In this document: positions 1-64,000 of the stretch, piece by piece
Layout: every line of letters begins with the position of its first letter
Numbering within the stretch: position 1 is the first letter of the stretch
Origin: Cytophagales bacterium
GTDB lineage: Bacteria; Bacteroidota; Bacteroidia; Cytophagales; CCMP332
Direction: 5' to 3'
DNA: 64,000 bases
NCBI GenBank assembly: GCA_028279065.1
Contig: JANQSY010000055.1
Location: 1-64,000 of the forward strand
The notes under the pieces: generated by a model
What the model was told of the DNA's origin: nothing
Databases searched by the model: none
The model's input: only the letters and a program-made list of their open reading frames with translations
Program-made: the position numbers and the translations under genes

Positions 1-277
1 TTATCCCTACACCCCCCATGAGCTTTGGAGTGAAAGCATATCCGACAAGAGGAGAAAGCTCAAGGTAACGGTAGGATCCATAGAAATTCAACCAAAATGT
101 TCCTCCAAAAAAGAGTCTATCCTTAAAGCTGGGAGCGTTGGGATCTTTTTGTTTTTCTTCCTTGGGAGGAGGTGGCATTTCCCTTTTCTGGGTTTGTTCA
201 TTTTCCACCTGGTCCTGAGCATAAGCAGATCCACCAAGGATCATTAAAAGGAGAAAGCCACAGAAAAGATTTTTCAT
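1..277 (-). CDS. Outer-membrane beta-barrel-like protein, C-terminus beyond window
   Basis: The open reading frame begins with ATG at 277 and runs off the left edge, giving 92 residues. Residues 1-21 form a signal peptide ending in SAYA before Gln. A proline- and charge-rich linker follows (PPPPKEEKQK), then a segment of alternating aromatic and glycine residues (FFGGTFWLNFYGSYRY) that looks like the first strands of an outer-membrane barrel. Export to the cell envelope is well supported. The exact family cannot be named because most of the protein is missing. It is divergent from the next gene. Confidence 0.6.
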   Translation of the reverse strand, partial: MKNLFCGFLLLMILGGSAYAQDQVENEQTQKREMPPPPKEEKQKDPNAPSFKDRLFFGGTFWLNFYGSYRYLELSPLVGYAFTPKLMGGVGI

Positions 278-339
278 CAGGGAAATGCTTTAACTATTTT
301 TAATCCAAATTAAGGGATTCACCACTCAAATATAGTCTG

Positions 340-735
340 TTGCCCACTTTCAAAAGCAAATCGATAACTCTCATCCTTGTGATCAGTTGCTATTCAGGAG
401 TGCTGATGGCCCAGGGAAAGAATGCCGAGGAGTACTCTCACCATTTTTCGGGATCCAAGGAATTTGCGTCAGAATTCTATTCAAACTGTGATCCCAATCC
501 CTTCTACGGCGAAACCAAATTCTCAATTGAGATCCAGCAGGAATCCGAGGTCAGCCTTCAAATATTCAATCAAATGGGTTTCATGATCGCAGAACCGTTG
601 GCTTCGGTTCTTCCGGCAGGCAACCATTCCATACCCTGGGACCCGGAAGAGCATAATCTGAGATCCGGTGTCTATTATGCAAGGATATCTTCTGGCGAAA
701 AGTACCAATTGCTCAAGATCCGATACATCAAATAG
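340..735 (+). CDS. Small secreted protein with T9SS type A-like sorting domain
   Basis: This is a 131-residue protein with a TTG start and a signal peptide over about residues 1-25 (cleavage near LMAQ). Nearly all of the mature protein resembles the C-terminal sorting domain of type IX secretion cargo: an NPF segment in place of the usual PNP, alternating strands (EVSLQIFNQMG), a GNHSIPWD turn, a SGVYYARI strand and a basic end (LKIRYIK). There is almost no passenger domain, so it is either a very small cargo or a periplasmic protein with a FlgD/T9SS-like fold. The histidine kinase gene starts 12 bases downstream, so the two are probably co-transcribed. Confidence 0.65.
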   Translation: MPTFKSKSITLILVISCYSGVLMAQGKNAEEYSHHFSGSKEFASEFYSNCDPNPFYGETKFSIEIQQESEVSLQIFNQMGFMIAEPLASVLPAGNHSIPWDPEEHNLRSGVYYARISSGEKYQLLKIRYIK

Positions 736-747
736 GCGGATAGATAT

Positions 748-2484
748 ATGTCTTCCTTAAGATGGGTTTTTTTCTTCATTGCCTTTTACTCTATATCTGC
801 CAGGGCCAGTGATGATCTGAACCTTGACAGCCTAGAGCTTGCCTGGATCAAAAACAATCCTGTAATAACCTACTCTGGAGACCCTAGTTGGGCGCCTTAT
901 GACTATAATGACAATGGGGAGCATAAAGGCATTTCAAGGAACTACCTTGATAGGATCTCTGAAATCACCGGTCTTCAATTCAAATATGTGCCCTCCGACT
1001 CCTGGACTGGGATCAGGGATCTTTTTAAAGAAGGTAAGATCATGATGATCCCGGCCTTGGTGGAATCAAGGGAGAGGGCCAGACACCTTGACTTTTCAAA
1101 ACCATACATAAATGAAGAATATGTGATCATCACCAGCGAGAAGGAAAGAAGGATCTTCGATGAGAACGATCTGGCCAATTTGAGGATCGTGGTGGTAAGG
1201 GATTATTGGATCACAAATCAGCTAAAGACCAAATTCCCAAGATTCGACTATGTGGAGGTGAAATCCACCCCTGAATGCTTTGAAGTCATAGAAGGGGGAG
1301 AGGCAGAGGCAGCGATTATGGATTTTACAGTTGCAATGTACTTCATAGAAAAGAACAGCTTCAGCGATCTAAAAATCGTCCCGTCCATTTTCGAGGAAGA
1401 GGTGATCCAGATGGGGATTTTAAGCGGAAACGAGCCTCTGGTTGGGATTCTAAATAAGGCTTTGGTCTCAATGGACGATTCTGAAAAAGCAGAAATGAGG
1501 AATGAGTTCTTTGAAGTCAGCCTCAAATCAGGCATCCCAAGAAAGTATATCAGGATGTTTTCGATGGGATTGATCTTCCTGGGAGTAGTTGTCATAGTGG
1601 TGATCCTTTGGAATCAAACGCTCCAAAAAGAAGTGCGATCCAGAAAAGCGGCTGAAGGAAGATTGGTTCAGGCTAATGTCAATCTTCGGGCAAAGTCCGA
1701 TGAGCTGAATCAGGCGTTAGACTCATTAAAGAAAATGCAAGCAAAACTGGTCCAGGCAGAAAAGCTTTCGGCCATTGGGCAGATGTCGGAAGTGGTGAAT
1801 CATGAGATCAATAATCTTTTGAATTATCTAAGGGCTAGCATATCCCCATTGAAAAGGGACATTGAGTTCCTGGCTTCCATCCAAGGAAAAGAACTGACCA
1901 AAAAAGATGAAGTAGAATTCGATGAAATCAAAAAGGAGGTATCGGTACTTCTTGAAAACCTGGAACAGGGTTCAGGACAGGCAAGTGAGATCATAACCGA
2001 AATAGGTCAGTTCGGGAGAGCGGGAAACAGGGAAAAAAGGCCGCTCAATCCCAATCAGCTTGTTGAAGCCACCATCAAACTTCTTAACCCCAGCATTCCT
2101 TCAGGGGTAAAATTGGTTTTGGATCTGCAAGCAACCAGAGCTCTTCTGGCTTTAACTGGCCCGATCAAACAGGTAATGATCAACCTGTTGAAAAACAGTC
2201 TCGAAGCCATGGGAGAAAGTGGCCAGATCCGGATCAGTACTTACGACCATGCAAATGACCTTGTAGGTTTCAAAATTAGCGATGAGGGGCTCGGTATTGC
2301 TCCGGAAAATCATGAGAAGGTATTTGAACCTTTCTACACGACAAAGAAATCCTCTGGCGGGTCAGGTTTAGGGTTAGCTATAGTTCAAAAGGTCGTAAGG
2401 GACCATGGAGGATCGATCAGTCTAAATTCGGAAGTGGGAAAGGGAACTGAATTCACCCTGGAATTCCCGGCAATTACTGGCTAA
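748..2484 (+). CDS. Hybrid sensor: periplasmic solute-binding domain fused to a histidine kinase
   Basis: The 578-residue protein has a signal peptide (about 1-21) and a type 3 extracellular solute-binding domain (about 30-262) of the kind found in amino-acid-binding proteins and BvgS. One membrane helix (about 272-289) and a coiled coil (about 292-342) follow. The dimerisation helix carries phospho-acceptor His352 in NHEINN, and the ATPase domain shows the N box (NLLKNSLEAM), DEGLGI and GGSGLGLAI. It probably senses a small periplasmic ligand and autophosphorylates. No receiver domain or response regulator is encoded nearby, so the partner lies elsewhere. Its stop overlaps the next, convergent gene by 4 bases. 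Confidence 0.85.
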   Translation: MSSLRWVFFFIAFYSISARASDDLNLDSLELAWIKNNPVITYSGDPSWAPYDYNDNGEHKGISRNYLDRISEITGLQFKYVPSDSWTGIRDLFKEGKIMMIPALVESRERARHLDFSKPYINEEYVIITSEKERRIFDENDLANLRIVVVRDYWITNQLKTKFPRFDYVEVKSTPECFEVIEGGEAEAAIMDFTVAMYFIEKNSFSDLKIVPSIFEEEVIQMGILSGNEPLVGILNKALVSMDDSEKAEMRNEFFEVSLKSGIPRKYIRMFSMGLIFLGVVVIVVILWNQTLQKEVRSRKAAEGRLVQANVNLRAKSDELNQALDSLKKMQAKLVQAEKLSAIGQMSEVVNHEINNLLNYLRASISPLKRDIEFLASIQGKELTKKDEVEFDEIKKEVSVLLENLEQGSGQASEIITEIGQFGRAGNREKRPLNPNQLVEATIKLLNPSIPSGVKLVLDLQATRALLALTGPIKQVMINLLKNSLEAMGESGQIRISTYDHANDLVGFKISDEGLGIAPENHEKVFEPFYTTKKSSGGSGLGLAIVQKVVRDHGGSISLNSEVGKGTEFTLEFPAITG

Positions 2485-3749
2485 AAATCATCCCCTTTTA
2501 GCATCCTATTCCAATACAGCCAGGGTAATCCGTATTTCTTCAAAACCCACATTGAATAGCGCTCCTTAGCGGTATTTATTGGGAAGGAGGGAGTGGGTTT
2601 GTTATCGTAATCGAACTCCGCAAGGACCATCCTCCCGTAGCGTGTTACGATTGGGCAGCTTGCGTATCCGTTGTAGGTTGCATAATCCCTATCCAATTCC
2701 CCTTTTCGAATTTTTGCAAGAAGATTTTTGACCAACACCGGAGCCTGTTTTCTTATTGAAGCTCCTGTTTTCGCGTTGGGTGTACTTGCCACATCGCCCA
2801 AAGCCCAGACATTCTTGAACCGATTATGTTGCAGGGTATATTTATCGACATCCACCCATCCCCATTGACTATCATGAACGGCCAATGCGCTGTTTTTTAT
2901 GAAATCCGGAGCGCTTTGGGGGGGAGCCACATGCATCATTTCAAATGGAATGATCACCTTGAATCCATCCTCGATCTTGAGGTCCAGGTTGGGATCTTCC
3001 TTCAGGTAATCCGGATTCGTGTTCTTTTCTCCAATGACATAAACAGCTTCCTTCTTTTCAGGCCGGATCTCAACCAACTCGTGAAAAAACCTGGCATGAA
3101 TGTCTCTTGTCTCAACAATCCTACTGAGCACTTTTTCGAATTTGGGTACACCGAATATCTTGGTGCCTGGAAGGGCCAGAATTACATTTATTTCATCCCT
3201 CTTACCCTTTTTTCTGAAATAATGATCGCCCAGGTAGGTGATCTTTTGGGGAGCTCCTCCGCACTTTATCGGGGTTGGGGCCTGGGTAAAAAGGGCATTA
3301 CCCGATTTGATCTTCTTCAAGCATTCAAACGTGTACTCCGCATAGGTGGGGTCATAATTGGTGGTGATCCCATTGTTTCCCAACCCCTCCTTCAATCCCG
3401 GGATCGCGTCGTAATTGATCTGGATCCCCACGGCCACGATCATCTCTTCATATCCGAAGAACCTTCCGTCCTCAAGCTTCACCAAATTATCAGCAGGGAG
3501 AACCTGGCTAACCTTCCCCTTGACCCACTTCACTCCCTTTGGGATCACATCCTTTTCATTCCTGATCGTCTTGTCAAGATCATAGGCCCCTGCTCCAACC
3601 AGGGTCCAGGCCGGCTGGTAATAATGCTTTTCATTTGGCTCGATGATCCCGATATCGAGCTTTGGATCCTTCCTTTTCAGTTGAGCTGCTGTGATTATTC
3701 CTCCCGTGCCACCACCCAGGATCAGGATCTGATATTTTTTGGTTTCCAT
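2481..3749 (-). CDS. sqr: Sulfide:quinone oxidoreductase, eukaryote-like (type II) group
   Basis: This 422-residue FAD enzyme oxidises sulfide and passes electrons to the quinone pool at the membrane. The N-terminal dinucleotide motif GGGTGG lies at residues 12-17. The two redox-active cysteines of this group are present: Cys163 in PIKCGGAPQKI and Cys365 in GYASCPIVT, matching mitochondrial SQRDL-type enzymes. The late FAD contact is seen in WALGDVASTPNAKT. The length is normal. The 85-base gap upstream holds two palindromes and no other gene, suggesting separate control from the dcd gene behind it. A related flavoprotein dehydrogenase is the alternative, but both cysteines favour SQR. Confidence 0.88.
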   Translation of the reverse strand: METKKYQILILGGGTGGIITAAQLKRKDPKLDIGIIEPNEKHYYQPAWTLVGAGAYDLDKTIRNEKDVIPKGVKWVKGKVSQVLPADNLVKLEDGRFFGYEEMIVAVGIQINYDAIPGLKEGLGNNGITTNYDPTYAEYTFECLKKIKSGNALFTQAPTPIKCGGAPQKITYLGDHYFRKKGKRDEINVILALPGTKIFGVPKFEKVLSRIVETRDIHARFFHELVEIRPEKKEAVYVIGEKNTNPDYLKEDPNLDLKIEDGFKVIIPFEMMHVAPPQSAPDFIKNSALAVHDSQWGWVDVDKYTLQHNRFKNVWALGDVASTPNAKTGASIRKQAPVLVKNLLAKIRKGELDRDYATYNGYASCPIVTRYGRMVLAEFDYDNKPTPSFPINTAKERYSMWVLKKYGLPWLYWNRMLKGDDF

Positions 3750-3765
3750 CGCATTAGCCTTTGCT

Positions 3766-3781
3766 CCAATTGTAAAATTGG
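3766..3781. promoter_or_regulatory. 16-bp perfect inverted repeat before sqr (operator candidate)
   Basis: CCAATT, 4 bases, then AATTGG: a perfect dyad ending 17 bases before the sqr start codon. Read on the minus strand it overlaps TACAATTG, one base from the Bacteroidota -7 consensus TAnnTTTG, so a protein bound here could block the promoter. The arms and spacing are visible; a role as operator is inference. Confidence 0.4.
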
Positions 3782-3796
3782 ATCGAGTAATGAACC

Positions 3797-3810
3797 CTGA
3801 CAGAAATCAG
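3797..3810. promoter_or_regulatory. CTGA-N6-TCAG dyad upstream of sqr, Crp/Fnr-like geometry
   Basis: A perfect 4-bp dyad with a 6-base spacer, the same half-site spacing as Crp-type operators (TGTGA-N6-TCACA). Its centre lies about 42 bases before the transcription start predicted from the near -7 box at 3767-3774. The arms are short, so chance occurrence is possible. Confidence 0.25.
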
Positions 3811-3834
3811 AAAAAAAACTAATTCAATAGGGTC

Positions 3835-4350
3835 CTATTCAAACTCTCTGAATAGCTTGCTTGTCTGGATGTCGGTATTGTTGAAATACTTATTTGAATA
3901 TTTATGGAAATCTCCCTTGATCTCTGAAAAATAGATCTGGCAGATCTCAATGTCAGGATAGATCCTCAAGGCTTGTACCGCTTGGAGTTCAAGCGTCCAG
4001 AAACCCTTTGAGCCTACCTGCCCTAAACCGGCTGTTACGTGGATATGTAGTCCAAGTCGGCCAACGGAAGACCTTCCCTCTAGAAATGGTACAAGATCAT
4101 GGACCTCAATATGTTCCTTTGTCCTAGCCAGGTAAACCCGGCCAGGTCTGAGCACAATTCCCTCCTCAGGAATAGCAATCCTCTCATTTGGGTTATCCTT
4201 TTTCATATCAAGGATCTCCTCAGAATAAACCAACAACTCGTTATGAAGCTTCAGGTTGTAACTGTTCGGGTTCAACTGTGTCTCATCATAGGGTTCTATG
4301 ATGATCTCTTTTCCCAACCTTGACTTTATTTCTTTTCCAGAAAGGATCAA
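3835..4350 (-). CDS. dcd: dCTP deaminase
   Basis: The 171-residue protein belongs to the dCTP deaminase/dUTPase fold and supplies dUTP for thymidylate synthesis in the cytoplasm. Visible signatures are PNSYNLKL near residue 28, the substrate-binding loop EGRSSVGRLGLHIHVTAG near residues 90-107, and the conserved Glu in FWTLEL. Length fits a prokaryotic Dcd. Whether it also hydrolyses dUTP cannot be told from sequence alone. The start is TTG, sharing 4 bases (TTGA) with the stop of the preceding lipoprotein gene, so translation is probably coupled. Confidence 0.85.
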   Translation of the reverse strand: MILSGKEIKSRLGKEIIIEPYDETQLNPNSYNLKLHNELLVYSEEILDMKKDNPNERIAIPEEGIVLRPGRVYLARTKEHIEVHDLVPFLEGRSSVGRLGLHIHVTAGLGQVGSKGFWTLELQAVQALRIYPDIEICQIYFSEIKGDFHKYSNKYFNNTDIQTSKLFREFE

Positions 4351-5186
4351 TTTACCGCTGCTTTAAGTGAGTCTAAAAAGATTTCATATCTGCCCTCATA
4401 TAGGGAGTCACCAGTACAAATGGTGGTATCCACCGAGGAGGTGATAGCATTTATCCTTACTGAGTCCAGCGGATAAAAGGTGAAGTATTGCTGTAAAACA
4501 TCTGAGGGATTTGGGATCACAACAGAGTCCTGGATTATAGAATCCAGGGTTGCCTTTTCATAGATGCTTGCCAAAAGGCCACTTTTGTACGAGGATCCAC
4601 ATAACCCTGAAACCGAATAAAGGTCCGCCCCTTCTTCCTCCTCCATGACATAACCAATATTCAAGAGTGTATTGATCATCTCCTGTTTCAGATCCGGTTG
4701 TCCACCCTGAATCACCTGCAAAATCAGGTCTTCACCATAAATGTTTGCGATTCTGTTGAAAGGCTCGGTATTTTCATTGTGCGTCATTTCCTTGGTCATC
4801 AATGAGACCAATTGGGCCTCGTTCTCCAAATACAGTAATAATCCCGAATAGTAATAGTGGACACCACCCGGAAGAGAGAAAGCCTGGTACCTGCTCATGT
4901 CATCTATGATGATAGGTTCAAAATTTATATCATCCGCCCTTTCCATATTAGCATGCTTCAAAACGGAATCCTGAATTGCATCTATGTAATCATAGAGAGT
5001 ACTATATGCGCCCCGGCTTAAAACATTCCCATATATGCCAGAATCATCAACCTCTTCCTTTAGAACAGCCGAAAGGTCCAATTCATCCTGAAGGTCCAGA
5101 CCACTGTCTTCCGGAACCTCAGGATCCTTACACTGAAGAAGTAAAAGACCTGCGAACAAAGAAACTTGTACTATAGAGAATTTCAA
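4347..5186 (-). CDS. Lipoprotein resembling an M48 metallopeptidase with a broken zinc site
   Basis: This 279-residue protein has a lipoprotein signal (LLLLQC, Cys19) and starts at TTG one base after the stop of the gene upstream. Residues 99-136 follow the M48 pattern: a FSLPGG loop, a YSGLL segment, ENEAQL, then TKEMTH where active enzymes have HExxH. Lys132 therefore replaces the first zinc histidine, while Glu133 and His136 remain. A later EEGAD at 184-188 fits the downstream Glu/Asp motif. It is probably a non-catalytic relative in the periplasm or outer membrane. A longer reading starting further upstream would add residues encoded inside the previous gene and is less likely. Confidence 0.6.
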   Translation of the reverse strand: MKFSIVQVSLFAGLLLLQCKDPEVPEDSGLDLQDELDLSAVLKEEVDDSGIYGNVLSRGAYSTLYDYIDAIQDSVLKHANMERADDINFEPIIIDDMSRYQAFSLPGGVHYYYSGLLLYLENEAQLVSLMTKEMTHNENTEPFNRIANIYGEDLILQVIQGGQPDLKQEMINTLLNIGYVMEEEEGADLYSVSGLCGSSYKSGLLASIYEKATLDSIIQDSVVIPNPSDVLQQYFTFYPLDSVRINAITSSVDTTICTGDSLYEGRYEIFLDSLKAAVN

Positions 5187-5187
5187 T

Positions 5188-6171
5188 CTAGAACCAGTAA
5201 GGATTATGGTATGGATTATAATAAGCTGCACCATAAACGGCCCCTGCACCTCCCATATAGGGTGAATTGTACCAATATGGTCTACCATAGCCCCAGCCAT
5301 ATCCCGCTCCAACCCACACGCTCACATGTACATTCGATTCCTTCCCTGTACGTCGGGTACCATATTGCTCAAAATATTGCTGTTGTGCCCCGGAAACCTC
5401 ATAGGGTTGTTGATTCTTAGCCATCATGGTCTGGTTATGGGTTTCCTGCTTGGAATTAAGGTGGGACTCATAGGCTCCAACGGCCTTTTCAAAAGCTGCA
5501 AGTTTTTCAGGGTCGGATTCTATGGATTCAACCCATTCATCTATGGATTCATTATACTCTTTTGAGATCTCGAGAGCTATCGAGTCCACAACCACAACAA
5601 AGAGATCGGGCCTTTCCTCATGGGTCTTTCTCAAATGCCTTGTGGTTGGGTTTTCCCGGGTCAAAAGCTCCAGGATCTGCGGAAATTCAACAAGGAATTT
5701 CATGGCTTCCTGAGCCTCCGCTGGATATCCGAACATTGCCTTACTGAATTCGCTTTCTGTGTACTGGTGAAGGGAATTGAGCTGTGAGATTATATCAAAG
5801 TGCTCATGATGGAATTTTATGGCGCTATCGGCTATGGATGGTGAATAGTTTTTGAATACAAACCGGATCTCTTCATCGTTGAGATTTGGAACGGCATAGG
5901 ATCTCAACAGATCCGGTCTCCTCATCAATTCATACATCCCATACTGCTTCCTTGGGTGCAGATCTTTGATTATGGCATCAAAGGAATCTCTTGTGACCGT
6001 GGCCAATTCCCTTACACCTTTAACCAGACCATCCTCCTTTGCTACCTTAAAAATTGCATCCTCTATCTTTCTATGATCCACCCTTAAGTTGTCCGCATAC
6101 TCATCTACCACTGTTCTCTCAACAAACCAAAATGAGCCCAAAAGGACCAACAAGGAAAATAATATTTTCAT
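5188..6171 (-). CDS. Exported protein of unknown function with Gly/Tyr-rich tail
   Basis: The 327-residue protein has a signal peptide (about 1-17). I do not recognise the family. Residues 20-230 are mostly predicted helix rich in Glu, Asp and Arg, with RPDLL, NEDEEI-like and EERPDLF segments. The last 60 residues switch to a tail dominated by Gly, Tyr, Trp, Asn and Pro (GYGWGYGRPYWYN, then repeated NPY units). Such tails often mediate surface or self-association, but that is a guess. It is the first gene of a three-gene run with the M48-like lipoprotein (1-base gap) and dcd. I chose ATG at 6171; a TTG lies one codon upstream. Confidence 0.55.
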   Translation of the reverse strand: MKILFSLLVLLGSFWFVERTVVDEYADNLRVDHRKIEDAIFKVAKEDGLVKGVRELATVTRDSFDAIIKDLHPRKQYGMYELMRRPDLLRSYAVPNLNDEEIRFVFKNYSPSIADSAIKFHHEHFDIISQLNSLHQYTESEFSKAMFGYPAEAQEAMKFLVEFPQILELLTRENPTTRHLRKTHEERPDLFVVVVDSIALEISKEYNESIDEWVESIESDPEKLAAFEKAVGAYESHLNSKQETHNQTMMAKNQQPYEVSGAQQQYFEQYGTRRTGKESNVHVSVWVGAGYGWGYGRPYWYNSPYMGGAGAVYGAAYYNPYHNPYWF

Positions 6172-6327
6172 CAATTGATTTTTTAACGGGGCGCAAATTT
6201 AGTTCCTAGCCTTGGGATAGCTTCAAAAAAAGGCCAAAAAGGAAATTTTGATGGCGGGATACAAAACGAAAAAACGGTTCGGATATTTAATTAATTCTCA
6301 TCTTGGAAATACCAAAAGTCTATCGCC

Positions 6328-7062
6328 GTGGAAATATTTCTTACTACCGAAGCCTGGATCGCCTTGCTTACCCTCACATTCCTTGAAGTGGTATTGGGAA
6401 TTGACAATGTGATCTTCGTATCAATTGTGACAAACAAATTGCCTGAGAAAAGCCAGCCCAGGGCAAGGACATTGGGGTTGGGGCTGGCATTGTTGTTCAG
6501 GCTGATCCTATTGTTGGGAATTGCTTGGTTGGTTAAGCTCACAGATCCACTTTTCACTATCCTTAACCATGGTTTCAGCTTCAGGGATATTGTTCTCCTG
6601 GTTGGTGGATTGTTCCTGATCTTTAAAAGCACCACCGAGATCCACCATCACCTTGAAGGAGAATCACAGGAGGCGACAAACTTTGCCCGAAGTTCATTTG
6701 CAGGGGTCATCTTTCAGATCATCGTACTGGACCTGATTTTTTCCTTTGATTCTATTCTTACTGCGGTTGGATTGACCGACCAGTTGATAATAATGATCGT
6801 GGCCATTGTTCTGGGAATGATCATCATGCTCTTGGCCGCAAAGGGAATTAGCGGTTTTTTAAAGGAACACCCTACCCTTCAGGTCCTTGCTCTGTCATTT
6901 TTGATCCTCATCGGGTTCATGCTTGCAGTGGAGGCTTTTCACTACCATATTCCCAAAGGATACATCTATTTTGCAGTGTTTTTCTCCCTAATGGTGGAGA
7001 TTTTGAACCTCAGGCTAATAAAAAAGAGAAATCCGGTTTCCTTGAACAAAAGATTGGAATAG
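6328..7062 (+). CDS. TerC family integral membrane protein, probable metal-ion exporter
   Basis: The 244-residue protein has about seven membrane helices and the two charged family motifs: LGIDNVIF in the second helix region (residues 23-30) and LIFSFDSILTA in the fifth. The membrane Asp residues in these motifs are typical of TerC/YkoY/YceF proteins, several of which export manganese or load it onto secreted proteins. A cytoplasmic loop is rich in His (EIHHHLEGE). The start is GTG. No Mn riboswitch is apparent upstream. Substrate is inferred from the family. Confidence 0.8.
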   Translation: MEIFLTTEAWIALLTLTFLEVVLGIDNVIFVSIVTNKLPEKSQPRARTLGLGLALLFRLILLLGIAWLVKLTDPLFTILNHGFSFRDIVLLVGGLFLIFKSTTEIHHHLEGESQEATNFARSSFAGVIFQIIVLDLIFSFDSILTAVGLTDQLIIMIVAIVLGMIIMLLAAKGISGFLKEHPTLQVLALSFLILIGFMLAVEAFHYHIPKGYIYFAVFFSLMVEILNLRLIKKRNPVSLNKRLE

Positions 7063-7082
7063 ATATTGTGGTATGGAACTTA

Positions 7083-7104
7083 TTCATGCGAATATTCGTA
7101 TGAA
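7083..7104. promoter_or_regulatory. 22-bp near-perfect dyad between terC and a small lipoprotein gene
   Basis: Arms at 7083-7093 and 7094-7104 are inverted copies with a single mismatch (TTCATGCGAAT against ATTCGTATGAA) and no spacer. There is no T-run after it, so it is not an intrinsic terminator. It lies upstream of a consensus -7 box at 7148-7155 and may bind a dimeric regulator. Confidence 0.35.
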
Positions 7105-7147
7105 AGAGAGTTAAGGGTAACACAATCGGTTATCGGAAAAAATTTTA

Positions 7148-7155
7148 TAGATTTG
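7148..7155 (+). promoter_or_regulatory. -7 promoter element (TAGATTTG)
   Basis: Exact match to the Bacteroidota -7 consensus TAnnTTTG, 22 bases before the ATG of the small lipoprotein gene. No clear TTG is found at the -33 position, which could mean an activator is needed. Confidence 0.4.
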
Positions 7156-7176
7156 TATGGCTTAAAGTCTGTTGTT

Positions 7177-7299
7177 ATGAAAAGAGTTATTGCAGTATTG
7201 TTTTTGGTTGGATTTATGAGTGCATGTGGATACCACACTTGCCCTACCTACGCTAAGAAAGCTCCAGTCCAAAAAGAAAACAGCGACAAAAACGTCTAA
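7177..7299 (+). CDS. 40-residue lipoprotein with CPTYAK motif
   Basis: A very short lipoprotein: a basic start, a hydrophobic stretch (residues 4-16) and a lipobox ending MSAC (Cys17). The mature part is only about 24 residues and contains CGYHTCPTYAKK then a charged end. Small Bacteroidota lipoproteins with a CPTYAK-like core are a recurring unnamed group; the function is unknown. It has its own -7 box and a strong terminator at 7347-7373, which supports a real, separately transcribed gene. A longer in-frame reading from 7066 would place coding sequence across the promoter and dyad and is rejected. Confidence 0.6.
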   Translation: MKRVIAVLFLVGFMSACGYHTCPTYAKKAPVQKENSDKNV

Positions 7300-7346
7300 G
7301 ACCCCACTTATAATTTAGGAGGTCTCAAAAAGATATTTGCGTTAAC

Positions 7347-7373
7347 GGCATACCTTCGGGTATGCCTTTTTTT
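7347..7373 (+). terminator. Rho-independent terminator with UUCG tetraloop
   Basis: Perfect 8-bp stem GGCATACC/GGTATGCC closed by TTCG and followed by seven T. It ends the small lipoprotein transcript. Confidence 0.85.
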
Positions 7374-7398
7374 GTGCCCTTCCGACTTTTTCCAGGGA

Positions 7399-8598
7399 CT
7401 ATACCCTTTCGTAAATAATGGCAGCGCCCTGTCCTACCCCGATACACATAGTGGCGAGGCCATACTGAACATCTCTTTTTTCCATCTCATGTAAAAGGGT
7501 CGTACTGATCCTGGCACCGCTACAGCCCAACGGATGACCAAGAGCAATCGCCCCTCCATTCACATTCACTATTTCAGGATCAAGACCAAGTTCCCTGACG
7601 CAGGCCAATGACTGGGACGCGAATGCCTCATTCAATTCTACAAGACCCAGATCCGAAACTTTCAAGCCCGCCCTCTTCAGTGCTTTTTGCGTTGCTGGAA
7701 TAGGACCTACTCCCATGATCGAGGGATCAACCCCGGCAATTGCCATGGAAACCACCCTGGCTTTGGGATCTATCCCATTTCTATTTAAATAGTCCTCACT
7801 TGCCACATACAAGGCAGCAGCTCCGTCATTGATCCCTGAGGCGTTTCCTGCCGTCACTGATCCTCCCTCCTTAAAAGCAGGCTTGAGTTGGGCGAGTTTT
7901 TCAAGACTTGTTCCGGGCCTTGGGTGTTCATCCTTATCTACAATGATCGGATCACTCTTGCGTTGGGGAACAGGAATGGCAAGAATCTCATCGTTAAACT
8001 TCCGATCCTGATACGCCGCTTGATAACGATCCTGGCTTTGCTTAGCAAATGCATCCTGATCCTCTCGACTTATTTTGAATTGTTCAGCCACATTCTCAGC
8101 GGTTTCCCCCATTGAATAGGGATAGTACATCTCTGCGAGTTTTTGATTTACAAATCTCCAACCTATGGTGGTATCATAGATCTTCTGATTCCTTGAAAAC
8201 CCTCCTTCCGCCTTTTCCAAAACATATGGGGCCCTTGACATGCTTTCGACTCCACCAGCTATATACAGATCTGATTCACCGTTCATTACGGCCCTGCTTG
8301 CATCCATGATAGCCTGCAATCCGCTGGCACAAAGACGATTTACCGTTACTCCGCCAATAGTGGTTGGGAGACCAGCAAGAAGAAGTGCCATACGGGCCAC
8401 ATTTCTATTATCCTCCCCACTTTGGTTGGCCGCGCCGAAAACCACGTCTTCGATATCCTCAGGTTTAACATCAGGGTTGCGATCCACCAGACCCCTGATC
8501 ACAAACGCTGCCAGATCGTCAGGACGAATCGAACTTAAGGCACCTCCGAAACGCCCGATCGGAGTTCTTACCGCATCAACAATAAAGGCTTTTCCCAT
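7399..8598 (-). CDS. Thiolase (acetyl-CoA acetyltransferase / 3-oxoadipyl-CoA thiolase type)
   Basis: The 399-residue enzyme carries the full thiolase active site: nucleophile Cys90 in VNRLCASG, His355 in GHPLGCSGAR and Cys385 in MCIGVGQG. It cleaves a 3-ketoacyl-CoA with CoA or condenses two acyl-CoAs. The region GAANQSGEDNRNVARM near residues 55-70 is characteristic of the PcaF/PaaJ branch, but no aromatic-degradation genes are nearby, so a fatty-acid or general acetyl-CoA role is equally likely. It is a single gene, divergent from DUF4293. Confidence 0.88.
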   Translation of the reverse strand: MGKAFIVDAVRTPIGRFGGALSSIRPDDLAAFVIRGLVDRNPDVKPEDIEDVVFGAANQSGEDNRNVARMALLLAGLPTTIGGVTVNRLCASGLQAIMDASRAVMNGESDLYIAGGVESMSRAPYVLEKAEGGFSRNQKIYDTTIGWRFVNQKLAEMYYPYSMGETAENVAEQFKISREDQDAFAKQSQDRYQAAYQDRKFNDEILAIPVPQRKSDPIIVDKDEHPRPGTSLEKLAQLKPAFKEGGSVTAGNASGINDGAAALYVASEDYLNRNGIDPKARVVSMAIAGVDPSIMGVGPIPATQKALKRAGLKVSDLGLVELNEAFASQSLACVRELGLDPEIVNVNGGAIALGHPLGCSGARISTTLLHEMEKRDVQYGLATMCIGVGQGAAIIYERV

Positions 8599-8622
8599 TA
8601 GGTCTATGCTTTATTTATTCAA

Positions 8623-8630
8623 TAGTTTTG
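8623..8630 (+). promoter_or_regulatory. -7 promoter element (TAGTTTTG) for the DUF4293-tadA-sodA run
   Basis: Matches TAnnTTTG and lies 23 bases before the DUF4293 start. A -33 TTG is not evident. It is the only candidate promoter for this four-gene run in the 55-base gap. Confidence 0.4.
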
Positions 8631-8653
8631 CCTCAAAATTAGCTTATAAAAGC

Positions 8654-9136
8654 ATGCTGCAAAGAGTTCAGAGTTTATTCCTTGGTGTTACAGGGATCTG
8701 CATGATTCTAATGGTTTTTTTCCCGATCTGGTCAAAAACCGATTCCGAAGGCTCATCCATGTACCTCCTTTTTGCAATCGGGGAGATCAGCAGGGATCTG
8801 GTCTCCGGGCAGGATACCGCGAGCTATCTCCCCGCGGGAATTATCGCTGGCCTGGCTCTAATCGCGGCAGGAATTGCCTTTTTCGAGATCTTTCAGTTTC
8901 GGAACCGCTTATTGCAGATCAAGATTGGAGCCTTGAATTCGGTGATCATGGGACTATCCCTAGGTCTGGCCATTTATCTGGTCACACAGCTTGATAAAGA
9001 GATCATGCCAGGCATACCAGGGGTCTTTCATATGGGTTTTTACCTTCCAGCAGTAGCAATGTTCAGTAATGTTGTGGCGAACAGATTCATAAAGAGGGAT
9101 GAAAAAATTGTACGCGATGCGGATAGGATGCGATAG
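8654..9136 (+). CDS. DUF4293 family membrane protein
   Basis: The 160-residue protein begins MLQRVQSLFL, as DUF4293 members usually do, and has four predicted membrane helices (about 7-27, 57-80, 91-112, 124-143). A periplasmic loop with GSSMYLLF follows helix 1. This family is restricted to Bacteroidota and has no known function. The ATG at 8654 is chosen because upstream in-frame codons would run antisense through the thiolase gene. Its end overlaps the next gene by 38 bases. Confidence 0.75.
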   Translation: MLQRVQSLFLGVTGICMILMVFFPIWSKTDSEGSSMYLLFAIGEISRDLVSGQDTASYLPAGIIAGLALIAAGIAFFEIFQFRNRLLQIKIGALNSVIMGLSLGLAIYLVTQLDKEIMPGIPGVFHMGFYLPAVAMFSNVVANRFIKRDEKIVRDADRMR

Positions 9137-9680
9137 AATAATATTGACAGTTCTCCTGATCCCGTTGGCCTTTGCCTTCTCCGGATCCAAAACCAAAATG
9201 AAAAAGGTGGAGCTTATCGATGGCATCCACGCTAGGGTACCAGCTGAATTCTATGAAATGGGTGAACAGGACATTCTTGAAAGATATATGCTTTATAAGA
9301 TGCCACTCGCCATGTATTCCTCTCAGGATAGATTGGCGGAATTTGGTCTGTCGATCTCGGATAATTTCTGGGAAGGGAACGACCTGGAGCTGTTGGGAGA
9401 GTTTCAGCAATCGAACCTGAATTACCTCTACGATAAGATCAAGATCGAAAAGCAGGGTGTAAGAGAAATTCACAAGCATAAGGTCTACTATTTCGAATTC
9501 ACCTCAGCCACAAGATTTTCGAATGCTTATGAGAAGAAGTACACCATAGTCCAATACATGATCATTCAGAACAGGATCCTGGTTTTCAATTTTAGTTGCC
9601 CACAATTCGATAGGGACAAGTATCAGGATGCTGCATGGGGTATCATGAATTCAATAAAGGTCAAGTCAAACCCATTCTGA
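9099..9680 (+). CDS. Exported protein of unknown function
   Basis: The 193-residue protein has a signal-anchor or signal peptide (about residues 9-28, IILTVLLIPLAFAFSG). The rest is a compact alpha/beta domain with amphipathic strands (ARVPAEFYEM, YYFEFTSAT, RILVFNFSCP) ending in AWGIMNSIKV. This layout resembles PsbP/DcrB-like domains, but I cannot confirm membership. Two further ATG codons (9117 and 9126 region) are possible starts; the first overlaps DUF4293 most. It is followed immediately by tadA. Confidence 0.5.
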   Translation: MKKLYAMRIGCDRIILTVLLIPLAFAFSGSKTKMKKVELIDGIHARVPAEFYEMGEQDILERYMLYKMPLAMYSSQDRLAEFGLSISDNFWEGNDLELLGEFQQSNLNYLYDKIKIEKQGVREIHKHKVYYFEFTSATRFSNAYEKKYTIVQYMIIQNRILVFNFSCPQFDRDKYQDAAWGIMNSIKVKSNPF

Positions 9681-10130
9681 TTGCTTTCAATTCATTCTCC
9701 TGAATATTTTATGAAAGAGGCCTTAAGGCAGGCCAGGAAAGCAGGGGAAGAAGGTGAGATCCCTGTAGGTGCGGTTGTTGTCAGCAATGGAAGGATCATC
9801 AGCAAGGCCTATAACCAATGCGAAAGGCTGAATGACCCCACTGCTCATGCAGAGATCCAGGCCATAACATCTGCATGTTACGAACTTCAAAGCAAGTTTC
9901 TGGAGGATTGCGACCTGTACGTAACCCTGGAACCCTGTCCCATGTGCGCAGGGGCACTTTATTGGGCAAGGATAAGAACTCTTTACTACGGAAGTGATGA
10001 CACCCAACGCGGATACTCACTACACAACAAATCTTTATTGCATCCGAAAACTAAGATCTTCAAAGGTTTGTTTAGAGAAGAAAGCGAAGCTTTGCTCAAA
10101 GATTTTTTTAATAATTTAAGGACCAATTAA
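9681..10130 (+). CDS. tadA: tRNA-specific adenosine deaminase
   Basis: This 149-residue zinc enzyme converts A34 to inosine in tRNA-Arg(ACG). The zinc ligands and catalytic glutamate are visible: His56 and Glu58 in TAHAEIQ, Cys86 and Cys89 in LEPCPMCAGA. The start is TTG directly after the stop of the preceding gene; starting at the internal ATG (codon 11) would remove the HSPEYF segment typical of relatives. sodA follows after 12 bases. Confidence 0.9.
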   Translation: MLSIHSPEYFMKEALRQARKAGEEGEIPVGAVVVSNGRIISKAYNQCERLNDPTAHAEIQAITSACYELQSKFLEDCDLYVTLEPCPMCAGALYWARIRTLYYGSDDTQRGYSLHNKSLLHPKTKIFKGLFREESEALLKDFFNNLRTN

Positions 10131-10142
10131 ACTCTAACTACA

Positions 10143-10742
10143 ATGGCTTTTACACTACCGGATTTACCCTATGCTCAGGATGCGCTTGAGCCTAATATCG
10201 ACGCAAAAACCATGGAGATCCACCATGGCAAACACCATGCTGCTTATGTAAACAATCTGAACGCTGCAGTCGAAGCAAACGGACTTGGTGGTAAATCTAT
10301 CGAAGAACTATGTGCCTCACATTCCGACATTGCCGCGGTAAGGAACAATGGAGGCGGGCACTACAATCACTCGCTTTTCTGGGAAATAATGAGCCCAAAT
10401 GGTGGAGGACCATCAGGGATCCTGGCCGATGCGATAGATGCAAACTTTGGATCTTTTGATGAATTCAAAGCCGGCTTCTCTAAAGCTGCTGCAACCAGAT
10501 TCGGTTCCGGATGGGCTTGGTTATGCGTTGAGAACAACAAACTGGTAGTTTGTTCAACCGCAAATCAGGAAAATCCTTTAATGCCTGATTCAGGATGTTC
10601 AGGAACACCTATCCTGGGACTTGACGTCTGGGAGCATGCCTATTATCTGAATTACCAAAATCGAAGACCTGATTACATAAACGCATTTTTCAATGTGATC
10701 AACTGGGCAGCGGTTGAGGAAAGATATCAGGCCGCTATGTAA
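10143..10742 (+). CDS. sodA: Superoxide dismutase, Mn/Fe family
   Basis: The 199-residue enzyme converts superoxide to hydrogen peroxide and oxygen in the cytoplasm. The metal ligands are His27, His76, Asp161 and His165 (the last two in DVWEHAYY). [10 protein letters not shown] and Gln142 in [10 protein letters not shown] favour the manganese-using branch, although iron or cambialistic use cannot be excluded from sequence. Length is normal. It is the last gene of the DUF4293 run and is followed by a terminator. Confidence 0.9.
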
Positions 10743-10809
10743 AGACAGGCTGGTGAGTGAGAGGTGAAGGTGAATTACCTCGAATTCTCATATACAGGAT
10801 AACCTAAGA

Positions 10810-10842
10810 CCCCGGTACACGAGATGTAGTATCGGGGTTTTT
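10810..10842 (+). terminator. Rho-independent terminator after sodA
   Basis: Nine-bp stem (CCCCGGTAC with GTATCGGGG, one G-T pair), 10-base loop and five T. It lies 11 bases before the Crp/Fnr start, so that gene may rely on read-through or on a promoter inside this hairpin. Confidence 0.8.
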
Positions 10843-10853
10843 ACTTTAGACAA

Positions 10854-11483
10854 ATGAATATAGGTTCGATAAAGGAAAAATTTCCCTCTCTAAAAGATCC
10901 GGAACTGCTGCAAGAGATTATAAATTCCGGAACTATTGTTGAGTTTGATCCCGAGCAAACCGTAATGGACTTTGGGTCTTCTATCAAAATGCTCCCTTTT
11001 GTTCTTGAAGGTGCATTAAAGGTTCTGAAAAAAGACGATGAGGGCCATGAACTGTTTATTTACTTTCTCTACCCAGGACAAAGCTGTGCTGTAACCTTTC
11101 AATGCTGCATGGCGCATGTTCCAAGTCAGATCAAAGCCGTGGCTGAAGACAAGGCAAAGCTTTTACTTATTCCCGCTTCAAAAATGGACGACTGGAGGTC
11201 TCGGTTTTCGGACTGGAACAATTTCGTTCTTCAAACCTATACCCAACGATTTTCAGAGTTAATGGCCACCCTCGATTCTGTGGTCTTCAACAATCTGGAC
11301 GAACGCCTTTTCGAATATCTTCAAAAGAAAGCTGATATTTTCGATGGGCGTGAGATCGTTTCCACCCATCAGAAGATCGCCTATGACCTCAATACTTCTA
11401 GAGAAGTCATTTCCAGGTTAATGAAGGAACTGGAAAGAAAGGGTAAGATCAGATTGGGAAGAAATAAAATTGAGCTTTTGTGA
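10854..11483 (+). CDS. Crp/Fnr family transcriptional regulator with clustered cysteines
   Basis: The 209-residue regulator has an N-terminal cyclic-nucleotide-binding-like barrel (about 15-120) and a C-terminal winged helix-turn-helix (about 150-205, STHQKIAYDLNTSREVISR). Within the barrel, GQSCAVTFQCCMA places Cys78, Cys84 and Cys85 close together. No cAMP-binding arginine motif is obvious. A cysteine cluster of this kind could sense redox state or reactive sulfur; this is inference. The gene sits directly before a DUF2892 gene, with a Crp-type palindrome spanning its own stop codon. Confidence 0.85.
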   Translation: MNIGSIKEKFPSLKDPELLQEIINSGTIVEFDPEQTVMDFGSSIKMLPFVLEGALKVLKKDDEGHELFIYFLYPGQSCAVTFQCCMAHVPSQIKAVAEDKAKLLLIPASKMDDWRSRFSDWNNFVLQTYTQRFSELMATLDSVVFNNLDERLFEYLQKKADIFDGREIVSTHQKIAYDLNTSREVISRLMKELERKGKIRLGRNKIELL

Positions 11484-11494
11484 CTCAGGTCACT
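11479..11494. promoter_or_regulatory. Crp/Fnr-type operator TGTGA-N6-TCACT
   Basis: TGTGACTCAGGTCACT matches the Crp consensus half-sites with the proper 6-base spacer and overlaps the stop codon of the regulator gene. It is centred 64 bases before the DUF2892 start and about 40 bases before a start point expected from the weak -7-like TATCTTGT at 11512-11519. Self-evident as a palindrome; binding by the neighbouring regulator is inference. Confidence 0.55.
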
Positions 11495-11550
11495 GACAGG
11501 AAAAGCCCATTTATCTTGTTTAGGGGCTGTAATTAATTAATAAAGTGGTC

Positions 11551-11754
11551 ATGAAAGCTAACATGAACAGTACTGACAGAATAATCAGAGCCATAATAGC
11601 GGTTCTATTTACCACCTTGTTTTTTACTGGAGTGATTCCCGGAGTAATAGGAATGGTGCTTGTAGCTGTTTCCGTTATATTCCTTATCACCAGTTTTATC
11701 AGCTACTGCCCTATTTATGGCATTTTCGGTTGGAGAACGAAAAAAGCTTCTTAA
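11551..11754 (+). CDS. DUF2892 (YgaP-like) small membrane protein
   Basis: The 67-residue protein has two membrane helices (about 10-27 and 31-50) and ends in the family signature SYCPIYGIFGWRT. DUF2892 domains occur alone or fused to rhodanese domains and often accompany sulfur- or stress-related genes. The exact role is unknown. I chose ATG at 11551; a GTG two codons earlier is possible. A terminator follows. Confidence 0.75.
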   Translation: MKANMNSTDRIIRAIIAVLFTTLFFTGVIPGVIGMVLVAVSVIFLITSFISYCPIYGIFGWRTKKAS

Positions 11755-11779
11755 ACGGTTTTTTAAACAAGTCAAATAG

Positions 11780-11814
11780 CATCTCTGCTTAGCAGGGATG
11801 TTATTTTTGTTTTT
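11780..11814 (+). terminator. Rho-independent terminator after the DUF2892 gene
   Basis: Nine-bp stem (CATCTCTGC with GCAGGGATG, one G-T pair), loop TTA, then a T-rich tract. It ends just before the next ATG at 11816. Confidence 0.75.
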
Positions 11815-11815
11815 C

Positions 11816-12046
11816 ATGAAAAACTTTCTTTCCCTCCCCTTTTTAATACTCCTCTGCTTAACTCTCGGCCTGGCTCCATTTACACCGGAACCTCATATCG
11901 TAGGAAAACTCAGGTGGGTTGCCGGAGGAGCTGTTGGAATGGGTGCAATTGACTGGTTCGACCTTTTCCTACACGGAACCCCATGGATGTTGCTCTTTGG
12001 AAAGCTTGGGTACTTGATCTCCAGGGGGAAGGGCCTTAGAGGGTAA
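11816..12046 (+). CDS. Small two-helix membrane protein
   Basis: The 76-residue protein has a first helix (about 5-23), the sequence LAPFTPEPHIVGKLRW, then IDWFDLFLHGTPWMLLFGKL with the second helix. Proteins with this LTLGLAPFxPEPH...DWFDLxLHGxPW pattern are common as short unnamed membrane proteins, sometimes loosely labelled as RND-associated. No activity can be assigned. The start follows the T-tract of the preceding terminator, so its promoter is unclear. Confidence 0.55.
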   Translation: MKNFLSLPFLILLCLTLGLAPFTPEPHIVGKLRWVAGGAVGMGAIDWFDLFLHGTPWMLLFGKLGYLISRGKGLRG

Positions 12047-12050
12047 GGAT

Positions 12051-12096
12051 CCTTTCCCCTTGGAAGCACACAACTCCCAAGGGGAAAGGCCTTTAT
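12051..12096. terminator. Long bidirectional hairpin between convergent genes
   Basis: Perfect 13-bp stem CCTTTCCCCTTGG/CCAAGGGGAAAGG with a 13-base loop, followed on the plus strand by CCTTTATT. It separates the small membrane protein gene from the convergent T9SS gene and may stop both transcripts. Confidence 0.65.
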
Positions 12097-13703
12097 TATT
12101 CTATGATGATCTTTCTCTTATTGTTTACACCTGAAGCATTGATCTCAAGGAAATAAACGCCCGCAGGCATTCCTTTTAGATCAATTTTGGTGACTCCACC
12201 CCCATCAAGGCCTGAAACCGCTGCTGTTTCACCCAATGGGTTGATCAGAACGAGTTCCACAGGCTCACCAAGACCATTCTCGACGTTGATGAAATCTGTT
12301 GCAGGGTTGGGGAAAACGGCTACTTTTTCTTCGATCAGATCATTCAACCCAACCAAGGGCACAGTTACATCCTGACATTCTTGGTCATTCCCAACCACAT
12401 TGAAAACGGTAAGGCAAACATTATAGGTTCCGGCCGAAGCATAGGTATGGCTTGGGTTTTCGAGGAAACCTGGTGCACTCCCATCACCGTAGTCCCAGAA
12501 ATAGCTGCTGGTGGCTATGGAATCTTCCAAGGACGTATTAGTGAAGTTCACATTCAGACTACTTCCCCCCCAGGTGAAATCCGCTTGAGGGGCGGTGACC
12601 GTCGGGGTTATAGTCACGACAGTCGAGATAGTGTCATTGCAAGCCACCTCATCCGCTATTCCGTTTATGTTGCCGTTCCAAACTTTAACGTTGTACTGAC
12701 CTGGCGCGGCTGGTGTCCAGGGAACGTTGTGGGTAAATGGGTGCTCAACACCGTAAGGCACATTGATCCCGGTCAAACTCATGGACTGTGCAGCGCCACC
12801 ATCAATTGAATAAAAGATGTCCGCGGAGGTTATAGGCGCATCCTGCCAGTTCTGAAGCATACCCTGGATAGAAGTTCCATTGATAGGCATGCTTGAAGGC
12901 ATGGTCAACTGCGAGATCGCTGCATCGGTATTGATCAGATCAAAACCATATGTTGCCTGATGAATATCCTTGGTTCCAGTATTCTGAACAAAGGCCACGA
13001 TCTCAAGATCAAAGAATTCTTCAACAGAATGCTCAGTGGCATTGTTGATGGGATTATTGGCGTTTGGTGGGAGCCTGTAATTTCCAGGAAAGGTATGTGA
13101 AAACGTGAAGTGCAGCGAATCCCCATTAGCAAGAGCTCCAAGGCTGGTACCGTTTGCGTCAGGGACCATTTTCTTCATCACATAGGCAAATTCGGTTTCC
13201 CCGTTGGTCTTTTCATTATTGTAAGTCTCTTTCTCGACGATGGCAATATGCAGAACGTTAGTCCCTGAAAAAGCCTGAAGGGTTTTAACAGTCACATCGA
13301 TGTCTACCTGATTACAACGGACTTCATGCTCAACATCGATGGTCATATAGGCAGGACGGTTATAGGCTGAATCCCTTAGGGCCGCGGTATAAACATTTGA
13401 ATTCCCATCCCATGCTCCATCAACTTCAAGTCTGGGCACAGAATTGATGTTATAGTAGTTCCTTCTGGTATTCCCTTCTGCTGTATAGTAGGGATCCCCT
13501 GTACCAGGCCAACTCATTTGGTAGCGAAGAATGATCTGCTTGTGGGGAGCAGTAGCATAGATCGCGTCCAGGTTGGCATTTCCAGGAGCACAAGGACCAC
13601 AGGTTGAACTGGTGAATCCCTCATGTAGAGGGATTCTCTGAACCTGCGCCTGGCTGGTGGCAATGATGAAAAGAAAGGCAATGATTGAGTACAGTATCTT
13701 CAT
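12096..13703 (-). CDS. T9SS cargo: Omp28-like/thioredoxin-like domain, PKD domain, sorting domain
   Basis: This 535-residue secreted protein has a signal peptide (1-19), then an Omp28-type region that starts HEGFTSSTCGPCAPGN, with a CxxC pair as in thioredoxin folds (Cys35 and Cys38 area). A PKD domain follows at about 375-445 (FWDYGDGS, HTYASAGTYNVCLTV). The last 75 residues are a T9SS type A sorting domain (VAVFPNPATDFINVEN, GVYFLEINAS, KRKIIIE). It is expected at the cell surface or outside the cell; a function is not known. Convergent with the upstream small membrane protein, separated by a bidirectional hairpin. Confidence 0.85.
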   Translation of the reverse strand: MKILYSIIAFLFIIATSQAQVQRIPLHEGFTSSTCGPCAPGNANLDAIYATAPHKQIILRYQMSWPGTGDPYYTAEGNTRRNYYNINSVPRLEVDGAWDGNSNVYTAALRDSAYNRPAYMTIDVEHEVRCNQVDIDVTVKTLQAFSGTNVLHIAIVEKETYNNEKTNGETEFAYVMKKMVPDANGTSLGALANGDSLHFTFSHTFPGNYRLPPNANNPINNATEHSVEEFFDLEIVAFVQNTGTKDIHQATYGFDLINTDAAISQLTMPSSMPINGTSIQGMLQNWQDAPITSADIFYSIDGGAAQSMSLTGINVPYGVEHPFTHNVPWTPAAPGQYNVKVWNGNINGIADEVACNDTISTVVTITPTVTAPQADFTWGGSSLNVNFTNTSLEDSIATSSYFWDYGDGSAPGFLENPSHTYASAGTYNVCLTVFNVVGNDQECQDVTVPLVGLNDLIEEKVAVFPNPATDFINVENGLGEPVELVLINPLGETAAVSGLDGGGVTKIDLKGMPAGVYFLEINASGVNNKRKIIIE

Positions 13704-13753
13704 ATAATTTATTTTAACCTCAGTTTTTGGCTTTCGCCGGATTAATAGGATAT

Positions 13754-13761
13754 CAAATTTA
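13754..13761 (-). promoter_or_regulatory. -7 promoter element (TAAATTTG) for the Omp28-like gene
   Basis: Exact TAnnTTTG on the minus strand, 50 bases before the ATG at 13703. No good -33 TTG is visible. Confidence 0.4.
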
Positions 13762-13814
13762 GGGATGATTAGGATTAATTTCCTGCATTTTCAGAATAAT
13801 AATGCCGCTCAAAT

Positions 13815-13883
13815 AATCCCTGATTTCAGCAAGTCACTCATTTCCGTCATCTGCGGGCGGTTCCCGGAGCTGTTCCGGGATCC
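13815..13883. repeat. Candidate interspersed palindromic repeat remnant
   Basis: This non-coding stretch contains nested dyads: CTGATTTCAG, and TCCCGGA (13862-13868) with TCCGGGA (13874-13880). Its style (a CCGGGA palindrome beside GTCAT/ATGAC-type words) resembles short palindromic repeats scattered between genes in many Bacteroidota. Only one copy is in the window, so membership of a repeat family cannot be shown here. Confidence 0.3.
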
Positions 13884-13915
13884 ACCTGGGGATCTTGATT
13901 CCTAAACTCTTTTTG

Positions 13916-13941
13916 AAAAAAAAGGGGGCTAAGGAGCCCCC
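13916..13941 (-). terminator. Rho-independent terminator of the large T9SS gene
   Basis: Perfect 7-bp stem GGGGGCT/AGCCCCC with a 4-base loop and eight T on the minus strand, 13 bases after the stop codon. Confidence 0.85.
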
Positions 13942-13953
13942 TATCTATGAAGT

Positions 13954-16083
13954 CTATTCCACCACGATTTTCTCTACAGCAAATGTTCCATCCACTGAAT
14001 GGATTTTTGCCAAATACAGTCCGGGCTTTTGAATTTCGACATCAACACCCTTGGAACCTGGAAATAATGTCTGAATTTCCTCACCCTTTAAAGAAATAAT
14101 AGAGACCTGAATAATTTCAGAATCAGACGTGATAGAAAAAGAACCAGCAGACGGATTGGGAAAGATACTTAGCTCTGAACCCAAAGGATCATCTTCTGAG
14201 AAAGCTCCCTTCCTCCATGGATCATGAGAATTGTCATTACAATCATATTCTCCGGTTCTTAGAATAGAGATCTGATCATGCACGATATCTGTCTGATCAG
14301 TTAAGCAGGTCTGAGCGTGCGCATTGACATATAATGTGTACGTCGGATTGGGATTGCCTGGCGGATTCCATGTGGGAGGGTTAAGAATCGCCGTTGTGCC
14401 AATTACTCCTCCTTCGGGAACAGGCTTATACCATGTTGGGCCTCCGTTAATTGAAAAATCCCAATAGTACCCAAATCCATTTTGAGGGTTATCAATCGTA
14501 AAAACCAGATCACAATGATTTGGATTTCCAGTCCAGGAGAAACTAGCATCGGGGATATGATTTGGATGATATGTGTCAATTGTATAGTCTGTTGATGGTC
14601 CCAATCCACAAGTTCCGGTTTTACTTACTCCGATTATCGCCTCCACGAAACCAGAAGAAAGCTTCACTCGGAATTCCTCATCATTGGTGGAAGAACTAAC
14701 CGCGGTAGCTCCTTGAATGATTACCCAGTGGAGGTTGCTATTGACGCCTCCTGATCTTTTCAGTGTTACCTTATCCCCTGCACAGAGTCCATCAGCCTCA
14801 ATAGGAGTTATGATAACATCTGGTGCCGGTTCAGGTGATTCTGTAGTAAAGGTTCTGGAAGTCCACTCTCCGTTTCCGCAATCATAGACAGCTCTACACC
14901 TAAGCTCAAACTCATCTTCTCCATTATAATCTACCCAAACATCTCTATAAAGAGACCAAAAGGTTTGTCCATTTTGCACAGCAGAATTTCCTATCCTGGC
15001 AGCATCATTCGGGGATGATGTAATTTCGAATTCATAATGAATAAAACCATCCATACTTGGATCTTGCCAGGTCGTTCCCGGATAAGGTTTTAATCGATAT
15101 CTTTCCGGGATACCATTATTACAGAAATTATTGGCTACTGCAGGACGCAGACCATCCCATGGCCAACTTGAGAAATTTGGAAAGTCTGTGATTGTAGTTA
15201 ATTGCTTTGTCTCCGTATGGGTTTGAACCGGGCATGAAGAGGTGGCTGGTTTTGTGATAAAACATTTTAGGGTTGCATTAAGCGCTCCACCAGCGTTGTT
15301 TACAACTACCTTGTTATCATTATTTGGACTATTCTCTGACCATCCGTTTGTAATGTCCCAATCATAAACCAAACCGTTAATAAAATTTACTTTGTAATCA
15401 ACATCTGATGGGGCACAATCGTGAGAATAGTTTTGAGCTCCATTCAACCTAGTAATTACAAAGTTATCAGGGTTAAATCCTGTTGAGAAAGAATGGCTGA
15501 TGTTTAAACCCGAGGTATAGTAATATTCCCACCCTCCTATATAATAAATATTGTTTCCAGTACCATCAACCTCCCCCAGCCAACAGGACCCATTTTGGTC
15601 CTGATAAAGACAGGCATTCCAAGCCTGTCCTAGAACGGAGGCAAACACCCCCGCATTGTTCTTTCCTCTATACTCAACATAAACATCCCAATATTTCAAA
15701 TTATTGGGCCCATTTTGAGGGGAAGTACAAACATATTCTGCAACGTCAGGGTCTTGAACAATGGTTGGATTTGAAATGGAACTTCCTGAAGAATTGAAGC
15801 CCCATTTTGTAATCCCTAGAAAGCCAATATTGATAACCGGGTTATTAGGGGAACATAAACTTGGGTAGTATGTTGGAAGATTCCCATCATAGATTATTCT
15901 GAATCTATAAACTGTCCCGGAACAAATATTTGCAAAACCACCTCCATTCCGAGAGGCCACGGTTGTCCAGGTGGCGCCAGTCCTTTTGGAAAATTCCCAG
16001 TTCCACTCATTCCCATTGGTGGTCTGAGCATACAAGCTTGCAGAGATTAGAAGAAGGGAGAAAAGAGTAATAATTTTTTTCAT
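13954..16083 (-). CDS. Large secreted T9SS cargo protein of unknown function
   Basis: The 709-residue protein has a signal peptide (1-19, ending LYAQ) and a C-terminal type A sorting domain (SIFPNPSAGSFSI near residue 637, GLYLAKI, AVEKIVVE). The long middle is rich in Asn, Gly, Trp, Tyr and Cys and looks like several beta-sandwich modules; a PKD/Ig-like unit may lie near 520-600 (NPNHCDLVFTID, GFGYYWDFS). No catalytic motif is recognised. A structural or adhesive surface protein is the likeliest role. The 72 bases upstream are followed by four tandem 21-bp repeats that may regulate it. Confidence 0.75.
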   Translation of the reverse strand: MKKIITLFSLLLISASLYAQTTNGNEWNWEFSKRTGATWTTVASRNGGGFANICSGTVYRFRIIYDGNLPTYYPSLCSPNNPVINIGFLGITKWGFNSSGSSISNPTIVQDPDVAEYVCTSPQNGPNNLKYWDVYVEYRGKNNAGVFASVLGQAWNACLYQDQNGSCWLGEVDGTGNNIYYIGGWEYYYTSGLNISHSFSTGFNPDNFVITRLNGAQNYSHDCAPSDVDYKVNFINGLVYDWDITNGWSENSPNNDNKVVVNNAGGALNATLKCFITKPATSSCPVQTHTETKQLTTITDFPNFSSWPWDGLRPAVANNFCNNGIPERYRLKPYPGTTWQDPSMDGFIHYEFEITSSPNDAARIGNSAVQNGQTFWSLYRDVWVDYNGEDEFELRCRAVYDCGNGEWTSRTFTTESPEPAPDVIITPIEADGLCAGDKVTLKRSGGVNSNLHWVIIQGATAVSSSTNDEEFRVKLSSGFVEAIIGVSKTGTCGLGPSTDYTIDTYHPNHIPDASFSWTGNPNHCDLVFTIDNPQNGFGYYWDFSINGGPTWYKPVPEGGVIGTTAILNPPTWNPPGNPNPTYTLYVNAHAQTCLTDQTDIVHDQISILRTGEYDCNDNSHDPWRKGAFSEDDPLGSELSIFPNPSAGSFSITSDSEIIQVSIISLKGEEIQTLFPGSKGVDVEIQKPGLYLAKIHSVDGTFAVEKIVVE

Positions 16084-16154
16084 GACATGTTTTTGTTCAA
16101 AAGAACCATGAAAACCGAGTATTTTCTTTAACCTTTAGTGAAACCCTATTGCTA

Positions 16155-16238
16155 TTTTGTGAATTCCTGATACGGTTTTGTGAATTCGTATCGAGGTTTT
16201 GTGAATTCGTATCGAGGTTTTGTGAATTCCTATCAAGG
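16155..16238. repeat. Four tandem 21-bp repeats, each with a GAATTC core
   Basis: Units start at 16155, 16176, 16197 and 16218 with exact 21-base spacing. Units 2 and 3 are identical (TTTTGTGAATTCGTATCG plus AGG); unit 4 differs at two bases and unit 1 in its second half. The spacing equals two turns of DNA, so proteins bound to each copy would face the same side. The array ends 72 bases before the start of the large T9SS gene (minus strand). There are no unique spacers, so it is not a CRISPR array. Confidence 0.85.
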
Positions 16239-16382
16239 TCAGAATACACTTCACTTAAAGGAAAATTCCTAATTCAAAATATTTCAGAAGCGAGAATACG
16301 ATGTCGGAAGGGGAATTAAGAAAAATAGAAAGTCTCTCAGGGGGTGGGTCATGGTTCAAAAATAGCCTGAATTATTGTTGGA

Positions 16383-16452
16383 CAGGAATTACCGCCCCCT
16401 TCCCACAGGCTTTGGCTTCAGGGCGGTGAGTGCCATAGAGGGAAGCATACAA
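16383..16452. repeat. Structured element, copy 1 (7-bp stem, 23-base loop)
   Basis: CAGGAATT leads into the stem ACCGCCC (16391-16397) / GGGCGGT (16421-16427) with a 23-base loop, then GAGT and a tail ending GAAGCATACAA (16442-16452). The same plan recurs 125 bases on with a different stem sequence. The match in loop length plus compensating stem changes points to selection on structure. Confidence 0.65.
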
Positions 16453-16507
16453 AAAAGAAGCTCGGAAGTAGTGACCCAGAAGTACAACAAGTTGACTTCA
16501 GGGCAAG

Positions 16508-16576
16508 CAGGAATTACGGATCGCAACACGCTGGGCCCTCCCTCAGATCCGTGAGTCCAAACAGAGAAGCATACAA
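16508..16576. repeat. Structured element, copy 2 (7-bp stem, 23-base loop)
   Basis: CAGGAATT, stem ACGGATC (16516-16522) / GATCCGT (16546-16552), 23-base loop, GAGT and GAAGCATACAA (16566-16576). Four of the seven stem pairs differ from copy 1, yet pairing is perfect in both. Between the copies, TTGACTTCAGGGC (16492-16504) nearly repeats 16412-16424. Copy 2 runs into the inverted repeat that flanks the tRNA. Confidence 0.65.
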
Positions 16577-16689
16577 TGCAATCAGCCCAAGGGCTTCGCC
16601 TTTGCTGTGCTTTTTTTGATCTCAACCAAAGCCAGGCTTTGTTTCGATCATAAAAAAAGCCCGGTCGGAAAACCGGGCTGATTGCATTG

Positions 16690-16691
<2 letters not shown>
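16572..16691. repeat. Inverted duplication of the tRNA-fMet 3' flank and terminator
   Basis: The 17-base word TACAATGCAATCAGCCC at 16572-16588 is repeated inverted and without mismatch at 16675-16691. Inner parts also mirror: a T-run with GATC (16609-16621) against GATC and an A-run (16646-16660), and AAAGCC/GGCTTT near the centre. The right arm begins exactly with the last two bases of the tRNA, so the whole trailer and terminator seem to have been copied in the opposite direction, with later decay of the left copy. Confidence 0.7.
16652..16679 (-). terminator. Rho-independent terminator of tRNA-fMet
   Basis: Minus-strand stem AGCCCGG/CCGGGCT with an 8-base loop and a run of seven T. It lies 11 bases beyond the tRNA 3' end and is inside the right arm of the inverted repeat. 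Confidence 0.8.
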
Positions 16692-16762
<71 letters not shown>

Positions 16763-16771
16763 ATGTGTATG

Positions 16772-16779
16772 CAAAACTA
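16772..16779 (-). promoter_or_regulatory. -7 promoter element (TAGTTTTG) of tRNA-fMet
   Basis: Exact TAnnTTTG on the minus strand with its end 9 bases before the tRNA 5' end, which leaves a leader of only a few bases. No TTG at the usual -33 distance. Confidence 0.5.
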
Positions 16780-16821
16780 AGAAAAAACTTTCGGATTTTT
16801 GCCAGCTCAACCAGTCTCCAA

Positions 16822-17697
16822 TTGAAGGAAAAAGCATTCAGATCGGGATTTGTGAACATCATAGGCAGGCCCAATGTAGGCAAGTCTACCCTGCTCAACA
16901 GGCTGGTAGGGGAAGAACTGGCTATCGCAACTCCAAAGGCGCAAACAACCCGTGATCGTATCCTGGGAATAGTCAATGGGGATGACTTCCAGGTGGTCTT
17001 CTCGGATACCCCGGGACTCATCGACCCCAGCTATGCCCTCCAGGAATGGATGATGAAGGAAGCCAAAAGCGCCCTGGAAGATGCGGATCTTCTGCTTTTC
17101 ATGATCCCCTACCCCTTCCCTTCCAAATACCCTGAGCTTGAGCTGATAAAAAAAGCCAAATGCCCCAAATACCTGGTCCTGAATAAAATGGATCTCCTAA
17201 TGAAAGATGAGGTCGAGATCCCAAAGCAACTGGAAGAATTTAGCTGGGATCATGTCATCCGAATCTCGGCACTAAAGGGATCCGGCACCAAAAAATTGAT
17301 GCAGAAGATCATAAAGGCCCTTCCCGAACATCCGGCCTACTACGACCAGGATCAGCTAACCGATAAAAATGAGCGATTCATCGTTTCAGAGAGTATCAGA
17401 AAGCAGGTTTTCGAACTCTTCAAGCAGGAGGTCCCCTATGCAGTCCAGGTCGAAACCGAATACTTTCATGACGACCCTGATATCCTCAGAATTGGAGCCG
17501 TCATTATTGTTGAAAGGGATACTCAAAAAGGCATTATCATTGGAAAAAAGGGTTCCATGCTTAAAGAGATAGGAATCAGGGCGAGAAAAGACATCGAGAA
17601 GTTCTTTGGAAAGAAGGTCTTTTTGGAAACCCATGTAAAAGTTGAAAAGGACTGGAGGAAGAAAGAGAGTTCCATGAAAAAACTTGGATTTAAATAA
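16822..17697 (+). CDS. era: GTPase Era
   Basis: The 291-residue GTPase assists 30S ribosome assembly and binds the 3' end of 16S rRNA. G motifs are GRPNVGKST (G1, residues 15-23), TT (G2), DTPG (G3) and NKMD (G4). The C-terminal KH domain shows GAVIIVERDTQKGIIIGKKGSMLKEIG. The start is TTG at 16822; a longer frame would run back through the tRNA gene in antisense and is rejected. The stop overlaps the der start by one base (TAATG), so the two are co-translated. Confidence 0.92.
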   Translation: MKEKAFRSGFVNIIGRPNVGKSTLLNRLVGEELAIATPKAQTTRDRILGIVNGDDFQVVFSDTPGLIDPSYALQEWMMKEAKSALEDADLLLFMIPYPFPSKYPELELIKKAKCPKYLVLNKMDLLMKDEVEIPKQLEEFSWDHVIRISALKGSGTKKLMQKIIKALPEHPAYYDQDQLTDKNERFIVSESIRKQVFELFKQEVPYAVQVETEYFHDDPDILRIGAVIIVERDTQKGIIIGKKGSMLKEIGIRARKDIEKFFGKKVFLETHVKVEKDWRKKESSMKKLGFK

Positions 17698-19001
17698 TGG
17701 CAGGACTGGTTTGCATAGTGGGAAGGCCCAATGTGGGCAAGTCTACCTTCTTCAACCGGATGGTTGGGCGAAAGGAAGCCATCATCGACAACCAGAGCGG
17801 GGTAACCAGGGACAATAAATATGGAACCGTAGAGTGGAAGGACCAAAGCTTTACCCTCATGGACACCGGAGGGATCGTTCAGGGGTCGGATGATGTCTTT
17901 GAGGAAGCAATTCGAAAGCAGGTGTTCCAGGGTTTGGAAAGAGCAGACCTTTTATTGTTTATGGTCGATCTTCAGACGGGATTGACGGGACTTGATCAGG
18001 AGGTGGCTGATCTGGTAAGGAAAACACAGAAGCCTACGTTTTTGATCATTAACAAATCCGATACACCAGATAAGGTGCATTTTGGAGGAGAGTTCCATGG
18101 GCTTGGATTTAAAGAAATATTCAATATTTCCTCTGAAACAGGAACAGGAACAGGGGACCTATTGGATGCGATCACCGATAACATCCCAAGGGAAGAGGAA
18201 AGGGAGGAGAAAGGTTTGCCCAAAATTGCCATAGTAGGCAGACCAAACGTGGGGAAATCATCCATGACGAACATGCTGCTCGGATACGAAAGGAGCATAG
18301 TAACGCCAAAAGCCGGAACCACCAGGGATCCGGTCAACGCAATAATGAAAGGCTTCGGACAGGAATTTGAGCTGTTGGACACCGCAGGCCTCAGGAAAAA
18401 AGCAAAGGTCCGGGATGATCTGGAATTCTACTCAGTTCTCAGAGCTGTTAGAGCAATAGAAGATGCGGATGTATGTGTATTGATGCTGGATGCCCAGCAA
18501 GGGCTTGAAAGCCAGGATATGAATATCCTACACCTGGCCATTCAAAGAAAAAAGGGAGTACTCATCCTTGTCAACAAATGGGATCTGGTAGAAAAAGATA
18601 AGGACACCTCCAAAGAGTATGAAAAAGCAATAAGGGCCAGGTTAGGCGCAATCCAGTACATCCCCATCCTTTTTATTTCAGTCCATGAAAAACAAAGGGT
18701 GCACAAGGCCCTGGAGATCATTCAAAAGATCTATGAAGAAAGGAAGAAGAGGGTTTCCACTTCAAAACTCAATGACCTCTTGTTAAAGAAGATCAATGAA
18801 AGACCTCCAGGGATGGAAAGGGGTAAGCAGATCAAGATAAAATATGTCACTCAACTGCCTACAAATACTCCCACATTTGCCTTTTTCTGCAATTTCCCCA
18901 AAGCACTAAAATCGAGTTATAAGAGGTTCCTGGAAAATCAGCTAAGAAAAGGCTTTGATTTCCAGGGCGTTCCGATAACCTTGGTTTTTCGTAAAAAATA
19001 A
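17697..19001 (+). CDS. der: Ribosome-biogenesis GTPase Der (EngA)
   Basis: The 434-residue protein has two GTPase domains in tandem, the hallmark of Der, which is needed for 50S assembly. Domain 1 has GRPNVGKST (residues 8-16), DTGG and NKSD; domain 2 (from about 175) has GRPNVGKSS, DTAGLRKKAKV and NKWD. A C-terminal KH-like domain ends VPITLVFRKK. Length is as expected. Forms an operon with era. Confidence 0.95.
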   Translation: MAGLVCIVGRPNVGKSTFFNRMVGRKEAIIDNQSGVTRDNKYGTVEWKDQSFTLMDTGGIVQGSDDVFEEAIRKQVFQGLERADLLLFMVDLQTGLTGLDQEVADLVRKTQKPTFLIINKSDTPDKVHFGGEFHGLGFKEIFNISSETGTGTGDLLDAITDNIPREEEREEKGLPKIAIVGRPNVGKSSMTNMLLGYERSIVTPKAGTTRDPVNAIMKGFGQEFELLDTAGLRKKAKVRDDLEFYSVLRAVRAIEDADVCVLMLDAQQGLESQDMNILHLAIQRKKGVLILVNKWDLVEKDKDTSKEYEKAIRARLGAIQYIPILFISVHEKQRVHKALEIIQKIYEERKKRVSTSKLNDLLLKKINERPPGMERGKQIKIKYVTQLPTNTPTFAFFCNFPKALKSSYKRFLENQLRKGFDFQGVPITLVFRKK

Positions 19002-19032
19002 GCCAAAAAATAGGTTTGAATTGCTCATTAAT

Positions 19033-19040
19033 TATCTTTG
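19033..19040 (+). promoter_or_regulatory. -7 promoter element (TATCTTTG) for the acidic lipoprotein gene
   Basis: Exact TAnnTTTG, 22 bases before the ATG. A TTTG is present at 19015-19018, but the 14-base spacing is shorter than the usual range. Confidence 0.4.
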
Positions 19041-19062
19041 ATATACTAAAAAGGAAAAAACC

Positions 19063-19401
19063 ATGAGAAAATTACCGTTTTATTTTATTGCTCTTGCCAT
19101 GATGTTTTTCGTGGCTTGTGGCGGAGGAGATGGAGCAGCATCGGAAGGTGATGTCCAGGAAGAAGAGGTGATGGAGGAAGCCGAGGAAATGGAGGAGATG
19201 GAGGAGGCAGAGGAGATGGAAGATATGGATGAGGACATGGAGGAGGCAGAGGAGATAGATGAAGAAGCAGAGGAAGCAGATGTTAAGTCCATGAAGAAAG
19301 GCGGCGATGAGGAAGGTGGAGAAGCAGCTGCTCCAAAAGCAAAGACTTCAAAAGATGCTGAAAAAGCCGAAAAAGAAGACGCAAAGGAAGCTGACGGCTG
19401 A
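19063..19401 (+). CDS. Highly acidic low-complexity lipoprotein
   Basis: The 112-residue protein has a lipoprotein signal (FFVACGGG, Cys19). Residues 30-75 are built from short units of Glu with Met or Ala (EEMEEAEEME pattern), then a Lys/Glu/Ala-rich end. No fold or family is recognised and the sequence is probably disordered or a single charged helix at the envelope. Its own -7 box and terminator support expression. The serine-rich reading on the opposite strand is a shadow of this repeat. Confidence 0.6.
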   Translation: MRKLPFYFIALAMMFFVACGGGDGAASEGDVQEEEVMEEAEEMEEMEEAEEMEDMDEDMEEAEEIDEEAEEADVKSMKKGGDEEGGEAAAPKAKTSKDAEKAEKEDAKEADG

Positions 19402-19421
19402 TCCTCAGAATTGAAAAATAG

Positions 19422-19455
19422 AACCGCACTCTCGTTTTGAGATTGCGGTTTTTTT
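19422..19455 (+). terminator. Rho-independent terminator abutting the SprT-like start codon
   Basis: Stem AACCGCA...TGCGGTT with an inner TCTC/GAGA pairing, then seven T that end at the base before the ATG at 19456. Confidence 0.8.
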
Positions 19456-20049
19456 ATGTCAAAAAAACAAATCAAAGAGATCCTCCCACCAGATCTAAGG
19501 GCTCATTTCAGAGCTCAATGGGAGGCCCATCCATTTACTCTGAAGCTTAGGAAACCACGGAAGACCAAGCTGGGAGATTTTCGCCATGATCCCGCAACAG
19601 GGGAATATCAAATAACCCTTAATCAGGATATGCCTCCTCCACTGTTCTGTCTTACTTATCTACATGAATATGCTCACTTGCTGGTCCAGGTAAAATATGG
19701 AAGGACGGTAGATCCTCATGGCAAAGAGTGGAAAAAGGAATTCGCAAAACTGATCTCCGAGGTCAAAGCTCATGATCTATTCAGTCCGGCACAAAAGAAA
19801 GCCCTGGAAAAGATCCAATTCAACCCGCCTGCTTCCCTTTCATCCAAGGTTGCACTTTATAAGACCTTTCTTCCTCCCCTGGGGGAAAATGAGATCCTTG
19901 TCGGATCGGTCAAAGAGGGTGCTGAATTCAACTTTGAAGCCAGGAGTTTCAAATTATTGAAGAGGATAAGGACAAGAGCTCTTTGCAAAGAGATCAATAC
20001 CGGAAAAAGATACTATTTCCCCTATTCAATGAGGGTGGTCCTGGCTTAA
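19456..20049 (+). CDS. SprT-like domain metalloprotein
   Basis: The 197-residue protein carries a zinc-peptidase motif HEYAH (about residues 75-79) after YLxxYLHEYAHLL, and PHGKEWKKEF, where SprT proteins have the third ligand region. A basic C-terminal part lacks the four-cysteine zinc ribbon of full-length SprT. A role as intracellular protease or DNA-associated zinc protein is possible but unproven. The ATG directly follows the T-run of the preceding terminator, so a leaderless or very short transcript is likely. Its end overlaps the convergent gene by 24 bases. Confidence 0.75.
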   Translation: MSKKQIKEILPPDLRAHFRAQWEAHPFTLKLRKPRKTKLGDFRHDPATGEYQITLNQDMPPPLFCLTYLHEYAHLLVQVKYGRTVDPHGKEWKKEFAKLISEVKAHDLFSPAQKKALEKIQFNPPASLSSKVALYKTFLPPLGENEILVGSVKEGAEFNFEARSFKLLKRIRTRALCKEINTGKRYYFPYSMRVVLA

Positions 20050-20610
20050 TGCCTTTTTCAGCCTGTTTTGAATGATCCCGAAAAGGCCTATGGGAGAAAG
20101 GGTTCTCCAGGCATCCACATTCCATGGTTCGCCAAACAGCATATGAGCATCCAGCCCATATTTGCTCCATTCCTTCGCCACAAACTCCCTGAAATTGATC
20201 GCCACGATCCAGCCTTCAGGGCCTATGTCTTCCCTCCATTCCTCATAGTAGCAATCATCAGAGCCATGGAAGTTAAACACATAATCCCCTACCAAAATGA
20301 ATTTGTGAATACCTCTGCGGATCAGTGGGTCTATCACATTTCGCTTCAGGTACATGATGTCATTGTGCAAAGCATCATTCCACTCACCGATGAACTGCAG
20401 GATAGCAAACCCGTCATCATCATCCACGCAGAGCAATTTTAGGTACGTGGTTTCTGAGCCCATATAATCCCAGGCAGGATCTATGTAGTAACCGTAAATG
20501 TTGTCCGTATAGAGATCGTAATTATATTCCTTGCCGAAAAAGGGTGAATCCGGATCAAGAGACGGATCATAGACCGAAAGCCATCGATGATGTGGGGTCA
20601 GTTCATGCAT
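20026..20610 (-). CDS. Conserved protein of unknown function
   Basis: The 194-residue soluble protein has no signal peptide. It is rich in Asp, Tyr and Trp (YDPSLDPDSPFFGKEYNYD, DCYYEEWREDIGPEGW) with a hydrophobic core strand (KFILVGDYVFNF). I do not recognise a named family, though it looks like a globular enzyme or immunity-like fold. It is the last gene of a nine-gene minus-strand operon and overlaps murQ by 8 bases. Confidence 0.6.
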   Translation of the reverse strand: MHELTPHHRWLSVYDPSLDPDSPFFGKEYNYDLYTDNIYGYYIDPAWDYMGSETTYLKLLCVDDDDGFAILQFIGEWNDALHNDIMYLKRNVIDPLIRRGIHKFILVGDYVFNFHGSDDCYYEEWREDIGPEGWIVAINFREFVAKEWSKYGLDAHMLFGEPWNVDAWRTLSPIGLFGIIQNRLKKALSQDHPH

Positions 20611-21409
20611 TGCTTCTGGAATCTAAGGCTTTTCTTACACTTCCTTCCTTTTTCAGCAATTCCCTGGCTTCGGACTCCTCCAGGTCAAGCTCCTCCATTA
20701 TGAACCTGGTGCCTCTATCCAGCAATTTGTTATTGGCTAATTGCATATCAACCATCTTGTTCCCCTTTACCCGTCCAAGCCGGATCATCACCGTGGTGGT
20801 GATCATGTTCAACACCAGCTTTTGTGCAGTCCCGGACTTCATCCTGGTACTCCCGGTAAGGTATTCCGGACCTACATTGATCTCTATGGGATGATCTGCA
20901 TGCCTGGATGCTGCCGACCCCGGATTACATGTCACCAATCCGGTTCCTATTCCATTGTCCTGAGCATCTTTTAGTCCACCTACAACATAGGGGGTCTTTC
21001 CCGATGCAGCAATCCCAACCAGATAATCCTTTTTGGAAATATCATTATCCCTAAGGTCTTTCCATGCCTGACCAGGGTCATCCTCAGCAAACTCAACCGC
21101 CTTTCTTATTGCGGAATCCCCACCAGCGATCAGGCCTATTACCAATCCGTGCTCAACGCCAAAGGTAGGCGGGCACTCTGAAGCGTCAAGTATTCCGAGC
21201 CTCCCGCTAGTGCCAGCACCGATATAGAATAGACGGCCCCCATTTTCCATTCGCTCCAGAATAGACGTCACTAGGTTTTCAATCTTGGGGAGCTTTTCCT
21301 TTACAGCCAGATGGACTTTACTGTCCTCCTGATTGATCTCTTTCAAGATCTCCCCGGTGCTTTTCTTTTCAAGCAGATCGTATCTGGATGTCGATTCGGT
21401 TATGCTCAT
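20603..21409 (-). CDS. murQ: N-acetylmuramic acid 6-phosphate etherase
   Basis: This 268-residue SIS-domain enzyme removes the lactyl ether from MurNAc-6-P, giving GlcNAc-6-P in cell-wall recycling. Signatures are RLFYIGAGTSGRLGILDASECPPTFG (residues about 59-84, read in two parts in the family profile; the Glu in ASECP is catalytic), GIAASGKTPYV and GSTRMKSGTAQKL. It is slightly shorter than the E. coli enzyme but complete. No anmK or transporter is adjacent. It shares 4 bases with coaE. Confidence 0.92.
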   Translation of the reverse strand: MSITESTSRYDLLEKKSTGEILKEINQEDSKVHLAVKEKLPKIENLVTSILERMENGGRLFYIGAGTSGRLGILDASECPPTFGVEHGLVIGLIAGGDSAIRKAVEFAEDDPGQAWKDLRDNDISKKDYLVGIAASGKTPYVVGGLKDAQDNGIGTGLVTCNPGSAASRHADHPIEINVGPEYLTGSTRMKSGTAQKLVLNMITTTVMIRLGRVKGNKMVDMQLANNKLLDRGTRFIMEELDLEESEARELLKKEGSVRKALDSRSNA

Positions 21410-22035
21410 ACAGAATTCTTTTCGGCAAGATGCTCTTTCAGGCTTTTATCAAAATTCAAAACCTCCTCCAGAATGCTTTTGGTTCCATCATTTTCGATCT
21501 GAAACTGGCAGAATTTCCTCATTTCTTCCTCCGGCATTTGCCTGGAAATAATTTTGATCACATCCTCCTCTCTCCTGAAAGTGTCCCTTCGGAGCACCCT
21601 TTTGATCCTTTCATCCCTGGGAGCAAATACCCCTATAAGCATATCCAGCTCTTTGTAGGATCCTGATTCGATCAATAATGCGGCTTCCTTGAGGAGATAG
21701 GGACTATCCGAATATGAATCCACCCAATCTTTAAAGTCACGACCCACTGCAGGATGAACTATTCCGTTCAACTTTTTTCTCTCAGCTTCATTCTCAAAAA
21801 CCAGGTTCCTGAAGAATTCTTTGTTTGCCTTCCCATCCTTAAGAGCATCTTTTCCGAAGGAACCCAGGAGTAGATCTCTCACTCCTTCATCATTATCCAT
21901 CAACCATGATGCCTGTTGATCGGCATAATAAACCGGTACCTCAAGGATCTCAAAGACTTTTGAAATGGTGGATTTCCCGGCCCCAATTCCTCCGGTGATC
22001 CCAAGAAGAAATGGCTTAGCTCGAGGCGCCTCCAT
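21406..22035 (-). CDS. coaE: Dephospho-CoA kinase
   Basis: The 209-residue kinase performs the last step of coenzyme A synthesis. The P-loop is GITGGIGAGKST (residues 12-23), followed by VYYADQQA and the CoaE motif IVHPAVGRDF. The lid region RRDTFRREEDVIKIISRQMP is typical. The start lies inside the cdaR-like gene (20-base overlap). panC and panD, earlier in the same pathway, are elsewhere in this window. Confidence 0.92.
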   Translation of the reverse strand: MEAPRAKPFLLGITGGIGAGKSTISKVFEILEVPVYYADQQASWLMDNDEGVRDLLLGSFGKDALKDGKANKEFFRNLVFENEAERKKLNGIVHPAVGRDFKDWVDSYSDSPYLLKEAALLIESGSYKELDMLIGVFAPRDERIKRVLRRDTFRREEDVIKIISRQMPEEEMRKFCQFQIENDGTKSILEEVLNFDKSLKEHLAEKNSV

Positions 22036-23011
22036 TGCCTCTGACCTTTACACTATCAGGCTGTACTTCAAAGCCGCCAACTTCCTTCGGAAGGTTTTCT
22101 ATCTCAACCTGAACTAAACTATCAAGACCAAGAACATCAAGCGAAACATACGCTCTGATGGAATCAAATTCAGCGGTTTCCTCCGCGCCTTCCAGAAAGC
22201 GAATGGAAAGACTTGCCCGTTGGGAACTCAAAGTCCATTGTTCGGGATCCCGCTTTCCTGCACTTCTGATCTCTATCCCGATAGTCCTTTCGATGATGCT
22301 CCACTTTCCTACCGGAAATGAAATATCGATCTCTTCCGGTATCACCGAAACCAGTTCGGAATGTGGAAACTGAACGGAGAAAGATGAGCTAAAATCCTTA
22401 TCAATTTCATCAATAGGTATGCTTAGAGTGTAGTGGTCCTGAAGGTTTTCCAATAAGGATTTAGGGCCCATGAAGGTCAGAGAATCAGGCATAATTACTA
22501 AGCCAGGCTCCAAATAATAGCCTTCCTTCAGGGACAGAGCTGTAGAATCAAAATAAATCGGAACTGTTTTCCTGTCAAGGAAATCAAAATTCAAGGGTGC
22601 ATCCGAGTTCAGGTAGTCAACCAATTTCAGATCCTGAAGTTTGCCTGTGATCCTCTCGGAATATTTTGGAAAGATCAGTAGCTGATTCTCCGGAAGTCCA
22701 TCCGGCTCGATCTCAAGAGGGTCTATCTTCCAGCCAAAGGTCCACCTGATCAGATCCCATCCATAACCTGAAACACGCATTGGGATCTCTTCGGGGGGCG
22801 GGTCAAGGGGAATGAAGGCGGAATCATTATAGACCACACGGATCGGCATGTTGATATTTGTCTGATAATCCTTATTGAGGGATTTCAAGCCCCAGAACAC
22901 CAGGGCTACAAAAAAACAAAGAACAAAGATCCTAAGGTTCTTGCTCTTTCCCCAGGAAACAATTGTTGACCAGGAAAGCTTTAAACCCTTGCCTTTTCCC
23001 TGACCTTTCAT
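22016..23011 (-). CDS. CdaR/YbbR-domain membrane protein
   Basis: The 331-residue protein has a short cytoplasmic part, one membrane helix (about 27-45, RIFVLCFFVALVFWGLKSL) and a periplasmic portion with YbbR-type repeats (for example INMPIRVVYND, FDFLDRKTVPIYFD). YbbR proteins regulate diadenylate cyclase CdaA in Firmicutes; no cdaA is adjacent, so the function here is unknown. Located between yajC and coaE, as in many Bacteroidota. Confidence 0.75.
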   Translation of the reverse strand: MKGQGKGKGLKLSWSTIVSWGKSKNLRIFVLCFFVALVFWGLKSLNKDYQTNINMPIRVVYNDSAFIPLDPPPEEIPMRVSGYGWDLIRWTFGWKIDPLEIEPDGLPENQLLIFPKYSERITGKLQDLKLVDYLNSDAPLNFDFLDRKTVPIYFDSTALSLKEGYYLEPGLVIMPDSLTFMGPKSLLENLQDHYTLSIPIDEIDKDFSSSFSVQFPHSELVSVIPEEIDISFPVGKWSIIERTIGIEIRSAGKRDPEQWTLSSQRASLSIRFLEGAEETAEFDSIRAYVSLDVLGLDSLVQVEIENLPKEVGGFEVQPDSVKVRGNGGASS

Positions 23012-23017
23012 TTTTCC

Positions 23018-23344
23018 TTATTTCTTTTCCTCCTGGTTCACCCTTTTGGTAGATTCAAGGGATAGGGCGCTCTTATCTATCTTGAGCTTCGTACCACGAT
23101 CCACATCCAATATGATCTCCGCATCCAGTACCTCGAAAACCTTTCCATGCACTCCTCCGACGGTAACTACCAAGTCTCCCTTCTTTATATCGTTTTGGAA
23201 ATTCTTCGCATCCTTCTGCCTTTTTTGTTGAGGACGGATCATGAAGAAATAAAATACCAGAATGATCCCGCCAAAGAATAAGAGCTGGATCATCCCGCCT
23301 CCCTGTCCTGAAGACTGGAGGATCACGAAATCAAACCAACTCAT
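23018..23344 (-). CDS. yajC: Preprotein translocase subunit YajC
   Basis: The 108-residue protein has a single helix (about 22-38) followed by the family motif FMIRPQQKRQKD and a small barrel domain (KGDLVVTVGGVHGKVFEV). It is part of the SecDF-YajC complex that aids protein export. It starts within the last 4 bases of the DUF1573 gene. Confidence 0.92.
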   Translation of the reverse strand: MSWFDFVILQSSGQGGGMIQLLFFGGIILVFYFFMIRPQQKRQKDAKNFQNDIKKGDLVVTVGGVHGKVFEVLDAEIILDVDRGTKLKIDKSALSLESTKRVNQEEKK

Positions 23345-23847
23345 GAATTCTGATCCTCCTCCTTAACAGGTGAATTGACAATGCCTTTAACAGTAAGGGT
23401 TGTTTTACTTGGCTGAGTATTGGCCATGATGGTTACAGTTTTGTTTTGATTACCGGATTTTCCTTTGGAATCAAACCTGATCTTGATCTCCCCTTCTCCA
23501 TTGGGCTCGATCGGATCCTTTGGCCAGGAAGGTACGGTACACCCACAAGAGGCCGTAGCATTGGTAATGATCAATGGTCCCTCCCCGGTATTCTTGAATG
23601 AAAACACATGCTCTACGACCTCTCCTGACTCTACATTGCCAAAGTCAAATACAGGCTTCTCAAAGGTCAGTATCGGAAGAGGTCCAACCTCAACATTGCT
23701 GCTGGCACTTGCGGGAACCTCTATCAACCTGTTGGCTGAAAGTTCCCCTTGCTCAATCTCACCTGAATTCCCTTCGCAGGACTGAAAGATCATTCCGCTA
23801 GCTAAGACCATAAGGCATAATGCCGCATTTCTAAAAAACTTAATCAT
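23341..23847 (-). CDS. DUF1573 lipoprotein
   Basis: The 168-residue protein has a lipoprotein signal (MIFQSC, Cys24) and one DUF1573 domain: FDFGNVESGEVVEHVFSF, then NTGEGPLIITNATASCGCTVP and KIRFDSKGKSGNQNKTVTI. It is a beta-sandwich of the ASPM/SPD-2/hydin class found widely in Bacteroidota periplasm; function is unknown. Overlaps both neighbours by 4 bases. Confidence 0.85.
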   Translation of the reverse strand: MIKFFRNAALCLMVLASGMIFQSCEGNSGEIEQGELSANRLIEVPASASSNVEVGPLPILTFEKPVFDFGNVESGEVVEHVFSFKNTGEGPLIITNATASCGCTVPSWPKDPIEPNGEGEIKIRFDSKGKSGNQNKTVTIMANTQPSKTTLTVKGIVNSPVKEEDQNS

Positions 23848-24149
23848 GATTTATTCTTGGATTTAATTTTATCAATAAGGGAGTCAACGTCTCCCAAAAG
23901 TTTTTCCGCTTTACTCCGTGTTTCATTTATGACCTCATCGGCCTTATCCTTGGCTTCAGAATCCATTTCTTCCGCTTCCTCAAGGTATTCACCTAAAAGG
24001 TCTATGATCTTCTCACGGTATTTATCCAGTAAAAAGGTCATTCTATCTCTAGTGTTTGACCCTTTATCCGGAGCGAATAAAATTCCCGCTGCTGCACCCA
24101 AGCCGGCACCCATCAGGAATGCAAAAAAGCTATTTCCTCTGCTAGACAT
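23844..24149 (-). CDS. YtxH-domain protein
   Basis: The 101-residue protein starts with a membrane-associated glycine-rich helix (FFAFLMGAGLGAAAGILFAPDKG, the YtxH motif) and continues as a long charged helix rich in Glu, Lys and Asp (to residue 101). Proteins of this kind are linked to envelope or general stress. ATG at 24149 is used; an earlier TTG would overlap nusB. Confidence 0.75.
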   Translation of the reverse strand: MSSRGNSFFAFLMGAGLGAAAGILFAPDKGSNTRDRMTFLLDKYREKIIDLLGEYLEEAEEMDSEAKDKADEVINETRSKAEKLLGDVDSLIDKIKSKNKS

Positions 24150-24153
24150 AATT

Positions 24154-25311
24154 CTATTTATTATCAATCAAACCTCGTCCGGATTTCTTCACCTTTCCGG
24201 ACTTCATCCATTTGCCCGAAACCTTATCCAGTACGCCATTAACAAAGGTTTTGCTATTCGGCGTGCTGTATTTTTTCGACAGTTCAATATACTCATTTAT
24301 CGTAACCTTGACAGGTATACTTGGGAAGTGGACCATCTCGGCCATTCCCATTATTATCAACGTTTTATCGATCAGAGCAATTCTATCCGGATCCCAATTT
24401 TTTGCCTGTTTGGCCAGGAAACTTTCGTTTTCTTTCCAATCTTTTATTGAATGATCCCAAAGGTCAAGAAAAAACTCCCTGTCCTCCTCCCAATTGCTCG
24501 AAAGGGGAGTATGTTCATAATCGTCTTTTTGGGGATCAAGTTCCTTAATGAACTTCCTGACCATATTACGTACGATCTTTTTATCCTGGAACCATGAGAT
24601 AAATCGCTCTTCAAAAAGGCTGTTGAATCCTTGATGGGAGAATATTCTTTCCGATACAAGGTGGAGAAGTATTTCTCTTTTTGCTTCAAGGGTCTTTGCT
24701 CCTTTGGTGAGATAACTTTTGAACTCTTCATCGTTTTTTGAAGAGTCAATGAAGACCATTCTAATGCAATCCTCCTCCCGGGACCAATCTATTCCACTTT
24801 TTTTTCTGGAAAAGTGTTTATTCTTAGCGAAGAACACCATAAAAGGATTGTCCTCGATCATCTTAAAGGTCTGACTCTGTGGCAGTCCCTTCGGCAGATT
24901 CTTTTCTTTTTCCTTTTCAAGGATAGATCCATAAGAGCAAAATTCCCCGATGAAGTCCAATGAACTCAGGTAAGCTTGATGAACACTCTCTGCAGATTCC
25001 ATCAAGGATTTTCTTGCTCTCAGGGACTCCTGTGCTATCTGGCTCTTATATTCTGGCAACAGTTCATTGGCTATAGTCTGATCTTTTTCTTTTCCAGTAG
25101 AGTCAAGGAGGACAAGATCAAGGAATTTTTGCTTCTCTTGCTTGACTATTTTCTTGAATTCCTCCTTGGGTAATTTCTCCCCGGATTCAGGGTTCCATTC
25201 CATTGACTCTCGTATTCGGTCAAAGAAAGATGACATGGTCCCGTCAAAGACAACCTGCAATCCGTATAGCCGGTGAAAGACCCTTGAGCGTAAAAGACTG
25301 CGGTTGAGCAT
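24154..25311 (-). CDS. nusB: Transcription antitermination protein NusB, long Bacteroidota form
   Basis: The 385-residue protein is far longer than E. coli NusB (about 140), with the NusB fold in the C-terminal third: DRIALIDKTLIIMGMAEM, PVKVTINEYIELSKKYS and KTFVNGVLDKV. Long NusB proteins are normal in Bacteroidota. NusB binds boxA RNA with NusE to stop early termination in rRNA operons. The N-terminal half is mostly helical and lysine-rich. Confidence 0.88.
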   Translation of the reverse strand: MLNRSLLRSRVFHRLYGLQVVFDGTMSSFFDRIRESMEWNPESGEKLPKEEFKKIVKQEKQKFLDLVLLDSTGKEKDQTIANELLPEYKSQIAQESLRARKSLMESAESVHQAYLSSLDFIGEFCSYGSILEKEKEKNLPKGLPQSQTFKMIEDNPFMVFFAKNKHFSRKKSGIDWSREEDCIRMVFIDSSKNDEEFKSYLTKGAKTLEAKREILLHLVSERIFSHQGFNSLFEERFISWFQDKKIVRNMVRKFIKELDPQKDDYEHTPLSSNWEEDREFFLDLWDHSIKDWKENESFLAKQAKNWDPDRIALIDKTLIIMGMAEMVHFPSIPVKVTINEYIELSKKYSTPNSKTFVNGVLDKVSGKWMKSGKVKKSGRGLIDNK

Positions 25312-25320
25312 TTGCTTGTT

Positions 25321-26421
25321 CTATAGAGGCAATTTGATTTTTCCTACGCTTTCAATTCTTTTCTGGGCCAATTTCATTGCCGCCAGTTGTGTGTGAACCC
25401 CTTCCTTTTCAGCCAGTTCAAAGATCGAAAGAGTGGTGTCGTAAATATTCTCCGCTTTACTAAAAATGATCTCCCTATCATAGCCCATCAATTCACCATA
25501 TACATTCATCAGTCCACCTGCATTGATCAGAAAATCGGGAGCATATAGGATGCCATGCTGCTGACATAGGGGACCATGGATATCCTCATCGGCAAGCTGA
25601 TTATTGGCAGCTCCCGCCACTATCCTTGCCTTAAGGTTTGGAATGGTTTCATCATCAAGTGTTGCTCCTAGTGCACAGGGAGCATAGATATCCATAGGAT
25701 AACCCATTATCTCGTCTGAAGGGACAACCTGAACCTTGAATTCCTTAGCAACAGGCTCGATCTTTTCCTCAAAGATATCTGAAACCAAGACCGTAGCTTT
25801 TTCCTTTACAAGGAGTTCAACAAGGTTTGCTCCAACGTGACCAACGCCTTGTACAGCTACTATTTTGCCTTCGAGGGAATCGCTCCCATATACTTTCTTT
25901 GCCGCTGCCTTCATCCCCATGTAAGTACCATAAGCCGTTACCGGTGAGGGGTCACCCGCACCTCCCAATTTTTCCGGTAGGCCGGTGACGTGTTCGGTTT
26001 CCATGGCGATGTACTCCATGTCCTTTTCACTCATTCCTACATCCTCAGCTGTAATGTAACGCCCACCAAGGCCATCAACGAATTTGCCAAACCTCCTCAG
26101 CATGGCTTCGTTCTTTCCCTTCTTGGGATCCCCGATGATCACAGCCTTTCCTCCACCAAGATTCAACCCTGAAATGGCCGCCTTGAAGGTCATCCCCCTG
26201 GACAACCGAAGGACATCAATGATGGCGGATTTTTCATTCTTGTAAGGCCACATTCTGGTGCCACCCAATGAGGGACCCAGAACTGTATTATGGATCCCGA
26301 TAATGGCCTTTAGCCCAGTGTTCGGGTCATTACAAAAAACAACCTGCTCATGGCCCATTTTGGATACTTCATCGAAAAGGAGAGAGGAGGTGGATGGATT
26401 TGCAAGCAATTCTTCGGACAT
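25321..26421 (-). CDS. ldh: Leucine dehydrogenase (Glu/Leu/Phe/Val dehydrogenase family)
   Basis: The 366-residue NAD-dependent enzyme deaminates branched-chain amino acids. Visible are GPSLGGTRMWPY (about 49-60), the catalytic-lysine segment GLNLGGGKAVIIGDP (about 85-99), and the Rossmann motif VQGVGHVGANL (about 190). It is the first gene of a nine-gene operon that continues with nusB after a 9-base gap, and it has a full consensus promoter. Substrate range (Leu, Val, Phe) is inferred. Confidence 0.88.
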   Translation of the reverse strand: MSEELLANPSTSSLLFDEVSKMGHEQVVFCNDPNTGLKAIIGIHNTVLGPSLGGTRMWPYKNEKSAIIDVLRLSRGMTFKAAISGLNLGGGKAVIIGDPKKGKNEAMLRRFGKFVDGLGGRYITAEDVGMSEKDMEYIAMETEHVTGLPEKLGGAGDPSPVTAYGTYMGMKAAAKKVYGSDSLEGKIVAVQGVGHVGANLVELLVKEKATVLVSDIFEEKIEPVAKEFKVQVVPSDEIMGYPMDIYAPCALGATLDDETIPNLKARIVAGAANNQLADEDIHGPLCQQHGILYAPDFLINAGGLMNVYGELMGYDREIIFSKAENIYDTTLSIFELAEKEGVHTQLAAMKLAQKRIESVGKIKLPL

Positions 26422-26492
26422 GTGGATCTTATTAAGTTTAAATTAGCGACCAATTGCTGATCCCAATCGGCCAGGGGCCGTTTTTGGAAGCG

Positions 26493-26520
26493 CAAAAATA
26501 GCATTTTTTAAACCCCTCAA
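26493..26520 (-). promoter_or_regulatory. Consensus promoter for the ldh-nusB-yajC-coaE-murQ operon
   Basis: Minus strand TTG (26520-26518), 17 bases, TATTTTTG (26500-26493): both elements of the Bacteroidota housekeeping promoter with good spacing. The expected start point is about 65 bases before the ldh ATG. Confidence 0.65.
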
Positions 26521-26561
26521 CAATTTGAACCCAAGCTAAACTCTGGAGGTTATAGTAAGCA

Positions 26562-28361
26562 TTGAAAGAGCTCAAATACCTTAATAAATATCTCTACAAG
26601 TATCGGTTCAGATTATTGGTGGGAGTGGTTTTCATCTGTACCACCAATGTCTTCCAGATCATGCCTGCTTTCCTTGTAAGGTATTCATTTGACCTGATGG
26701 AAGAAACCTATACCCAGTACCAAATCCTTTCGGGCTTTGAAAGCAGATCACTGTTAGCGGAGAATTTCATTTCAAGTGCCTTCCTTTATGGGGCCATTAT
26801 TCTCTTGATGGTCATCCTTAGGGGGATTTTCCTGTTCCTTACGCGGCAAACCATTATCAAGGTTTCAAGGCACATTGAGTATGATCTCAAAAATGAGATC
26901 TATGACCATTACCAAAGCCTTCCCTTAACATTCTATAGAAAGAACAACACGGGTGACCTGATGGCCAGGATCTCGGAAGATGTAAGCAGGGTAAGGATGT
27001 ATCTGGGCCCTGCGATCATGTATAGCCTCAACCTGATCTCCCTTTTCGCCATTTGCATTCCAGTGATGTTCAGCATCAACAGCAGGTTGACCTTTTTCGT
27101 CCTTGCTCCCCTGCCAATTCTTTCCATCTCTATCTATTTCGTCAATAATCTGATCAACAAAAGGTCCGAAGAGATCCAGAAGTCCCTTTCAGGTTTATCC
27201 ACCTATGTGCAGGAAGCCTTTTCTGGGATCAGGGTTCTGAAATCCTTTGTAAGAGAAAAGGATTCCGGAGACTACTTCTTCAAAGAAAGCAATGACTACA
27301 AGTATAAAACCCTCCAGCTCGCCAGGGTGAACGCCTTCTTTTTCCCAACCATCATGTCCCTTATTGGCCTCAGCACCATATTGACCATATATGTTGGTGG
27401 ACTTGAAGTCAGCAGGGGCGCGATCACTGTAGGAAATATTGGCGAATTTGTGATGTATGTAAACTTCCTGGTCTGGCCGGTTACAGCCCTGGGCTGGGTG
27501 AGCAGCATCATTCAAAGGGCAGCTGCAAGCCAAAAGAGGCTAAACGATTTTCTTAAGATCAAAAATGACCTCGTCTCCGGCGATGAACAGGTTAAGGAAC
27601 TTCAGGGAGAGATAAGATTTCAGGATATCGGTTTTACCTACCCGGATTCGGGGGTGGTTGCTCTTGAAGGGGTAAATATCGACATTGAGCCCGGAGAGAC
27701 CGTGGCTATAGTAGGACCAACGGGTTCAGGAAAAAGCACCATAGCAAATCTCTTGCTTCGGCTTTATGATCCACAAAAAGGGAAGATCACCATTGACGGT
27801 AAGGATCTGAAGAGAATCGATCTGCCCCAGTACCGGAATCAGGTGGGTTATGTTCCCCAGGATGTTTTCCTTTTTTCCGATACCATAACCAACAATATTG
27901 CTTTTGGAGATATCGATCTGGATAAAGAGCTAGTTGAATCTGCAGCTATGGTCGCCGACCTCTATGACAATGTTCAGGAGTTCCCCGATAAATTCGACAC
28001 CAAGATCGGAGAAAGGGGGATTACCTTATCAGGGGGGCAAAAACAAAGAACCTCGATCGCCAGGGCCCTTATTAGAAAACCCAAAGTACTCATTCTCGAT
28101 GATGCCTTATCAGCTGTAGACACCGAAACCGAGAACTCAATACTAGAAGGGTTAAAAGGTTACTCCCGAAAGATCACTACGCTGATAATATCCCATAGGA
28201 TCAGTTCAGTGAAGCTGGCCGACAAGATCTTCGTACTGGAGGAAGGTAAGATCGTCCAAAAAGGTTCACACGATAATCTGGTCATCCAGGAGGGTCCCTA
28301 CAAACGCCTTTATCAAAAGCAGCTTAGTTCTGAGCCGACACCGAAGGATCAGTTACAGTAA
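26562..28361 (+). CDS. ABC exporter, fused membrane and ATPase domains
   Basis: The 599-residue half-transporter has six membrane helices (about 17-320) and a C-terminal ATPase: Walker A GPTGSGKST (about 388-396), Q loop, signature LSGGQ near 495, Walker B VLILDDALSA. It resembles MsbA/MdlB-type exporters of lipids or drugs and would act as a homodimer or with a partner. The start is TTG; a GGAGG lies 12 bases upstream, unusual in this phylum. Convergent with the cytochrome gene, overlapping by 13 bases. Confidence 0.9.
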   Translation: MKELKYLNKYLYKYRFRLLVGVVFICTTNVFQIMPAFLVRYSFDLMEETYTQYQILSGFESRSLLAENFISSAFLYGAIILLMVILRGIFLFLTRQTIIKVSRHIEYDLKNEIYDHYQSLPLTFYRKNNTGDLMARISEDVSRVRMYLGPAIMYSLNLISLFAICIPVMFSINSRLTFFVLAPLPILSISIYFVNNLINKRSEEIQKSLSGLSTYVQEAFSGIRVLKSFVREKDSGDYFFKESNDYKYKTLQLARVNAFFFPTIMSLIGLSTILTIYVGGLEVSRGAITVGNIGEFVMYVNFLVWPVTALGWVSSIIQRAAASQKRLNDFLKIKNDLVSGDEQVKELQGEIRFQDIGFTYPDSGVVALEGVNIDIEPGETVAIVGPTGSGKSTIANLLLRLYDPQKGKITIDGKDLKRIDLPQYRNQVGYVPQDVFLFSDTITNNIAFGDIDLDKELVESAAMVADLYDNVQEFPDKFDTKIGERGITLSGGQKQRTSIARALIRKPKVLILDDALSAVDTETENSILEGLKGYSRKITTLIISHRISSVKLADKIFVLEEGKIVQKGSHDNLVIQEGPYKRLYQKQLSSEPTPKDQLQ

Positions 28362-28762
28362 TTTAGGCCCTTCTCGACCTGTTCCGGAGAAGTGTAAACA
28401 CCCGCATTCCCCCAGGCATTCTGAATATAATTGATCAGATGAGTGATCTCTTCGTCAAGCAATTTTTCGTTTGAAGGCATCGGCTGGTCGTATTCCAAAC
28501 CATTGACCATTATTTTTCCCCGTCGTCCCCATTTTATTATGCAAGCAAGTGAGTCAGGATATTTATCTATGTAATCAGAACCCGCTAAAGGTGGATACAA
28601 GGCACCCAATCCTTTTCCATCCTCTCCATGACATTGGATGCAGTTGTTCTGGTACAGGATCAATCCTTGGGATACTGAACGATCCATTTTGAGTTGCTCC
28701 GGGTCGGTGCAAGCATAAGAAAGGATTAGCAAAAAAAAAGAAAGGGATACCCTATGAATCAA
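28349..28762 (-). CDS. Lipoprotein cytochrome c
   Basis: The 137-residue protein has a lipoprotein signal (LSYAC, Cys18) and a single class I c-type heme site CIQCH (about 41-45). The axial Met is probably in QPMPSNEKLL. It would carry electrons at the periplasmic face of a membrane, and sits in an operon with a SCO copper protein, which suggests a cytochrome oxidase context, although oxidase genes are not in the window. Confidence 0.85.
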   Translation of the reverse strand: MIHRVSLSFFLLILSYACTDPEQLKMDRSVSQGLILYQNNCIQCHGEDGKGLGALYPPLAGSDYIDKYPDSLACIIKWGRRGKIMVNGLEYDQPMPSNEKLLDEEITHLINYIQNAWGNAGVYTSPEQVEKGLNYCN

Positions 28763-29381
28763 AATACTCCGCCTCGAGGTTTTTGATGTCTCGCATCAAC
28801 AGATCCACTTTTTCCTCCTTGGTCCCATCATAAAAACCCCGGATCCGCAATTCCTTATCGATCAAAATAAAAGCTCCGGAGTGGATGTATCCGCCAGGCG
28901 CGGTACTGTCCTCTGCCGCGGATACAAGAAAACCCTTTTGTGCAAGATCAAGTATGTCGTCCAGGTCACCGGTAAGAAAATCCCAACCTGCTGTTGAGGC
29001 TCCAAGCCGTTGGGAATAGTCCTTGAGTACTTCGATGGTATCATGCCTGGGATCTATCGAAATGGAAATGATCCTAAAATCCTCCTGGGTAGCAAATTCT
29101 TCGTTAACCCTAAGCATCTGGGTCTTCATGATCGGGCAGATTGATGGGCAAGTGGTGAAGAAGAAGTCAGCTACTACAATATTACCTTTCAGGTCTTCTT
29201 CGGTGATCTCTATTCCTTCCTGATTCATCAATACAAATCCTGGGATGGAATGATACAGCGTATCGGTAGCTCCATCTACTTCCAGAGTTGTTCTAGGCCC
29301 AATAATTGGTAGTCGCTTTCCTTCATTACAGGAAACCATCAGCAGCAGACCTAACAGAACAAATAGGGGAAACCTTTTCAT
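28752..29381 (-). CDS. SCO1/SenC family copper protein
   Basis: The 209-residue lipoprotein (MVSC) has a thioredoxin fold. Copper ligands are in TTCPSICP (Cys78 and Cys82) and His167 in GYIHSGAF. SCO proteins insert copper into the CuA site of cytochrome oxidase. ATG at 29381 overlaps the stop of the upstream gene by one base; an extra GTG one codon earlier is possible. Overlaps the cytochrome gene by 11 bases. Confidence 0.9.
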   Translation of the reverse strand: MKRFPLFVLLGLLLMVSCNEGKRLPIIGPRTTLEVDGATDTLYHSIPGFVLMNQEGIEITEEDLKGNIVVADFFFTTCPSICPIMKTQMLRVNEEFATQEDFRIISISIDPRHDTIEVLKDYSQRLGASTAGWDFLTGDLDDILDLAQKGFLVSAAEDSTAPGGYIHSGAFILIDKELRIRGFYDGTKEEKVDLLMRDIKNLEAEYFDS

Positions 29382-29818
29382 CACTCTTCCTCCATAAGAA
29401 TATCCTGGGCCTGGTTTAGGCTTTCCAACATCAATGTTCGGACAGAATCAATCTTTGCCCTTTCTTCAGCATAGTACTCCAGTATCTCCTCTTTGGTCAT
29501 TTCACTTCCCATGGGCTCATATTCATACATCCATTTATTCATAGAGTGATATGCACTATCCAATAGGGAGGCTATTCGCTTCATATTTTCTATTATGAGG
29601 CTATCGGATTTCAGGGAATCAATACGCGAGTCAAGCTCTTTTTTCAGCTTTTGAATCTCGATGTGTTTCGGCATCACATCGTCATGTACTGCCATGATTT
29701 CCCCTTGTAAGGAGTCCTTCAATGCGCCGATATCAAATTTGGCTGAATTATCTCCTGAACAGGAAGACAGCATCATCCCTGCTCCAAGAAGGAGTAAAAA
29801 AAAGGTTCTAATAATCAT
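29381..29818 (-). CDS. Helical lipoprotein of unknown function
   Basis: The 145-residue lipoprotein (LSSC, Cys20) is almost entirely predicted helix with heptad-like Leu/Ile spacing (KLKKELDSRIDSLKSDSLII) and an acidic end. Similar lipoproteins beside SCO genes in Bacteroidota are often labelled viral A-type inclusion protein, a coiled-coil similarity with no functional meaning. It lies between DPP4 and the SCO gene, with 4-base and 1-base overlaps, so it is probably part of the same envelope function. Confidence 0.65.
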   Translation of the reverse strand: MIIRTFFLLLLGAGMMLSSCSGDNSAKFDIGALKDSLQGEIMAVHDDVMPKHIEIQKLKKELDSRIDSLKSDSLIIENMKRIASLLDSAYHSMNKWMYEYEPMGSEMTKEEILEYYAEERAKIDSVRTLMLESLNQAQDILMEEE

Positions 29819-31971
29819 AATGTTCTGAGAATAAAGTCCGCGATCTTTTGGTAAACATTTTTCCTGGAGATGCCAACGTTGATCTTATGGTCACCTTTCG
29901 GATAAACAAAAAAGTCGAATTGTTTGTCTTCCTGAACAAGCTTCTGAGCAAGTTCCATTGAGTTTTGTAGGTGGACATTATCGTCTTCGGCGGCATGGAT
30001 CAGCATGTAATCCCCTTTGAGCCCATGAGAGAGGTTCAGGGGTGAAAATGCAGCATACCCGGTCTGATTGGCTGAGGGTTGTTGCATGTAACGTTCTGTG
30101 TAGGCTGCATTGTAATAACCCCAATGTGTAACCGGAGCTACGGCCACGGCTGACCGAAAGAGTTCTGGCTCAAGAAACTTGCACAGGGATGACATATAAC
30201 CTCCATAGCTCCATCCCCAGATCCCTATCCTTTCGGGATCGATCTCAGGTTTTTTCTGAAGGCTCTTGGCCACCAGGATCTGATCCTCGGATTCCATTTT
30301 TCCAAGGTTGCGGTAAACCTGCTTTTTGAACTGCACTCCTTTACCAGCCGTTCCGCGGTTGTCAACACAAAAAATGAAGTATCCTTTTTGTACAAGGGAT
30401 TGATGCCATAACTCGCGTTCAGTGAATTGCCACTTGTTCTTGACCTTTTGACTTCCGGGGCCCCCATAAACATAGATCAGAGCGGGGTATTTTTTTCCTG
30501 GTTCTATGTTTTTCGGGGTAATTGAGTAACTCTGCAAAATGGTGGAATCCACCCCTTCAAAGCTTGTCAATTCTGGGATTACCAATCCAAACGACTTTCT
30601 TTTCTCCTCAAGTTCAGCGTTATCCTCAAATTCAGCCAGAAGCTTTGCATTACTGGTAGAGTAGGCCTTATAAGAAGGAGGAGTGCTAAGATTCGAATGA
30701 TGATCCAAGAAGTATTTGGCATCGGGACTCATTTGGATCTTATGCCAACCCTTTGCCTCACTTAGCTTCCTCTTCTTTTTTCCCTTGAGTGAGATCTCAT
30801 AAAAGTGTCGTTCAGCAGGACCTTCCTCTGTAGAGGTGAAGTAAAGGTTTCCACTTTTGGAATCGGCCAAGACCAATTTATCTGCATCCCAATCTCCGGA
30901 TGTGATCTGCCGGATGATCTTTCCGGACATCTCAAACTGGAAAAAATGCTTGTATCCGGTTTTTTCCGAAGGATAAATGAAGCTCTCTCCATCAGCAAGG
31001 TAAGTCAACTCGTTTAGGTAATTGAAATCCACAAAAGCTCTGGCCGCATCGATCAAAATGATCTGGGCCATTCCGGAGTTAGCACCAATATGAAGAATCT
31101 CAAGCTTGTTTTGGAAACGGTTGATCCGGATTGCAGAGAGTAGATCATTGTTGTAAGTCCATTGAATCGCTGGAACATAAACATCATCGTTTGGCCCCAG
31201 ATTGACATCAATGGTCTTCCCATCATTTAGGTGATAGATCATTAGGTCGACATCGGAGATCTTTTCACCCGCTTTTGAATATCTCAGTTCCCTGGAATGG
31301 GTATAAAGACCCTCCCAAACCTGAAGAGGGTAAATGGGTACCTGGGTTTGGTCAAAGCTCAGAAAGGCCAACTTATCGCTTTTAGGAGACCAGCAAAAGG
31401 CCTTGGTCAAATAGAACTCTTCCTCATAGGTCCAATCCGCAAAGCCGTTAAGGACCATATTTTCTTCTCCATTATCGGTAATCCTTTTTTCTTTTCCCTC
31501 TTCCAGATCCCATATAAAGAGATCATAAGATTTGACATAGGCGACCTTCTTTCCATCGGGTGAAAAGGTTGCGTAGGATAAGTCACCTGAACCATTCAAT
31601 TGCTCCAAGCTTCGGGTCTCGGTATTGAAGATGAAGTAATCCCCCTGGTAGGAGCGCCTCCAGATCTTGGTTTTATTTGCCAGGATCAGGACATTTTCTT
31701 CGTCAGAACTGATCGAAAACTCCGCAATTTGGAGGTTAACCTCATTGCCATCCAGCAAGATCTCCGGTTGCGATCCCCTGGTAACCGAAAACCTCATGAT
31801 CTTATTTCCCTTTAATCCGGCGAAGTAATCAGTATTCTTATACCATTGGATAGAATTGATCTCCTTTGGGGTAAAAGTTCCCTTAACCCAAATATGATCC
31901 AGGTCCAGGACGTTTTGGGAAAAGACCGGAAAACAAAAACAAATCAAGTATAGAGCCTGAACAAGCTTCAT
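29815..31971 (-). CDS. S9 family dipeptidyl peptidase IV-like protease
   Basis: The 718-residue exported enzyme has a signal peptide (1-19, ending VFSQ), an eight-bladed propeller (about 40-480) and an alpha/beta-hydrolase domain. The catalytic triad is Ser588 in GWSYGGYM, Asp663 in AAEDDNVH and His695 in GDHKI. The propeller contains the DWTYEEEF element that binds the substrate amino terminus, typical of DPP4. It releases Xaa-Pro or Xaa-Ala dipeptides in the periplasm. It heads the operon lipoprotein-SCO-cytochrome c. ATG at 31971 is preferred over an upstream in-frame start inside the promoter. Confidence 0.9.
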   Translation of the reverse strand: MKLVQALYLICFCFPVFSQNVLDLDHIWVKGTFTPKEINSIQWYKNTDYFAGLKGNKIMRFSVTRGSQPEILLDGNEVNLQIAEFSISSDEENVLILANKTKIWRRSYQGDYFIFNTETRSLEQLNGSGDLSYATFSPDGKKVAYVKSYDLFIWDLEEGKEKRITDNGEENMVLNGFADWTYEEEFYLTKAFCWSPKSDKLAFLSFDQTQVPIYPLQVWEGLYTHSRELRYSKAGEKISDVDLMIYHLNDGKTIDVNLGPNDDVYVPAIQWTYNNDLLSAIRINRFQNKLEILHIGANSGMAQIILIDAARAFVDFNYLNELTYLADGESFIYPSEKTGYKHFFQFEMSGKIIRQITSGDWDADKLVLADSKSGNLYFTSTEEGPAERHFYEISLKGKKKRKLSEAKGWHKIQMSPDAKYFLDHHSNLSTPPSYKAYSTSNAKLLAEFEDNAELEEKRKSFGLVIPELTSFEGVDSTILQSYSITPKNIEPGKKYPALIYVYGGPGSQKVKNKWQFTERELWHQSLVQKGYFIFCVDNRGTAGKGVQFKKQVYRNLGKMESEDQILVAKSLQKKPEIDPERIGIWGWSYGGYMSSLCKFLEPELFRSAVAVAPVTHWGYYNAAYTERYMQQPSANQTGYAAFSPLNLSHGLKGDYMLIHAAEDDNVHLQNSMELAQKLVQEDKQFDFFVYPKGDHKINVGISRKNVYQKIADFILRTL

Positions 31972-31977
31972 CTGATA

Positions 31978-31994
31978 TATTTTTGGCAAAAATA
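31978..31994. promoter_or_regulatory. Back-to-back -7 boxes forming a 17-bp palindrome
   Basis: TATTTTTGGCAAAAATA contains TATTTTTG for the plus-strand lipoprotein gene (31978-31985) and the same box inverted for the DPP4 operon (31994-31987), sharing a one-base centre. Both match TAnnTTTG. Polymerase can occupy only one at a time, so expression of the two units may be mutually exclusive. No -33 TTG for either. Confidence 0.45.
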
Positions 31995-32030
31995 ACCAAG
32001 GCAGATTTGCTCCCTAAATTTTTTGCTTCA

Positions 32031-32906
32031 ATGTTTCTGTTAGGAGGAAAAATAAAATCACCCCTGATCGTTGGGTTCCTGATATTTCTCCTAGTAATTG
32101 GCGCCTGCCAGAGGCCTGAGGAGATCGATCTTAGTCCCAAACTGGTTTTGGTTCCGCAAGGAGAATCCGGATTTCTAAGGCTGGATGACACTCTTTTCGT
32201 AAAAGTCAGGCTGCTTGCCCTCGACGGGTTCCAAAGTTTCAGGATACAAGAAGTAAGTACCGGTGTCCTTTTTTCCCTGGAAGAAGATGAATTCCCAGAC
32301 ACAACCGTCATCGATACAACCTTTATGTTTCCGATGGACCCATATTCGTTGAGGGATACACTCAAGTACGAGTTCTTTGTTTCTGATGGGAAAAGCAGAA
32401 AAGCATCAAATTTTGTCCAGGTGATCATCGACCAAGAGGTGGACTCACTGTATGAGAATTTTAGCTCGCCCTATGTCACAAACTATAATTCCTACTATTC
32501 ATCAAGTTATGACACTGGATTCACACTGGAAGAGGCTGGACTGATCTCAGAAAAAATCGATCTGGGCTTTGATTACATATCCGATTATTGGTTGGTCGCT
32601 TCTCCGGCAGACTCATTTTTCTCCCAGGTCCTGGTGCCTGAAATGAGCGGCTGGAGTACCCTAAACCCTACCATGCTCTTCTCTACGGACAAAAACAGGT
32701 CCGATTTTATTGATCTGGGCTCAGATGGACCAATCTTGGAAACCTTTATAACCCCTGTACAAAGTATTGATAGCCTGGATGAGGGTCAGGTGCTTTCCTT
32801 CCTCACTGTGGATTCCCTTGCAGGTTGGATCCTGATCGATAAGATCAATGAGGATTTTGATTCGAAAGATCTCTTTATTTCTGCTTCAATTAAGATTGGA
32901 AGGTGA
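32031..32906 (+). CDS. Lipoprotein of unknown function
   Basis: The 291-residue lipoprotein (VIGAC, Cys23) is mainly beta strand. A fibronectin- or Ig-like region is likely at 35-130 (DDTLFVKVRLLALDGFQSFRI, DTLKYEFFVSDGKSRKASNF) and a second beta domain follows. No family is recognised. The ATG at 32031 is chosen because the earlier TTG would lie in the promoter palindrome. Its stop abuts the stop of the convergent AraC gene with no gap. Confidence 0.6.
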   Translation: MFLLGGKIKSPLIVGFLIFLLVIGACQRPEEIDLSPKLVLVPQGESGFLRLDDTLFVKVRLLALDGFQSFRIQEVSTGVLFSLEEDEFPDTTVIDTTFMFPMDPYSLRDTLKYEFFVSDGKSRKASNFVQVIIDQEVDSLYENFSSPYVTNYNSYYSSSYDTGFTLEEAGLISEKIDLGFDYISDYWLVASPADSFFSQVLVPEMSGWSTLNPTMLFSTDKNRSDFIDLGSDGPILETFITPVQSIDSLDEGQVLSFLTVDSLAGWILIDKINEDFDSKDLFISASIKIGR

Positions 32907-33839
32907 TCAGGCGCTGCCTATGGTTTCCTTCTTTCTCATTTTTCCTGCTGAGATCCCAAACATCATTTTAAATCTCCTACAGAAGTAGGCAGTATCCCGA
33001 AATCCTACATCCGAGCCAACTTCCCTTATGGATTTCTTGGTTGTCCTCAGGAGCTCAAGGGCTCTTTGCATACGTTGATATTCAACATAATCCTGAGGAT
33101 TGATCCCGGTATGGGCTTTAAAATACTGTCCCACATAATCTTCAGAGATACTGGCAACATTGGCTAGCACGCTGTTGGACAGGTCTCCTGCTATATTGCT
33201 TCTTACAAAGTTTAGAATCTCAATGAGCCTGGGGTCCTTGAAGTAATTCAGTTTAGTTGCGATCTTCTCGGTGAACATATGGTTGTCCACCAGATATCTG
33301 AAAACTTCTACGGACACAGCCTCAGAATATGCTCTTAAGACTTTTACATTTCCCAGGAAATCATTGTTTGCTTCCCTCGCAAGGTTAACAACAAGGTTTT
33401 TGATCCTTGGAGAATCCCTGATGATAAAAGAGGGAAGGTCTAAGGATGTATAGAAGTTTATCGAGCGAAAAGCCTTTGTTTCAACTTCGGCAATTGTAAA
33501 AGAGCCAAAAGGAGATTTGACCGGTTCATCTGCCAGAACCTTTTCTGCGAAAGCATCCGGATTTGTTCGGAATGCTTCATTGTTGATCGACGGAAGATTT
33601 TCTTCCTTTCCCGCACCAAAAACCAATGTAAGTTTTCTACCAGAAGGGACAAAAATTATGTCCCCCTCCTTAAAATTTTCTTCAAATTCCGGGGATTGGA
33701 TATTTGAAGTATTTAAAAGAACCAAGCCATCACCGATGGGGCGATAATCCTTGATCTGGTGTGGCCGTTTAACAATGTAATTGCTGGCCTCAGTAAAGGT
33801 AATGGTTAGGGAATCGAGAATTCCTGCGTAGTTTCCCAT
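32907..33839 (-). CDS. AraC family transcriptional regulator
   Basis: The 310-residue protein has an N-terminal sensing region of unknown ligand and a C-terminal pair of helix-turn-helix motifs: DYVGQYFKAHTGINPQDYVEYQRMQRALELL (about 225-255 in all) and SIREVGSDVGFRDTAYFCRRFKMMFG. The second motif matches the AraC family signature. Target genes are unknown; nothing adjacent is obviously regulated. Confidence 0.85.
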   Translation of the reverse strand: MGNYAGILDSLTITFTEASNYIVKRPHQIKDYRPIGDGLVLLNTSNIQSPEFEENFKEGDIIFVPSGRKLTLVFGAGKEENLPSINNEAFRTNPDAFAEKVLADEPVKSPFGSFTIAEVETKAFRSINFYTSLDLPSFIIRDSPRIKNLVVNLAREANNDFLGNVKVLRAYSEAVSVEVFRYLVDNHMFTEKIATKLNYFKDPRLIEILNFVRSNIAGDLSNSVLANVASISEDYVGQYFKAHTGINPQDYVEYQRMQRALELLRTTKKSIREVGSDVGFRDTAYFCRRFKMMFGISAGKMRKKETIGSA

Positions 33840-33938
33840 AACAAGCCTATTTAAATCAGGGCCTAGTTAGCAAAAAAAACCAACTATAACCAACACTTTA
33901 TAAAAAAGGGGATGTTAGATTTTTAATAAAATGTATAA

Positions 33939-35078
33939 TTATTTGAGCAGATCTCTGGCTATAACGATTCTTTGGATCTCTGACGTGCCCTCATAGATCT
34001 GGGTGATCTTGGCATCTCTCATCAACCTTTCCACATGATACTCTTTCACATAACCATAACCACCATGGATCTGAACCGCTTCCACCGAAACCTTCATGGC
34101 TACCTCTGATGCATAAAGTTTAGCCATTGCTGCTTCCCTTGCAAACGGCTTTCCATTATCCTTCAACCACGCAGCCCTAAGGATCATAAGCCGGGCGGCA
34201 TCAATCTCAGTAGCCATATCAGAAAGCTTGAACTGAATTGCCTGGTGTTGCGAGATCGGTTTCCCGAAAGCTGACCTTTCTTTTGAATATTTTAATGCCA
34301 ACTCATAAGCTCCGGAAGCAATTCCCAATGCCTGGGAAGCAATCCCGATCCTTCCACCGTTTAGGGTGGTCATAGCGAAGTTGAATCCGAAGCCATCCTC
34401 TCCAATTCTATTCTCCTTAGGAACCTTTACATCACCGAACATCAAGGAATGGGTATCTGAGCTTCTGATCCCGAGCTTGTCCTCTTTCTTTCCAACCACA
34501 AATCCATCCAAGCCTTTTTCAATGATCAGACAGTTGATTCCCTTATGCCTTTTTTCAGGGTCTGTCTGGGCCATCACAAGACAAACATCTGAGATGCCAC
34601 CATTGGTGATCCAGTTTTTTGTGCCATTCACAAGGTAGTGGTCACCCTTGTCTTCAGCGGTTGTCCTTTGAGAAGTGGCATCAGATCCTGCCTCAGGTTC
34701 CGAAAGGCAAAACGCGCCAATGTTCTCTCCTGTTGAGAGCTTAGTAAGATATTTTTGCTTCTGTTCCTCGGATCCAAATTTTTCAAGACCCCAACAAACC
34801 AAAGAGTTGTTGACAGACATAATGACCGCTGAAGAAGCGTCAACCTTGGAGATCTCTTCCATGGCAAGAACATATGAGATCGTATCCATTCCCCCGCCAT
34901 TATATTTGGGATCAACCATCATTCCCAGAAATCCCATTTCACCAAGTTTTTTTACCAAGCTCAGGTCAACCTTCTGTTCGTTATCCCTCTCAATAATCCC
35001 CGGTAAAAGCTCCATATTGGCAAAATCCCTGGCCGCATCCCGGACAGCGATCTGCTCTTCAGTCAGTTCAAAATGCAT
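33939..35078 (-). CDS. Acyl-CoA dehydrogenase, short-chain type
   Basis: The 379-residue FAD enzyme has the family signatures CLSEPEAGSDA (about 124-134) and the catalytic Glu363 in QIYEGTSEIQR, a position shared by butyryl-CoA and short-chain dehydrogenases. It introduces the first double bond in acyl-CoA oxidation. Chain-length preference is inferred. Last gene of the panC operon by spacing (13 bases after the protease gene). Confidence 0.92.
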   Translation of the reverse strand: MHFELTEEQIAVRDAARDFANMELLPGIIERDNEQKVDLSLVKKLGEMGFLGMMVDPKYNGGGMDTISYVLAMEEISKVDASSAVIMSVNNSLVCWGLEKFGSEEQKQKYLTKLSTGENIGAFCLSEPEAGSDATSQRTTAEDKGDHYLVNGTKNWITNGGISDVCLVMAQTDPEKRHKGINCLIIEKGLDGFVVGKKEDKLGIRSSDTHSLMFGDVKVPKENRIGEDGFGFNFAMTTLNGGRIGIASQALGIASGAYELALKYSKERSAFGKPISQHQAIQFKLSDMATEIDAARLMILRAAWLKDNGKPFAREAAMAKLYASEVAMKVSVEAVQIHGGYGYVKEYHVERLMRDAKITQIYEGTSEIQRIVIARDLLK

Positions 35079-35091
35079 ATATGAGGTCTAA

Positions 35092-35784
35092 TCAATCTCT
35101 GTTTCCTAGAAAAATGGAAACGTAATATAGCAAAGTTACCAAAGAACCGATTGCAGCAACCACATAGGTCATGGCCGCCCAGTTCAACGCGTCTTTGGCC
35201 TGTTCATGTTCTTGAGAATTAACTACTCCGGTAGAGCTTATCCATGCAAGTGCCCTTTTTGAGGCATCGAATTCTACAGGCAAGGTAACAAAGGCAAACA
35301 GAGTAAAAACCGTGTAGGCTCCAATGATCACCATCAATACCAGATCCATTGGAAAGGCTGAAAAAAGAAAGAACCCCCCAAAAAGGCTGGCGATAAAAAT
35401 GAAGTTGATAATCCTGGCGCTGACCGCTTGAACAGGAACCAATGCAGATCTGAATTCAAGCATGCTATAGGCCTTAGCATGCTGGACAGCGTGGCCACAT
35501 TCATGAGAAGACACCGCAGCGGCTGCAGCGTTCCTTCCGGAGTAAACTTCCGGACTTAGGTTAACGGTTTTGTTAGTGGGGTTATAATGGTCCGTCAGCT
35601 TTCCTGGTACTGAAACCACCTGGACGTCATAGATTCCGTTGTCTTGCAACATCTTTTCGGCGATCTCCTTTCCCGACATATTACTGGAGATCGGTGTCTT
35701 TGAATATTTTCTGAACTTGCCTTTCAGCCTTGAGGAAACCGCAAAGCTGATGATCATAAAGAACACGGCGATTACAATTATCAT
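35092..35784 (-). CDS. Membrane zinc metallopeptidase, YugP family
   Basis: The 230-residue protein has an N-terminal membrane helix and two or more C-terminal ones, with the zinc motif HECGH (about residues 93-97, SSHECGHAVQHA) in the cytoplasmic or membrane-edge domain. The YugP family (neutral zinc metallopeptidase) is widespread and its substrates are unknown. Between rfaE2 and the acyl-CoA dehydrogenase. Confidence 0.85.
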   Translation of the reverse strand: MIIVIAVFFMIISFAVSSRLKGKFRKYSKTPISSNMSGKEIAEKMLQDNGIYDVQVVSVPGKLTDHYNPTNKTVNLSPEVYSGRNAAAAAVSSHECGHAVQHAKAYSMLEFRSALVPVQAVSARIINFIFIASLFGGFFLFSAFPMDLVLMVIIGAYTVFTLFAFVTLPVEFDASKRALAWISSTGVVNSQEHEQAKDALNWAAMTYVVAAIGSLVTLLYYVSIFLGNRD

Positions 35785-35788
35785 ACTC

Positions 35789-36265
35789 CTAGTTTTTTAA
35801 CTTTTCAATAATGCTTGTGGTTGAATAACCTTCCACCAATGGAATGGTTTCAACCTTTCCTCCATTCTCCATAACAACATCTGCGCCAACGATATTGTCC
35901 AGCGTATAATCATTTCCTTTTACCAAAATGTCTGGCAAAATGGCAGAAATCAGGTCGCCAGGTGTGTCCTCATCAAATAAAATGACAGCATCGATGAACT
36001 CAAGGGAAGCCATGACCCTTGCCCTGGAATCCTGATCCTGGAGAGGTCTTTGGTCTCCCTTTAATCTTTTTACGGATGCATCGGTGTTCAGCCCAAGAAC
36101 CAAATAATCACCAAGGTCTCTTGCCTTTTCAAGATAATCCACATGGCCTTTATGTAGGATATCAAAACAACCATTTGAAAAAACAAGCTTCTTTTTCTCA
36201 GCCTTCAATTGTTCACGGATTCGGATGAATTCCTCAAGGTCAAGGATCTTTTCTTTTGAGTTCAT
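35789..36265 (-). CDS. rfaE2: Heptose 1-phosphate adenylyltransferase (RfaE/HldE domain II)
   Basis: The 158-residue nucleotidyltransferase has the family's KKLVFSNGCFDILHKGHVDYL (HxGH) and GNDYTLDNIVGADVV. It adds AMP to D-glycero-beta-D-manno-heptose 1-phosphate in the route to ADP-heptose for lipopolysaccharide. It is the stand-alone form; the kinase domain of bifunctional HldE is not here. It shares 4 bases with the membrane protein gene upstream. Confidence 0.9.
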   Translation of the reverse strand: MNSKEKILDLEEFIRIREQLKAEKKKLVFSNGCFDILHKGHVDYLEKARDLGDYLVLGLNTDASVKRLKGDQRPLQDQDSRARVMASLEFIDAVILFDEDTPGDLISAILPDILVKGNDYTLDNIVGADVVMENGGKVETIPLVEGYSTTSIIEKLKN

Positions 36266-37263
36266 GCTTGAGCTTTTTTTGACCTGTTGGCAAGAAATAC
36301 CCCAATCAGAAAACAGATACCACCACCCACAAAATAAAGTGCCAATTGGGATGCATGCATAAGAGTGGCATAAACCAGGGCATCATCCTGGGAGATCCCG
36401 TAGAAAACCAAAGTTGTCGAAATAAACAAATGATATGCCCCTATCCCTCCCTGAACCGGTACGAGCATCGCAATTCCGCTCATGACCAAAACAGTGAGCC
36501 CAGCCTCCCAATTTAGTCCGGAAGTCGCGGGAATGGAGAAGAAAACCAGATAGCTCATAAAAAAATACATGATCCAGATCGCCAGTGTATTAAAAATAAA
36601 TAGGGGCTTGTTCTTCACGTACCTAATGCTTTTCACTCCTTTGCCCACATTCCTGAAAAATGATCTGAGCTTGGCTAGAAAGCGTTTTCCCACAAGCCTT
36701 CTCAAACCATAAAGGATCCCTGCAACCAACACCATAACCCCCAGAACAATGAAAAGAGTATAGTTAGGGCCTTCCGGTTCGCCAGATTGGGGGACCTGAG
36801 CTACAGAAGCTTCATAGATCTTTGCGAATAGATCAAAATTTATTGTCAGGGCTACCATGATCAGGACTATGATGGTCAGAACGTCAAATGCCCGTTCAGC
36901 TACCACAGTTCCTAGCGAAACCTCGAAAGGGATCTGATCCGTCCTTCTGATCAGCTCCGCCCTGGAAAGTTCTCCAGCCCTAGGTATGATGATATTCATG
37001 AAATACCCGAACATAATGGCCAGGAGGACCCTGAAAGTGGATGGTCGATACCCAATAGGAAGGTATAATTGCCTCCAGCGCGATGCCCTGGCAACATGAC
37101 TTATCATGGAGGCAACAAAGCTTAGGAGGATCCATCGGAAATCGGCCCCCTTAATATCTTCGAAGATCTCAGATAGATCCTGATTTCGGAAAACCGCCCA
37201 GACAAGAACCGCTGAAAGCAGCAGTGGGATCCCGATCTTAAGTATCTTTTTAACTTCCGTCAA
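36262..37263 (-). CDS. LPG synthase-like integral membrane protein (UPF0104)
   Basis: The 333-residue protein has about eight membrane helices and signatures of the flippase-like family: SRAELIRR (about 98-105), GTVVAERAFDVLTI and PVQGGIGAYHLFISTTLVFYGIS. It is related to the membrane domain of lysylphosphatidylglycerol synthase, but lacks the soluble catalytic domain. A role in lipid or sugar-lipid transport across the inner membrane is possible. panD starts 6 bases away. Confidence 0.82.
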   Translation of the reverse strand: MTEVKKILKIGIPLLLSAVLVWAVFRNQDLSEIFEDIKGADFRWILLSFVASMISHVARASRWRQLYLPIGYRPSTFRVLLAIMFGYFMNIIIPRAGELSRAELIRRTDQIPFEVSLGTVVAERAFDVLTIIVLIMVALTINFDLFAKIYEASVAQVPQSGEPEGPNYTLFIVLGVMVLVAGILYGLRRLVGKRFLAKLRSFFRNVGKGVKSIRYVKNKPLFIFNTLAIWIMYFFMSYLVFFSIPATSGLNWEAGLTVLVMSGIAMLVPVQGGIGAYHLFISTTLVFYGISQDDALVYATLMHASQLALYFVGGGICFLIGVFLANRSKKAQA

Positions 37264-37268
37264 TCTGG

Positions 37269-37616
37269 TCAGCTGACTTTGTTGTCAGGATCGGGAAAGA
37301 TGAGTATGGGTTTATGGTTGCTTACCTGGGATTTATCAATAATCCCATAAGATATCACTATGACGATATCTCCAACCTGGACTTTTCTGGCAGCAGGGCC
37401 GTTCAGGGATACTTCTCCGGTTCCCTTTTCGCCGGTGATAACATAAGTTTCCAGTCGCTCACCATTGTTGAGGTTTACCACCTGGACCTTTTCATTTTCA
37501 TGAATGTCAGCAGCCTCCATCAATAGCGGATCTAAAGAGATGCTTCCTACATAATGAAGCTCCGCATTGGTAACCTTTACGCGATGGATCTTTGATTTTA
37601 ATACTTCTATCTGCAT
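37269..37616 (-). CDS. panD: Aspartate 1-decarboxylase proenzyme
   Basis: The 115-residue proenzyme makes beta-alanine for pantothenate. Self-cleavage is expected between Gly24 and Ser25 (HYVGSISLDP), giving the pyruvoyl group; the numbering from ATG at 37616 matches E. coli. Lys9, Tyr58 equivalents and SLNGPAARKVQVGD are present. An upstream TTG two codons earlier is less likely. Operon with panC. Confidence 0.92.
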   Translation of the reverse strand: MQIEVLKSKIHRVKVTNAELHYVGSISLDPLLMEAADIHENEKVQVVNLNNGERLETYVITGEKGTGEVSLNGPAARKVQVGDIVIVISYGIIDKSQVSNHKPILIFPDPDNKVS

Positions 37617-37677
37617 GGCCAAAAAGGCTCTAGGGCTGCAAAATTAAACCTTTAACTGGGTTTTAGCTTAATTCTGA

Positions 37678-38547
37678 TCAAAGAAGTTCAAGAGTCTCCA
37701 GTTCCCCTGTGAAGATGAGATTATCAATCAATCTTATTCCGTCTACCCATATGGCACCACAAATGGCGTAAGTCTCCCCTTTTCTTATTTGGGTCACCTC
37801 AGAAAGGTCCTCTATATTCCCAATATCCAGGTATTCATATTCCGCTCCTGAGCCCTTAATGATTTGCCTGGAAGACTGCAGGGAAACATCAATTCCTTTT
37901 CCCTCCTTTAATAATCTCACGAAGGAATTTAAAGCATTAGAAAGGACCAATGCATCCTTCTTCCCTTTCTCGCTTAACCTGAGATTCCTTGAGGACAAAG
38001 CCAGCCCCGAAGCCTCCCGAACAGTGGGCACCCCCACTACCTTGATTCCAAAACCAAGGTCCCTTTCCAAGGTTCGGATTACCAAAAACTGTTGAAGGTC
38101 TTTGAGCCCAAAGTAGGCCTTATCGGGTTGGACACAATTAAAAAACTTGGCGACAACTATACCCACACCGTTGAAGTGCCCTGGACGGTTAGCTCCCTCC
38201 ATCACTTTTTCCAAATTTCCAAAGTCCAAGCTGAGTCCAGGCGCCTCGGAGTAGAACTCTTCTGCAATGGGAAGAAATACAATGTCACAACCCTCCTTAT
38301 TAAGTTTCTCCTTGTCAGCATCAAGGGTGCTGGGATAATTTTCGTAGTCTTCCTTTTGATTGAATTGCAGAGGGTTAACAAATATGCTGACCACCAAAAT
38401 CTTGTTCTGTTCCCTTGCATTTCGAACAAGGGATATATGACCTTCGTGCAAGGCGCCCATGGTAGGAACAAAACCGATAGAATTGCCTTTTGACCTTTCC
38501 CCGTGGCAAAATTCCCTAAGCGATTTTGAGTCTTTTATGATTCTCAT
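37678..38547 (-). CDS. panC: Pantothenate synthetase
   Basis: The 289-residue ligase joins pantoate and beta-alanine. The nucleotide-binding motif GALHEGHISL (about 32-41), VSIFVNPLQFN and GLKDLQQFLVI are visible, with SSRN near 190 as the KMSKS equivalent. Length is typical. It heads a minus-strand operon with panD. Divergent from the glycogen-synthase-like gene. Confidence 0.95.
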   Translation of the reverse strand: MRIIKDSKSLREFCHGERSKGNSIGFVPTMGALHEGHISLVRNAREQNKILVVSIFVNPLQFNQKEDYENYPSTLDADKEKLNKEGCDIVFLPIAEEFYSEAPGLSLDFGNLEKVMEGANRPGHFNGVGIVVAKFFNCVQPDKAYFGLKDLQQFLVIRTLERDLGFGIKVVGVPTVREASGLALSSRNLRLSEKGKKDALVLSNALNSFVRLLKEGKGIDVSLQSSRQIIKGSGAEYEYLDIGNIEDLSEVTQIRKGETYAICGAIWVDGIRLIDNLIFTGELETLELL

Positions 38548-38584
38548 TTAGACTTCGGGATCAAAACGGATAATGGCCTAAACC

Positions 38585-38615
38585 TTGAGAAAAAGGAAAA
38601 AAATCCATATTTTTG
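38585..38615 (+). promoter_or_regulatory. Consensus promoter for the glycogen-synthase-like/DUF4270/glmS run
   Basis: TTG (38585-38587), 20 bases, TATTTTTG (38608-38615), 32 bases before the ATG. Both elements fit the Bacteroidota consensus. Confidence 0.65.
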
Positions 38616-38647
38616 TACGCCATTTCGAAATTTAACTCCAGAAAAAT

Positions 38648-39469
38648 ATGGCTAATCAAAGGCTTAGGATACTTTACGCATCATCAGAGATCAATCCATT
38701 TCTTCAGACTTCCAAAGTAGCAGATTTTGTTAGGAAACTCCCGCAGGGGATGCAAGAGAAGGGCATGGAGATCAGGATCCTTGTTCCAAGGTTCGGATTG
38801 ATCAATGAAAGGAAGAACAGATTGCATGAAGTAGTGAGGTTGTCTGGGATCAACATCCCGATAGGAAACGAGGAAAAACCACTTGTGATCAAGGTTGCCT
38901 CGATTCCAAATGCCAAAATGCAGGTTTATTTCATTGACAACGAAGACTATTTCCACAGGAAATCCGTTTTCTATGATCAGAACAACAAATTCTATTCTGA
39001 CAATGGAGACAGAGCCATTTTCTTTTGCAAGGGTGTTCTCGAAACCGTTAAAAAGCTGGGTTGGGCACCGGATATTGTCCATTGTCATGACTGGATGACC
39101 GCATTGATCCCATTGTATTTGAAAACCACATACAAAAACGATCCTATCTTTAAGAATGCCAAGACCATATTTTCGGTCTATGACAATTTCTTCGATCATA
39201 AGTTCGCTGAGGATCTGCTTGAAAAAGCCAAAATGATGGACATCGATGAAGACCTATTGAGCCCGCTGAAATCAGTTGACTTCAATGGATTCATCAAGGT
39301 TGCTGCAAACTATGCCGACAAAGTGATCCAATTGGATGATCTTGACGAGGCTGACATGAAGAAGATCCTGGAAGACCTCGACAAGGAAAGCAAGAAGATC
39401 CAGACAATTGAATCCGGTGACGGAATGATCGATTCTCACCTTGAGTTATATAATGAACTTGCCGGCTAA
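38648..39469 (+). CDS. Glycogen/starch synthase N-terminal half as a separate protein
   Basis: The 273-residue protein matches only the GT5 N-terminal Rossmann domain of glycogen synthase (RILYASSEINPF, GDRAIFFCKGVLETV, DIVHCHDWMTALIPLYLKT). The C-terminal ADP-glucose-binding domain is absent, and the usual KVGGLxD motif near the N-terminus reads TSKVADFVRKLP. It may be non-catalytic or regulatory. In other Bacteroidota the same protein also lies between panC and DUF4270, so this is a lineage trait, not a broken gene. Confidence 0.75.
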   Translation: MANQRLRILYASSEINPFLQTSKVADFVRKLPQGMQEKGMEIRILVPRFGLINERKNRLHEVVRLSGINIPIGNEEKPLVIKVASIPNAKMQVYFIDNEDYFHRKSVFYDQNNKFYSDNGDRAIFFCKGVLETVKKLGWAPDIVHCHDWMTALIPLYLKTTYKNDPIFKNAKTIFSVYDNFFDHKFAEDLLEKAKMMDIDEDLLSPLKSVDFNGFIKVAANYADKVIQLDDLDEADMKKILEDLDKESKKIQTIESGDGMIDSHLELYNELAG

Positions 39470-40778
39470 ACCGGAATCAAATATCTCATTTATAAATAGG
39501 CTGGCGATATTCTTATTGCCAGCCATTTTTCTTTGTGCCTGCCAGGGATCGGGTGATAATATCAGTTCTTCAACCCTTCAATCAAATGGTGATTACGAGG
39601 TGGTGTTTACCGATACCTTCACCATAGAGTGTTCAACTTTCTTGAGGGATTCAGTCAATACCTCCTTCCCTGTAAATTATCTTGTGGGAGAGTTCAGCAA
39701 CGAAACCTACGGGAAGGTCAACTGCAATAGTTTCTTTCAGGTTACTCTGAACAATGATGATTTTGCCCCCGGCTCAGGTATCACTTTTGACTCCATGGTC
39801 CTGGTCCTTACTCCGAATTATATATATGGTGCCGAAAACGGGCAGATCAGGATGGGGGTGCATCGATTAAAAGAGGCACTTTCTGTGGATAGTTTTTATT
39901 ATTCTTTCAGTAAAACCGACTATGAAAAGGAGCCCCTGGTTGAGATTTCATTTACCAGCGATGAGCTGGGAGGTAATAGTCTGAGGATACCGCTCAATGA
40001 GCTTGGGGAGGAGATCAATGAAAAGCTCGATGACGTTGAATTCTCATCTGTGTACTTCTCCGATAATGATGCATTTGTTACCTATTTAAAGGGTTTCGCT
40101 CTGATAACTCAATTATCGGAGAACTCTGTAATAGGTTGGTCATCTGAAAACTCCCAAAATACCAGCCAAACAGGGCTATATTTCTACTACACCTTTGTGC
40201 TTGATGAAGACACCATACATGATGAATACCGCTTTGGGATAAATGAAAATGCGCAGGGATACAATCAGTTGGTCTCAGAGAGGCCTTCCATACTGAATAC
40301 CCTGAGGAATAGTGGAGCTATCCTTCCAAGCGACATGACAGCCAACCAGGTTTTCATTCAGGCAGGCTCAGGAATCCTTCCAGAGATCAAAATCCCGGAT
40401 ATTCTGGAATTCCTTTCCAGTGCAGATAATCTGATCGTTAACCGTGCTGAGATCTATATCCCAAGCATTCAAAATGAGATCCCATTTTACGACCCCCCTC
40501 AAACCGTGTTTCTTTTTCAGTCAAATGAAAACCAGGATATCATCCCTTTTTCAGAAGGGGCTTTTGGTGAAATTGGTGTTGCTACCACCGTTGGCAATGA
40601 TTACCTCATCGATATTACCCAGTATTTTCAGTACCTCATTGAAGGAAGAGTTGAAAGTGAGGGTTACATTTTGCTACCTACACTGAATGGATCAAGTGTG
40701 AATCAATTCATATTCAATGATCAGACTTCAGAGGCTGGATCGATTCAATTATTGGTTTATTATATACCTGTTAACTAG
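39453..40778 (+). CDS. DUF4270 lipoprotein
   Basis: The 441-residue lipoprotein (FLCAC, Cys30 area) belongs to DUF4270, a family found in Bacteroidota and generally near the glycogen-synthase-like gene and glmS. It is beta-rich with a repeated beta-sandwich layout (DTFTIECSTFLRDSVNTS, NYLVGEFSNETYGKV at the start). Function is unknown; outer-membrane location is likely. Starts with ATG inside the previous gene (17-base overlap). glmS follows after 9 bases. Confidence 0.78.
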   Translation: MNLPAKPESNISFINRLAIFLLPAIFLCACQGSGDNISSSTLQSNGDYEVVFTDTFTIECSTFLRDSVNTSFPVNYLVGEFSNETYGKVNCNSFFQVTLNNDDFAPGSGITFDSMVLVLTPNYIYGAENGQIRMGVHRLKEALSVDSFYYSFSKTDYEKEPLVEISFTSDELGGNSLRIPLNELGEEINEKLDDVEFSSVYFSDNDAFVTYLKGFALITQLSENSVIGWSSENSQNTSQTGLYFYYTFVLDEDTIHDEYRFGINENAQGYNQLVSERPSILNTLRNSGAILPSDMTANQVFIQAGSGILPEIKIPDILEFLSSADNLIVNRAEIYIPSIQNEIPFYDPPQTVFLFQSNENQDIIPFSEGAFGEIGVATTVGNDYLIDITQYFQYLIEGRVESEGYILLPTLNGSSVNQFIFNDQTSEAGSIQLLVYYIPVN

Positions 40779-40787
40779 CTATCGAAT

Positions 40788-42623
40788 ATGTGCGGCATAG
40801 TGGCCTATATTGGCAAAAAAGAAGCCTTTCCAATAATCATGAAAGGCCTGAAAAGACTCGAATATCGAGGGTACGACAGTGCTGGGATCGCAATCCTTAA
40901 TGGCGGTCTTGATGTTTACAAAAAGAAAGGAAGGGTTCAGGACCTTGAGGATTTTCTTAAGGACAAGCCCATCCACGGAAATCTCGGTATGGGGCATACC
41001 CGTTGGGCCACGCACGGGGAACCAAACGATATCAACGCCCATCCACATTATTCCTCCACAAATCGCCATGCGATCATCCATAATGGAATAATCGAAAACT
41101 ACTCTTCTTTGAAGACCGAGCTTGAATCAAAGGGATACAAGTTCAAGTCAGAAACGGATTCAGAGGTATTCATAACCTTCATCGAATACATTCAGGAGAT
41201 CAATAAATGTCCTATTGAGGAGGCTGTTCGCTTGGCCATTAACGAGGTCGTGGGGGCTTATGCCATAGTCGTGATCAGTAAGGAATTCCCGAATCAGCTT
41301 ATTGCTGCAAGAAAAGGAAGCCCATTGGTGATCGGTGTGGGTGAGGATGAATTTTTCCTTGCATCGGATGCCACACCCATTGTGGAATATACCAACAAAG
41401 TGGTCTACCTGAATGATTTTGAGATCGCCAGTATCAAGGATGGAGAACTTAACATAAAAAATGCGGAAGATGTCAAGAAGACGCCGGTGATCCATGAGGT
41501 GGAACTGGCCCTTGAATCCATTGAAAAGGGAGGCTTTGAGCATTTTATGCTCAAGGAGATCTTCGAGCAACCCAAGTCGATCAGAGATAGTCTCAGAGGA
41601 AGGCTCAGACTCGATTCCGGAACAGTTGCCTTGGGAGGCATCAGGGAGTATTTCAATAAGTTCATCCAGGCTGATCGAATCATAATCATAGGATGTGGAA
41701 CCTCTTGGCATGCTGGGCTGGTAGCCGAGTATTTATTTGAAGAATTTGCAAGGATCCCTGTTGAGGTTGAATATGCATCGGAATTCAGGTACCGGAACCC
41801 TGTGATCAACGAAGGAGATGTGGTCATTGCGATCTCCCAATCCGGGGAAACAGCTGATACCCTTGCAGCCATGGAATTGGCAAAGCAAAAAGGAGCGATC
41901 ATTTTTGGGGTCTGTAATGTAGTGGGTTCTTCTATTGCGAGGTTCTCCCACGAGGGGGCATATACCCATGCCGGTCCGGAGATCGGGGTGGCAAGTACGA
42001 AGGCCTTCACCACCCAGATAACCGTACTGACTTTGATGGCCATGATGCTCTCCAATGCCCGCGGCACCATCAAACAAAGGACATTTCAGGAGATCCTGGT
42101 TGATCTTGAATCGATTCCTGAAAAGATCAGCAGGGTGCTGGAAAATGATGGCTATATCCAGGAACTTGCTGCGCAGTTCAAGGATTCTAAAAACTTTCTT
42201 TATTTGGGAAGGGGATATAATTTCCCTGTCGCTCTGGAAGGAGCTCTTAAGCTGAAGGAGATCTCCTATATCCATGCCGAGGGATATCCAGCTGCAGAAA
42301 TGAAACATGGTCCGATCGCGCTGATTGATGAAGAAATGCCGGTGGTGTTTATCGCAACGCGGGATTCATCCTATGAAAAGATCCTTAGCAATATTCAGGA
42401 GGTAAAAGCAAGGAAGGGGATAGTTATCGCAATTGTTACCGAAGGGGATAAACAGATCAAAGAGATCGCAGATCATACGATTGAAGTACCTCATGTCCAT
42501 GAAGCCTTAATGCCGATCGTATCAGTGGTTCCTTTGCAACTCCTTAGTTATCATATTGCTGTAATGCGGGGCACCAATGTGGATCAGCCAAGGAACCTGG
42601 CAAAGTCGGTCACTGTGGAATAG
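40788..42623 (+). CDS. glmS: Glutamine--fructose-6-phosphate aminotransferase (isomerizing)
   Basis: The 611-residue enzyme makes glucosamine 6-phosphate, the first step to UDP-GlcNAc. Cys2 after the initiator Met is the glutaminase nucleophile (MCGIVAYIG). Two SIS domains follow (about 285-420 and 455-590; GCGTSWHAGLVAEYL, SQSGETADTLAA). Ends DQPRNLAKSVTVE as in orthologues. No glmS ribozyme is seen in the 9-base gap. The convergent gene ends 2 bases away. Confidence 0.95.
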   Translation: MCGIVAYIGKKEAFPIIMKGLKRLEYRGYDSAGIAILNGGLDVYKKKGRVQDLEDFLKDKPIHGNLGMGHTRWATHGEPNDINAHPHYSSTNRHAIIHNGIIENYSSLKTELESKGYKFKSETDSEVFITFIEYIQEINKCPIEEAVRLAINEVVGAYAIVVISKEFPNQLIAARKGSPLVIGVGEDEFFLASDATPIVEYTNKVVYLNDFEIASIKDGELNIKNAEDVKKTPVIHEVELALESIEKGGFEHFMLKEIFEQPKSIRDSLRGRLRLDSGTVALGGIREYFNKFIQADRIIIIGCGTSWHAGLVAEYLFEEFARIPVEVEYASEFRYRNPVINEGDVVIAISQSGETADTLAAMELAKQKGAIIFGVCNVVGSSIARFSHEGAYTHAGPEIGVASTKAFTTQITVLTLMAMMLSNARGTIKQRTFQEILVDLESIPEKISRVLENDGYIQELAAQFKDSKNFLYLGRGYNFPVALEGALKLKEISYIHAEGYPAAEMKHGPIALIDEEMPVVFIATRDSSYEKILSNIQEVKARKGIVIAIVTEGDKQIKEIADHTIEVPHVHEALMPIVSVVPLQLLSYHIAVMRGTNVDQPRNLAKSVTVE

Positions 42624-42625
42624 GA

Positions 42626-43279
42626 TCAGCCCAGGCGGGCTTTCATGACCTCATCCCTCAGCAGGGGACAGATCCTGTAACGTTCATCCGCAGTCTCTGC
42701 GAAAATGCTGGTCAATAGATTAAAAATAGACTCCACCCCGGCTTTTTCTACCAACTCAAAGGGACCTATGGGGTAATTGGTTCCCAGTTTCATCGCGGTG
42801 TCAATATCTTCCTTTTCCGCTGTGCCCTCCATGACAGTAAAATAGGCCTCGTTGATGATCATGGATAGGACTCTTCCGGTAACCAGCCCTACCCTATCCA
42901 AAACGTGCATGACTTCAAAACCAGCTTTTTCAAAGACAGCAACCAGATCATTTTTGGATTCCATGAAGGGGATGCCAAGCTCTATTTCTTTTCTTGAAAG
43001 GAATCCACCCATACCGAGGAAACTAAATGCCTTTTTATTGGAGATAGAGAGCTCATTCAATTGACTAAGGGCAGACCCATAAATGGAATTAAGTCCCAAA
43101 AAGCCATCAAATGATCTGAGATCATCACTGAGGCCGGGGCTGGACGGATGGAGGCAGCACAAAACCATATCCTGACCCTTAATGTCAGAGGATTGAATTG
43201 AAACCACTTCTGCACCCAGATCCGGTACTCCTCCCAATTCTTCGGCAACTTTTTTCGACCCTAATACCCCGATTTTCAT
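42626..43279 (-). CDS. 3-Hydroxyacyl-CoA dehydrogenase-like protein with degenerate NAD site
   Basis: The 217-residue protein keeps the C-terminal helical domain of HAD enzymes (IINEAYFTVMEGTAEKEDIDTAMKLG and NYPIGPFELVEKAG) but is shorter than usual, and its Rossmann start GVLGSKKVAEELGG lacks the GxGxxG motif. The catalytic His-containing motif (HFFNP) is missing. It is probably inactive as a dehydrogenase or changed in function. It is divergent from ridA with a 28-base gap. Confidence 0.65.
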   Translation of the reverse strand: MKIGVLGSKKVAEELGGVPDLGAEVVSIQSSDIKGQDMVLCCLHPSSPGLSDDLRSFDGFLGLNSIYGSALSQLNELSISNKKAFSFLGMGGFLSRKEIELGIPFMESKNDLVAVFEKAGFEVMHVLDRVGLVTGRVLSMIINEAYFTVMEGTAEKEDIDTAMKLGTNYPIGPFELVEKAGVESIFNLLTSIFAETADERYRICPLLRDEVMKARLG

Positions 43280-43307
43280 TAAACCTTATTTTCGAGAAAA
43301 AATTAAG

Positions 43308-43688
43308 ATGAGCAAAAATATTGTTTTCAGCCAGAATGCACCCGAACCCATAGGACCTTATAGCCAGGCGGTGGAATCAGGGGGATTGCTATTCATTTCA
43401 GGTCAGATCGCAATAGATCCTGCAAATGGAGAAATGAAAATGGAGAATATCCAAGACGAGACAAGGCAGGTGATGGAAAATTTGGGTGCAATACTGGATC
43501 AAGCGGGTTACGGATATGAAAACATCTTGAAATGCAGCATTTTCCTTTCCGACATGAACCTGTTCGCTTCTGTGAATGAGATCTATGGGGAATACTTTCA
43601 GCAGGACCCACCAGCAAGAGAGACCGTTGCTGTCGCTGGCCTTCCCAAAGGAGTGAATGTGGAAATATCCTGCATTGCCTCCAAATAA
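43308..43688 (+). CDS. ridA: RidA family reactive-intermediate deaminase
   Basis: The 126-residue protein hydrolyses 2-aminoacrylate and related enamine/imine intermediates. The binding Arg is in PARETVAVAGLPKG, and the N-terminal PIGPYSQAV motif is present. Length is typical. gltX follows after 36 bases. Confidence 0.92.
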   Translation: MSKNIVFSQNAPEPIGPYSQAVESGGLLFISGQIAIDPANGEMKMENIQDETRQVMENLGAILDQAGYGYENILKCSIFLSDMNLFASVNEIYGEYFQQDPPARETVAVAGLPKGVNVEISCIASK

Positions 43689-43724
43689 TTCCCTTTCTGA
43701 ATTCCCCTTGATTAATTTTGCCGG

Positions 43725-45266
43725 ATGGCAGATTTGAAGGAAGAAATAAGGGTAAGATTCGCCCCGAGCCCCACCGGTCCCCTGCACATTGGTGGAGTAA
43801 GGACTGCTCTGTTCAATTATCTTTTTGCAAGGGCAAACGGCGGTAAAATGGTTCTCCGCATTGAGGATACTGACCAGACCAGATTTGTTCCCGGAGCGGA
43901 GGACTACATCAAGGAATCTCTTGACTGGTGCGGGATCAACATCGATGAGGGACCGGACAATCCAGGCGAGTTTGCCCCTTACAGGCAATCGGAAAGAAAG
44001 GATACCTACCGGCAATATGCTGACCAGATGTTGGAATCTGGGAATGCATATTATGCCTTTGATACCCCAGAGGAATTAGATGCAATGAGGGAGCGTTTAA
44101 AGGCCGCCAGGATTCCCAATCCGCAATACAACAGCGTCACCAGGGAAACAATGAGGAATTCATTGACCCTTCCGGAGGATGAGGTGAAGCAACTTTTAGA
44201 CTCGGGCGAACCTTACGTGATCAGGATAAAGATCCCAAGAAAGGAAGAGGTCCGGATCGAAGACATGGTTCGGGGATGGGTAATGGTCCAATCAGAAACC
44301 TTGGACGATAAGATACTCCTCAAATCCGATGGAATGCCCACATACCATCTGGCCAATGTAGTGGATGATCATATGATGAAAATAACCCATGTGATAAGAG
44401 GAGAAGAATGGCTGCCCTCCGCCCCGTTGCACTTCCTGATCTATAAATTTTTAGGTTGGGAAGCGCCTAGGTTTGCACATCTACCATTGATATTGAAACC
44501 CGATGGGAATGGAAAACTCAGCAAACGGGATGGGGACAAGCTAGGATTTCCAGTATTTCCAATCGATTGGACAGACGCAAAAAGTGGGGAGTTTAGCTCA
44601 GGATTCAGAGAAAAGGGGTTTTTTCCAGAAGCGGTGGTCAATTTCCTGGCTTTGCTGGGCTGGAGTCCTGGAAATAACGAGGAGATCTTTTCAATGCAGG
44701 ACCTGATCAACAAATTCACAATTGAAAGGGTCGGAAAAGCCGGAACCAAGTTCGACTTTGACAAGGCAAAATGGTTCAACCAGCATTACCTGAGAGAGCA
44801 AGATGATACAGCGCTTTTAGAATATCTTAAGGCTGATCTGAACAATGAAGGCCTTAGGTACGATGAAGGATCTCTTGGAAAGATCGTGGATCTCCTAAAA
44901 GAAAGAGCTGTATTTCCGAGCGATTTTCTTGATCAGGGAAGGTTCTTCTTTGAAAGACCCAAGGCATATGACGAGAAGGTCATCAGGAAAAAATGGAATG
45001 AAAAAAATGCATCTATTCTTTCTTCATTCCTTCAATCCCTGGATAAACTTGATCCTTGGAATGCAGAATCGATCAAAGCAGGGCTTGAAAGATCTGCGGA
45101 AGCTGAAGGTTCGGGAGTCGGAGCGATTATGCAATTGCTAAGGGTTTGCATAACAGGTCAACCTGCTGGTGCAGATCTTATGATCACATTGGATATACTG
45201 GGAGTTGATGAGGTAAAAGAAAGGCTAACAAATGCCCTGGAAAACCTTAAGGTTATGGAACTTTAA
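43725..45266 (+). CDS. gltX: Glutamyl-tRNA synthetase
   Basis: The 513-residue class I synthetase charges tRNA-Glu. HIGH motif is PSPTGPLHIGG (about 12-22) and the KMSKS-like motif is KLSKRDG (about 264-270). The C-terminal anticodon-binding helical domain is complete. A GlnRS or Gln-tRNA amidotransferase context is not visible in the window. Confidence 0.95.
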   Translation: MADLKEEIRVRFAPSPTGPLHIGGVRTALFNYLFARANGGKMVLRIEDTDQTRFVPGAEDYIKESLDWCGINIDEGPDNPGEFAPYRQSERKDTYRQYADQMLESGNAYYAFDTPEELDAMRERLKAARIPNPQYNSVTRETMRNSLTLPEDEVKQLLDSGEPYVIRIKIPRKEEVRIEDMVRGWVMVQSETLDDKILLKSDGMPTYHLANVVDDHMMKITHVIRGEEWLPSAPLHFLIYKFLGWEAPRFAHLPLILKPDGNGKLSKRDGDKLGFPVFPIDWTDAKSGEFSSGFREKGFFPEAVVNFLALLGWSPGNNEEIFSMQDLINKFTIERVGKAGTKFDFDKAKWFNQHYLREQDDTALLEYLKADLNNEGLRYDEGSLGKIVDLLKERAVFPSDFLDQGRFFFERPKAYDEKVIRKKWNEKNASILSSFLQSLDKLDPWNAESIKAGLERSAEAEGSGVGAIMQLLRVCITGQPAGADLMITLDILGVDEVKERLTNALENLKVMEL

Positions 45267-45288
45267 AGAAATTATTCGTTATCTGGTT

Positions 45289-45480
45289 ATGGGAAAGAAA
45301 AAGAAAGAGGACAAAAAAAAGGAGCCGAGGGTTCATAAGGACCTTGAAGGCTTTGAGTTCGAGATCAATTCCTTTGGAGAGATCACAAGCAATAAGACGG
45401 TTGAGGACATCAACAAATTCCTCAATAAAAATGTGAAGGACAAGAAGCTGAAAGACAGGAAAGATCTTGACAAGGATTAA
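45289..45480 (+). CDS. Small lysine-rich protein
   Basis: The 63-residue protein has a basic start (GKKKKEDKKKEP), then a hydrophobic middle (LEGFEFEINSFGEITSN) and a basic end. It is a conserved small protein seen near gltX in Bacteroidota, without known function; binding to nucleic acid is a guess. Starts 22 bases after gltX, and its end overlaps the DUF1684 gene by 14 bases. Confidence 0.55.
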   Translation: MGKKKKEDKKKEPRVHKDLEGFEFEINSFGEITSNKTVEDINKFLNKNVKDKKLKDRKDLDKD

Positions 45481-46414
45481 AAACTATAATCCAATTCATT
45501 TGGTGGGAAGATGGGCATTCAATATTGTGATCCTTATTGGGATACAATTCTCCATGGTCTCATGTAGTTCTGAAAATGACCAGGGTCAGGATCTTTCTTC
45601 CTATGAATCCGAATTGGAGGATTGGCAGGACTACAGGTACAAAAGATTGAAATCGGAAACCGGCTGGGTGAATCTTGCAGGTCTGTTTTGGTTGGATTCC
45701 AATTGGCGGACAATGGGCTATGGTGAAAGTTCGGATTTCAAATTGCAATATGGAAAAGGGCCTGAGACCATACTCATTGCCAGGGTAATTAATGATTCCA
45801 CCATCGATTATATGATCCCTGATGGCCTCCATGTCTATCTTGATTCCGCCCTCGTCTCTGGGGGTGAGATCATTTCAAATGACCACCACCTCTTTTCCTT
45901 TGAAAAGCTAAGATGGTTCTTCATTGAAAGGGATGGATTCCATGCCATCCGTCTGAGGGATCTTGATCACCCTAAGCTCGATGATCTACCAAAACTTAAA
46001 TACTATCCGGCAAATTTGGCCTGGAGGAAGGAAGCGAGTTTCAAGCCTTATAACCCCAGGCAGCAGATAGAGGTGCCCAACGTGCTTGGGAGGACGACCA
46101 AAATGGGAGTAATAGGGGAACTTAGCTTCGAACATGAAGGTAAAACCAGCATCTTGAAGCTCTTTGACAGCAGCCCTGGAAGGGGCTTCCTGATCTTTGC
46201 TGACAAGACTAACGGTGACGAAACTTACGGTGGCGGAAGATACCTTTATCTGGATGTCCCAAAAAATGGCCCAGGAAAGGTGATTCTTGACTTCAACAAG
46301 GCATACAGCCCACCTTGTGAATTCACCGATTATGCGACTTGCGCCTTCCCTCCCTCCGAGAACGTCCTTCCATTTCCAGTTGAAGCAGGCGAAAAATCAA
46401 CCTTTAAGCATTAG
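45467..46414 (+). CDS. DUF1684 domain lipoprotein
   Basis: The 315-residue lipoprotein (MVSC, Cys33 area) belongs to DUF1684: WQDYRYKRLKSETGWVNLAGLFWL near residue 50, FLIFADKTNGDETYGGGRYLY and the ending YSPPCEFTDYATCAFPP with paired Cys. The family occurs in many phyla and has no established activity. The start is TTG; the signal peptide begins about 13 residues in. Convergent with the AI-2E gene, overlapping by 11 bases. Confidence 0.8.
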   Translation: MTRIKNYNPIHLVGRWAFNIVILIGIQFSMVSCSSENDQGQDLSSYESELEDWQDYRYKRLKSETGWVNLAGLFWLDSNWRTMGYGESSDFKLQYGKGPETILIARVINDSTIDYMIPDGLHVYLDSALVSGGEIISNDHHLFSFEKLRWFFIERDGFHAIRLRDLDHPKLDDLPKLKYYPANLAWRKEASFKPYNPRQQIEVPNVLGRTTKMGVIGELSFEHEGKTSILKLFDSSPGRGFLIFADKTNGDETYGGGRYLYLDVPKNGPGKVILDFNKAYSPPCEFTDYATCAFPPSENVLPFPVEAGEKSTFKH

Positions 46415-47528
46415 AGGGCTTTTGTTCAGGCGTGGTATCCGGCAATTCATGATACTGGCCCATCAATCGAACAAGCCATTGTGTCCCAGGAACCTGGCTT
46501 AAGATCACCCTTGCCAGAACCAGCATAGGAACGGAAAGCAACATTCCGACAACGCCCCACAAGAACCCGAAGAATACCAGACCAAGAATTACAGTCAAAA
46601 AGTTAATACCAAGATTTTGACCCTGGAACCTCGGCTCAATTATGTTCCCAACAGTGAACTGAATTGAAATAAGCAGAACTAGCATTACAGAATAGCTGAT
46701 CCCACTTTGGATGTAAAACAATCCAAGCAGTGCGGGGGGGACAGTAGCAATGATCGACCCTATAGTTGGGATGAAATTCAAAGCCATTGCTATGAACCCG
46801 ATAAGAATAGAGAATTTCAATCCAAAGAAATAGGCCACCAATCCATAACCTATTCCAGTTGCAAAGCTTGCAATGAATTTGATCTTCATATAGGTGAAAA
46901 GGGAATGGTGTATCTCATTGAATGCGCCTAACAACACCTGACTTCTGCTTCCGTCATTATTGGAGGCGGTCCCATATTCCAGATAGTCAAAGTACTTTTC
47001 AATATTCGTCATTCCGGCAAGGATGGCGAATAAGTAGATCATCATGATAGTGAAATCGGCGGTGAAATTTGTCATTCGAAGAGCAAAGCCCGTGGTGGAT
47101 TTGAACAACATTCCCAATGCATCTTCACCCACCATTCGCTCGATGATCTGAGCCTTTTCAATGTCCATATTCAGAACCCCGGAAATACTGGATATGATCC
47201 TGTCCAAATGGGAATTGATTCCCGTTTCTATAGTAGCATAATCCTTTACCAGGGCAGTCCCACTGCTTGAAATAAGGAAAATGATCATAAAGACCGCAGC
47301 AAATAAAAGCAGCGCTGAAGTGATGATCGAAAGGACTTTTGGTACGCCTTTTTTTATCAGCCATTGCATCAAAGGCATTAACAGAAGAGCAAAGAATAGG
47401 GCAAGAACAAGGGGAATAAGTAGCTTTTTCAATAGCCACATCAGGTAAATGATGACGAAGGCAAAAAAATACATCATGATCCTCCTGATTGCCTTTAAAT
47501 GACTTTCAATATTGGATTCAGGGCTCAT
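46404..47528 (-). CDS. AI-2E family transporter
   Basis: The 374-residue membrane protein has about eight helices and the family ending (GQNLGINFLTVILGLVFFGFLWGVVGMLLSVP). Members include TqsA-like and Na+/H+ or small-molecule permeases; substrate is unknown. ATG at 47528 is used. The upstream TTG two codons earlier is possible. Confidence 0.82.
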   Translation of the reverse strand: MSPESNIESHLKAIRRIMMYFFAFVIIYLMWLLKKLLIPLVLALFFALLLMPLMQWLIKKGVPKVLSIITSALLLFAAVFMIIFLISSSGTALVKDYATIETGINSHLDRIISSISGVLNMDIEKAQIIERMVGEDALGMLFKSTTGFALRMTNFTADFTIMMIYLFAILAGMTNIEKYFDYLEYGTASNNDGSRSQVLLGAFNEIHHSLFTYMKIKFIASFATGIGYGLVAYFFGLKFSILIGFIAMALNFIPTIGSIIATVPPALLGLFYIQSGISYSVMLVLLISIQFTVGNIIEPRFQGQNLGINFLTVILGLVFFGFLWGVVGMLLSVPMLVLARVILSQVPGTQWLVRLMGQYHELPDTTPEQKPSNA

Positions 47529-47580
47529 AGGCAATGAAAAGCAAATTCTTAACTAATATTAATACCAAAATTCCAATGTC

Positions 47581-48552
47581 ATGGAGACAAGAAGAAGATT
47601 TTTGAAAAGTGTTGGACTAGGCAGCTTGGCCTCAATGGCTATTCCGGGGATCTCAAATTCTGCCTCTCCGCCCTCCCAAGTAAAGTTTGTTTCCACTTGG
47701 TCCCATGGAAGGGTAGCTAATAAAGTAGCCTTAAAAGCCTATAAAGATTCTTCTGATATTCTCTCTGCAGTGGAAAACGGGGTGAGGGTAATTGAATCAG
47801 AGGCAGATGGTAGGTCAGTAGGTCTTGGAGGCTTGCCAGACAGATCCGGCAGGGTAACCCTGGATGCATCTATCATGAGGGGAAACGGAGCATGCGGGGC
47901 AGTGGGAGCCCTTTACAATATTGAACATCCGATCTCGGTGGCAAGGAAGATCATGGAAGACAGTCCACATGTTATGTTGGTTGGTGATGGAGCAAGGCAG
48001 TATGCTCTCCAAAATGGATTCCCCGATAAGGAGCTGTTAACCGATGAGACCCGAAGAGATTATGAGAATTGGAAAGCAAAAGAAAAACCGGACCTGCCCC
48101 CGGTAAACCATGAAAACCATGATACGATAGGCCTGCTGGGGATAGATCCTCAAGGGAAAATGGCCGGGGCATGCACCACCTCAGGGTGGGCTTATAAAAT
48201 CCCAGGCAGGTTGGGAGACTCGCCTATTATTGGTTCGGGCCTATTTGTCGATGATGAGGTAGGCGCGGCATCAGCCACTGGCTTGGGTGAGACCATTATT
48301 CAGGTTTCAGGCAGCCATCTGGTAGTCGAACTTATGAGAGGGGGCAAATCACCCAAGGAGGCGTGCAGGGAGGCAGCAAGGAGGATAACCAAGAAATTCA
48401 GTAAATGGAAATCAGGGGATGTTCAAGCTGCTTTCATAGCGATGCGAAATGATGGAGAGGTCGGGGCTTTTGCGATCAAAAAAGGATTTCAATATGCTGT
48501 CCAGGAAGGAGAAAAAACAGACTTGATGGACGCGGACTACCTAACCAGGTAA
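47581..48552 (+). CDS. N4-(beta-N-acetylglucosaminyl)-L-asparaginase (Ntn hydrolase)
   Basis: The 323-residue precursor has a twin-arginine signal (TRRRFLKSVG, residues 3-12) and is probably exported folded. Autoproteolysis is expected at Asp181-Thr182 (NHDTIGLLGID), freeing the Thr nucleophile, as in glycosylasparaginases. GIGEGE-type substrate region is not seen in standard form, but SGLFVDDEVGAASATGLGE is. It hydrolyses the GlcNAc-Asn bond of glycoprotein-derived substrates. Its end overlaps the antiporter gene by 16 bases. Confidence 0.9.
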   Translation: METRRRFLKSVGLGSLASMAIPGISNSASPPSQVKFVSTWSHGRVANKVALKAYKDSSDILSAVENGVRVIESEADGRSVGLGGLPDRSGRVTLDASIMRGNGACGAVGALYNIEHPISVARKIMEDSPHVMLVGDGARQYALQNGFPDKELLTDETRRDYENWKAKEKPDLPPVNHENHDTIGLLGIDPQGKMAGACTTSGWAYKIPGRLGDSPIIGSGLFVDDEVGAASATGLGETIIQVSGSHLVVELMRGGKSPKEACREAARRITKKFSKWKSGDVQAAFIAMRNDGEVGAFAIKKGFQYAVQEGEKTDLMDADYLTR

Positions 48553-50330
48553 AAAAGGCGATCCCCCTTTTCCACTTTTTTTAGGGCCCCGGTAACAGGC
48601 CATACCTTCTTCTCCTCGTTCAAAAGGAATAAGGGCACTCGGGAATACTCTTTGTCCTCCAGGAGCATCTTAAAATGGTCCTTGCTGTCAATCTTAATTT
48701 CTCTTATCTCCTCGTTCTTTCGACACAGGTCCACCAATGAATAGAAATCCACAACCCCGTTGAAGAGCAGGTTTTCAGGAAGCTCTTCTTCTGCAAGGCT
48801 GCTTTCCAACCGGGACCTAACCCTGAAGGTCTTGTTTTCACCAAATTCCTCTTCAAGGGTGTTGGAAGCGTGAAGGTTGACCTCAGTATTTGGGGTTATG
48901 GCCCAAAGCTGCCCGAATTTTCCAAAATCCAGTTCATCCAAACCGAATTCACTAAGGATATTCGGATAATAAACCGGCAAGCCCATTTTGGTTGCTTCTT
49001 CGAGGCTCTTTTTGTTGATATCTGATAGGATCACACTCACCCCAAGGGATTGGATTAGTTTGGCCATCATACGGGTGGCTTCATTGGCCCCAAGGAACAG
49101 GATCCCGTAAGCCTTTGGATGATGGACCCCTAATTTCATTGCCAGACTCCTTGCGCTAAATCCCTGAAGGATTACGGTTCCAAGGATTATAAGGAAGGTC
49201 AATGGAAGGATTTTCGGAATGATCTCCGGATCGAAATAGCTAAGGCCGAGTGTTTCCAACCTTAGTGCAAATACTGAAGCCACACCGGCTGAAATGATAC
49301 CCCTGGGTCCTATCCAGGATATGAAAATCTTTTCATTGGTACTCAACTGCTTACCGGCAGATAAAAAGACACCAAGAGGCCGAATGACGAAAATTACAGC
49401 AGCCAATACCAGCAGGCTTTCCCAACCCAATGCTTCTATATCCGATGCATCTATCCTGGATGAAAGGATGATAAAAAGAATACTGATCAAAATGGTGACA
49501 ATATCTGCTTTGAAGGATAAGATATCCTCAAGATCACGGATCTTTTTATTCGCCATCACAATGCCCATCACGGTTACAGCGAGAAGGCCTGACTCGCTTT
49601 GCATTTGGTCGGCCAGGGTAAACCCAAGGATCACTATGGAAAGGATAACCACATTCTTCAGGTAATTGGGTATATAGTTCTTTTTGATCAGAGCAGTTAC
49701 AAGCTCCGCAAAGGAATATCCAACCAGCAATCCCGAAAGGATCTTCAATCCAAAATCCCCAAAGATCATCAGATAGGTTTCCTGCCCTGCCAAGGCAACG
49801 ATATATTCAAAGACCAGGATGGCGGTAATGGCACCTATGGGATCAATGAGTATCCCTTCCCATTTCAAGATGGTCGCGACATTGGAATTGGCCCTAACAT
49901 TTCTGAGTATAGGTCCGATTACGGTAGGCCCGGTAACCATTATGATCGAGCCAAACAGGATCCCAAGTTTCCAGGAAAACCCTGAGAAAAAAACCGCTGC
50001 ACAGGCTCCTCCCAAAATGGTGATCAAACCCCCTATGACGATCAGGTTGCGGATGACCCTTGTGAGGTTCTTGACCTCAGTGAACTTTAGGGTAAGGCCT
50101 CCTTCAAAAAGAATGAGTCCTACGGAAAGCGAGATGAAGTCAAAAATGTAGTCCCCTTGAAAAAGGGCATCTCCATCAATAAACTTTTCATGGGTAGGAG
50201 AAAGAAATTCCCAAATAGGACCAGCTACCAGGCCTGTAAGGATCAAGGGTACGATAGAGGGGATCTTCGCCCTCCACGCAAACCACTGGGAAAAAATGCC
50301 CAGGACAAGTATAGCAGCCAGTTCTATCAC
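48537..50330 (-). CDS. Cation:proton antiporter (CPA1, NhaP type) with RCK-like tail
   Basis: The 597-residue protein has about 12 membrane helices (to about 400), including KADIVTILISILFIILSSRID and GPRGIISAGVASVFAL (family-specific), then a cytoplasmic TrkA-N/RCK-like domain from about 410 (KAYGILFLGANEATRMMAKL, SDINKKSLEEA). It exchanges Na+ or K+ for H+. The tail may bind nucleotide. TonB receptor gene stop lies 59 bases upstream. Confidence 0.88.
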   Translation of the reverse strand: MIELAAILVLGIFSQWFAWRAKIPSIVPLILTGLVAGPIWEFLSPTHEKFIDGDALFQGDYIFDFISLSVGLILFEGGLTLKFTEVKNLTRVIRNLIVIGGLITILGGACAAVFFSGFSWKLGILFGSIIMVTGPTVIGPILRNVRANSNVATILKWEGILIDPIGAITAILVFEYIVALAGQETYLMIFGDFGLKILSGLLVGYSFAELVTALIKKNYIPNYLKNVVILSIVILGFTLADQMQSESGLLAVTVMGIVMANKKIRDLEDILSFKADIVTILISILFIILSSRIDASDIEALGWESLLVLAAVIFVIRPLGVFLSAGKQLSTNEKIFISWIGPRGIISAGVASVFALRLETLGLSYFDPEIIPKILPLTFLIILGTVILQGFSARSLAMKLGVHHPKAYGILFLGANEATRMMAKLIQSLGVSVILSDINKKSLEEATKMGLPVYYPNILSEFGLDELDFGKFGQLWAITPNTEVNLHASNTLEEEFGENKTFRVRSRLESSLAEEELPENLLFNGVVDFYSLVDLCRKNEEIREIKIDSKDHFKMLLEDKEYSRVPLFLLNEEKKVWPVTGALKKVEKGDRLFYLVR

Positions 50331-50389
50331 GACTATCCAAAATATGGAGAATTGATGATATCAGCCCTACCGACTGGATTAAGCAGGGA

Positions 50390-52765
50390 TCAGAACTTGG
50401 CTCTTACCCCAAACAAGAAATTCCTGCCAGCCTGGGGGAAATAAAAAGGAGTTGTGCCCCACACATAACCATTTGAAACATATTCTGTATCAAAAATATT
50501 GTTGACCAGGACTGTGAATCCCAACTCTTCAATCCCTTTCGGGTAGATAATCCACCGAATCCTAAGGTCATTGATGAAATAAGGGTCCAAGGCCAGCCTT
50601 GAGTTATTGGTATTTGTCAATTGCTGCTCGCCTACATATTTTGATAACAGGCTTAACTCTAACCCCTTTATCGGAAGGTAGGAAAAGTCACTTGCAGCAA
50701 TTACCTGAGGAGAAAATGCTATTGGGGTAGTTTCAGTTACCAAATCGCCTGAGGGTGTTTGATAATTATAATCAATATTCTGATTTGAACTAAAAGTGAA
50801 ATTTGGGACCCAACGGAATTTTGGGTGAAAATTAAACTGGCCTACCAGTTCAATTCCAGCCCTATAGCTCTGCCCTACATTTTCACGAATTGGAGCTCCA
50901 ACATCATTCAATTCTCCTGAAAGCACCAATTGGTTTTGATAATACATGAAGTATCCCACCACTTCATAAGCAGCATTGACGCCTCTCCTTCGATAACCCA
51001 ATTCAAAGTCGTAGAGGGTTTCAGCCTTGGGTTTTTCCTGATCAAGATTATCCAAATAGTCGCTGCGGTTGGGTTCCCTATTCCCTACTGCAACCGAAAA
51101 GAAAATGTCAGCGAACTGGTTCAGATTATATGTAAGCCCAAGTTTAGGATTGAAAAAATGGAATTCATCTTCTATGTCAAGGTCAATATTCCCTTCGTCG
51201 ATCCCTGAGATCTTATATCTGACCCCTCGATACTGAAGGTCTGCAAACAGAGACAACTTAGGCAAGACCGAATAGGTCCATTTGCCATAAGCGGTAAGAT
51301 CTGATTTGTTGCCTGTATTTTCATAATACTTATGTCTTATCTCTGAGTTGGAAGCATACCTCGCCCAAATGACTTCCCCAAAATGGTCACCATCGTATTG
51401 GCTTCCAGCTATGCCAAAGACCAGGTTACTTCTTCCCTTGACCTTTTCAATATTGGCAGTAAATCCATAAAAATCATTGTCAAGCCATTTCCTCCTGATA
51501 AGATCAGAATTGGTAATGGTATCTGTTCCGATGATTACCGGTTGGATATTATAGAAGGAAAGATCTGTTTCTCCCCAGGCATTGGCATCCTGATATTCCT
51601 CGAAAAATCCCCGGCCATAGGTATAATGTAAGGCTGCATTTCCCTTCCATCCATTGCCCAGGTCCTGGCTGAAATGTAGTTGAAAGTGGTCTTGGGAATA
51701 ATCATCTACCTGATTGTCATAGTAGAACCGAGTACTTCCGTCTGGATTAGTCACAAGACCAGCATTGTTCTGGGTCCGGTTTGTGGCAAGGGTTGCCGAG
51801 TCGATCCCATACCAACTCTGATAGGTTTTTTCACGACCTCCGAATGCCAGGAATTTTATCAAAGTTTTCTTGCCAACATAGGCAGCTGACCCATAATAGG
51901 ACCTTAGCTCGGAGCTTGCTCTATCAACATACCCATCTGAATTTATGGATGAAAATCTTCCTTCAAATATCCACTTATCCTTGATCAGTCCCGACCCAGC
52001 CTGAGCTGAAAATTTGTTCGTATTAAATGAACCTACCGAACCCTCGATCTGCCCATATGCCTTCTCTCGAACATTTAGTGTTTGGAGATTAACAGTTCCT
52101 CCGAATGCTCCTGCTCCGTTTGTTGAAGTCCCCACTCCACGCTGGATCTGAAGGTTTTCGGTAGAGGCCGCCATGTCGGGAATGTCAACCCAGAAAACGT
52201 TCATTGATTCGGAATCGTTATAGGGAATTCCGTTGATGGTGACATTGATCCTGGTTTGGTCACTACCGCGGATCCTCATGCCGGTATATCCAACACCATT
52301 ACCGGCATCGGAGGTAGTAACCAGACTTGGGGTCCACTGAAGCAAATACGGAACATCCTGACCAAGATTGTTCTTTTCAAGATATTCTTTTGGAACTTCC
52401 TGATGGGTAATTGGGGTAATATCTGCAGCCCTTGTGGCTGTTACGATCACCTCATCGGTCCAAAGATTAGATGGCTCCAACAGGATCTCTAAATCTGTAT
52501 CCCCTGATAAAGAAATGGTGTCCGAATAGGGTTTGTAGCCAATAAAGCTTACCCTGATATCAACGCTTTCATTGGAGAGCCCCGAAAATCTAAACTCACC
52601 TTTTTCATTGGTACTGCTCGCCAAAAATGTATTATTCAGGATGACAGTAGCCCCAATAAGAGGTGTCCGGTTTTCGGAGTCAAGAACTTTTCCGGAAATA
52701 GAGTTTTGACCAAATAGCAGGCCATGGTGCAATAGGATCGCACCGATCAATATGATATTCTTCAT
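50390..52765 (-). CDS. TonB-dependent receptor, TPP-regulated (thiamine or precursor uptake)
   Basis: The 791-residue receptor has a signal peptide (1-19), a carboxypeptidase-like beta-sandwich (about 21-108: GKVLDSENRTPLIGATVILNN, TNEKGEFRFSGL), a plug domain (about 110-230) and a 22-strand barrel ending GRNFLFGVRAKF. A TPP riboswitch lies 20-102 bases before the start codon, so the protein is probably the thiamine (or hydroxymethylpyrimidine/thiazole) receptor of the OmrThi type. The ligand cannot be read from the receptor itself. Confidence 0.88.
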   Translation of the reverse strand: MKNIILIGAILLHHGLLFGQNSISGKVLDSENRTPLIGATVILNNTFLASSTNEKGEFRFSGLSNESVDIRVSFIGYKPYSDTISLSGDTDLEILLEPSNLWTDEVIVTATRAADITPITHQEVPKEYLEKNNLGQDVPYLLQWTPSLVTTSDAGNGVGYTGMRIRGSDQTRINVTINGIPYNDSESMNVFWVDIPDMAASTENLQIQRGVGTSTNGAGAFGGTVNLQTLNVREKAYGQIEGSVGSFNTNKFSAQAGSGLIKDKWIFEGRFSSINSDGYVDRASSELRSYYGSAAYVGKKTLIKFLAFGGREKTYQSWYGIDSATLATNRTQNNAGLVTNPDGSTRFYYDNQVDDYSQDHFQLHFSQDLGNGWKGNAALHYTYGRGFFEEYQDANAWGETDLSFYNIQPVIIGTDTITNSDLIRRKWLDNDFYGFTANIEKVKGRSNLVFGIAGSQYDGDHFGEVIWARYASNSEIRHKYYENTGNKSDLTAYGKWTYSVLPKLSLFADLQYRGVRYKISGIDEGNIDLDIEDEFHFFNPKLGLTYNLNQFADIFFSVAVGNREPNRSDYLDNLDQEKPKAETLYDFELGYRRRGVNAAYEVVGYFMYYQNQLVLSGELNDVGAPIRENVGQSYRAGIELVGQFNFHPKFRWVPNFTFSSNQNIDYNYQTPSGDLVTETTPIAFSPQVIAASDFSYLPIKGLELSLLSKYVGEQQLTNTNNSRLALDPYFINDLRIRWIIYPKGIEELGFTVLVNNIFDTEYVSNGYVWGTTPFYFPQAGRNFLFGVRAKF

Positions 52766-52784
52766 GGATTGAAATATTAAACTT

Positions 52785-52867
52785 CCGGAATCCCTACGGC
52801 TGCACTACCAGCTTCAGGTCATAAGGGTTTGATCTCAGCCCGTTATATTAAGGCACCCCAACTCCGG
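52785..52867 (-). ncRNA. TPP (THI-box) riboswitch
   Basis: Minus-strand RNA with conserved THI words in order: GGGGTGCC, GGCTGAGATCAAACCC, ACCTGAAGCTGGTAGTGC and GCCGTAGGGA. The closing stem P1 pairs CCGGAGT (52867-52861) with ATTCCGG (52791-52785). No terminator lies between it and the ATG 20 bases on, so control of translation is likelier than of transcription. It binds thiamine pyrophosphate and should shut off the receptor when thiamine is plentiful. Confidence 0.92.
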
Positions 52868-52872
52868 TGAGC

Positions 52873-52880
52873 CAAAAGTA
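52873..52880 (-). promoter_or_regulatory. -7 promoter element (TACTTTTG) of the riboswitch transcript
   Basis: Exact TAnnTTTG six bases before the first riboswitch helix, so the transcript would start at the edge of P1. A clear -33 TTG was not found. Confidence 0.5.
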
Positions 52881-52895
52881 ATAATTCTGTTTTAC

Positions 52896-53264
52896 TCAGG
52901 AAATGACTTTTTGAATAGTTCGGATCAGATTGCTTTCCAGCGGGTCAACTTTTCCATCGGAAAAAGTGATCTCAAATAATGCATCCATCATGGCCTTCGC
53001 ATCCTCAGTGTTTCCAAAGACCTTTGGAACATATAACTTGATCACTTCCATTCTATCCTCTTTGTCATGATTCTTATACTCGGTTAGCACCTCATGGATA
53101 TTGGGAGAGTAGTCAGCGTCATCCACTTTTAAGACCTCATATTGGTCGAGGAATTCTTCAAGTTCACTCTCCGTGACCTTATTATCAGCTTGAATAGCAC
53201 ATAAATATAGGTATACCGAAAGCCGGTTTTTCTTCCAGAAGGATATGACTGAGTGATTGATCAT
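52896..53264 (-). CDS. TerB-like domain protein
   Basis: The 122-residue soluble protein resembles the TerB fold: RLSVYLYLCAIQADNKVTESELEEF near the start and ALFEITFSDGKVDPLESNLIRTIQKV at the end, the latter with the acidic ADGKxxxxE-type motif seen twice. TerB domains bind metal and act in stress or signalling systems. The substrate or partner is unknown. It has an 31-base gap to the riboswitch promoter and is not obviously co-transcribed with the receptor. Confidence 0.65.
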   Translation of the reverse strand: MINHSVISFWKKNRLSVYLYLCAIQADNKVTESELEEFLDQYEVLKVDDADYSPNIHEVLTEYKNHDKEDRMEVIKLYVPKVFGNTEDAKAMMDALFEITFSDGKVDPLESNLIRTIQKVIS

Positions 53265-53340
53265 CGACTAGGTTTTTTGCCAACAACTGAACTTGAGTCT
53301 TTAAATATAGGCATTCTGGAAACCAAAAATTCCCGAGCTT

Positions 53341-53865
53341 TTAAATGATTTCGTTCCTTTCAAAATAGCCCTTAAGCGCATGGAGTCTCGCTTCCTGACT
53401 CCCTCTTAAAACTTGAAATGGAACCCCCCTATCTTCCAATCCCTTTTTGAAAACCTCAAACTGTTCCTCCCGGCGATCAACTCCCCTAGCTCTGTCAGGA
53501 ACCCAGGGTAATTCTGGGGCGAAGAGAAAATATTGATCATAATCCCGCATCATCAATTCATCTTCAATTCCGGGCGGAACGAAACCATAGTACCATTGGG
53601 AATAGATTATGGAGGACAGGATATTTGTATCAAAAATCACGGCCTTTTCTTTCCGGTTCTCTGTCAGGAATTCATCTTCAAGAGCCAGCTGACCCTGCAT
53701 GATCTTTTCTGCATCATCCTCTACGAGTTCCCGGTCCAATGCTTCGGCATAGATCCTGGCGTATTCTTCAGAGCAGGGTATTCCCAAGTCTTTTTTTGTG
53801 CTTTTGGCCAGACTTGATTTTCCGGAACATTCCGGCCCTATGAAAACTATTTTTCTAGGACCCAT
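53341..53865 (-). CDS. NadR-like P-loop kinase (nicotinamide riboside kinase-like)
   Basis: The 174-residue ATPase has Walker A GPECSGKSS (about 9-17) and SEEYARIYAEAL, which resembles the RNK part of NadR. Such kinases phosphorylate nicotinamide riboside. It is next to a PnuC transporter (11-base overlap), a pair typical of NR uptake and trapping. In some Bacteroidota a PnuC paralogue imports thiamine, and a kinase beside it could act on that; both readings are open. ATG at 53865 is used; an earlier ATG would extend further into pnuC. Confidence 0.75.
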   Translation of the reverse strand: MGPRKIVFIGPECSGKSSLAKSTKKDLGIPCSEEYARIYAEALDRELVEDDAEKIMQGQLALEDEFLTENRKEKAVIFDTNILSSIIYSQWYYGFVPPGIEDELMMRDYDQYFLFAPELPWVPDRARGVDRREEQFEVFKKGLEDRGVPFQVLRGSQEARLHALKGYFERNEII

Positions 53866-54421
53866 CCAATTGCTTTTTCCATTCAACATAACCGTATACC
53901 GCCATAATTGTGTAGACCAGAAAAAGCCCAGAAGTCAGATACAATTCCTTATAGATGTATAAAAACACAGAAGCCAGATCAACAACAATCCAAAGAAGCC
54001 AGTTTTGAAGGATCTTCCTTGTCATCATCCATGTAGCAATAAAACTGAAAACGGTAGTAGCACCGTCGAAATAAGGAACATCTGAATCCGTGAAGGAATC
54101 AAGATAGTATCCGAAAACAGGTGTAAGAAGTACACCGATAATCAACCATTTTAAAACGGACGAAAATCCCAGGTATTTTACCATCAGAGCACTTGATCCG
54201 GATGATTTTTTGGACCAGGAGAACCAACCATAAAACGCGATTCCCAGGTAATAGAACTGGAGAATAGAATCCCCATATAGCTTGGAAGAAAAGAAAATAT
54301 ATATGTAAAAAAGGGAAGAGAGAATCCCGAACAACCAGCAAATGATCTTCTCTCTGGCATTGAAAAACACGAAAAGGAGGCTGAAAACGACACCAAAGCT
54401 CTCTATTTGCCAAATGCTCAT
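53855..54421 (-). CDS. PnuC family transporter (nicotinamide riboside or thiamine)
   Basis: The 188-residue protein has about seven membrane helices of the PnuC fold (WLFGILSSLFYIYIFF, YGWFSW, WLLWIVVDLASVFLYIYKELYLTSGLFLVYTIMAVYGYVEW). PnuC imports nicotinamide riboside; PnuT paralogues import thiamine in Bacteroidota. A NadR-like kinase downstream favours nicotinamide riboside, and the TPP-controlled receptor 1.1 kb away favours thiamine. No TPP element precedes this gene. Confidence 0.82.
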   Translation of the reverse strand: MSIWQIESFGVVFSLLFVFFNAREKIICWLFGILSSLFYIYIFFSSKLYGDSILQFYYLGIAFYGWFSWSKKSSGSSALMVKYLGFSSVLKWLIIGVLLTPVFGYYLDSFTDSDVPYFDGATTVFSFIATWMMTRKILQNWLLWIVVDLASVFLYIYKELYLTSGLFLVYTIMAVYGYVEWKKQLDGS

Positions 54422-54447
54422 AGCGCTAAGATGGGTATAAAAAAGAA

Positions 54448-54472
54448 GACTGACCCGGAAACCAAGTCAGCC
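54448..54472 (-). terminator. Rho-independent terminator after the TonB_C pair
   Basis: Minus-strand stem GGCTGAC/GTCAGTC (one G-T pair) with an 11-base loop followed by TTCTTTTTT. It separates the TonB_C genes from pnuC, whose start is 27 bases on. Confidence 0.65.
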
Positions 54473-54637
54473 TTAAACTACGCACTAAACCAAGAAACTA
54501 AATCTTAAACTATCTTTTTGCTGGAATTTTTTCTTTTCGGCGATCCAAGGGGGATGCTTTTTCCCTAGACCATTGCAAAGATAATTTGAGCGCTCTTCAT
54601 ACCAAGTTAAAAAACACTCAAAAAGGTATGTAAGATT

Positions 54638-55441
54638 TTAACGGTTTGGAGTCTGTTCTCCGGAATGAAATAGGTTCTTATTGGGGTTTAGGGAAAAGAA
54701 TCCCAGCTGCTCTTCACGAGTGCATCGAACCGGTATCCCAGCCTGGGTAGCAGGTATCCACCGGCTCTGATGAATAAGGTCTAAGGCCACTACATCACAG
54801 TTTCCTTCCAATGCTTCAATAACCTTTACATTTGAAACCCTACCATTGGGTTCGACCACGAAGGATACCTTGACATATCCATTGACCTGTTTTGTCTTTG
54901 CTGCCTCAGGAAATATCAACTCTTTGGCCACGTATTCCTCAAAGGACTCATACTTTTCCTGGATCTTGGGTTCCTCATCTACTTCTTCTGGTTCAAACAC
55001 CACCATCGTAGATTTTTTTGGATACTTGGCATCCCTATAACCCCGGTCCATAACTATGGTTTCAAACTTATAGGGATTGAACTTGAACTTAAGTTCCGCA
55101 GTTCCGTCCAATGCCTTTCCATTGTGCATGGCGGGCTCCCAAAGAAGTAGCTTGGCAATCCTGTATGCTTCCGCATCCACTTCTTTTCCTATTGATTCCT
55201 TGGTTTTCATGGCCAAAACCTTTCCCGTGGTATCAATATCTACCAGGATTATCATTCTGCCTCCAATGTCCTTATTAATGGCATTTGGTGGATAATTGAC
55301 TTCTTGCTCAAACAGTCGTTTGAACTCTCTTTGACCACCGACAGGAAGTGGATCGATAGGCTTTTTCTGAGCATAGACGGACGAAGCCAGAACCAGAGCA
55401 AGGGTAAAAATTAGGGTACTATGAAGGGTTTTTAAAGGCAT
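54638..55441 (-). CDS. Secreted protein with two TonB_C domains (1)
   Basis: The 267-residue protein has a signal peptide (about 1-24) but no membrane anchor and no proline-rich linker, unlike true TonB. Two TonB C-terminal domains are seen: about 35-125 (KRLFEQEVNYPPNAI, GGRMIILVDIDTTGKV) and about 165-255 (YVAKELIFPEAAKTKQVNGYVKVSF). Soluble TonB_C proteins are common in Bacteroidota; their energy-transfer role is doubtful. Its ATG overlaps the stop of the paralogue upstream by one base. Confidence 0.8.
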   Translation of the reverse strand: MPLKTLHSTLIFTLALVLASSVYAQKKPIDPLPVGGQREFKRLFEQEVNYPPNAINKDIGGRMIILVDIDTTGKVLAMKTKESIGKEVDAEAYRIAKLLLWEPAMHNGKALDGTAELKFKFNPYKFETIVMDRGYRDAKYPKKSTMVVFEPEEVDEEPKIQEKYESFEEYVAKELIFPEAAKTKQVNGYVKVSFVVEPNGRVSNVKVIEALEGNCDVVALDLIHQSRWIPATQAGIPVRCTREEQLGFFSLNPNKNLFHSGEQTPNR

Positions 55442-56208
55442 CAATACTTTTCAAACGAAGATCTGGCAGCATTAATTTCGTTAATCCTGAATTCAATTGG
55501 AACAAAATATTCAATTCTTGCCAATTTTCCATCTACCATCCCGGCTTTCCATTTCGTCATCCTGATCACCCTAAGAGCTTCCTCATCACAGCCTCCACCA
55601 ATTCCCTCCTCTACCCCAACACTGGTTATCCGCCCCGACTTTTCCACCACAAGTCTAACCTTCACTATTCCCTCAACACCAGCACTCTGAGCCTGGGAGG
55701 GATATTCCAGATTCCTGCTTATAAAATTAAATAATGTACCACCCCCTACGAATTTGGGATCTGGATTTGCATCCTCCATACCAAAAACTGTTGTGGGCCA
55801 TTCACCATTTACGTCATAATCTCTTTCAGAAAGCCATTTTTTATACATATGTGGTTTAAAGTGGATGCGCTTTACAACATAGGTGGAGATCGGCTGACCT
55901 TCAATTATTCCAGGAGTCCATCGCAAAAGCCTTATCAGTCTGAATGCTTCCCTGTCGATGTCCTTGGATACCCCCTCCAAGATCTTTAAAGAGTCTATCT
56001 CTCCATTTTTGTATACCAGAAAAGAAAGCAGAACTTTTCCTCCGACATTCATTTTGAGGTCATCCTCCGGGTATAGCATTTCCTGCCTTATCACCCTTTT
56101 AAACTCGGCATTGCCTCCTGAGCAATCAGGGGGGAAATCCAGGGTTTGAGCCTCGCTATTTGAGCCCAACAATAGAAAAGTCAAGAAAACAGAACTTATA
56201 AACTTCAT
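55441..56208 (-). CDS. Secreted protein with two TonB_C domains (2)
   Basis: The 255-residue paralogue has the same plan: signal peptide (1-20), TonB_C at about 30-118 (FKRVIRQEMLYPEDDLKMNVGGKVLL, RLLRWTPGIIEGQPI) and about 155-245 (YPSQAQSAGVEGIVKVRLVVEKSG, RVIRMTKWKAGMVDGK). The pair looks like a tandem gene duplication on top of an internal domain duplication. The ureohydrolase-like gene ends 40 bases upstream. Confidence 0.8.
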   Translation of the reverse strand: MKFISSVFLTFLLLGSNSEAQTLDFPPDCSGGNAEFKRVIRQEMLYPEDDLKMNVGGKVLLSFLVYKNGEIDSLKILEGVSKDIDREAFRLIRLLRWTPGIIEGQPISTYVVKRIHFKPHMYKKWLSERDYDVNGEWPTTVFGMEDANPDPKFVGGGTLFNFISRNLEYPSQAQSAGVEGIVKVRLVVEKSGRITSVGVEEGIGGGCDEEALRVIRMTKWKAGMVDGKLARIEYFVPIEFRINEINAARSSFEKY

Positions 56209-56248
56209 CCCTATTTAAAATTAGGAATGGAAGAAATAAGTTTCAATC

Positions 56249-57412
56249 CTAAAACCAGGTTTGGGCATTTACCCACCTGGGCGGTAATTCTCCATTAAGA
56301 GCGGTCTGATAATCTTCATGAAGACAAGAAATAAAAAGACCATCCGGGTACTTCTCCTTTTGCTCAGAGGTTATGGGTATCTCTACCCACCATTTGTCCA
56401 GGTACTTGCTTTGGTAAAAGGATATATCACCTCCCTTTGAATCGAGGGTCACTTTGAAATTGTTGAAATTGCCAGCATCAAGGGCAGGATGATGGTTTTT
56501 CCTTCCTGTACTTACCCCCTCAAGGAAATACCAAACTCCAACTGCGAGAACATTAGCCGATTGAAGATCCTTGTCCCTGCTTTGATCATAACCGAAGAAC
56601 CCAATTCCCTTTCTGAAATCGTTGTTTCCAGCATACCAACACAGGCGAGCAAACTCTTCCCCTGTCAATCCGAAGGGCACAGGGTCAACCACGGCAGGAA
56701 AATCCTGCATTTTTATTGAGCCCAGGTCTATGGAAACCATATCAAGGTCCCTAAGTACCGGCTCCATGGCCTCAAAAGAATCCCTAATCTGACCTAGACG
56801 GTAATGCTCAAAACAAAGCTTCTCCATAAGTTCAACGGACCCCGAATCCTGGAGATAGCTCTGGTAAGCCATGATTGAAAAACCTGAAACCCTTAATTCA
56901 TCATCCATAAAGGCCTTGCTGAGGTGGCTGTCCACAGGAAGATTTCCGCCGGAAATGGATTTCAGGTCTATCTTCTTGTCAATTATACCAACCCTCGAAT
57001 CCTCTTTGTGAGAAGCCAATCCTGATATCAATCCTATATCCAGGTCATGACTTCCCCCCAGAAAAACAGGAACCACATCATTTTCGATAAGCAGGTTGGT
57101 CACTTCGGCAACCCTCTTGTAGCTTTCCTCCAGATCCTGTCCGGGCTTAATGTTTCCAAGGTCATAGATCTTTGTCCCATTGGTCAATGGAGCAAGCTGA
57201 TATAGGCTTTTTCGAACATCCTCCAATCCCTTATTGCTGGAATTAAACCCCCCATTTCCCCGATATTCATCAAGGCCAAAAAGGGCGATATCGGCTTCTT
57301 GCCAATTATCCACACCCTTGGTATTTACCCAAAGCTGGCCACCAAGGGTCTGTTCACTAAGGCTTTGGACTAGCCTTTCCTCAACCGGTTCGAAAAAGAT
57401 CCTGAATCCCAT
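56249..57412 (-). CDS. Arginase/formiminoglutamase-family protein with altered metal site
   Basis: The 387-residue protein keeps the ureohydrolase outline: GGSHDLDIG (119-127, normally GGDHS), IIDKKIDL (143-150, normally DAHxD) and SIDLG (227-231, normally SxDxD). Lys147 stands where the metal-binding His should be and Gly231 where an Asp should be, so at least two of six Mn ligands are lost. It is probably not a working arginase or formiminoglutamase. ATG at 57412 gives MGFRIFFEPV; longer starts are less likely. Divergent from the AAA/DUF4143 gene. Confidence 0.65.
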   Translation of the reverse strand: MGFRIFFEPVEERLVQSLSEQTLGGQLWVNTKGVDNWQEADIALFGLDEYRGNGGFNSSNKGLEDVRKSLYQLAPLTNGTKIYDLGNIKPGQDLEESYKRVAEVTNLLIENDVVPVFLGGSHDLDIGLISGLASHKEDSRVGIIDKKIDLKSISGGNLPVDSHLSKAFMDDELRVSGFSIMAYQSYLQDSGSVELMEKLCFEHYRLGQIRDSFEAMEPVLRDLDMVSIDLGSIKMQDFPAVVDPVPFGLTGEEFARLCWYAGNNDFRKGIGFFGYDQSRDKDLQSANVLAVGVWYFLEGVSTGRKNHHPALDAGNFNNFKVTLDSKGGDISFYQSKYLDKWWVEIPITSEQKEKYPDGLFISCLHEDYQTALNGELPPRWVNAQTWF

Positions 57413-57460
57413 ATGGAAGCAAATAAAATAAAAAGGGAGTAGCCGGCATAGCAAGTTCTC

Positions 57461-57529
57461 AATAAGAGAAGAATTTTCACAATTATCTCTTATTCAACTA
57501 TTTTTGATAAAATAAAGTCAATTAATTGA
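57461..57529. promoter_or_regulatory. Two dyads around a -7 box before the AAA/DUF4143 gene
   Basis: AATAAGAGA (57461-57469) and TCTCTTATT (57486-57494) are perfect inverted copies with a 16-base spacer. TATTTTTG (57499-57506) is a consensus -7 box for the plus-strand gene, and TCAATTAATTGA (57518-57529) is a perfect 12-bp palindrome between it and the ATG. Together they look like a regulated promoter region; binding proteins are unknown. Confidence 0.4.
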
Positions 57530-57562
57530 TCTTATTTAAGCAATTTTCTATTTTTAAATACT

Positions 57563-58996
57563 ATGATTAGAAGTATTTCCGAAAATCAGGTATTGGAGAG
57601 GATAAGGATCGAAAACCCGTGGTGGAAAACCGGCTCCATCAGCAAGTATTTCAATGAAATGAGAAGGAGGTTGTATTTCGACCTGTTCCAGGATCTGATA
57701 TTGTTAAAGGAGGTAAACAGAGCAACGGTTTTGATGGGCCCCAGAAGAGTGGGAAAGACAGTAATGCTTCATCACCTTGTGCAAGAAATCATTGAGTCTG
57801 GAGCAGATCCCGGAAAGGTGATTTTTATCACCATCGAAAACCCGGTTTACAATAACATCTCATTGGAACAATTGTATTTGCTTGGAAAAAAAGCCATTGG
57901 TAGGGAGTCCGATGAAGATGGATGGTATGTGATCTTTGATGAGATCCAATACCTCAAGGACTGGGAAGTTCATTTAAAATCCCTGGTGGATAGTTACAGG
58001 AATAACAAGTTTGTTGTGTCCGGAAGTGCAGCAGCTGCTCTGAAGTTTGCGAGCCAGGAAAGTGGGGCTGGGAGGTTTACGGATTTCATGCTACCTCCTT
58101 TGACCTTTGCTGAGTTCATACATCTAAAAGACCTGGACAGGATCATTAAGCCCATAGAACTAATATGGAAAGGGCAAAAAAATCCCTTCTACACCTCCAC
58201 CCACATGGATGAGTTTAATTCACATTTCTTGAATTACATAAACTTTGGCGGATATCCGGAGGTCATTTTTTCAAAGGAGATACAGGAGGAACCAGGAAGG
58301 TATATCAAACAGGACATCGTGGACAAAGTCCTGCTCAGGGACCTTCCTGGTCTCTATGGAATTTCAGATACCCGGGAGCTAAATTCTCTTTTTACAACCA
58401 TCGCCTATAATTCGGGTAATGAATTCTCGCTTGAATCCCTGAGTCAGGCTTCACAGGTACCCAAAAACACGCTAAAAAGGTACATAGCATATCTGGAAGC
58501 TGCCTTTCTCATTAAGATAGTGAAAAGGATAGACCAGGCAGGAAAAAGGTTTAAAAGGGACAATTTTTTCAAGATCTACCTTTCAAATCCTTCGATAAGA
58601 AGCTCTTTGTTTTCACCTCTCTCATCAACGGATGAGTTCATGGGAAATATGGTGGAAACAACCATCTTCTCTCAATGGATGCACAGAGATTGGTTTACTC
58701 CGTTTTATGCGAGATGGAACAAAGGTGAAGTTGACCTCGTGGGGCTTGATGCCGGGAACCTACATCCTTTATGGGCTGTCGAGGTGAAATGGTCGAACAG
58801 GTATCACGAAAAGCCTAAGGAACTGAAGTCCTTACTTAAATTTTGTTCTGAGAACGGTCTTTCCCATCCTATAGTGACCACAATCAACAAAGAGGATATA
58901 AAAAAGGTAAATGGTATTAATATTCAGTTCCTGCCCTCAGCCTCGTATGCCTACACTGTTGGTAAAAAGACCCTGGAAATAAAAAAGGGAGCCTAA
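57563..58996 (+). CDS. AAA_14/DUF4143 ATPase
   Basis: The 477-residue protein has a P-loop ATPase (GPRRVGKTV at about 59-67, Walker B VIFDEIQ, VSGSAAAAL) and a DUF4143 C-terminal part with a nuclease-like core (WNKGEVDLVG, WAVEVKWS; an E..D..ExK layout of the PD-(D/E)xK type). The family is abundant and often horizontally moved; function is unknown. It is alone in its transcription unit. Its stop TAA forms the loop of the terminator of the convergent nqrF gene. Confidence 0.8.
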   Translation: MIRSISENQVLERIRIENPWWKTGSISKYFNEMRRRLYFDLFQDLILLKEVNRATVLMGPRRVGKTVMLHHLVQEIIESGADPGKVIFITIENPVYNNISLEQLYLLGKKAIGRESDEDGWYVIFDEIQYLKDWEVHLKSLVDSYRNNKFVVSGSAAAALKFASQESGAGRFTDFMLPPLTFAEFIHLKDLDRIIKPIELIWKGQKNPFYTSTHMDEFNSHFLNYINFGGYPEVIFSKEIQEEPGRYIKQDIVDKVLLRDLPGLYGISDTRELNSLFTTIAYNSGNEFSLESLSQASQVPKNTLKRYIAYLEAAFLIKIVKRIDQAGKRFKRDNFFKIYLSNPSIRSSLFSPLSSTDEFMGNMVETTIFSQWMHRDWFTPFYARWNKGEVDLVGLDAGNLHPLWAVEVKWSNRYHEKPKELKSLLKFCSENGLSHPIVTTINKEDIKKVNGINIQFLPSASYAYTVGKKTLEIKKGA

Positions 58997-59003
58997 GGCT
59001 CCC
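58980..59003 (-). terminator. Terminator of nqrF embedded in the end of the convergent gene
   Basis: Perfect 7-bp stem GGGAGCC/GGCTCCC with loop TTA, then six T and an A on the minus strand. The plus-strand stop codon TAA is the loop itself. Confidence 0.75.
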
Positions 59004-59016
59004 ACAACTTCTTTTA

Positions 59017-60318
59017 CTACCCTCCGAAATCGTCGAAGGCGACATTCTCGGGGGGAACCCCGAACTCATCCACCATTTTCAGGACAGCGGCGTTCATCAT
59101 CGGTGGTCCGCAGAAGTAAAATTCGATTTCTTCGGGCTCTTCATGCTTGCCCAGATAGTTGTCGATCAGGACCTGATGGATAAATCCTGTAAATCCTTCA
59201 CCTTCTTCATCTTCCATATCTTTTTTCACCTTCCAATTGTCCTCCGGAAGGGGTTCGGATAAAGCGATGTAATATTTAAAATTGGGAAATTCCTTCTCGA
59301 TCTTTCTGAAATGTTCGGTATAGAAAAGTTCCCTTCTCGACCTACCGCCATACCAATAGGTCACCTTGCGATTGGTCTTTAACGTGTGGAATAGATGGAA
59401 GATGTGCGACCTTAATGGAGCCATACCAGCACCTCCACCTACATAGATCATCTCTTTATCTGTTTCCTTGATGAAGAACTCACCATATGGCCCTGAAATG
59501 GTCACCTTGTCACCAGGATTTCTTGTGAACACGTAAGAAGAACAAATTCCGGGGTTCACATCCATGAATGAGTTCTTAGCCCTGTCCCAAGGAGGGGTGG
59601 CGATCCGGATATTCAGCATAATGATGTTTCCTTCAGCTGGGTGGTTAGCCATGGAATAAGCCCTGAATATTGGCTCATCGTTCTTCATTTTCAAGTTCCA
59701 GAGATTGAACTTGTCCCATTCGGGTTTGAATTTTTCAGCTCCCTCCGGATCATCAGGATGGGGTGCTATATCCATTCCTTTGAAGCTGACCACCAACTCA
59801 GGCACATCGATCTGAATATAACCCCCAGATTGAAAATCCAGGGTTTCGCCCTCAGGCAGCTTAACAACAAACTCTTTGATGAAGGTCGCGACATTGTAAT
59901 TGGAAACAACTTCGCATTCCCATTTCTTGATACCAAAGATCTCCTCAGGGACTGAGATCTTCATGTCGTTTTTAACTTTTACCTGGCAGGAAAGCCTTAC
60001 GCCTTCTTCCTTTTCCTGTCTGGTAAGGTGTCCTTCTTCCGTTGGAAGCACTTCCCCGCCTCCTTCTTCGATCACACATTTACACATGGCACAGGTTCCA
60101 CCCCCTCCACAGGCAGATGGGAGGAATATTTTTTGCGCTGATAGTGTGGATAATAAAGTACTACCTGCCGGAACTTTCACAGCCGAATCTGAGTCCCCAT
60201 TGATCATGATCTGGACATCTCCGGACTGAACCAACTTTGATTGGGCGTACAGTAGGATCAAAACGAGGAAGAGGATTACGAACGTAAATGCTACTATTGA
60301 AGATAATATGGGAAGCAT
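59017..60318 (-). CDS. nqrF: Na+-translocating NADH:quinone reductase subunit F
   Basis: The 433-residue subunit accepts electrons from NADH. It has an N-terminal membrane helix (about 5-25), a [2Fe-2S] domain with Cys70, Cys76, Cys79 and Cys111 ([16 protein letters not shown]), and FAD and NADH domains ([20 protein letters not shown]). Numbering matches the Vibrio enzyme. The other five subunits (nqrA-E) are not adjacent, and the gene has its own promoter and terminator, so it is monocistronic here. Confidence 0.95.
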
Positions 60319-60343
60319 AACCTTATATCTGGTTGGCGGATGG

Positions 60344-60377
60344 CAAAATTAAAATTTGAAGCGGAATTTTAAACCAA
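60344..60377 (-). promoter_or_regulatory. Promoter of nqrF
   Basis: Minus-strand TTG (60377-60375), 23 bases, TAATTTTG (60351-60344), about 26 bases before the ATG. Spacing is at the upper limit of the consensus. Confidence 0.5.
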
Positions 60378-60397
60378 TTCATGGCTTAATAACAGCT

Positions 60398-61240
60398 TTA
60401 TTTCTTCAGTAGTTTTAATAGGTTAACCAATTCTCTTTTCAAGTCCCTTCGATCTACGATATAGTCGATAAAGCCGTGTTCCAGCAGGAATTCTGAACTC
60501 TGGAAGCCCTTTGGGAGGTCCTTACCAATCGTTTCCCTGATCACCCTCGGTCCCGCAAAACCTATCAGGGCACCGGGTTCAGCAATATTAAAATCCCCAA
60601 GCATGGCATAGGAAGCTGTAACCCCACCGGTTGTCGGATCGGTAAGCAGTGAAATGTATGGGATCCTCTCCTTGGCAAGCTGGGTCAGCTTTGCCGCCGT
60701 TTTGGCAAGTTGCATAAGCGAATATCCAGCCTCCATCATCCTTGCACCACCGGATTTGGATATGATCAGCAATGGCACTTTGTCCTTTCTGGCACGGTCG
60801 ATGGCCCTGGCTATTTTCTCTCCCACAACAGAGCCCATTGACCCTCCAATAAATGAGAAGTCCATACAGGCCACCACCAGGTCCATACCTCCGACTTTCC
60901 CTTTTGCGGTCCTGACCGCATCTTTCAGGTTTGATTTGGCTTGGGAGGCTTCAATCCTCTTGGGATAGGCCTTGGTGTCCTTGAAGCTCAGAGGGTCAGC
61001 GCTTTGCATGTTCTCATCCAGCTCCTCAAACTGATTCTTATCAAAGATGATCTCGAAGTATTCGTTTGAGCCTATGCGGACATGAAAATTGTCCTCAGGA
61101 GAAACATAGTTGTTGTTTTTCAACTCCTTCATATGAAGGATCTTTCCTGAGGGGGTCTTATACCATATTCCGTCAGGGGCTTCTCTTTTTTGTTCTGTGG
61201 GAGTCAGTATCCCTTTGGCTTTCCTTTTGAACCAGGACAT
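60398..61240 (-). CDS. accD: Acetyl-CoA carboxylase carboxyltransferase beta subunit, without zinc ribbon cysteines
   Basis: The 280-residue subunit carries the carboxyltransferase core ([60 protein letters not shown]). The N-terminal zinc ribbon of E. coli AccD has four Cys; here those positions are Thr29, Gly32, Ser47 and Asp50 ([17 protein letters not shown]), so zinc is not expected. This seems usual for the group. AccA is elsewhere. It partners AccA to make malonyl-CoA. Confidence 0.92.
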
Positions 61241-61262
61241 ACCTTGAGTTTTAGTAAGGGTG

Positions 61263-61270
61263 CAAAATTA
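61263..61270 (-). promoter_or_regulatory. -7 promoter element (TAATTTTG) of accD
   Basis: Exact TAnnTTTG on the minus strand, 22 bases before the ATG. No TTG at the expected -33 distance. Confidence 0.4.
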
Positions 61271-61338
61271 ACATTGTGCTGGAATGTAAAAGGATTTTAT
61301 CTAAAAGTTAAGGACGAAGAGCAGTTATAAATTCTTAA

Positions 61339-61346
61339 TAGTTTTG
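61339..61346 (+). promoter_or_regulatory. -7 promoter element (TAGTTTTG) before the dehydrogenase gene
   Basis: Exact TAnnTTTG, 16 bases before the ATG at 61363; the leader would be about 10 bases. Confidence 0.4.
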
Positions 61347-61362
61347 GTCAAAAATTACATCA

Positions 61363-62574
61363 ATGACCAAGGTAAAAGTCGGTTTGGTAAAGGAGGGCAA
61401 AGTCCCGCAGGACAGAAGGGTACCCATGATACCGGAGCAGTGCAGACAATACATGGAAGCCCATCCTGAGGTAAAGATCGTGGCTCAGAGCAGTGATATC
61501 CGATGCTATGATGATCAGGAATACAGGGAGGCAGGAGTGGAAGTGGTGGATAAGGTAGATGATTGTCATGTGCTTCTTGGCGTGAAGGAAGTCCCTTTGG
61601 AGCAGTTGATCGAAAACAAGACTTATCTATTCTTTTCCCATACCATCAAGATGCAGGAGTATAACAAAGAGCTACTCCGAACCATCAAGGAAAAGCATAT
61701 CAGGATGATCGACTATGAACTCCTTACAGATGACCATGGGATACGGTTGATCGCCTTCGGGAGGTATGCAGGAATAGTTGGAGCCTATAATGGGGTAAAG
61801 ACCTTCGGGCAGAGATATAACCTTTTTGATCTAAGACCGGCCCATGAATGCATAGACCTTGAAGACCTGAGAACCGAATTCACAAAGGTCAAACTTCCAA
61901 ACATCAAAATTGCCCTTACCGGTGGAGGAAGGGTTTCTCGCGGGTCCATGGAGGTCCTGAACGGAATGGGCATAAGAAAGGTATCCGCGAAAGAATATCT
62001 TCAAAAAGACTATAAGGAACCGGTCTATTGCCAGCTGAATTCCAGGGATTACCATAGAAAAAAGAATGGTGAAGCATTTTCCAGAACGGATTTCTACCAG
62101 AATCCAGGGGATTACGAAGGCTTTTTCATGGACTATGCCAATGTTACTGACCTCTTGATCGCAGGGGCCTTCTGGGATCCCAATGCACCAGTGCTTTTCA
62201 GGAGAGAGGAAATGATCGACAATGGATTCCATATCAAGGTCATTGCCGATATAACCTGCGATATCGAAGGGTCCATCCCATCAACAAAAAGACCGAGCAC
62301 CATAGAAGACCCCATCTATGATTACAATCCGGAGGAGGGTGCGGAGGCGCCTGCCTTGAGCGAAGAGGCCAATGTGACCGTCATGGCTGTGGACAACTTA
62401 CCAAACGAGCTTCCTCGGGATGCGTCAAGGGACTTTGGCCAGGAATTGAGGGATCATATTCTTCCCCAGCTGATCGCTTTCGAGGAGCAACCCATGATCA
62501 GAAGGGCAACAATCACCAAAAACGGTCATATTCAACCTGATTTTCAATACCTTCAGGATTGGCTTAATAGTTAA
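61363..62574 (+). CDS. Alanine dehydrogenase/saccharopine dehydrogenase-like oxidoreductase
   Basis: The 403-residue protein starts with the AlaDH/PNT N-terminal domain (KVGLVKEGKVPQDRRVPM, then the IVAQSSDIRCYDD region) and continues with a Rossmann region (KIALTGGGRVSRGSMEVLNGMGIRKV) as in lysine-forming saccharopine dehydrogenase. It uses NAD(P). I cannot tell which substrate; saccharopine dehydrogenase (Lys1-like) and alanine dehydrogenase are the main choices. A short hairpin follows. Confidence 0.78.
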   Translation: MTKVKVGLVKEGKVPQDRRVPMIPEQCRQYMEAHPEVKIVAQSSDIRCYDDQEYREAGVEVVDKVDDCHVLLGVKEVPLEQLIENKTYLFFSHTIKMQEYNKELLRTIKEKHIRMIDYELLTDDHGIRLIAFGRYAGIVGAYNGVKTFGQRYNLFDLRPAHECIDLEDLRTEFTKVKLPNIKIALTGGGRVSRGSMEVLNGMGIRKVSAKEYLQKDYKEPVYCQLNSRDYHRKKNGEAFSRTDFYQNPGDYEGFFMDYANVTDLLIAGAFWDPNAPVLFRREEMIDNGFHIKVIADITCDIEGSIPSTKRPSTIEDPIYDYNPEEGAEAPALSEEANVTVMAVDNLPNELPRDASRDFGQELRDHILPQLIAFEEQPMIRRATITKNGHIQPDFQYLQDWLNS

Positions 62575-62582
62575 AATTGTAT

Positions 62583-62601
62583 AATCGCATAAGCGATTTT
62601 T
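62583..62601 (+). terminator. Short terminator-like hairpin
   Basis: AATCGC, loop ATAA, GCGATT and a short T tract 9 bases after the stop codon. The six-bp stem is weak. Confidence 0.45.
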
Positions 62602-62620
62602 AATTGATGTTCAAGCCCCA

Positions 62621-62628
62621 TACCTTTG
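62621..62628 (+). promoter_or_regulatory. -7 promoter element (TACCTTTG) of sucA
   Basis: Exact TAnnTTTG, 20 bases before the ATG. A TTG at 62604-62606 is only 14 bases away, shorter than usual. Confidence 0.4.
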
Positions 62629-62647
62629 GTCGCCATATACCGCAGCC

Positions 62648-64000
62648 ATGGATCAATACTCCTATATCTCCAACGCTGATGGAAAATACATTGAAGACCT
62701 CTACCATCAGTACAAGAATTCACCCGAATCAATAGATCATACCTGGAAGAAATTCTTTGAAGGATTTGACTTTGCCACTCAGAAGTGGGGCGAAGACGGG
62801 CAGGGAGATCTGGATCAAGATGAGTTTAGGGTCTACCAACTGATCGAAGCTTACCGGGAATATGGTCATCTGATCTCAGATACCAATCCTGTCAGAAAAA
62901 GATTGGACAGAAGGGCTGGAGTGGAACTGGAAGATGTGGGCCTTTCCGAAGATGATCTTGAAAGGGAATTCTTAGCGGGACAGGAGATAGGACTAGGAAA
63001 AGCCAGCCTCAGGGATATAGTTGAAAGGCTTAAAAAGATCTACGGTGGAAAAATCGGATTCGATTATTTCGAGATCAGGGAACCGGAGATCCGTGAATGG
63101 TTCAGAGAGAAGTGCGAGGTCGAATGGCTTAACTACAAGCCTACAAGGGACGAAACCATCCATATCCTAAAAGAGCTCAATGAGGCTGTTGTCTTCGAGA
63201 ATTTCCTTCATACAAAATACATAGGCCAAAAAAGATTCTCCCTTGAAGGAGGAGAAAGCACGATCCCCGCTCTGGATGCCATGATCCAGACCGCCGGTAA
63301 TATGGGTGTGAAAGGGATCTCTATCGGTATGGCCCACAGAGGTCGGCTGAATGTATTGGCCAATATCATGGAAAAGACCTACGAGGAGATCTTCAATGAG
63401 TTCGAAGGGAATGCACCTGCGGAGACCACCATGGGCGATGGGGATGTAAAGTACCATCTTGGTTTTTCCAGTGAGGTCGAAACAGATAAGGGAAACAGGG
63501 TCAAGATCACTCTTACGCCCAACCCAAGCCACCTGGAGGCGGTCAATCCCGTTGTCGAAGGTTATTGCAGGTCAAAGGCAGATGATCTCTTCGATTCTGA
63601 CTTTTCTGCCATGCTGCCTATACTGATCCATGGGGATGCAGCGGTTGCTGGCCAGGGCGTAGTTTATGAGGTTGCCCAGATGTCCAAGCTAACGGGATAT
63701 TTCGCCGGGGGAACGATACATTTTGTGATCAACAACCAGCTTGGCTTCACCACAGACTTCCAGGACGCCAGGAGTTCCACCTATTCTACGGACGTAGCGG
63801 ACATCATTGACTCCCCGGTACTACATGTAAACGGGGATGACCCTGAAGCGGTAGTCTTTGCCAGCAGGGTTGCAATCGAGTTCAGGCAGCGTTTCGCCCG
63901 GGATATCTTCGTTGATATGGTATGCTACAGAAGGCATGGGCACAATGAAAGTGATGAGCCAAAGTTCACCCAGCCCAAATTGTACAATATCATAGCCAAG
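62648..64000 (+). CDS. sucA: 2-Oxoglutarate dehydrogenase E1, C-terminus beyond window
   Basis: The 451 codons seen start MDQYSYISNADGKYIEDLYHQY, an E1 N-terminus with the small helical segment that contacts E2. Thiamine pyrophosphate-dependent decarboxylation of 2-oxoglutarate is the role. Characteristic segments are ERFLHTKYxGQKRFSLEGGES-like (FLHTKYIGQKRFSLEGG), GMAHRGRLNVLANI, TPNPSHLEAVNPVVEG, HGDAAVAGQGVVYE and VCYRRHGHNESDEP. Frame is open to the right edge. It needs TPP, the same cofactor sensed by the riboswitch at 52.8 kb. Confidence 0.95.
   Translation, partial: MDQYSYISNADGKYIEDLYHQYKNSPESIDHTWKKFFEGFDFATQKWGEDGQGDLDQDEFRVYQLIEAYREYGHLISDTNPVRKRLDRRAGVELEDVGLSEDDLEREFLAGQEIGLGKASLRDIVERLKKIYGGKIGFDYFEIREPEIREWFREKCEVEWLNYKPTRDETIHILKELNEAVVFENFLHTKYIGQKRFSLEGGESTIPALDAMIQTAGNMGVKGISIGMAHRGRLNVLANIMEKTYEEIFNEFEGNAPAETTMGDGDVKYHLGFSSEVETDKGNRVKITLTPNPSHLEAVNPVVEGYCRSKADDLFDSDFSAMLPILIHGDAAVAGQGVVYEVAQMSKLTGYFAGGTIHFVINNQLGFTTDFQDARSSTYSTDVADIIDSPVLHVNGDDPEAVVFASRVAIEFRQRFARDIFVDMVCYRRHGHNESDEPKFTQPKLYNIIAK

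Follow-up and report, generated by a model that had tools for sequence, protein, structure and literature searches.

The window, the whole stretch of 64,000 nucleotides analysed here (contig JANQSY010000055.1 of a Cytophagales bacterium), contains a gene-free stretch of 605 bp at 16084-16688, in agreement with the roughly 600 bases given in the original prediction. Its left neighbour, on the minus strand, encodes a 709-aa protein carrying a Por secretion-type sorting domain at its C terminus; this domain and other genes of the window point to Bacteroidota. The adjacent initiator tRNA that had been reported was found directly to the right, on the minus strand (tRNA-Met(CAT), 16689-16762), and has a terminator of its own at 16679-16658. 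Initiator tRNAs typically show three G-C pairs in the anticodon stem together with a non-standard 1:72 pair, and since this tRNA has both features we assign it as the initiator, tRNA-fMet. Beyond it, the plus strand encodes Era and then Der. After der, at 19063-19401, we observed a predicted lipoprotein-like ORF of low complexity and very acidic composition (E/M/D repeats), with overlapping tandem repeats.

Positions 16572-16691, at the junction between the gene-free stretch and the tRNA, form an imperfect palindrome of 120 bp whose arms, TACAATGCAATCAGCCC, match perfectly over 17 bp; the left one starts within the tail of the second hairpin copy described below, and the right one is the tRNA 3' flank. 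At the other end of the stretch, a 21-bp unit, TTTTGTGAATTCGTATCGAGG, occurs four times at 16155-16239, upstream of the gene at 16083 on the minus strand, and no near-exact unit was found elsewhere in the genome. As 21 bp correspond to two helical turns, this array possibly represents binding sites. Farther along the window, a TPP riboswitch (Rfam RF00059, just above threshold) was detected on the minus strand at 52775-52870, immediately ahead of the gene for a TonB-dependent receptor (50390-52765), which suggests a thiamine-related uptake.

Two related hairpin elements had been predicted in the gene-free stretch, and we confirmed both of them on the plus strand, at 16383-16452 (copy 1) and 16508-16576 (copy 2). 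Copy 1 is made of CAGGAATTAC, the first stem arm, a 23-nt loop, the second stem arm, GTGAGTGCCA, a linker and GAAGCATACAA; copy 2 has the same layout, with different stem letters and a mostly different loop. The 125-base spacing (CAGGAATT starts at 16383 and 16508), the perfect 7-bp stems (16391-16397/16421-16427 and 16516-16522/16546-16552), the equal loops of 23 nt, the GAGT that follows each stem and the shared tail GAAGCATACAA (at 16442 in copy 1 and 16566 in copy 2) are all present as initially described. The shared blocks exceed that description, CAGGAATTAC, GTGAGT, CCA and GAAGCATACAA being identical between the copies, and the paired element is larger, with 12 pairs. TT/GA lengthens the stem to 9 bp, one pair of which is a T.G wobble kept in both copies. 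Hairpin 1 (16389-16429) has these 9 bp (TTACCGCCC/GGGCGGTGA) around its 23-nt loop, and its outer step is GG/CC with a bulge. Hairpin 2 (16510-16558) has 12 pairs (GGA.TTACGGATC/GATCCGTGA.TCC) around a loop of the same length, the outer GGA/TCC providing three extra pairs beyond an A.G mismatch. A third plus-strand hairpin is found between the copies, at 16472-16505 (fold z -2.72).

Copy 1 reads CAGGAATTACCGCCC-loop-GGGCGGTGAGTGCCATAGAGGGAAGCATACAA and copy 2 CAGGAATTACGGATC-loop-GATCCGTGAGTCCAAACAGAGAAGCATACAA; the stems indeed differ in sequence and are fully paired in both copies. When the copies are compared, exact two-sided compensation is observed at 3 of the 9 inner pairs (C-G to G-C, C-G to A-T and C-G to T-A) and none is broken; such in-register compensation of three changes per arm has a chance of about 4e-4, by a simple count on one sequence pair. 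The local alignment of one copy with the other scores 22, against a mean of 8.4 (sd 1.3, maximum 18) for 2000 dinucleotide shuffles and a best score of 15 among 316 other adjacent segment pairs of the window; the aligned segments were framed from the finding itself, so this is not a blind test, and the margin is large. On their own, 7-bp stems with 23-nt loops are not rare, 14 of them occurring in the window, and the case against chance therefore comes from the homologous flanks and the in-register compensation. Divergence is uneven: the flanking blocks are identical at 10/10 and 11/11 positions, the loops at 10/23, and such a distribution argues for constraint. Since no search returned a homologue, the covariation comes from one sequence pair in one genome. 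Taken as sequence evidence, these data support a real pairing and an element that bears structure rather than a chance resemblance.

The original prediction had left open a structured RNA or a structure-recognised DNA repeat. The structure stands, and we favour RNA over a DNA repeat because the plus strand folds better, a G.U pair is conserved and the 3' end resembles a terminator. Compared with shuffles, copy 2 folds with z = -2.77 on the plus strand and -0.50 on the minus strand, and the conserved T.G pair is possible on the plus strand only. Copy 1 folds weakly on both strands (z -1.16 on plus, -0.70 on minus); hairpin 1 by itself does not reach significance, and sliding 100-nt windows across copy 1 gave no significant fold. 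The terminator segment has a z of -2.35, and the element as a whole is unremarkable, its fold being only slightly better than that of shuffles (z -1.57). When 16375-16617 is folded in silico, the two hairpins are predicted with a probability near 1. The GC content is 52% in 16376-16617, higher than in the 290 bp before it (35%) or in the window (44%). We searched for a promoter of a plus-strand transcript: no sigma-70 promoter was found, nor any Bacteroidetes-type promoter better than chance level. A coding explanation was rejected; a minus-strand ORF of 78 aa extends over the two copies, but as they lie 124-125 bases apart they fall in different frames, and no short ORF over the copies has support.

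At 16588-16617, a terminator scan identified an intrinsic-terminator-like hairpin followed by a T-run on the plus strand, facing the tRNA-fMet terminator; both sites lie inside the palindrome. Two terminator-like sites were found in the region, including the tRNA's own, against 1.1 expected by chance. The tail of copy 1 and the bases that follow it (16438-16463) are predicted to pair with 16591-16617, forming with the terminator arm a duplex of -24.0 kcal/mol that none of 500 shuffles of tail 1 reached; this pairing was chosen after the fold had been seen, and runs of A and T contribute to it. The tail of copy 2 gives -14.8 kcal/mol with the same arm, a value reached by 70 of 500 shuffles and not significant. 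We consider the predicted pairing of tail 1 as a lead only, and the conserved tail may be important because of the strong pairing (tail 1 extended to 16463) that is predicted with the terminator arm.

We then built a covariance model, R1 (70 positions, 12 pairs), from the two copies. It had been suggested that they could belong to a dispersed repeat family, and this was not borne out: in its own genome (3.59 Mb, 97% complete) R1 retrieves these two copies only. The covariance search of relatives, proposed with the prediction, yielded no credible match among genomes of the order, class and phylum; over 148 relatives and partly overlapping samples of 391 genomes from the order, 395 from the class and 396 from the phylum, only scattered matches with E-values of at least 0.02 were obtained. 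These weak matches (E 0.02-0.4) were discarded, their number being at chance level for hundreds of genomes and most of them being truncated or broken in their pairing. The only genome of the same genus in the search (G001) has no credible R1 match. Scanning 84,980 species genomes for a pattern returned four matches in unrelated taxa, none of which was scored by R1. When compared by BLAST with relatives, phages and plasmids, the region produced nothing above background; viral contigs scanned with three patterns gave no match, and phage and plasmid records gave no match to the element.

No Rfam family (release 15) reaches its gathering threshold over 16383-16617; nearby, only the tRNA passes, and weak sub-threshold matches fall over the terminators, the tRNA or flanks. 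A third exact GAAGCATACAA in the genome was attributed to chance, as it lies inside a Fic-like coding sequence (a reading made by eye). The start of contig C32 (G000), positions 1-75, carries a short tandem repeat, GGAATAACGACC, upstream of a Fic-like gene. The literature searched yielded general surveys of candidate structured RNAs (e.g. PMC2864571, PMC8040213) and nothing specific to the element. With two genomic copies, no relatives and no Rfam match, the element is neither a dispersed repeat nor a member of a known family, and judged from the genomes compared its phylogenetic reach appears to be below the genus level. Of the refuting observations named with the prediction, about half are thus borne out, there being no further copies and no relatives whose pairing could be compared.

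We tentatively propose, as the best explanation and somewhat short of an even chance, that both copies are homologous hairpin domains, with the third hairpin between them, of one lineage-restricted small non-coding RNA read from the plus strand. The sequence shows the homology of the copies, the compensating pairs (within one genome), the terminator-like end and the predicted long-range pairing; transcription, the 5' end and any function are inferred. The RNA would start somewhere upstream of 16383 and, convergent with tRNA-fMet, would run to the T-run of the terminator-like hairpin near 16617. Each domain would consist of a stem with a conserved base (GGAATTAC/GTGAGT) and a covarying upper part, topped by a free, C-rich 23-nt loop; contact with targets or a protein would fall to the loops, and the constant parts would serve as scaffold. 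The GAAGCATACAA tail of copy 1 and the next bases could pair with the terminator arm, thereby closing the molecule, and the tail of copy 2 could pair more weakly with the same arm.

An explanation without function, which we hold to be rather doubtful, is that a hairpin-bearing stretch was duplicated in tandem and is decaying, the shared blocks being bases that have yet to change. The differences between the stems would then come from hairpin-templated mutation, one arm being copied onto the other so that pairing is kept without selection; template switching in a hairpin can by itself yield perfect stems. The presence of two copies only, the complete lack of relatives and of a recognisable promoter also fit such a decay. 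However, neutral decay does not readily give flanks identical at 10/10 and 11/11 positions next to loops identical at 10/23.

The tRNA-fMet flank was also compared with that of related genomes, the family being represented by three of them, this one and two others. In the same-genus genome, the era contig starts 3 bases past the tRNA, and the far side of the break is on another contig (C258), which has an overlap of about 99 bases with the era contig. C258 carries a 368-aa tyrosine-recombinase-like ORF (2062-3168) that begins about 55 bp from the tRNA-fMet 3' end; neither of these tRNA-flank contigs contains the element. In the same-family genome (G002), the tRNA flank is an ordinary terminator-like hairpin without the element. 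The tRNA-fMet flank is thus likely an insertion site in this genus, and this may explain the narrow distribution of the element.

The element could itself be the remnant of a mobile element, or part of a landing site, at the tRNA-fMet 3' flank, the repeats being leftover sites in DNA, either for a recombinase or its arms or with a structure formed by the single strand. The recombinase-like gene next to this tRNA in the same-genus genome and the break between contigs at that point suggest as much, as do the inverted duplication of the tRNA flank TACAATGCAATCAGCCC at the end of copy 2 and the lack of the region in relatives. Nevertheless, the match of the C258 ORF to Phage_integrase (E 6e-6, 26.6 bits) falls just below the curated Pfam cut-off of 27.1, and this integrase-bearing contig has no copy of the element. 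No recombinase was found among the scanned genes of the window, and within the window the tRNA 3' end does not recur as a direct repeat that would mark an insert; the viral, phage and plasmid collections are equally without a match. We regard a mobile origin as unlikely.

A cis-acting leader or attenuator for era and der, in which read-through would be regulated by competition of the tails for the terminator arm, finds an argument in the alternative pairings of that arm and in the position of era and der downstream on the plus strand, but it is highly improbable, given that read-through to era would cross tRNA-fMet and its terminator region in antisense and that the era upstream regions of the same-genus and same-family genomes have no such element. 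We give equally little credence to an orphan two-domain RNA switch, in which the identical 11-nt tails, each behind one hairpin domain, would compete for one terminator arm and whatever the two loops bind would decide the 3' structure.

Among known systems, the small RNA that we propose resembles standalone small RNAs with repeated hairpins, which are likewise intergenic, with tandem homologous hairpins, a constant scaffold, variable loops and a terminator-like 3' end; unlike them, it has no homologue, no recognisable promoter and no Rfam match, and its candidate sequence has been seen in this genome only. REP/BIME elements share with it a short, paired hairpin with a conserved foot located between genes, but REPs occur in many copies, and here two copies in 3.59 Mb, with a long 23-nt loop, led us to reject this assignment. 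Integron attC sites are also folded repeats with constant ends, a variable stem and loop and an arrangement in short arrays. The foot of our hairpins is however not RYYYAAC/GTTRRRY, the ends being CAGGAATTAC and GTGAGT, and there are two copies only; attC was thus rejected as well. The RNAs of type III toxin-antitoxin systems, in which tandem repeats are followed by a terminator-like hairpin, have near-identical repeats, which is not the case here, and no ToxN-type gene lies directly downstream, where an opposite-strand tRNA precedes Era and Der (era being the next plus-strand gene).

We see in the element a modest orphan small-RNA candidate and not evidence for a new class. Its conserved tails and their one common pairing partner make a concrete prediction that can be tested. 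Should the element be transcribed, its small RNA would be absent from Rfam and confined to one lineage.
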